In this document: one piece after another, positions 1 to 21,741 of the stretch
How positions within the stretch are numbered: position 1 is the stretch's first letter
How the letters are laid out: every line of letters starts with the position of its first letter
IMG/VR virus record: IMGVR_UViG_3300031508_000003
Coordinates: 1-21,741 of that record
DNA: 21,741 bases
Source: a virus
Strand: one strand, 5' to 3'
Notes under the pieces: generated by a model
Database searches by the model: none
Told to the model about the DNA's origin: nothing
Seen by the model: the letters and a program-made list of their open reading frames with translations, nothing else
Made by a program: the position numbers and the translations under genes

Positions 1-2757
1 CGGAGACCTATAAAATACCCCGTACACGTTTTTATAAACTGTTCCGTCGTTGTAATAATTTGTTATAATTCGTCCAAACAAGTTTTGAGTAGGTAAATAT
101 AGCCACCCGTTTGCGTTTTGTCTATCGATAAAATTCCAAAACGGGGACGAAGTTACCCCGTACCATTCACGCAGCCATGCGTTCTGGATCGCATTTGTAA
201 CCTGCAACCTGGGCTGTGTGCTTGCTGGTGCCCCGTCGTTTATGATATCGATTTCATACTCCTCGTTCGTTGTGTTATCGATTACAGGAAAAATTACAGG
301 CAAGCGGTACGTCTGTGAGCTCTGCGGGTTTGTTATTTCGACTTGAAACTCTTCCCCGACCCCAAGGCGGCAGGTGTAGACGGGGTTTTGTGTTAACGGT
401 TGTACGGTTTGGTTAACTGTTAGAAGCGTGTATTCTTTTTTAAATACCCATTCGTCCGACGCCGGGGCGTTTACGATTGGAGGTAATCCGTTAAAGTTTT
501 TTAAAAGTAGCGGTTGTAGTTTGTAATAAACTCTGCCAAAAGAAACATTTAGCCAGGCGTCTGGTGTGTACGACATATTTCGTAAATACATAATATGTTT
601 TTGTGTTGCGAGGTTTACATCTCCGTCATCGCCAGCCCGAAAATATGCTATACGCTCCCCGTGCTGGTTGTACACGTAACCTTCGCCAATATCTCCAGCT
701 GTCCCTCCAAACAAATATTTCTCAAAATCGTCCGGGATATACAAAAAAGCATTGTTAATCTTTAGCGATTGTGTAACAACATCGTTCGCCGTTACGGCCC
801 CCTGTGCAATTTGCACATTTCCGCTTGCGATGCTTAAATTTCCGTTTGCGTATTGTATGTAGCTATTAGCCCCACCAAGCCTAAAATTTTGTGCGTAAAA
901 ATAGTTGTAGCCGTCAAATACGACACTATCAGCAAAAACCGTGCCAAGATTGTTTGTTGTAAGGTTTGCTTGTAGTGTAATGTAATCGGTTACAAGCCAG
1001 TCGGACAACAAGCCCGCTCTGGTCCTCGTTCGGATTCGTATTTTTATATTTGTATCAATATTTTTACCGTCGCTGTCTACGTTAAACGGAACGATAAAAC
1101 TAAACGCATCAAAAAAACTCTCAGCTGTGCCTTGTGCGCCGTCTGGTTTCGTCCAAGTCGTCCCGTCCTTGCTCACTTGAAATTCGTATTTTTCAAAATT
1201 CGACAAGTCCCGTTGTGGTTTTATAACAACATTTACAAAATTGTTACGAGTTGTTAGGCGGTCGAGGACGGGAACGGTTGGTATATTCGTCCAGCCGCTG
1301 CCGTTTATGCCTTGTGTATTTTGCTGCGACAGTTGCTGCAGAGTTTCCGATACCGCAGCGTTTACTGCATTAATCACCCCGCCGCTTGCCCCGCTTACGT
1401 TTGCAGTTTGTGTTACTGTCGCCTGCGATGTTATCGCTTCTACGTTGTGTAATGTTAGCGTTGTCGTTTGTGCACTTATACTTATATTATGTCTAATGCT
1501 TTGTATTGCATAAATTGCACTAATATCGCTAAAGTTATCTACAACGTTTATAATGTCTCCGAGCTCCAAAAACGGCACGTAAATCGTATCTATTGCAACT
1601 TCTCGTGCAAGCGGTTTCAGTCGTTGTGCGAGTCTGTTTGCTAATAGCTCAGCTGTTTGTTGTGTTAATAATCTGTTATCTATAGTTATGTTTTCGTCTG
1701 TCGTATTATTTATCGTGTGTGCATACGTGTGCTCGCTGGCAATACGTTTTACGTCTGCGCTAAACCTGCATTTTATTATTGTAATATTCTGACTTGTATT
1801 ATTTTTAATACGAAAATATATCTTGTTCTTTTCTGTTTTTTGTATCTCTACACTCGCACTCTGTCCCCCTGCTGTCTGTAAGTTTGCTGTAACGTTTGCA
1901 AGATTTATTATATTTTCATCGTTTATCTCAGCGATTGCAAAGCCCGTGTCGGGGTAGTAAACATTCGCACTAATTGCAATGTAGCACTCGTTTGTAGTCT
2001 CAACTTGTTTCTCTGTTAGTCTATACACTTCTTCGTTCTTCGATTCTATCAAGTAGCCCGTCACGCTTACGTTCTTTGTTTTTATCTGTTTTTTCTCGAC
2101 TTCAAAAATCTTATTAATCGTATATACTGCACTATACGTATCTTGTGCGATGTTTACTTTTCGCAAAAACCCGCTCGTGATATCGAACACAGCCCCACGG
2201 GCCTGGAAGGCTTGCTTTAAAGCATCATAAAGCGTTGTGTTTTCGAAGCTAACAAAATCGAACGTGTAAGAATCATCTTCGAGCGCTATGTTATTTTGTA
2301 AATTTGCTTCTTGAAGAATCTTATAAACGAGACAGTTTGTATTGTTTGCTTCGTAGAACTTTATATTTTCAAAAGTTGCACTTATTGTCTTTTTCTTTAA
2401 AACTTGCGTATAGTCAAGCGCTGTAACTTGTGTTATTTTACTAATGTTTTCTATACGTGCTTGAGCTGTTTCAACAGTTCCTGCAAAGACTTGCAACCAG
2501 ACGTCACTTTCAATCTCAAGTTGTATTACTACGTCTTTATTGTCTATAAAAAATTGCAAAAAGTCACCGCGCAGGCCGAGCATCGCTTTCGCCGTCACGG
2601 GCTCGAACGTCTCAATATTGAGAGCGCTTGTATCGATGCTCAGCTCGTACACATGCTCGCTTATGTCCTGCCAGCTTGCGTTGACATAAACAAGAACTCT
2701 GTATCTGAAATTTTCTCTATTTTCTGCTTTTTGTATGAGTGTTGTATTATTTATCAT
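1..2757 (-). CDS. Tail-tip / baseplate hub protein, C-terminus beyond left edge
   Basis: An open frame of 919 codons with no stop runs from an ATG at 2757 to the left edge, so the C-terminus is missing. The ATG directly follows the TAA stop of the tape measure gene, leaving no spacer. Position right after the tape measure and large size are typical of the siphovirus tail-tip or hub protein that anchors the fibre or contacts the host. Residues 1 to about 480 look like a beta-rich hub region (start MINNTTLIQKAENRENFRYR, later FLELGDIINV). A Gly/Ser/Gln-rich linker follows. About residues 500-585 resemble a fibronectin type III domain (KYEFQVSKDGTTW, then IRTRTRAGLLSDW). The rest is Asn/Tyr-rich and fibre-like (GYVYNQHGERIAYFRAGDDG). 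Role is inferred from synteny and composition; no enzymatic motif was seen. Confidence 0.8.
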   Translation of the reverse strand, partial: MINNTTLIQKAENRENFRYRVLVYVNASWQDISEHVYELSIDTSALNIETFEPVTAKAMLGLRGDFLQFFIDNKDVVIQLEIESDVWLQVFAGTVETAQARIENISKITQVTALDYTQVLKKKTISATFENIKFYEANNTNCLVYKILQEANLQNNIALEDDSYTFDFVSFENTTLYDALKQAFQARGAVFDITSGFLRKVNIAQDTYSAVYTINKIFEVEKKQIKTKNVSVTGYLIESKNEEVYRLTEKQVETTNECYIAISANVYYPDTGFAIAEINDENIINLANVTANLQTAGGQSASVEIQKTEKNKIYFRIKNNTSQNITIIKCRFSADVKRIASEHTYAHTINNTTDENITIDNRLLTQQTAELLANRLAQRLKPLAREVAIDTIYVPFLELGDIINVVDNFSDISAIYAIQSIRHNISISAQTTTLTLHNVEAITSQATVTQTANVSGASGGVINAVNAAVSETLQQLSQQNTQGINGSGWTNIPTVPVLDRLTTRNNFVNVVIKPQRDLSNFEKYEFQVSKDGTTWTKPDGAQGTAESFFDAFSFIVPFNVDSDGKNIDTNIKIRIRTRTRAGLLSDWLVTDYITLQANLTTNNLGTVFADSVVFDGYNYFYAQNFRLGGANSYIQYANGNLSIASGNVQIAQGAVTANDVVTQSLKINNAFLYIPDDFEKYLFGGTAGDIGEGYVYNQHGERIAYFRAGDDGDVNLATQKHIMYLRNMSYTPDAWLNVSFGRVYYKLQPLLLKNFNGLPPIVNAPASDEWVFKKEYTLLTVNQTVQPLTQNPVYTCRLGVGEEFQVEITNPQSSQTYRLPVIFPVIDNTTNEEYEIDIINDGAPASTQPRLQVTNAIQNAWLREWYGVTSSPFWNFIDRQNANGWLYLPTQNLFGRIITNYYNDGTVYKNVYGVFYRSP

Positions 2758-4866
2758 TTATAACCCCCGCTCCGTCGCCAGTTTTAGCCCGCTTTTTATC
2801 CATGCAATAAACTCGTCTTCATTCGCAAATCCTGCAAGCACACCGTTATTGACAAATGTTACATACACATCACGTTCTTTTTGTACGCTTAACCCGCCGC
2901 CTCCCAAAGCGCTCGTCGTTGCTGTTGTCGTTGCCGATGCCCCGATACCTGTGTATTCGCCCATCTCTGCGATTCGCCCCATGCTTACACGTGAAATTGT
3001 TCCGATTGTGTTCCACCTTAAAAATCTCAACACGTCGTTTATTTTGTTAATTACGCTATTTATTGTATCGATTACAAAATTCACGATGCTTTCGAAAAAC
3101 CCGCCAACTGCATTAAAAGCGCCTATAAAAACGTTGATAAGGGGGCGTAAAACGTTATTGAAAAGAATCTTAAACGCTGTGTCAATTATTTTTATTACAA
3201 CTGTTAATATCTTCATGATAAATAACAAAGAAGGAAGCATAATCATGTAAAACATTGAAATGAAGGGTTGAAGAAGAGATAACAAATTTCTGATCAAAGA
3301 CATAACAGGTACTATCAATTCGAAGAGTGCAGAGAAAACAGGTTGTAACAAATCGAGCAAGTTTGCTAAAGTCTCACCGACTACAATCAAAAAATTCTCG
3401 ACGATATTCAAAAACGGAAGCAAAACACGATCGAGAATAGGTGCAAGGCGTGCAATTATTGTATCAAAAACAAAAGTTATCACATCACCGACTCTCGCAA
3501 ATACTTGCGAGTATTTTTGTAAACTGCTCAAGAGTTTTTGAGCAAGCATGCTTAACATATCACCCCCAGCTGCGCTTGCAGTCATTTCTTTCGCAGCGCT
3601 TGCTTTAGCGCTCGATGCTGTCGAGACAGCAGATGTAGTAATCTTTAAGTCTCGCAGCGCAGGCAGTGCAATATTTGCAGCATTGCTTGTTTTTTCTGCT
3701 TCTTTTGCTATGTCAGAAAAGATAGTTTTTGCGATACTTCCTTTTTGCTCGAGCGTGTCAAAAAAATTATTAATACTATCTTTTGCATTTTCAATATTGA
3801 GTTGTGCATTAAGCTCTTTGATGTTTATACCGACTCGACGTAGTGCTGATGCTACTGCATTGTAGCTTGAAGTGACAACGTTTACAATCGTTTGTGCAAT
3901 TTTTAAAATAGCATTTAGTAAAAATTGCAGTACAGGTCTTGCAAGTATTAAAATATTCGTGAGTAATTTATCAACTATACTAAGTACGTTCTGCGCTGTC
4001 GTGATGATAACAGATAGAAGATTTCGTATAAGTGAAAAAACAAAACTAAACGTACGCTTAAAAGTTTCAGCGAGCGTCTCTGCAAAAGAAACGATCACGG
4101 GCAATGCAGGAGTGATTGTCTCTATGATGCCTTGCCCGAAACTTTGCATGACGTCTACTGCTATGTTCTGCAGTGTTCGCATTGAGTTTGCGAATGAATA
4201 TTGAGTGCGCTGATAGTCACCGAGAGCGTCTTTATTATTATTGATAATCTGTGACAAGATAAGATAACTTTTTTGGGCCTGTGTTAACTCTTTTGGGTTT
4301 AGCCCCTGCTGCACTGCTGCTTGCTGTATAGTTGCCTCGTTTAGCACCACGCCATACTTCCGTACCGCCTCGGTGTTGCCCACCAAAGCAGACTGGATAT
4401 CCCGCAAAACATCCTCTGTTTTTAAATTGTTAAAACTTGCCAAATCTCTTGCTAATTTTACACTTGTTTGTGATAGTTTTAAAGCGCTTTCTTCTGCAAA
4501 GCCGAGCGGTTTGAACAAATCTCCCATAGCCGCAATCGCTTTCGTCGCTTCTAATTTATTCATTCCGTACGCGCTTGTAAGTTCATCGATGCTATTTTTG
4601 AGTGCTTTTGTATTATTTGCAAACACGACAGATGCTTTACTTGCTGCTTCTTGATAGTCGCTTGCAAGCTGCATACTTTTTGCTATACCTGCTGCGATTG
4701 CTGTAAAAGACGCAAGCGGTGCAAGCGCTTTTGTAATGTTTGATACAGCACTTGCAGTGCTATTTGCTACATTATCGACGCTTTTAAGATTTTTCTTAAC
4801 TTGTTCTATCGCTGTCTTTGTGTCATCGATTGCTGAGAGTTGAATTGTTACTTTGTCGCTACTCAT
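2758..4866 (-). CDS. Tail tape measure protein
   Basis: 702 residues, the longest complete tail gene. It sets tail length and is held inside the tail tube; it may also form part of the DNA delivery channel. The N-terminal 230 residues are helical and Ala/Lys/Ser-rich, like the phage minor tail/tape measure family (KVTIQLSAIDDTKTAIEQVK, SDYQEAASKASVVFANNTKA). Two long hydrophobic helical stretches lie at about 265-335 and 460-620, as in many tape measures. A short Gly/Thr/Ser-rich linker precedes a compact C-terminus ending GLKLATERGL. At the usual ratio of about 1.5 angstrom per residue the tail would be near 100 nm. It starts 3 bases after the stop of the upstream chaperone-like gene and abuts the tail-tip gene, which suggests one translationally coupled tail operon. 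Confidence 0.92.
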   Translation of the reverse strand: MSSDKVTIQLSAIDDTKTAIEQVKKNLKSVDNVANSTASAVSNITKALAPLASFTAIAAGIAKSMQLASDYQEAASKASVVFANNTKALKNSIDELTSAYGMNKLEATKAIAAMGDLFKPLGFAEESALKLSQTSVKLARDLASFNNLKTEDVLRDIQSALVGNTEAVRKYGVVLNEATIQQAAVQQGLNPKELTQAQKSYLILSQIINNNKDALGDYQRTQYSFANSMRTLQNIAVDVMQSFGQGIIETITPALPVIVSFAETLAETFKRTFSFVFSLIRNLLSVIITTAQNVLSIVDKLLTNILILARPVLQFLLNAILKIAQTIVNVVTSSYNAVASALRRVGINIKELNAQLNIENAKDSINNFFDTLEQKGSIAKTIFSDIAKEAEKTSNAANIALPALRDLKITTSAVSTASSAKASAAKEMTASAAGGDMLSMLAQKLLSSLQKYSQVFARVGDVITFVFDTIIARLAPILDRVLLPFLNIVENFLIVVGETLANLLDLLQPVFSALFELIVPVMSLIRNLLSLLQPFISMFYMIMLPSLLFIMKILTVVIKIIDTAFKILFNNVLRPLINVFIGAFNAVGGFFESIVNFVIDTINSVINKINDVLRFLRWNTIGTISRVSMGRIAEMGEYTGIGASATTTATTSALGGGGLSVQKERDVYVTFVNNGVLAGFANEDEFIAWIKSGLKLATERGL

Positions 4867-4869
4867 TCA

Positions 4870-5331
4870 CTACCTCATCCCGCTCTTGTTTTTTTCATTC
4901 ACATATTCTACAGCGATTCTCTGTGTCGTTGCTGCAATAATGAAGTCCCAAAACCGCAAGCTCTTCCAGTCCAGCCCCCGCAGCAGTCCGTGCTCGTCGC
5001 TGTACTGCAGAAACACGCTTATCACAGATTGTGCGTATCTGTAAAGTTCTTTGTTTTTTATGCTTTGCTCATCGATGACTAACGCTCTCACTGCTGCATT
5101 CGCTGCTGCTTCAATCGTCTCTTTTTCTTCTTCTGTAACTGTTATGATTTCTTGTAGTTCACGATAAATCTCAGCGATTTCTTCAGTGTCTAACAGATTC
5201 AAAATAAACGCATGCGAAACGTTAAACAGACGAGCAAGCGCAAACGAGGGAAAGTGCGAGACGGGGGCGATGTCGAAATACAAAACAGGTATTGTCACAC
5301 TGCACGTATCGATGAGCGATAGATACTTCAC
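4870..5331 (-). CDS. Tail assembly chaperone-like protein (second of pair)
   Basis: 153 residues starting with GTG at 5331. The start overlaps the TGA of the previous gene by four bases (GTGA), with GAGGCGGGG just upstream as a probable ribosome binding site. No family was recognised from sequence. Its place directly before the tape measure gene is where siphoviruses carry the second tail chaperone (the GT product in lambda). The protein has acidic and helical stretches (about 45-90, rich in Glu) and a Trp-containing C-terminal part. I looked for a -1 slippery heptamer near the junction with the upstream gene and saw none convincing, so coupling by overlap seems likelier than a fused frameshift product. 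Function is inferred from position only. Confidence 0.7.
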   Translation of the reverse strand: MKYLSLIDTCSVTIPVLYFDIAPVSHFPSFALARLFNVSHAFILNLLDTEEIAEIYRELQEIITVTEEEKETIEAAANAAVRALVIDEQSIKNKELYRYAQSVISVFLQYSDEHGLLRGLDWKSLRFWDFIIAATTQRIAVEYVNEKNKSGMR

Positions 5332-5684
5332 GATAAATCCCCGCCTCGCTGTTTTATTTCTTCAGTCAGTTTCACAAACTCGTTCTGATAATAATCAGCA
5401 AATTTCTCCCAGAAAGCTATTCGTTGTTTTAGATTCATCGTGCTATATTTTTCTTCAGTATTTATTTTTTGCACTGTGTATGCTAACAAGTAGAAATCTT
5501 TCTTTGCGATGACTTCTGCATTGAGTTTTATGTTTTGCTGACCGTCTGCGCTCACGCTCGCATCTTCAATCACTTGCGCTTGAAAATCTGCACGTGCGAG
5601 AGCTGATACAGCAGCACACTCAAAAACAATGTCTTCGTTGTCAATCTTTAACGTAATCTCAAACGTTTTCTTTTTCCATTCCAT
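5328..5684 (-). CDS. Tail assembly chaperone-like protein (first of pair)
   Basis: 118 residues. The ATG at 5684 has the strong ribosome binding site GGAGG a few bases upstream, itself located inside the 3' end of the small NrdD-like frame. The N-terminus forms a short beta-like stretch (KKTFEITLKIDNEDIVFECA) followed by a helical region, a pattern common in gpG-type tail chaperones that bind the tape measure during tail assembly. It lies two genes downstream of the tail tube and one upstream of a second chaperone-like gene, matching the usual order tube, G, T, tape measure. Sequence alone does not identify a family. Confidence 0.7.
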   Translation of the reverse strand: MEWKKKTFEITLKIDNEDIVFECAAVSALARADFQAQVIEDASVSADGQQNIKLNAEVIAKKDFYLLAYTVQKINTEEKYSTMNLKQRIAFWEKFADYYQNEFVKLTEEIKQRGGDLS

Positions 5685-5820
5685 TTTTTACCTCCGTTTG
5701 GAATATTTTTCGCTCTTTAAACTCCTGTCGTTTCCCAACATTCCAATTCTGAACAGGGCGATAGTAACCCACAATCCGAGACCAAACCTCACAGACTACA
5801 ACTCTCTCTTGTTCGTTCAT
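5659..5820 (-). CDS. Mini-protein resembling the NrdD glycyl-radical C-terminal segment
   Basis: A 53-residue frame. Its ATG overlaps the tail tube TAA by one base (TAATG), and GAGAGGAAG upstream can serve as a ribosome binding site. Residues 12-40 read VWSRIVGYYRPVQNWN, then VGKRQEFKERKIF. This matches the conserved C-terminal end of class III anaerobic ribonucleoside-triphosphate reductase (NrdD): Arg-x-x-Gly-Tyr around the radical glycine, then Pro-Val, Trp-Asn, Gly-Lys and Glu-Phe. By that alignment Gly18 sits at the radical glycine. The paired Cys-x-x-Cys zinc site that usually precedes this loop is absent; only Cys10 remains. The last 26 bases overlap the next gene. It could be a spare-part glycyl-radical domain, a relic, or a protein with a new role in the virion. 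Similarity is by eye. Confidence 0.72.
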   Translation of the reverse strand: MNEQERVVVCEVWSRIVGYYRPVQNWNVGKRQEFKERKIFQTEVKNGMEKENV

Positions 5821-6767
5821 TAGTACTCTTCCTCTCTGTTGTTAATAAGTTCAACTTTTACTGTTTCGTCTTCATTCGTAGCGCTCAGAATCTCAAACGT
5901 TATGTCTGCTTTCAATACTTCGTCACCGTAATTCTCGCTGTAATCGATTACACGACATCTTGCAAACGTAATACTCAGGCTTGCGTCTGTGCTCTTTGTA
6001 AACTTAATCTCAAGCGTCACGTCCGTTTGATTTTTCCATTTTTCGTACTGCGCAAGAGCGTTAGCGTTAAGATTCAGCGATACTTTAACCGTGCCCTCGA
6101 TGCCGCCTCTCAAGAGCTCAGCAGGATTTACGCCCGCAGCAAAATTAAAATCAGCGTCTGCGTTTTCTTTCAAAGAAATCTCGAGAGACTTCGCAGGAAA
6201 TTCTACGTTGTCGACTTTTACGCTCGTGTGATAAAACCTAAAAGCCGCCTCAGCAGGCAGCGTAACTGTTGCCTTGTCGGCTACGGGGTTTTTTTCGATT
6301 TCGCCCGTGCCGATTACTTCCGCGTCGAGCGTTACGATTGCGTTCAGTTCGCTTTTAATCGTAAGCCCCTTCACCCTGCAACCTACGAACTGTCGCAACC
6401 ACAAAGATTTATAAACCTCTGCCGTTACGCTTACGTAGTCAGCAGGATTAGTGCTAAGTTTAAACGTATGTTTGTAGTTTGCGCCCTGCGTCGTTACTGT
6501 CTCAGTGCCGAAAAAGCTCTTAAACAGCACTCCCTGGTTTTTCTCGTCCAGCTCAACGCCTTCAATGCTACCAGCCCATTTTCTCGTTCCCAATGCTGTG
6601 TCATATTTCACCAAACGCCCCGTAAGCGCCTTACTCTCAATCTTCTCTGCCTCCATTTTTATTCCCGCCGAGCTGTGCTTTAAAAACACCCAGCCGCTTG
6701 CGGGGGGCACTCCCTTGTTCGTTTCTTTTCCAACTCGCACATACGAATATCTACCGTGTACTGCCAT
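5820..6767 (-). CDS. Major tail tube protein
   Basis: 315 residues from the ATG at 6767. A frame open to 6797 exists, but AAAGGAGG sits 5 bases before the internal ATG, which then reads MAVHGRYSYVRVGKE, so the shorter form is preferred. The sequence fits phage tail tube proteins: an N-terminus of the type RVGKETNKGVPP, many beta-strands, a motif around KWAGSIEGVELDEKNQGVLF, and the C-terminal AEVIGTGEIEKN and SLEISLKENADADF regions typical of tube subunits that stack into hexameric rings. It follows the tail terminator-like gene and precedes the chaperone pair, the canonical order. Its stop overlaps the start of the small NrdD-like frame by one base. Confidence 0.9.
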   Translation of the reverse strand: MAVHGRYSYVRVGKETNKGVPPASGWVFLKHSSAGIKMEAEKIESKALTGRLVKYDTALGTRKWAGSIEGVELDEKNQGVLFKSFFGTETVTTQGANYKHTFKLSTNPADYVSVTAEVYKSLWLRQFVGCRVKGLTIKSELNAIVTLDAEVIGTGEIEKNPVADKATVTLPAEAAFRFYHTSVKVDNVEFPAKSLEISLKENADADFNFAAGVNPAELLRGGIEGTVKVSLNLNANALAQYEKWKNQTDVTLEIKFTKSTDASLSITFARCRVIDYSENYGDEVLKADITFEILSATNEDETVKVELINNREEEY

Positions 6768-6786
6768 ATTATCCTCCTTTTCGTTT

Positions 6787-7158
6787 TTATATTTCAAAAT
6801 CGCAGCTTAACTTAACAAGTACAGCTGCTTTTGTAAACGCATAAGGTATTACTTGTTCAATGTTTATCGTTATCAAGTCAGCACTCGCTACATCGTTTAT
6901 AGCTTGCTTTATTTTTGTAATAATCGTTTCTATTGCGTTGTCGATGTTTTCATTTTGCAAGTAAAACATAATCATGCCCGACGCTTTAGCTATTGCTTGT
7001 CTATCGTACGTCTGAAACTCTACAAAATCTATCCGCTCCACCTCCACCGCCCACTCGCCGCCTGCGCCCTGGTAGGCGTCAGGGAGCTGGTACTTCGTTT
7101 CCGCGTAGCTTGCAAAAACCTGTTGTGCAATTTCTTTTAGCGTCTCATATATTCTCAT
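6787..7158 (-). CDS. Tail terminator / minor tail protein-like
   Basis: 123 residues, overlapping the previous gene by four bases (ATGA). The protein starts MRIYETLKEIAQQVFASYAE. It has a Tyr/Gln/Gly-rich segment with a possible loop (YQGAGGEWAVEVERIDF), an amphipathic helix (NENIDNAIETIITKIKQAI) and a final beta-strand region. Length and position between the gp10-like gene and the tail tube match tail terminators (gpU-like), which cap the growing tail tube and join it to the head. No single motif proves the family; the call rests on synteny. Confidence 0.65.
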   Translation of the reverse strand: MRIYETLKEIAQQVFASYAETKYQLPDAYQGAGGEWAVEVERIDFVEFQTYDRQAIAKASGMIMFYLQNENIDNAIETIITKIKQAINDVASADLITINIEQVIPYAFTKAAVLVKLSCDFEI

Positions 7159-7502
7159 TTTACCCTCCTAAAATACTCACTCAACCTGTTTTTATTCTTC
7201 GCCCATTTTTGCACAGACGGCGCGAGCCACCTGTATCGTTGCAATTTTTTCGCATACTCTAAAAATTTCGCATACCGAACGCCAAAGCTTCCGATTTCGT
7301 AGTTCATCGTATTTATTTTATGCACTGCGATAGAATTTGCGAGGTTGCCTGTCCGCCGCCTGACAGGGTTCCCGGAAAGCTTATTTTCTACAATCTCGTT
7401 TCGTAAATCGTTTGCATACAAAAACATCGCTTTGTCGAGTCTGTCTGCAAAGTTATCAAGCAAAATTTTGTCCGTGCCCTGCAAGTTTATTTTCATCTTC
7501 AT
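7155..7502 (-). CDS. HK97 gp10-like head-tail joining / tail completion protein
   Basis: 115 residues. Two signature stretches of the HK97 gp10-like family are visible: VRRRTGNLANSI at about 47-58 and FGVRYAKFLEYA at about 74-85. These proteins act in head-tail joining or tail completion. The gene overlaps both neighbours by four bases (ATGA on each side), so it is translated as part of the connector-tail operon. The C-terminus is basic and aromatic (RYRWLAPSVQKWAKNKNR), usual for this family. Start ATG at 7502. Confidence 0.85.
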   Translation of the reverse strand: MKMKINLQGTDKILLDNFADRLDKAMFLYANDLRNEIVENKLSGNPVRRRTGNLANSIAVHKINTMNYEIGSFGVRYAKFLEYAKKLQRYRWLAPSVQKWAKNKNRLSEYFRRVK

Positions 7503-8041
7503 ATCAAAGTTCCTACTTCGTGCTTCTTGTCTACAACGTATTGCGCTAATTGCTCAAGCCACAACCTCCACTCCGTCCAGGCGTACTTTTCTGCTAAATT
7601 TGCTACATCGAAATTGTTCGTTTTTGTGTCAAGCCCAACAAGCTCTTTATTGTACTTTGTAAAAAACTCTGCAACCATCTCCGCCAGCACGGCCTCGACG
7701 TCTTGTAATTCTTCCTCGTAACCGTACGTAACTTCATAATTCGCTTTCTTATTCAAACGCGTTTCAGGTACAAGAATTGTTCCGTCTTCGGCACTTAATA
7801 TTTCGCAGTCTTCCCCGTTTGCCTTTACGGTCTTGAGCGGTGTGTATCTTTTGCTAATAAACGCAACGCTTTGTGCTGCTGTTGCTGTAAATGTAATAGT
7901 TTTCAGCCCGTCAATCGCTTGTGTGTGTTGTAGCAACTTTGCAAATACAATATCGTATACAGTGCTTAAAAGCGCATCGTTTATGTTTACATTTTTTAGC
8001 AGTGTTTTTGTCATGTTAAGCACTTTGTTTTTGTCTACCAT
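7499..8041 (-). CDS. Head-tail connector / adaptor protein
   Basis: 180 residues. The ATG at 8041 is preceded by AAAAGGAGCGG. The first gene after the major capsid protein is typically the head-tail adaptor (gp6-like) that binds the portal ring. The protein has a mostly helical N-terminus, a central beta-rich part (FISKRYTPLKTVKANGEDCE) and a helical, acidic then Trp-rich C-terminus. I did not recognise a specific Pfam signature. Separated from the capsid stop by a 57-base gap that contains a strong hairpin (8072-8091), which could lower or tune its expression relative to capsid. Confidence 0.65.
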   Translation of the reverse strand: MVDKNKVLNMTKTLLKNVNINDALLSTVYDIVFAKLLQHTQAIDGLKTITFTATAAQSVAFISKRYTPLKTVKANGEDCEILSAEDGTILVPETRLNKKANYEVTYGYEEELQDVEAVLAEMVAEFFTKYNKELVGLDTKTNNFDVANLAEKYAWTEWRLWLEQLAQYVVDKKHEVGTLI

Positions 8042-8071
8042 CCGCCGCTCCTTTTGTATTTATAAAACCGT

Positions 8072-8091
8072 GCAGGGGAGCTACCCCCTGC
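8072..8091. other. Intercistronic hairpin after the capsid gene
   Basis: GCAGGGG (8072-8078) pairs perfectly with CCCCTGC (8085-8091) around a 6-base loop. In the direction of the late mRNA the hairpin lies just after the capsid stop and is not followed by a uridine run, so it is more likely an RNA stability or processing element than a full terminator. On the plus strand it is followed by GATTTTTTT, which would look like a terminator, but no plus-strand gene ends here. Confidence 0.6.
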
Positions 8092-8098
8092 GATTTTT

Positions 8099-9004
8099 TT
8101 AAGCAGCAAATACCACTTTGCCTACACCATTTACACCGTATCCCAAAAGCGCCTTTCCGATCACGTAAGTCGTACCCGTCGCATCCACAATCGATACGTA
8201 CTTCACATCGCCCATTTTCCCCGACGCGGCGTAATTCTTATTCAGTACTACAATTGTAGCGTTGCCGCTTTTCGGTATCATGTAGACATCCATCCCGAAA
8301 ATTTTCCCGATTACGCCTGTGTTCACTATAGCGTTCACCCCGAACTTGTCTACAGTGTAGAACTCATCGAAACCTGCCAGCACGGAGTAGCCCGCCGTGT
8401 TCGCAATAATTGCAAGGTCGGCAGGATTCCCAGCGTGCTCCCCGAGTGCGGTAATAATCGCCTGGTAAAACGCCTTGCTCGTGGTCGGCATCGATTGCGG
8501 GGTGCCGCTTGCGAGCTCGGCAAAAAATGCGTTATCGTACGCTCTCGCAATCGACTTCCCCAAATTCTCCTGTACCACGTTTACCAAGCCCGTCGTTGCC
8601 CGCTCGAGCAAGTAGGAAATCGGATAGCGTGCAGTGTACTGCTTAGCCTGCATTGTAATTGCTTGAGTTCCCAAACTCGAATCAGTCGTTACCCCGCTCT
8701 CGCCTTCCGCCACGCTCGCCTCGCCCAGGATCGGGATTTTCACAGTCGTAGCCGCCATCTCAATTTGCCAGCGTGGCATTGTAAGCAATTTCCCGTCCAT
8801 CAGCCCATCAAAAATCCCGCCAGTCGTTTGCGTGGAAAATTGCGGGCTCGAGGTCAAGGTGTTAACTGCTTTTTCAATCTCTCGTGCTTCTTTTTCAAGG
8901 CTCAAATTAACACTCTTCTCAATCTCAGCGTCCTTGATGTGCTTTTCTTCTACAACACCCAACTCACCAAGCACTTCTGCAACGCTCTTCTTTTCTACTT
9001 CCAT
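8099..9004 (-). CDS. Possible separate capsid product from internal start
   Basis: Within the fusion gene an ATG at 9004 is preceded at six bases by GAGGAG, a strong ribosome binding site, and reads MEVEKKSVAEVLGELG. The product would be 301 residues: the charged delta region plus the capsid domain, without the protease. That is near the usual size of an HK97-like capsid precursor. If used, the phage could make many capsid subunits for few protease-fused ones from one gene. The reading frame is the same as the fusion, so only the internal start is in question. Confidence 0.5.
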   Translation of the reverse strand: MEVEKKSVAEVLGELGVVEEKHIKDAEIEKSVNLSLEKEAREIEKAVNTLTSSPQFSTQTTGGIFDGLMDGKLLTMPRWQIEMAATTVKIPILGEASVAEGESGVTTDSSLGTQAITMQAKQYTARYPISYLLERATTGLVNVVQENLGKSIARAYDNAFFAELASGTPQSMPTTSKAFYQAIITALGEHAGNPADLAIIANTAGYSVLAGFDEFYTVDKFGVNAIVNTGVIGKIFGMDVYMIPKSGNATIVVLNKNYAASGKMGDVKYVSIVDATGTTYVIGKALLGYGVNGVGKVVFAA

Positions 9005-9553
9005 CTCTTTCTCCTCGTTTTTGTTTTTATTTTTTATCTCATCCACGCCGCCGCCCGCCTCCTTGACAACAAACGCAGGTGGACGGGTGCTTATCACCTC
9101 GCCCTCGTCTGCTGTTTTGTTAGCGTCAAGCTGCGTGTCTTCTTGCTTGTCTTCGTTGTCGTCCTGCACGATTTCAAACGTCGCCTCGGGGTTTGCAGGT
9201 ACGGACACGACCGAAATCTCGAGTAAGTCACCCTCTTTGTATTCCAGCCCCGCATCGGTCGCCTGTGCATCTGTCGCAATAAATCCCACGCTGAAACTTT
9301 TCAGTGCTTTATTTCTAATCGCTGTCAGTATTTCCTCGTCGCTTGTAAAAATTTCAGCCTCGACAAAAAGCCCCTTCTCGTCCACGCCAGCCGTCGTGCA
9401 CTTTCCGATTACCTTGTCTCTGTCGTGATTGTACAAAACCACCCCACCCGCCTGCAGATAATCCTTCAAGCTGTTTGCAAACGCTGTGCTTCGTATCACA
9501 TCGCCGTCTCTGTCGATTCGCTCCGTGCTCGCATACCCTTTCACTACTATCAT
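8099..9553 (-). CDS. Prohead protease-major capsid protein fusion (HK97 fold)
   Basis: 484 residues from the ATG at 9553; a frame open to 9577 exists, but AGGAGG lies 9 bases before 9553 and that start gives MIVVKGYASTERIDRDGD, the normal protease N-terminus. Residues 1 to about 125 are an S78-type prohead protease: His43 in VVLYNHDRD, Ser88 in KSFSVGFIA, and the acidic LLEISVVSVPANP segment. Then comes a charged linker (about 126-180) and a helical scaffold-like delta region (about 184-240). From about residue 245 it is a phage major capsid protein (PRWQIEMAATTVKIPILGEA, then AKQYTARYPISYLLERATTG), ending NGVGKVVFAA. The protease would cut the delta region during head maturation. The fusion keeps both activities in one reading frame. 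Confidence 0.92.
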   Translation of the reverse strand: MIVVKGYASTERIDRDGDVIRSTAFANSLKDYLQAGGVVLYNHDRDKVIGKCTTAGVDEKGLFVEAEIFTSDEEILTAIRNKALKSFSVGFIATDAQATDAGLEYKEGDLLEISVVSVPANPEATFEIVQDDNEDKQEDTQLDANKTADEGEVISTRPPAFVVKEAGGGVDEIKNKNKNEEKEMEVEKKSVAEVLGELGVVEEKHIKDAEIEKSVNLSLEKEAREIEKAVNTLTSSPQFSTQTTGGIFDGLMDGKLLTMPRWQIEMAATTVKIPILGEASVAEGESGVTTDSSLGTQAITMQAKQYTARYPISYLLERATTGLVNVVQENLGKSIARAYDNAFFAELASGTPQSMPTTSKAFYQAIITALGEHAGNPADLAIIANTAGYSVLAGFDEFYTVDKFGVNAIVNTGVIGKIFGMDVYMIPKSGNATIVVLNKNYAASGKMGDVKYVSIVDATGTTYVIGKALLGYGVNGVGKVVFAA

Positions 9554-9557
9554 GTCT

Positions 9558-11399
9558 TCATTCCTCCTCTTTCGCAATTTTCGTTAACAAAACGCAGCGA
9601 CAGTTAACAGTTTCGCCCGCCGCCGCCCCGGGCTCGTAAGGTCTGCTTAACCCGTTCGAAAATTTCGCATCCGCTTTTATCCAGCCCTCCAACCCTGCAC
9701 GCTGGTGACTCTCCCGCACCTTCTCGTCCTGCGCCGTGCTCCATCTCTTCAAAACAACCATTCCTGCATCGTCTGCTACTTGCTGCATTGCTTCAGCATT
9801 TTTTGTGTGTGCATATGCGCACGCTCTGTTTATTTCAGTTCTTGCTATTGTTTCCGCCCGTGCGGGGGACATCCCCGCCCTCGCAAGCTCGTCTATAATA
9901 TCCTGCGCTTCGTACATCTGTTCACTCTGCAATAGTTCGGTTAACTTATTTCCTATCCTCTGCGCCGTCTCGGGGGCTATGTATTGCATCGTCTCGTTTA
10001 CCATATCGGGGACAGCATCGATTAAGTCGTCTGGTTTTATGTAAACGTCGCTTGTAATCGTTAACGAAAGCGCGCGCTGGAATGCACGTGGGAAAAACTT
10101 GTTAAGCACTTTTTCGATTGCGTTATTAACTGCATCAACTAAAACTTTTTGCTCAAGCTTGCTCTTCACATCATCGCTTGCCGCTTTGCTTTTTTCTTGT
10201 GTAACAATTTTTTCTATCGCTTTTTTTGTTTCTGCAAGCAGCTCTTTTGTGCAAAATCGCTCAAGCGGTTGTATCGTTTTTGCATGCCATGCCCATACCT
10301 CTTCGTCCTCTTGCTGCGCAGATTTTTTTACCGCTTTTTGCTTGCTGCCCTGCATGTTTTGCAAATCTTGCGCTATTCCTAAAAGCTTTCTTGCTTCCGT
10401 GTCGCTAATTATTCCTGCTGTAAAAAGTTGCACAATCTCGCTTGTGTTCCACGCTTGCCTATTTTGTAAATAATCAATATCGCTAATGTCAATTTCTACG
10501 CTCGCTTTTGCATTATACGCCCTTTGTGCAAAATCTTCCAGTGCTGCTCTTACTAACTCAACGAAACTTCTCAAGCTTGTTTCGTACCACGCGCGTCTTT
10601 CTTCCCGTGCGAGCGAGTAACTCCCCCCGTCCCGCTCTTGCAAAAGCAGAAGGGGAATCTGAAACGTGCGAGCGATGCTGCGTATTATGTAATCTTTAGC
10701 GTCCGCAAGCTTATCCAAACCGTTCACGCTCGCGACAGGTTCGACCGCTTCGGGCAGCACGGGTATCTCCCCCTTGCGTATCTTGTTTTTTGCTATTTGT
10801 AGCAAGCTTTGCAGAATTTGTATTTCACGCTCACCCACGTCGCCTTTCACCCGCCAGACATTAAATAAACCGCCCGCCTTCGCTGCGTTTTTATAGCCTG
10901 CCAAGAGTGCGTTTTCCAATTCGATCACATCCACCAACCAATCCCGAAACCCGCCCGCATACGTGTCCGATAAGTTTGCAAGTATTACCCTGTCTAACGT
11001 AATGTTTGTCCCGTTTGCTAAAGTTAGCCCAAGCAGCCGCCCGTCCGTTTTGCTCCTTCGTTCTGTAAATGCAGTCGCGGGCAATATATACAGCTTATCG
11101 TACACAACTACCGCAACCTTGCCCGTGTCTAACAAGCATTCAAAAATGTAACGCTTCTTTTCATGCCGCCCGTTTAACATTGCGCCCCCGACCCCGACCG
11201 CCTGCATGCTTAAAATATCAACACTGTTCTTAAACGTGTAGTCAAACCGTGCAAGCTCGCTCGACAAAAGCGACAAAGCAGCAAGGTAGGTCGGGGAGGT
11301 TTGCATTACTTTATTATCGCTAAAAAACGCCTCGAGCTCCTGTACCGTATCGATTGCTTTTATTGTTGTTTTTTGTTCTTTTGCTTTTTTATTAAACAA
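9558..11399 (-). CDS. Portal protein fused to Mu F-like head morphogenesis domain
   Basis: 613 residues. AGGAGG lies seven bases before a TTG at 11399 giving MFNKKAKEQKTTIKAIDTVQ; a frame extending to 11417 would start upstream of the ribosome binding site, so 11399 is preferred. About residues 1-370 resemble an HK97/SPP1-type portal: SSELARFDYTFKN, LANLSDTYAGG and FQIPLLLLQERDGGSYSLAR are typical. The last 110 residues match Mu F/SPP1 gp7-type proteins (ARTEINRACAYAHTKNAEAM, WSTAQDEKVRESHQ, GETVNCRCVL). The portal forms the dodecameric DNA gate; the Mu F part is a minor head protein packaged inside. Fusion of the two is known in other phages. The stop lies inside the ribosome binding site region of the capsid gene; the start overlaps the terminase by eight bases. 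Confidence 0.9.
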   Translation of the reverse strand: MFNKKAKEQKTTIKAIDTVQELEAFFSDNKVMQTSPTYLAALSLLSSELARFDYTFKNSVDILSMQAVGVGGAMLNGRHEKKRYIFECLLDTGKVAVVVYDKLYILPATAFTERRSKTDGRLLGLTLANGTNITLDRVILANLSDTYAGGFRDWLVDVIELENALLAGYKNAAKAGGLFNVWRVKGDVGEREIQILQSLLQIAKNKIRKGEIPVLPEAVEPVASVNGLDKLADAKDYIIRSIARTFQIPLLLLQERDGGSYSLAREERRAWYETSLRSFVELVRAALEDFAQRAYNAKASVEIDISDIDYLQNRQAWNTSEIVQLFTAGIISDTEARKLLGIAQDLQNMQGSKQKAVKKSAQQEDEEVWAWHAKTIQPLERFCTKELLAETKKAIEKIVTQEKSKAASDDVKSKLEQKVLVDAVNNAIEKVLNKFFPRAFQRALSLTITSDVYIKPDDLIDAVPDMVNETMQYIAPETAQRIGNKLTELLQSEQMYEAQDIIDELARAGMSPARAETIARTEINRACAYAHTKNAEAMQQVADDAGMVVLKRWSTAQDEKVRESHQRAGLEGWIKADAKFSNGLSRPYEPGAAAGETVNCRCVLLTKIAKEEE

Positions 11400-12588
11400 G
11401 CGACAACCTCCTCGCAATTATTAAGTCTTTTTCGCTTAATCGTTTTGTGCTGTTTGTGTAGTGCGTGTAAATAGCGTATCGCATCGCGTCGATGAGGTGG
11501 TCGTTAAGTTTTACAATCTCGTCCGTCACCTCGCCCGCGGCGTTCGTTTTAAAACTGTAAGCGTTTAGTTCCTTTTCCAAATTTTTCCCCGCAATGTACA
11601 GCCTCCTAGCGCTCGCAAGTTCTCGCAAAAATGCCAGCCCGCCTCTGGTGTCCTTGTTTGCCGCTACAGCATTCACCCCCGCCCGCTTTAGCTCCTCGAT
11701 GCGTGCAGGCTCTGCGCTGTCGCAGTAGACCGTTTGCCCATTGCCCGCAACGCTTTTTACTAACTGCACAAGCTCCGAATTCGTTACGTTCGACCTATAC
11801 AGCACTTCCTCAACAAAGTACTTATCTCCGTCTTGTCTCACCCCCACGAGGGCGGTCGGATTCGTAAACCCGAAGTCCAATCCGAAAAAGCTAAACTCCC
11901 CGCCGCCTTCCCAGCGTTGCCAAGCAGGGAACACCAAAGCCGTATTTTTCCCGCCCCACTCCCCAAGCAAATACACATTTTTGTATTCACCGTCTGCAAT
12001 ACTGGTTAACACATTTACGTACTCGGAGTCGATGAATGGATTGTCCCTGTACGTCGTCCGCAATACGTAAACCGTCCCCGCAACTTTTTTTGCCAGCTCG
12101 TCTTCTATCCACCTAAAATTTGCCACTGGGTTTGCTGTTAACGTAATTTGTTTATAAAAACGTGCTTTGTCCTGATTTATTATTTGTCCCCGCAACCGCA
12201 AATCGATTTGTCGAAAATCATGCACTGTTATCTCGCTTGCCTCTTCGACCCAGACCGATACTATCGAGTGTATAGACTTTAACTTTTCAGGATCGTCAAG
12301 CCCTGCGAACAATATCTCACCGCCGCTTGCGAGTGTTATAAGTCGTTCTGATTTGTTGTATTCGTGTGGAATGTTTTCTTGATTTAACACGTTCAAGATA
12401 GTTTGAGTTACTGATTGTTTAAGAGTTGTAGCATATTTTCGCACTACTAAGTGTCGCCCGCCCGCGAGGGCTCGGATGATTGTTTTTCTCGCCGCCGCCT
12501 CGGACTTGCCAGCACCAGCACCGCCGATTAAAAGGCAGTAGCGGGCCGTGGTGTTTATATATTCTTTATACGCAAGCGGTATCTGCAT
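11392..12588 (-). CDS. terL: Terminase large subunit (PBSX/Terminase_3 type)
   Basis: 398 residues with both halves of a packaging motor. ATPase: Walker A GGAGAGKS (22-29) and a Walker B-like SVWVEEASE (about 111-119). The arginine-rich HDFRQIDLRLRG region follows. RNase H-like nuclease: Asp238 in FGLDFGF, Asp290 in VYCDSAEP and the C-terminal DHLIDAMRYAI (Asp367) supply the metal-binding acids. The motif set and the size fit the PBSX/Terminase_3 group. It cuts and pumps DNA into the prohead through the portal next door. The ATG at 12588 lies inside the 3' end of the small terminase gene (23-base overlap); a purine-rich GAGGCGG stretch precedes it. Confidence 0.95.
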   Translation of the reverse strand: MQIPLAYKEYINTTARYCLLIGGAGAGKSEAAARKTIIRALAGGRHLVVRKYATTLKQSVTQTILNVLNQENIPHEYNKSERLITLASGGEILFAGLDDPEKLKSIHSIVSVWVEEASEITVHDFRQIDLRLRGQIINQDKARFYKQITLTANPVANFRWIEDELAKKVAGTVYVLRTTYRDNPFIDSEYVNVLTSIADGEYKNVYLLGEWGGKNTALVFPAWQRWEGGGEFSFFGLDFGFTNPTALVGVRQDGDKYFVEEVLYRSNVTNSELVQLVKSVAGNGQTVYCDSAEPARIEELKRAGVNAVAANKDTRGGLAFLRELASARRLYIAGKNLEKELNAYSFKTNAAGEVTDEIVKLNDHLIDAMRYAIYTHYTNSTKRLSEKDLIIARRLSLV

Positions 12589-12976
12589 CGTCCGCCTCGT
12601 CTTTATTTTTTATTTCCGCCACGGCCGCCCTGTCTACAAATTCTACAATTACCTTGCCAGAGTGATTAAGCTCCACGCTCTCGCCCCAGCCCCTATGCTT
12701 TGCTTTTGCTTTTAAAAACTGTATTATTGCATTCGTATCTTTCTTTTCCTCTGCAATTTGTAAAAGCCGACTTTCCAACTTATCGAAAAAAGCCTCTTTA
12801 GTCTCCTCGAACCGCTCCTTAAACTTTATGTCCTCGTGCATCCACTTATAGTAAGTCGCCCGCCCGATCCCAGCTTTTTCGCATGCCAAGTCTATCCGAA
12901 AAGTTTCGAAAAAAGCTGTCAGGAAAGCACTTTGTTTTTCAGCAACCGAGACGTATTTTGTAAATTGTTTACCCAT
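12566..12976 (-). CDS. terS: Terminase small subunit (HTH DNA-binding)
   Basis: 136 residues. Residues about 25-50 form a helix-turn-helix (DLACEKAGIGRATYYKWMHE) followed by a helical oligomerisation region, the standard shape of small terminases that recognise the packaging site. The conserved LKAKAKHRGWGES near residue 90 is typical of this group. It begins with ATG at 12976, directly next to a terminator-like hairpin whose right arm carries the only AGGGGG that can act as ribosome binding site. It overlaps the large terminase by 23 bases, so both are likely translationally coupled. First gene of the late (packaging, head, tail) block. Confidence 0.9.
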   Translation of the reverse strand: MGKQFTKYVSVAEKQSAFLTAFFETFRIDLACEKAGIGRATYYKWMHEDIKFKERFEETKEAFFDKLESRLLQIAEEKKDTNAIIQFLKAKAKHRGWGESVELNHSGKVIVEFVDRAAVAEIKNKDEADDADTACV

Positions 12977-12987
12977 AAAAAAATACA

Positions 12988-13010
12988 GCCCCCTACATAA
13001 TATAGGGGGC
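12988..13010 (-). terminator. Terminator-like hairpin ahead of terS, overlaps its RBS
   Basis: On the transcribed strand GCCCCCTA pairs with TAGGGGGC around a seven-base loop (8 base pairs), and the sequence after it reads TGTATTTTTTT, a run of seven T. This is the pattern of an intrinsic terminator. It starts only 18 bases after the stop of the HTH gene and ends 11 bases before the terS ATG. The AGGGGG in the right arm is also the best ribosome binding site for terS, so the folded hairpin would block translation too. A second C5 tract at 13019-13023 could compete for the same G5 tract. Confidence 0.7.
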
Positions 13011-13028
13011 GAAAAGGCGGGGGTTTGG

Positions 13029-13295
13029 TTAGTTTTGTAAATATTCTTGCAAATATTTTTTTAGCTTATTTACAAACGTTCGCACCCGTTGCCGCCCAAC
13101 TTTGCACTCTTTTACAATGTCAGCAACGCTACAGTTTGTGCATAACATTTGCAGTGCAACTTTTTGCCAGTCTTCTTTGCACACGTCTTTTTCAATGTCG
13201 TAAAGCATCTCTACAAATTCAAGTTCTGCAATTTGTTTTTTATCTTCGATGCTATCAAAAAATTCCAGCGGCATTTGTACGTATTTCTTTTTCAT
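13029..13295 (-). CDS. Small HTH protein, possible late-gene regulator
   Basis: 88 residues. The C-terminal half carries a probable helix-turn-helix (SVADIVKECKVGRQRVRTFV, about 56-75) followed by a basic helix. The N-terminal half is acidic and helical. Many phages place a small late-gene activator or antiterminator (for example RinA- or ArpU-type) just upstream of terS; this gene has that position and is followed at once by the terminator-like hairpin. Its role is inferred from position and the HTH; the specific family was not recognised. Last gene of the P1 block before the late genes. Confidence 0.6.
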   Translation of the reverse strand: MKKKYVQMPLEFFDSIEDKKQIAELEFVEMLYDIEKDVCKEDWQKVALQMLCTNCSVADIVKECKVGRQRVRTFVNKLKKYLQEYLQN

Positions 13296-13316
13296 TTTTC
13301 ATCCCCCTCGTTTTTT

Positions 13317-14159
13317 TTAAATTTCGACAATTTTTGCTGTTTTTGTTAACTGTTTTGAGTTACTCGTTAACGCAAATTGTAGCCACACCGCACCGAAAAC
13401 GACAGGTTCTCCTCTTCTCCCTGCCATGTACCCGTCTACCCCTTCCTCGTAGCGTTTTAGAAAACTTCCAGCCACGGCATAAATTTTGCGCTCGCTAACA
13501 AGTGCTCCCGTTTTCATCATCCGCACTACGTCGCTGTACTTAAACACAAGTCTGTGCACATGTCCCATCGCGTACACTTCCGCATCGATATATCTCGATA
13601 AGTCATACAGCGCGTTTATTGCCGTTCCTTCTCGCCATCCTCCCCCGACTGCCCCGTGCGCAAGGTACATATCCACTGCCCGCCTGGCTGTTGCGCTTTC
13701 GAGTATAACCCGCACGAGCGCTTCTTGTCCTAAAAAGCTTGTTTGAAGCCCATCAGCAATGTAGCGTCCGATATCGAAATCGTTTTTTTGCTTAAATTTT
13801 GCTTCGTGGTTGCCCTCCAAAAAGCCGGAAAAGTCAGCAGCCTGGAAGGCAGGCTTTACTATGCTTACAAATTTGTCCGCTTGTCGCTTTACAAAGTCTC
13901 CTTTCCCGTCCAGCAGCCAGGGTGCTATTGCTTCGTGCGTAAAACGCTTGTCCGAAATCGTTATTGCATCTATCGCATCGCCCAAAAAATACAACCCAAC
14001 CGCCTGTCCGTCCTCCTGCATTTTTTCGCTCATGTCCACAATAACATTAATCGCCCTTTTGAGCTCCTCCTCCCCGGCCGCCCGATTGCCTACATGCGCA
14101 TCTGAAAACAAAAAAACATTTACGGTTTTTGCTTTAGTGTCGACTTTTTGTATATGCAT
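13317..14159 (-). CDS. Calcineurin-like metallophosphoesterase
   Basis: 280 residues with the full metal-binding set of this superfamily in order: Asp-x-His in FLFSDAHVGN (about 17-25), Gly-Asp in YFLGDAIDA (about 57-65), Gly-Asn-His-Glu in FLEGNHEAKF (about 113-122), a His in LAHGAVGGG and Gly-His-Val-His in AMGHVHRL. It may act as a nuclease/phosphatase on nucleic acid ends or intermediates, like SbcD/Mre11-type relatives, but substrate cannot be told from sequence. AAAGGGGG precedes the ATG. It overlaps the upstream gene by 26 bases and is part of the nuclease-rich P1 block. Confidence 0.9.
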   Translation of the reverse strand: MHIQKVDTKAKTVNVFLFSDAHVGNRAAGEEELKRAINVIVDMSEKMQEDGQAVGLYFLGDAIDAITISDKRFTHEAIAPWLLDGKGDFVKRQADKFVSIVKPAFQAADFSGFLEGNHEAKFKQKNDFDIGRYIADGLQTSFLGQEALVRVILESATARRAVDMYLAHGAVGGGWREGTAINALYDLSRYIDAEVYAMGHVHRLVFKYSDVVRMMKTGALVSERKIYAVAGSFLKRYEEGVDGYMAGRRGEPVVFGAVWLQFALTSNSKQLTKTAKIVEI

Positions 14160-14541
14160 TTTGTGCCCCCTTTACCATTTTTCGCCTGTATTTGTCAAAG
14201 CGATTTTTTAAAACTTGTTGCGCATTGTTGCGATTTTTATCGATTTTGCACTTTACGTACGATTTTCTCTGAAGCATTTCTGTGTCTGTTGTATGCTTGC
14301 AAATATACGTAATATCTTCAACCTGCACAACAGCATCCTCGAGCGGCATAACGTCAAGTAGCGCTTCGTTAAGCGTGTCGTTTTGCTTCACAAACAGAAA
14401 AGGATTTTCAAGCGCTACTAAAAATCGCCCTTTTTTTACTTTTAGCGTATGCAGTAAGTCGTAGTCGATACAAAATCCGCCCTTTATAGTCACTTCTCGC
14501 TTTTCTTTATTTAAGCTACTAAAAACCTCTCGCTCAAGCAT
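14134..14541 (-). CDS. Hypothetical protein
   Basis: 135 residues from the ATG at 14541, chosen because AGGAGG lies six bases upstream; a frame open to 14571 exists without such a site. I do not recognise the family. The N-terminal two thirds look beta-rich (REVTIKGGFCIDYDLLHTLK, GRFLVALENPFLFVKQ), and the C-terminal part is a strongly basic helix (YRRKMVKGAQNAYTKSRH) that could bind nucleic acid. It starts inside the 3' end of the nucleotide hydrolase gene and overlaps the metallophosphoesterase by 26 bases, so it likely belongs to the same functional block. Confidence 0.8.
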   Translation of the reverse strand: MLEREVFSSLNKEKREVTIKGGFCIDYDLLHTLKVKKGRFLVALENPFLFVKQNDTLNEALLDVMPLEDAVVQVEDITYICKHTTDTEMLQRKSYVKCKIDKNRNNAQQVLKNRFDKYRRKMVKGAQNAYTKSRH

Positions 14542-15238
14542 TTTTTTCCTCCTGCTTTTTATTTCTTGCAAAATACATTAAAAACATTATATTAGTCGCA
14601 GCGTGTGCGAGATGCGGAAGCGTGCTTTCCTTGTCGTTTTCCTCACCGTCCGCCCAGGCGGCCAGGTGTCTCAAGCACGCAGCGTAGTACGCTGTTAGAC
14701 CGCCAGGTACGTTTTTCCAGCTGTCCTCCGCATATTTTTTCGCACCGTACGCCAAAACCCGCCCGATTTCGTTCAAAAATTGCGGCTCTATCAAATCCAA
14801 TCGGGGCTTTTGTGCGGAAAATTTCGCTGCGATGTTTTGCGTATTTATTTCTGTTGCAATTTCAATATCCAAATCGATTTCGAAGACAGGCTTTCCAATT
14901 TTTAGCGCTGTTTTTACTTCTAACAGCACTTGCTCGTCCGTCCACCACTCGCCAAAAACAACAAGGATATCTCGCATCAAAACTTCAGCGAGCCTTGCTT
15001 GCGCAACTACTTTTTCGTCAACACTCTGTAGTGTTTTTAGCAAGTCGTCGTCGTGCAAAATTTCTAACAGTTGCGGGTTGCTTTTGTCTGCAAGCAAATA
15101 CGTTCTCAGTGCCGTAAGCGCATCAAACCCTTTTCGCATGCAAAAATTTTCCGCAGCTTTGAACATTTTTTTAGTTTCTCGTATGTTTTGCAAATCTACG
15201 TGCGACGTTACAAACGCTTCTTTTGTGTATTTTTGCAT
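14534..15238 (-). CDS. Deoxyribosyltransferase-like / dATP-dGTP diphosphohydrolase fusion
   Basis: 234 residues with two parts. Residues 1 to about 120 resemble the nucleoside 2-deoxyribosyltransferase/DUF4406 fold: a start like AFVTSHVDLQN, the segment MRDILVVFGEW, and an E-V-x-x-A-x-x-x-G-K-P-V helix (LLEVKTALKIGKPVFEID). Residues about 140-230 match the phage dATP/dGTP diphosphohydrolase (MazG-like) family: KPRLDLIEPQFLNEIGRVLA, YGAKKYAEDSWKNV, and LRHLAAWADGEENDKEST followed by PHLAHAATNIMFL. Such enzymes trim specific dNTPs, and MazG-like relatives serve phages that replace adenine with 2-aminoadenine. No PurZ-like gene lies in the window. AGGAGG precedes the ATG. The C-terminal domain is secure, the N-terminal one tentative. 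Confidence 0.85.
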   Translation of the reverse strand: MQKYTKEAFVTSHVDLQNIRETKKMFKAAENFCMRKGFDALTALRTYLLADKSNPQLLEILHDDDLLKTLQSVDEKVVAQARLAEVLMRDILVVFGEWWTDEQVLLEVKTALKIGKPVFEIDLDIEIATEINTQNIAAKFSAQKPRLDLIEPQFLNEIGRVLAYGAKKYAEDSWKNVPGGLTAYYAACLRHLAAWADGEENDKESTLPHLAHAATNIMFLMYFARNKKQEEKNA

Positions 15239-15239
15239 A

Positions 15240-15545
15240 TTATGCCTCCTCGTTTTTGTTTTTTTGTAAATTTTGTAGTGTTTCTTTAATGTCCGCCTCG
15301 ATCGCCAACCAGGGCGTGTCGGGGGTGTACCTTAACAGTACAACCCCCTGCTTTGCGAGTGCATTGTATTTTTCCATGTCCCGCAAAAATCCCGCCGCCC
15401 GGTTGTGTCGCCCGTACAACCACACGCCGCCCTCAATTTCTATCGCAATTGTAAATTTGTTATTAACTAAAACCGCATAATCAACCCGCCAGCGGCGCTT
15501 TTTATCAAACCTGTACTCTTTTTTTACTTCGTAGCCGTGAACCAT
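15240..15545 (-). CDS. Small PD-(D/E)XK-like endonuclease
   Basis: 101 residues. The pattern RRWRVDYAV (Asp21-22 area), then IAIEIEGGVWLYGRH, FLRDMEKYNALA and VVLLRYTPDTP matches small phage nucleases of the VRR-NUC/DUF559-like type: a catalytic Asp, an E-x-E strand, and a conserved D-x-E-K-Y-N helix. These are thought to act on branched or flapped DNA, for example as junction resolvases. GGGAGG seven bases before the ATG at 15545 sets the start. It overlaps the HNH gene by 22 bases and ends one base before the nucleotide hydrolase start. Confidence 0.82.
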   Translation of the reverse strand: MVHGYEVKKEYRFDKKRRWRVDYAVLVNNKFTIAIEIEGGVWLYGRHNRAAGFLRDMEKYNALAKQGVVLLRYTPDTPWLAIEADIKETLQNLQKNKNEEA

Positions 15546-15931
15546 TCAGGTGCCTCCCACTGATACGAGTAATAGTGCAGTTTTTTATAGTCATATTCCT
15601 TTTTTGTTTCTATCCACAGCCGTGCAATTTTTGCAAAAGCTTCAGGATACGGTTCCAAGTCGGGGTTATTACAATCGTAAATCATGTCAAGATCAAGCTT
15701 GGAAACTTTAAAAATGCTCCCATGTTTGCCAATGTGGCACGTGTGGTGCACAGGAACGAGATTAAACACCTCGTCAATCCAGGCTGGGTTTTTGCTCTCA
15801 TCCGCGCGGCGTTTGTGGTACAAATGGTGCAAATCGATTGCGTCGTTTGTCATGTAAAAACTTTTACCGCACACTGGGCACTCTTTGTAAAACGCAATAA
15901 GCAAATCTCGTTTTGCTTCGTAGTTTTTCAT
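15524..15931 (-). CDS. HNH endonuclease
   Basis: 135 residues from the ATG at 15931, which overlaps the upstream stop as ATGA and has GGGGAGG about ten bases before it; a frame open to 15982 lacks such support. It has a zinc-binding CPVC near residue 19, the DLHHLYHKRR core, and NLVPVHHTCHIGKHG, the three elements of the HNH/beta-beta-alpha-metal fold. Phage HNH proteins cut DNA in packaging, recombination or homing. Here it sits between two other nucleases and not next to the terminase, so recombination or DNA processing is as likely as packaging. Confidence 0.9.
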   Translation of the reverse strand: MKNYEAKRDLLIAFYKECPVCGKSFYMTNDAIDLHHLYHKRRADESKNPAWIDEVFNLVPVHHTCHIGKHGSIFKVSKLDLDMIYDCNNPDLEPYPEAFAKIARLWIETKKEYDYKKLHYYSYQWEAPEWFTATK

Positions 15932-16737
15932 ATTTCTGCTACCTCCCCAGCTTGCATTTTTTGCACAATTTCTTTTACGCATTCGTTAGCATAGCTACAA
16001 TATCTGCAGTGCCAGTCGGTCGATTTTCGAACGCCTTTGTCTGTAAATTCAAGCACATAATCTTTGTCACCAGCTCCTGTTTTTTTAATATAAAGCTTAA
16101 ACGGCCGCTCAGGTGGGGTTTCGCTTTTTACTATATTGTACAAATTGTCAAACTTTGCTAAAAGTTCTTTTTTTGCTTGTTTCATATCTTTATCTGTCGC
16201 ATTGCAAAGCTCAATTTTGTATTCAACAATTCTCCCGTTATCCCGCCCGATGTACACCAGCCGGCCGACTCTTATGTTGTTCATAATCATATAAGTGTAC
16301 AGCTGGTCGACATGCGCCTGGTCGGGCTCTTCCTCAACTCTACTAAAACCTTGCGCGTAAATGCTTTTTAGCTCCAAAACTTCCTTCTCGCCCTGCTCGT
16401 TTTTAATTATCGCATCAACACGCCCGTTTATCGTGTACCCTTTGCGCTTTTTCGTAAAGCGTTTTTCTTTCGCTACAAGCACTTGCGCATCTTTTAGCAA
16501 ATCTTGCACGTAAGTGTGCGTAGCGTCACCCAGGCCCATTTTTAGCAATGCGTGTGTTTCGATCGTCGCAGGAATGCGGAACGAATACCACAGCGCGCGC
16601 GGGCATTTCGACAAATCGGTCAGGTAAAGCTTAATCTGCTCAGCGTGCACATTTCGCACATACGACGCTTTGCTTTTTTCTACCGCGTCGTAAATCACCT
16701 TAACAACATACTGTCCGCGTAGCAAATTTACTTCCAT
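15928..16737 (-). CDS. Cas4/RecB-like Fe-S exonuclease (PD-(D/E)XK)
   Basis: 269 residues. The nuclease core is visible: GRVDAII (Asp108), VLELKS (Glu122, Lys124) and DQLYTYM (Gln145), the RecB-family PD-(D/E)XK pattern. Four cysteines flank it as in Cas4 and Dna2: Cys45 in LSKCPRALWYS and Cys244, Cys247, Cys253 in WHCRYCSYANEC, predicted to hold a 4Fe-4S cluster. Phage members act as single-strand exonucleases in recombination and replication. No Cas1 or Cas2 and no CRISPR array are present, so a CRISPR role is not indicated. The start at 16737 has AAAGGAGG just upstream. Confidence 0.92.
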   Translation of the reverse strand: MEVNLLRGQYVVKVIYDAVEKSKASYVRNVHAEQIKLYLTDLSKCPRALWYSFRIPATIETHALLKMGLGDATHTYVQDLLKDAQVLVAKEKRFTKKRKGYTINGRVDAIIKNEQGEKEVLELKSIYAQGFSRVEEEPDQAHVDQLYTYMIMNNIRVGRLVYIGRDNGRIVEYKIELCNATDKDMKQAKKELLAKFDNLYNIVKSETPPERPFKLYIKKTGAGDKDYVLEFTDKGVRKSTDWHCRYCSYANECVKEIVQKMQAGEVAEI

Positions 16738-16776
16738 AAAATCCTCCTTTATTTTTTGTTTGTTTGATTCGAATAT

Positions 16777-16785
16777 ATTATATCA
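16777..16785 (-). promoter_or_regulatory. Possible extended -10 promoter before the Cas4-like gene
   Basis: The transcribed strand reads TGATATAAT, which fits the extended -10 pattern TGnTATAAT, about 40 bases before the Cas4-like start. No good -35 box lies upstream and the motif overlaps the stop of the preceding gene, so it may be chance in AT-rich sequence. Confidence 0.25.
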
Positions 16786-17125
16786 CAATTGCAGCATGCG
16801 AACTATCGTAAATATAAAGCATATTTTTATCATTTAAAATCTGATCGATATCGTTTTGCGTTATAAAAAAATAATCGCCTGGAAATTGCTTAAACCAAAC
16901 ACAAAACTCGTTCTCAAACTCAGTACGAACGCAAAAAATGTCGTCCCTGCACGGTGCGCAAGCATGTTGCAACCCTTCAAGATACGCAAGGGTATCAGTC
17001 GTGTCTTTATAAATAAGCGGGCAAACTTTTGCAGTCTCAACAAGCCGAGAAAAATTCTCAACGTCTAAGACAATTTTTTTAGTACAACTTCGAAAAATCA
17101 ACACTACCTCTTTCGTCTTCGACAT
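16778..17125 (-). CDS. Hypothetical cysteine-rich protein
   Basis: 115 residues, first gene after promoter P1, with AAAGGAGGAG before the ATG. Family not recognised. Six cysteines stand out (Cys14, Cys35, Cys56, Cys59, Cys65, Cys74), including a CAPC pair followed by DIFC, which could bind a metal. The protein is otherwise mixed alpha/beta with a hydrophobic start (EVVLIFRSCTKKIVL) and a Tyr/Asp-rich end. As the first product from P1 it may act early in the nuclease/nucleotide block. No signal peptide or membrane segment. Confidence 0.75.
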   Translation of the reverse strand: MSKTKEVVLIFRSCTKKIVLDVENFSRLVETAKVCPLIYKDTTDTLAYLEGLQHACAPCRDDIFCVRTEFENEFCVWFKQFPGDYFFITQNDIDQILNDKNMLYIYDSSHAAIVI

Positions 17126-17172
17126 ACACTCCTCCTTTAAAATTTTATGTTTTTCTTTTCTCTTACGCTTAT

Positions 17173-17202
17173 ATTATAACATGTATTTTTTTTGTTTGTC
17201 AA
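17173..17202 (-). promoter_or_regulatory. Promoter P1 (sigma-70 type)
   Basis: TTGACA (17197-17202) and TATAAT (17173-17178) on the minus strand are exact consensus boxes separated by 18 bases. Transcription would begin near 17166 and read the cysteine-rich gene, the nucleases and the genes up to terS. Upstream lie A/T tracts and the palindrome TTTTGCAAAA, which can act as an UP element or an operator. The -10 box and its flanks (ATGTTATAATATAAGCGTAA) are identical to P2. It lies in the 106-base gap after the helicase gene; no terminator hairpin is obvious in that gap. Confidence 0.88.
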
Positions 17203-17231
17203 GTGTTTTTGCCCGTTTTTGCAAAATTTTT

Positions 17232-18440
17232 TTAAAAATCAATCGTTGGGGCGCTTACAAATTGCGCTCTTTCGTACAGTGCAATCACGCTAAACTTGCC
17301 CAGCCGCCCGTGCGTCGCTTTGCGTACATAAACTACAAGTTCATTTTCTTTCTGTTGTAACATCAAAACAAGCTGACTCGCTTCTTCGAGAGCACCTGAC
17401 TCTTTCAAGTGCTCGAGTTGAGGCTCTTCTGTTTGCAAAGCTGCACGTGAAATCTGATTCGCTGCAATAATACAGATATTCAGTTCAAGCGCAAGACTTC
17501 GTAGTGTTCGAACTGTACGTTCTACAGCGTCTGCTTTACTGTATGCTTTGTCCGTGTGTCGAATGTGACTAATTTGATCAATAAAAATCACGTCAACACC
17601 TGCTGCGACTGCTCGTCTTATGCTTGCTACAAGCGTGTTTATATCGACGCTATAATCTTCAAAAAACATTATATTGTTTATATGTGATGTCTTGTCTGCA
17701 TTTTTTGCAATGACAGCATGCACCCCGCCTTGCGCTCGAAGTTCATGCATAGTAACATTACAAACGTTTGCAATTACGCGATTTACACACTGATAAGCAG
17801 GCATCTCAAGCGTTACAAAACCGACTTTGTGCCCCTGCTTTGCAAGACTTTCCGCCTCGTTTAGCAAAAACGTTGTTTTGCCGACACCGGGGCGAGCGGC
17901 GATTACGTGTAGATCACCGCTTCTGTAAGCAAAAAACAAGTCTTTCGCTTCTCGAAATTTGCTAAAAAAGAACTTTTCGTTTTTTATCGTTTGCTCAACC
18001 TCAGTCGCTTTCATCCATTTCCCAGCCTGCAAGTCTTGTAATTCGTTTAGTATTTTTTGAATAGCGTCACTGTCTATGTCGACATTACCTCTCTCGAAAT
18101 CTTTTTTAAGTTCATCTAATATCGAAAAAACACGATATTTCACGTAGATTTTTTTCAATCGTTCAAGAGCAAGCTGAGCTTCAACTGAACTCTGAGTATA
18201 CAAAAATTGAAACTCGACAGCGTCTTTGAAACTCATGTTTGTATCTACTGCAAACTCTGCGATGTCTAACGTGTCACGTGTATCTGCTTGTTTTTTAATC
18301 GCCTGAAATATTTTCTTATTCTCTATACTAAAAAACTTTTCTTTGTCATATAAGTATAACTTAAAAAACTTCAAGTCCTGAGTTGCTCGACCTAATAGCG
18401 CTTTTTGCGTCATGTCTGCAAGTTCAAGAAGTTTTACCAT
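17232..18440 (-). CDS. Replicative DNA helicase, DnaB-like
   Basis: 402 residues. N-terminal helical domain (about 1-130) like DnaB N domains, then a RecA-type ATPase: Walker A ARPGVGKTT (182-190), GFVTLEMPA (about 207-215, the DnaB LEM motif), Walker B VDVIFIDQISHI (about 282-292), and IIAANQISR. It unwinds DNA at the phage fork as a hexamer. It is slightly shorter than bacterial DnaB, as usual in phages. The ATG at 18440 is preceded by GGAGG repeats and overlaps the probable initiator gene by seven bases, so initiator and helicase are made together. Primase and polymerase genes are not seen in the window. Confidence 0.95.
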   Translation of the reverse strand: MVKLLELADMTQKALLGRATQDLKFFKLYLYDKEKFFSIENKKIFQAIKKQADTRDTLDIAEFAVDTNMSFKDAVEFQFLYTQSSVEAQLALERLKKIYVKYRVFSILDELKKDFERGNVDIDSDAIQKILNELQDLQAGKWMKATEVEQTIKNEKFFFSKFREAKDLFFAYRSGDLHVIAARPGVGKTTFLLNEAESLAKQGHKVGFVTLEMPAYQCVNRVIANVCNVTMHELRAQGGVHAVIAKNADKTSHINNIMFFEDYSVDINTLVASIRRAVAAGVDVIFIDQISHIRHTDKAYSKADAVERTVRTLRSLALELNICIIAANQISRAALQTEEPQLEHLKESGALEEASQLVLMLQQKENELVVYVRKATHGRLGKFSVIALYERAQFVSAPTIDF

Positions 18441-19312
18441 ACCTCCACCTCCTTCTCTGTGTTTTCATTGTGTGTTTTTTTCCATTCGAGATACTCGCCA
18501 CCGAGCATCGCATAGTCCCACGCCGACATGATCGGACACGTATGACCTTCTGTCCACATAAACGTCCTTTTTTTATATTTTTCTGCCCACTCGCCAACCT
18601 CGCGCATTGAAGGAAAATTGTCTACAATCTCTTGCTCTTGCTCTTGCTTTTGCTCTTGCTTCTGTGCATGTATTTTCTGTTCTTGCGCTCTGTTTATATC
18701 TTGCCAGTGTGCCCCGTTCCGCAGCGCTGCGATTACATAACCCTTAACATTTTCAATGTTTTTCTCTTTTGCTTGTTTTTCAAGACGCGTAATAGTATCG
18801 CAAATTACATCAACGTTTATATTCTTTTTGTCGTTTGTGTTCTTCTTTATAAAATTTGCATAAATACGCCAGTTTACACTTGTTTTTCTCAGTTTCTCTA
18901 TTTCGTCTTTCGTCCAAAACGCTGTCTTTTTATTTTTTGTCGTTTTAACCTGTGCCGTCTCTGTTTTCCTCTGTCTATTCCTTCTTTTTCTTTTTTTAGT
19001 TACTACATCATCTGCTGCATATTTTTTTTTGTAGTAATAGCTCACTTTTGCACTGTTTGCTTTTTTAACTAATTCTTGCATCATAACATCAAAATCATCG
19101 CTAATCGTAATCATTATAAATCGTTCGTCTTCGTTCTCAATAATCGTTCGCATGTTTTTATACATATAAAAACTCCGCCTCGAAAACCATTTTTTAAAAA
19201 ATTCCCACTCTGCAAAGTCAAATGTTTTTATTAGTGCAATTTTTAAAGCAACCTTAATATTAAAATTTTCCAAAAGCGTATAATATACTTTTACAAATTG
19301 CGCGTTACTCAT
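18434..19312 (-). CDS. Probable replication initiator / helicase loader
   Basis: 292 residues just upstream of the DnaB-like gene, the usual place of phage initiators or loaders. The first 80 residues (FVKVYYTLLENFNIKVALKI onward) resemble the winged-helix N-terminus of phage replication proteins. Then a very basic stretch (KKRKRRNRQRK, about 108-118) and a C-terminal part with IENVKGYVIAALRNGAHW, similar to the DnaD/RepA-like end where a helix precedes a Gly-Tyr-x-Ile-x-Ala-Leu motif. A Gln/Glu/Lys repeat at about 217-227 is encoded by a GCAAGA hexamer array. The start at 19312 has GGAGGGCGGGG before it and overlaps the upstream stop by eight bases. Family assignment is tentative; role from synteny. 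Confidence 0.65.
   Translation of the reverse strand: MSNAQFVKVYYTLLENFNIKVALKIALIKTFDFAEWEFFKKWFSRRSFYMYKNMRTIIENEDERFIMITISDDFDVMMQELVKKANSAKVSYYYKKKYAADDVVTKKRKRRNRQRKTETAQVKTTKNKKTAFWTKDEIEKLRKTSVNWRIYANFIKKNTNDKKNINVDVICDTITRLEKQAKEKNIENVKGYVIAALRNGAHWQDINRAQEQKIHAQKQEQKQEQEQEIVDNFPSMREVGEWAEKYKKRTFMWTEGHTCPIMSAWDYAMLGGEYLEWKKTHNENTEKEVEVW
18631..18664. repeat. Hexamer repeat inside the initiator gene
   Basis: Imperfect tandem copies of CTTGCT (GCAAGA/GCAAAA on the coding strand) encode a Gln/Glu/Lys stretch. It may be just a flexible linker, or, as in lambda gene O, initiator-binding repeats placed within the initiator gene. Confidence 0.7.
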
Positions 19313-19688
19313 CCCCGCCCTCCTCGAGTATTATTCCTAACTCCGCAGCGACGATGTGACAAGCATCTATCAAAATCGTTGCCTCCTGTGTTGTCGCATC
19401 GCTTTCCGATTTTGCCACAAGCCGCCCCCACCTGTCAATCCGATAAGGATACCCCATACCAACAGCCCGTTCCTTTACGTACCGTGCCACGTCGTGCAGA
19501 TTTTCCCCCGTGCTCATCGCTATTTGCCGCACATGCCCCCAAAAATGGTGGTTTTGCGACTTCCAACCAGTGCTGCGCTTGTCCGCTGCTTTTATTGTTA
19601 TTTCAAACAACTCAGACTTACTCGATAAAGCCAGCCCGAGCAGGCTACAAACCTGCTCGGCGATTTCTTTTTTTGCTATCTTTGTCAT
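19305..19688 (-). CDS. NinB/recombination-mediator-like protein
   Basis: 127 residues. The middle reads NHHFWGHVRQIAMSTGENLH, followed later by KSESDATTQEATILIDACHI and ending AAELGIILEEG. This sequence of features (Asn..Phe-Trp-Gly, a Glu-x-Leu-His helix, Ser..Thr..Glu helix, AELGI end) is what I associate with NinB-like and related phage recombination proteins, which help single-strand annealing or mediator loading. It lies between the first P2 gene and the initiator. Similarity is by eye, so family is moderately likely. Start ATG at 19688, four bases after the previous stop. Confidence 0.55.
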   Translation of the reverse strand: MTKIAKKEIAEQVCSLLGLALSSKSELFEITIKAADKRSTGWKSQNHHFWGHVRQIAMSTGENLHDVARYVKERAVGMGYPYRIDRWGRLVAKSESDATTQEATILIDACHIVAAELGIILEEGGDE

Positions 19689-19692
19689 TTTT

Positions 19693-20103
19693 TTACTCCC
19701 TTACGATTTTTTTAATTATTCGAGAAGCAATTTCTGCTGCTTTTTGCTGCTGCTCAGCTGTAAGCGAACGCTTAGCGTCTGTCAAGTTAGGGTACACTGC
19801 TTTCACACGATTGTTTTCAATGTCAAGCACAACAGCATTACCTTTCAGCGTGTCTGTGTCGAACCTATTCCCTTTTGCGCCCAAAATTCGCAAAATTGCT
19901 ACACAATTGCTTTTCTCGTTTGTCGAAAACGTAACAATTTTTGCGTAGTACTCGTTAAAGTTAGTAACAAACACAAACACCGCCTTTTTTACCTTGCGCC
20001 CCGTGTAGCCGTCCAAAACCTCAGCAGTAATGTCAAAGTGCGCAAACCAGGCAGGGAAGCGACCCGTCCTCGCGTTTTCCGCAGCACTCACAACAATTTC
20101 CAT
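19693..20103 (-). CDS. Hypothetical protein, first gene of the P2 operon
   Basis: 136 residues, ATG at 20103 with the strong site AAAGGAGGTAAAGT. I do not recognise the family. It looks like a beta-rich protein (KAVFVFVTNFNEYYAKIVTF, SNCVAILRILGAKGNRFDTD, LKGNAVVLDIENNRVKAVYP) with a helical, basic C-terminus (AEIASRIIKKIVRE). A beta-barrel nucleic-acid binder would fit, but no motif proves it. Being first after the origin-like region and P2, it is likely one of the earliest and strongest phage products. Confidence 0.8.
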   Translation of the reverse strand: MEIVVSAAENARTGRFPAWFAHFDITAEVLDGYTGRKVKKAVFVFVTNFNEYYAKIVTFSTNEKSNCVAILRILGAKGNRFDTDTLKGNAVVLDIENNRVKAVYPNLTDAKRSLTAEQQQKAAEIASRIIKKIVRE

Positions 20104-20135
20104 ACTTTACCTCCTTTTTTTTGTTTTACGCTTAT

Positions 20136-20164
20136 ATTATAACATGCCTTTTTAAATTTGTCAA
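20136..20164 (-). promoter_or_regulatory. Promoter P2 (sigma-70 type)
   Basis: TTGACA (20159-20164) and TATAAT (20136-20141), both exact consensus with a 17-base spacer, on the minus strand. Transcription would begin near 20129 and give a leader of about 25 bases to the first gene. Upstream T/A tracts with TTTTGCAAAA and the downstream TATAAGCGTAA mirror P1, so both promoters are probably controlled together. It drives the replication genes. Confidence 0.9.
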
Positions 20165-20207
20165 GTATTTTGGGGGTATTTTGCAAAAAAATTTTTCAAA
20201 ACCGCGA

Positions 20208-20237
20208 CCCACCCAGGCGCGCCAACAACGGGGTGGG
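20208..20237. other. GC-rich hairpin upstream of P2
   Basis: CCCACCC (20208-20214) pairs with GGGTGGG (20231-20237). The loop contains the palindrome GGCGCGCC (20216-20223). It stands out as a GC island in very AT-rich surroundings. It might end the lysis transcript (a T-rich stretch follows after a few bases) or serve as a structural site of an origin. Confidence 0.5.
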
Positions 20238-20350
20238 GCCTATATATAATATAATATGTCGCTTATAGAAATGTTATCTCTATTGTATATATAATATCTC
20301 TAAGATATGTTAGATATAAAAATATATGTTCTAAAGAAAGTCTATATATG

Positions 20351-20411
20351 TTTAGTAATATATCTAATGTTTAGTAATATATCTAATAGTATATTTAGTA
20401 ATATATCTAAT
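20351..20411. repeat. Three direct repeats of an 18-base AT-rich motif
   Basis: The plus strand carries TTTAGTAATATATCTAAT three times, at 20351-20368, 20370-20387 and 20394-20411, with no mismatch. Neighbouring sequence up to 20241 is almost pure A/T with related TAGATAT elements. Candidate melting region or protein-binding array. Confidence 0.9.
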
Positions 20412-20480
20412 AGCCGCTTCAGTCGACTTTGTAAGTGTCGGCCTTGCCGTGATTTAGAACGTGTTTTTGCGCTCGGGGCC

Positions 20481-20586
20481 GTGCAATTTTTTTAAATTAT
20501 AGTGCAAAAATTTTAAATTAGAGTGCAATTTTTTTAATGTATTAGTGCAATTTTTTTACTGTGTTTTTATGTTAAAAATTTTGCAC
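20481..20586. repeat. GTGCAA iteron-like array (4 direct, 1 inverted)
   Basis: GTGCAA followed by A/T tracts occurs at 20481, 20502, 20523 and 20545, i.e. at 21, 21 and 22 bases, and an inverted copy (TTGCAC) at 20581-20586 touches the stop of the last lysis gene. The units share the longer form AGTGCAATTTTTTTA. Spacing of two helical turns places all boxes on one face of DNA, as in iterons or multi-operator sites. Confidence 0.85.
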
Positions 20587-20861
20587 TAAAGATTCGTTTT
20601 TGAAACGTTGCTTACGGTAGCATTTGTAATTGTGATGTTTGTGAGACCTCTGATGTTTATGTTTATATTAGTAATTCCGCGCGCGTCAGACACAACTATA
20701 GTGCATTGCCCCTGAAACACCTCTGTTTGCTGTGTTTGCGTGTTGTAAATATACGTGCTTGTGTTATTAATGCGCGCAGGGAGCAAGTATCGCTCCCCGA
20801 CCACACCCGCGCCTGCCCCGAGCAATAGCCCAGTCAAAAACGCTGTTATTATCCATTCCAT
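20586..20861 (-). CDS. Small membrane-anchored protein, possible spanin-like
   Basis: 91 residues from the ATG at 20861; an ATG two codons earlier (20867) is too close to the GAGAGG ribosome binding site. One N-terminal membrane segment (about 3-22, IITAFLTGLLLGAGAGVV) is followed by a mostly beta-type ectodomain rich in Asn/Thr/Ile (ITNININIRGLTNITITNAT). It has a single Cys. Last gene of the lysis-like cluster. Such a small anchored protein could act as a spanin that joins inner and outer membranes, but it lacks the usual coiled coil, so the role is open. Confidence 0.65.
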   Translation of the reverse strand: MEWIITAFLTGLLLGAGAGVVGERYLLPARINNTSTYIYNTQTQQTEVFQGQCTIVVSDARGITNININIRGLTNITITNATVSNVSKTNL

Positions 20862-20903
20862 TTTCATTTGCCTCTCTTCCTTTCTTCCTTTATATATGTG
20901 TTT

Positions 20904-21410
20904 TTATGCGTTTTTCTTTCTTGTCTTTTTTGTTGTTTGTGCTTCCTCGCTTACTTGTTCCTGTTGTGCAATTTTTTCTAAAATCTCCACCGTAGCCTCC
21001 TTTTCCCCGCCCATCGCAGCCAAAAAGTCCGCAAACTCTGCAGGCGGGATGGTAATGCATCCATGCGAGCCGTCCCAGTTTAGTCCGCCGATGTGAATTT
21101 GCACCGCTTGTATTACCATTTTTCCGTTGTGATTCGGGTTCGGTCGTGTCGAAGGCAGGATGTCTGAGCCGTCCTGGGTGTACAGATGATACGCCGTGCG
21201 CCCGTCTCGTCGCGTAACCCGTTTTGCTATGTATTCCCCCGCTGCAACCTCGCCGCCCTGGTAGCCGTTCGTCGGGTCAGTGTTACAGTGCAACTCTACA
21301 AGCAGCTTGTCGTCTTTGTCATAAACTTGTAAAACCCCGTCATATTTGTCACCGTTTTTTAACAATATAGGCGTTTGTGAAGCTTTCTTGACAATCTTAA
21401 TTTTTTTCAT
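20904..21410 (-). CDS. L,D-transpeptidase-fold (YkuD-like) cell wall enzyme, putative lysin
   Basis: 168 residues. The YkuD catalytic signature is present: VQIHIGG (His106) and GSHGCITIP (Ser115, His116, Gly117, catalytic Cys118). A leading LPSTRPNPNHNG stretch fits the substrate-facing part. There is no signal peptide or membrane segment, so release to the wall would need a holin. The C-terminus is basic (TTKKTRKKNA). It overlaps the holin-like gene by 14 bases, and GGAGGAGG precedes the ATG. In this setting it is probably the phage endolysin-type enzyme that cuts or remodels peptidoglycan cross-links, in place of the usual amidase or lysozyme. Function as a lysin is inferred from context. 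Confidence 0.82.
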   Translation of the reverse strand: MKKIKIVKKASQTPILLKNGDKYDGVLQVYDKDDKLLVELHCNTDPTNGYQGGEVAAGEYIAKRVTRRDGRTAYHLYTQDGSDILPSTRPNPNHNGKMVIQAVQIHIGGLNWDGSHGCITIPPAEFADFLAAMGGEKEATVEILEKIAQQEQVSEEAQTTKKTRKKNA

Positions 21411-21630
21411 TTTCTTCCTCCTCCTTCTTCATTTCGATCACCAGTCCCTCTCGTGCAATTTTTAAATTTTCGAGCGCAACCGCACCGTTCACAAACAAAT
21501 AAATCACGGCCGCAGTGATACTTACGATAGCCCAGACAGTCGGGGTGATTTTGTTATAAAATAACAAAAAGCTTGACAAAGTAATAAGAAACAAGCAAAC
21601 AAAAAACTTTCTCGAAAACCATTTCGACAT
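21397..21630 (-). CDS. Holin-like two-helix membrane protein
   Basis: 77 residues. Two membrane segments (about 9-25, FVCLFLITLSSFLLF, and about 30-48, TVWAIVSITAAVIYLFV) joined by a short loop, then an acidic C-terminal tail (EMKKEEEENEKN). This shape and size fit small holins that open the inner membrane and let the lysin out. AAAGGAGGG lies before the ATG. It lies directly before the L,D-transpeptidase-fold gene, the normal holin-lysin order. The family itself was not recognised. Confidence 0.72.
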   Translation of the reverse strand: MSKWFSRKFFVCLFLITLSSFLLFYNKITPTVWAIVSITAAVIYLFVNGAVALENLKIAREGLVIEMKKEEEENEKN

Positions 21631-21640
21631 ACTCCCTCCT

Positions 21641-21741
21641 TTATTTAAAATATTTTAAAAGATTTATCAGCGAAAGCAAACTCCCAGCCACAAGTGACAT
21701 CCAGCTAAACGCTTGCAGCGCCGACATTTGCTTGTTTTTTA
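21641..21741 (-). CDS. Small membrane protein, N-terminus beyond right edge
   Basis: The frame ending in TAA at 21641 is open to the right edge. From an internal ATG at 21727 it reads MSALQAFSWMSLVAGSLLSL and ends INLLKYFK, a single hydrophobic segment with a basic end. Four more codons are open upstream, so the true start may lie outside. It ends ten bases before the holin-like gene and is probably another holin, antiholin or lysis-linked membrane protein. Confidence 0.55.
   Translation of the reverse strand, partial: KNKQMSALQAFSWMSLVAGSLLSLINLLKYFK

Follow-up and report, generated by a model that had tools for sequence, protein, structure and literature searches.

A Phased GTGCAA Repeat Array Beside the Replication Operon of an Unfamiliar Phage as a Probable Iteron-Type Replication Origin

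In the viral DNA analysed here, the gap that separates the lysis-side genes from the replication operon (positions 20104–20585; 482 bp, 29% G+C) probably represents a phage replication origin of the theta type that is based upon iterons. This DNA, referred to below as the window, is a 21,741-base IMG/VR virus record, a fragment without a completeness estimate. The gap is read in this way because iterons beside a melting element, close to a helicase operon, are what an origin of this type is built from. In-phase direct repeats of about 17–24 bp, which are expected of such an origin, are present as an array with steps of 21, 21 and 22 bp; the adjacent AT-rich unwinding element that is also expected is seen at 20311–20410, with a GC-richer spacer of 67 bp in between; and where an initiator gene should lie nearby, a gene for a 292-aa protein with neither homology nor a usable fold is in the right place. 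From these features we infer the identity of the initiator, its binding to the boxes, the melting of the AT-rich block and the origin function of the gap.

The sequence GTGCAA is found four times on the + strand at the right end of the gap, starting at 20481, 20502, 20523 and 20545, and once in the inverted orientation on the - strand (20581–20586). These positions, and the run of T or A that directly follows every one of the five copies, agree with a preliminary description of this DNA, in which four direct copies at 21, 21 and 22 base spacing and one inverted copy had been reported. The hexamer was there taken to be the box itself, and it is the invariant core, but the repeat unit is about 15 bp long (AGTGCAAWWWTTTTWA) rather than 6, because the five aligned copies agree over about 15 positions (common sequence (C/A)GTGCAA WWW TTTTWA; about 26 bits over 22 columns). 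The placing of the boxes on one face of the helix, which had also been proposed, applies to the four direct copies, whose phases on a 10.5-bp turn are 0, 0, 0 and 0.1; it does not extend to the inverted copy, since its phase is 0.52. The left end of the array has a computed intrinsic bend of about 78 degrees, which places it eighth in the top ten with seven sites higher. The features of the gap and of the operon are collected in Table 1, together with the arrays of the distant phages with which they are compared below.

Table 1. Features of the array, the gap and the replication operon (window positions), and repeat arrays within HTH_36/O-like genes of other phages.
Feature	Positions	Strand	Remarks
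Iteron 1	20481–20495	+	GTGCAATTTTTTTAA
Iteron 2	20502–20516	+	GTGCAAAAATTTTAA
Iteron 3	20523–20537	+	GTGCAATTTTTTTAA
Iteron 4	20545–20559	+	GTGCAATTTTTTTAC
Inverted fifth copy	20572–20586	-	GTGCAAAATTTTTAA
GC-richer spacer between iterons and AT-rich block	20414–20480	.	Sequence, local GC
Three AT-rich direct repeats of about 20 bp	20348–20413	+	ATGTTTAGTAATATATCTAATAG type
Proposed DNA unwinding element	20263–20412	.	Nearest-neighbour stability scan
Perfect sigma-70 promoter into replication operon	20136–20164	-	TTGACA-17-TATAAT
136-aa protein, first operon gene	19693–20103	-	Without family
127-aa NinB/Orf-like recombination mediator	19305–19688	-	PHROG 72, E 5.9e-6
292-aa orphan	18434–19312	-	Overlaps helicase gene
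DnaB-type replicative helicase	17232–18440	-	DnaB_C, E 2.2e-39; PHROG 19, E 7.9e-59
Array in HTH_36/O-like gene, L127/L144			22 bp, 3.6 copies
Array in HTH_36/O-like gene, L151			22 bp, about 3 copies
Array in HTH_36/O-like gene, L113			24 bp, 2.9 copies; domain match below Pfam's own cut-off
Array in HTH_36/O-like gene, L079			24 bp, 2 copies
Array in HTH_36/O-like gene, L009			GTGCAA at 21 bp, 3 copies
Array in HTH_36/O-like gene, L077			12 bp

The array fills the right end of the gap, and nearly all plausible genes of the window read leftwards. Proceeding leftward from the boxes, the spacer is followed by the AT-rich block of about 150 bp, a short GC-rich stretch and the promoter. The least stable stretches of 60, 100 and 150 bp in the entire window all lie inside the AT-rich block, and when the 21.7-kb window is ranked by its least stable 100 bp, 20311–20410 comes first and 20484–20583, which is the array itself, is the runner-up. 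As AT-richness is usual in non-coding gaps, the array and the low stability overlap to some degree as evidence. The AT-rich direct repeats, which resemble the repeats found inside DNA unwinding elements, are also located in this unstable block; for the block alone an equal tandem score was obtained in 8 of 500 shuffles, so that the repeats by themselves are only moderately improbable. The GC-rich stretch between the block and the promoter (20203–20241; ACCCACCCAGGCGCGCCAACAACGGGGTGGGGCC) folds no better than its shuffles. Five loose matches to the DnaA box, a number not above that expected by chance, were seen in the window, all of them outside the gap. The window extends no more than about 1.1 kb to the right of the array, all of its genes share a strand, and cumulative GC skew drops almost throughout.

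The promoter that reads into the replication operon is the sole strong one in the gap, and the operon's ATG at 20103 is preceded by AGGAGGT. The earlier placing of the array between the lysis genes and the early promoter is borne out, as on one side the inverted copy runs up to the TAG stop (20586–20588) of a 93-aa gene and on the other the promoter lies at 20164–20136 (-). A phage regulator could, in principle, bind cooperatively to these boxes as an operator or enhancer array and control the early promoter, or else the end of the lysis unit; phased direct repeats suit cooperative regulators, the inverted pair looks like a dimer site and a strong promoter is present within the same gap. The boxes of an operator are, however, expected to overlap or flank the promoter that they regulate, which these do not, and we consider this reading unlikely on account of the distance, over 300 bp, between the nearest box and the start of the closest strong promoter; the AT-rich block occupies part of this interval. 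The promoter-like match within the array is weak (9/12), and none of the window proteins searched was recognisable as a repressor. The distance of the promoter and the want of a recognised repressor also count against one half of the earlier proposal that the array is an origin or a master switch: the switch is disfavoured, whereas the origin agrees with the position of the boxes next to the window's least stable DNA and the AT-rich repeats, and with the helicase operon.

Iteron 4 and the inverted copy together form a dyad with 17-nt arms (20542–20558 and 20573–20589). Folded as a hairpin, it is better than its shuffles on both strands (z about -4.5 on the + strand and about -4.2 on the - strand) and it begins at the TAG stop, as would suit an RNA element in which the dyad (20542–20589) folds after the lysis-gene stop to act in termination or processing, the direct copies being of secondary importance. 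On the - strand, however, the stem is not followed by a U-tract and the array as a whole folds no better than expected (z -1.2), and such an element leaves unexplained why three more direct copies lie at intervals of two helical turns. An RNA element is in our view an improbable account of the array, although a hairpin function for the inverted fifth copy is possible.

Within the replication operon, the 292-aa protein is a candidate initiator or helicase loader by its position only, and as it matches nothing, the label "initiator" is a positional one. No Pfam family was found for it at E values up to 10, its profile comparison with three HTH_36/O-like proteins gave a probability of 0.1%, and searches of viral contigs, genome contigs, phages and plasmids yielded 0 matches. 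The single-sequence structure model of this protein (mean pLDDT 53) was too poor for use and gave no fold match. Among the window proteins searched there was also no homologue of Rep_3 or RPA. The gene content bears as well on a partition (centromere-like) or other protein-assembly site, of the kind found in phage-plasmids. Centromere sites, too, are made up of short direct repeats in phase next to a promoter, but no partition gene (ParA/ParM/TubZ type) was recognised among the proteins searched in this fragment and no integrase is in view within it, and a site of this kind seems more improbable still than an RNA element. On the lysis side of the gap, a 168-aa protein (20904–21410, -) adjoins the likely holin and contains HIGGLNWDGSHGCI, which we take to resemble an L,D-transpeptidase-type catalytic motif. 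This protein, which matches nothing convincingly in Pfam, PHROG or NCBIfam, is possibly a divergent lysis enzyme.

The regularity of the array is not readily produced by chance. When hexamers with at least 3 G/C were sought that occur four times at even spacing (±1) in dinucleotide-shuffled sequences, comparable arrays were seen in 0 of 2000 shuffles of the gap and 0 of 200 shuffles of the window. Similarly, the tandem-repeat score of 105 was equalled in none of 500 shuffles of the gap and none of 500 of the array block alone. Non-coding DNA readily gains short tandem repeats and the array is without demonstrated conservation, but a selectively neutral tandem duplication in an AT-rich gap is the least probable of the readings, and very doubtful, given that the GTGCAA core is invariant while the flanks have diverged between the copies and that one copy is inverted and separated, which is not a product of simple slippage.

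GTGCAA is also about twice as common as expected in the genes of the window (34 vs. about 16) and takes 13th place among 2080 hexamers in a comparison with synonymous-codon shuffles, which keep codon usage. A GTGCAA signal dispersed across the phage was considered and rejected: the excess reflects a generic codon-context bias, and the copies outside the array do not constitute such a signal because GTGCAA is one of many similarly biased words. Among other words in the coding regions of the window (1–21741), ATCGAT is commoner than expected with codon usage kept (40 vs. 13), and TTCGCG (0 vs. 13), CGATCT (0 vs. 8) and GAGATC (0 vs. 8) are absent, a pattern that possibly reflects restriction avoidance or a signature of the host.

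In an iteron-type origin at this gap, the initiator would bind the four direct AGTGCAAWWWTTTTWA boxes next to one another along a single face of the helix; it is plausibly the 292-aa protein, whose gene immediately precedes that of the helicase. The bound initiator would strain the AT-rich block (20263–20412), leading to melting at the three direct repeats, and the phage DnaB-type helicase could then be loaded at the melted block. The inverted fifth copy may delimit the complex or be bound by the initiator in reverse orientation. From the promoter at 20164–20136, transcription would supply the replication proteins and could also aid opening. That the 292-aa protein founds a new family of initiators, which uses intergenic iterons upstream of its operon in a phage group without close sequenced relatives, is a more tentative suggestion, and one that we regard as possible rather than likely.

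Searches of viral contigs with the 292-aa protein, the first operon gene, the helicase, the capsid and the terminase revealed no relative above about 40–45% identity, the best full-length terminase matches being about 40% identical. None of the 80 terminase relatives that were fetched, many of them short or lacking the upstream side, has the 292-aa protein or a GTGCAA array, and a two-box pattern with an A/T tail was found 0 times in viral contigs. Because no relative carrying the array was found, it is without support from conservation. At the DNA level, the phage matches listed for the gap cover only the segment with the promoter and ribosome site; three short and marginal matches to plasmids were obtained, two with this same segment and one across the right part of the array.

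Arrays of similar design are found elsewhere, and for these only likeness of design, not homology, is claimed. In distant phages, HTH_36/O-like initiator genes contain internal direct repeats of 21–24 bp in 2–4 copies, mostly followed by an A/T-rich stretch (Table 1); the terminase is homologous in L113, L127 and L151 and the helicase in L079. In genome contigs, GTGCAA arrays with a 21-bp period adjoin an initiator gene, of Rep_3 type in L054 and of RPA type in L060. A loose three-box pattern collected 63 stretches from genomes, many of which are unrelated Bacillales intergenic repeats or coding repeats, and because this collection had no control pattern, the link of the loose pattern to initiator genes (L009, L054, L060) is unquantified. 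Two other kinds of box were also observed. In Bacillus and Mesobacillus chromosomes (L022, L023, L025, L030, L038, L044, L075 and others), intergenic clusters of GTGCAATTA-type boxes, mostly with a 21-bp period and unconserved spacers of about 12 bp, are scattered between housekeeping genes; exact pairs number 19, 9 and 13 in three genomes, as against 0 for a reversed control pattern, and in L023, L025 and L075 a cluster lies beside a thymidine-kinase-like gene. These clusters are apparently unrelated to the phage array. In L010 (118–297, -), two near-identical blocks of ACCGTGCAA boxes spaced about 20–22 bp apart precede the gene of a 261-aa protein that matches HTH_24 weakly, and are a probable further iteron origin.

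If the gap is indeed an iteron-type origin, a replication origin will have been located for an otherwise uncharacterised phage lineage, small enough to be cloned whole, and the 292-aa orphan becomes its testable partner. It would also add a case of iterons placed beyond the initiator gene, where the distant phages of this comparison have them inside it; no change in the general understanding of phage replication is expected.

Lambdoid origins consist of iterons bound by O together with a melting AT-rich tract (PMC7466680). Like ori-lambda, the gap has four direct boxes near an AT-rich tract, and its replication operon is read from a strong promoter of its own. However, in lambda the iterons lie within the initiator gene and are directly flanked by the AT-rich tract, whereas here the array is intergenic, the candidate initiator gene lies about 1.2 kb downstream of it, and the 67-bp spacer parts it from the AT-rich tract; no relation of the 292-aa protein to lambda O was detected. 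The phages with HTH_36-type initiators (L009, L079, L113, L127 and L151) similarly have direct repeats of 21–24 bp in 2–4 copies in their replication modules, and L009 shares GTGCAA at exactly 21 bp with the array of the window, but their arrays are in the initiator coding sequence and the 292-aa protein has no HTH_36 match. On two counts, the intergenic array and the lack of a Phage_rep_O or HTH_36 match for the 292-aa protein, the gap departs from origins of the lambda O/HTH_36 kind. In iteron plasmids, Rep is bound to the iterons, a DNA unwinding element (DUE) with repeated 13-mers is opened and the helicase is loaded there (PMC4980987). L054 and L060, in which the iterons lie beside an initiator gene, likewise use GTGCAA boxes at 21 bp, and the repeated 13-mers in the DUE of RK2 oriV (PMC4980987) may be compared with the AT-rich repeats of the gap, although, unlike the Rep_3/RPA iteron plasmids, this phage encodes a helicase of its own. 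The proposed origin is of an ordinary kind, in an unfamiliar phage whose presumed initiator is without detectable relatives.
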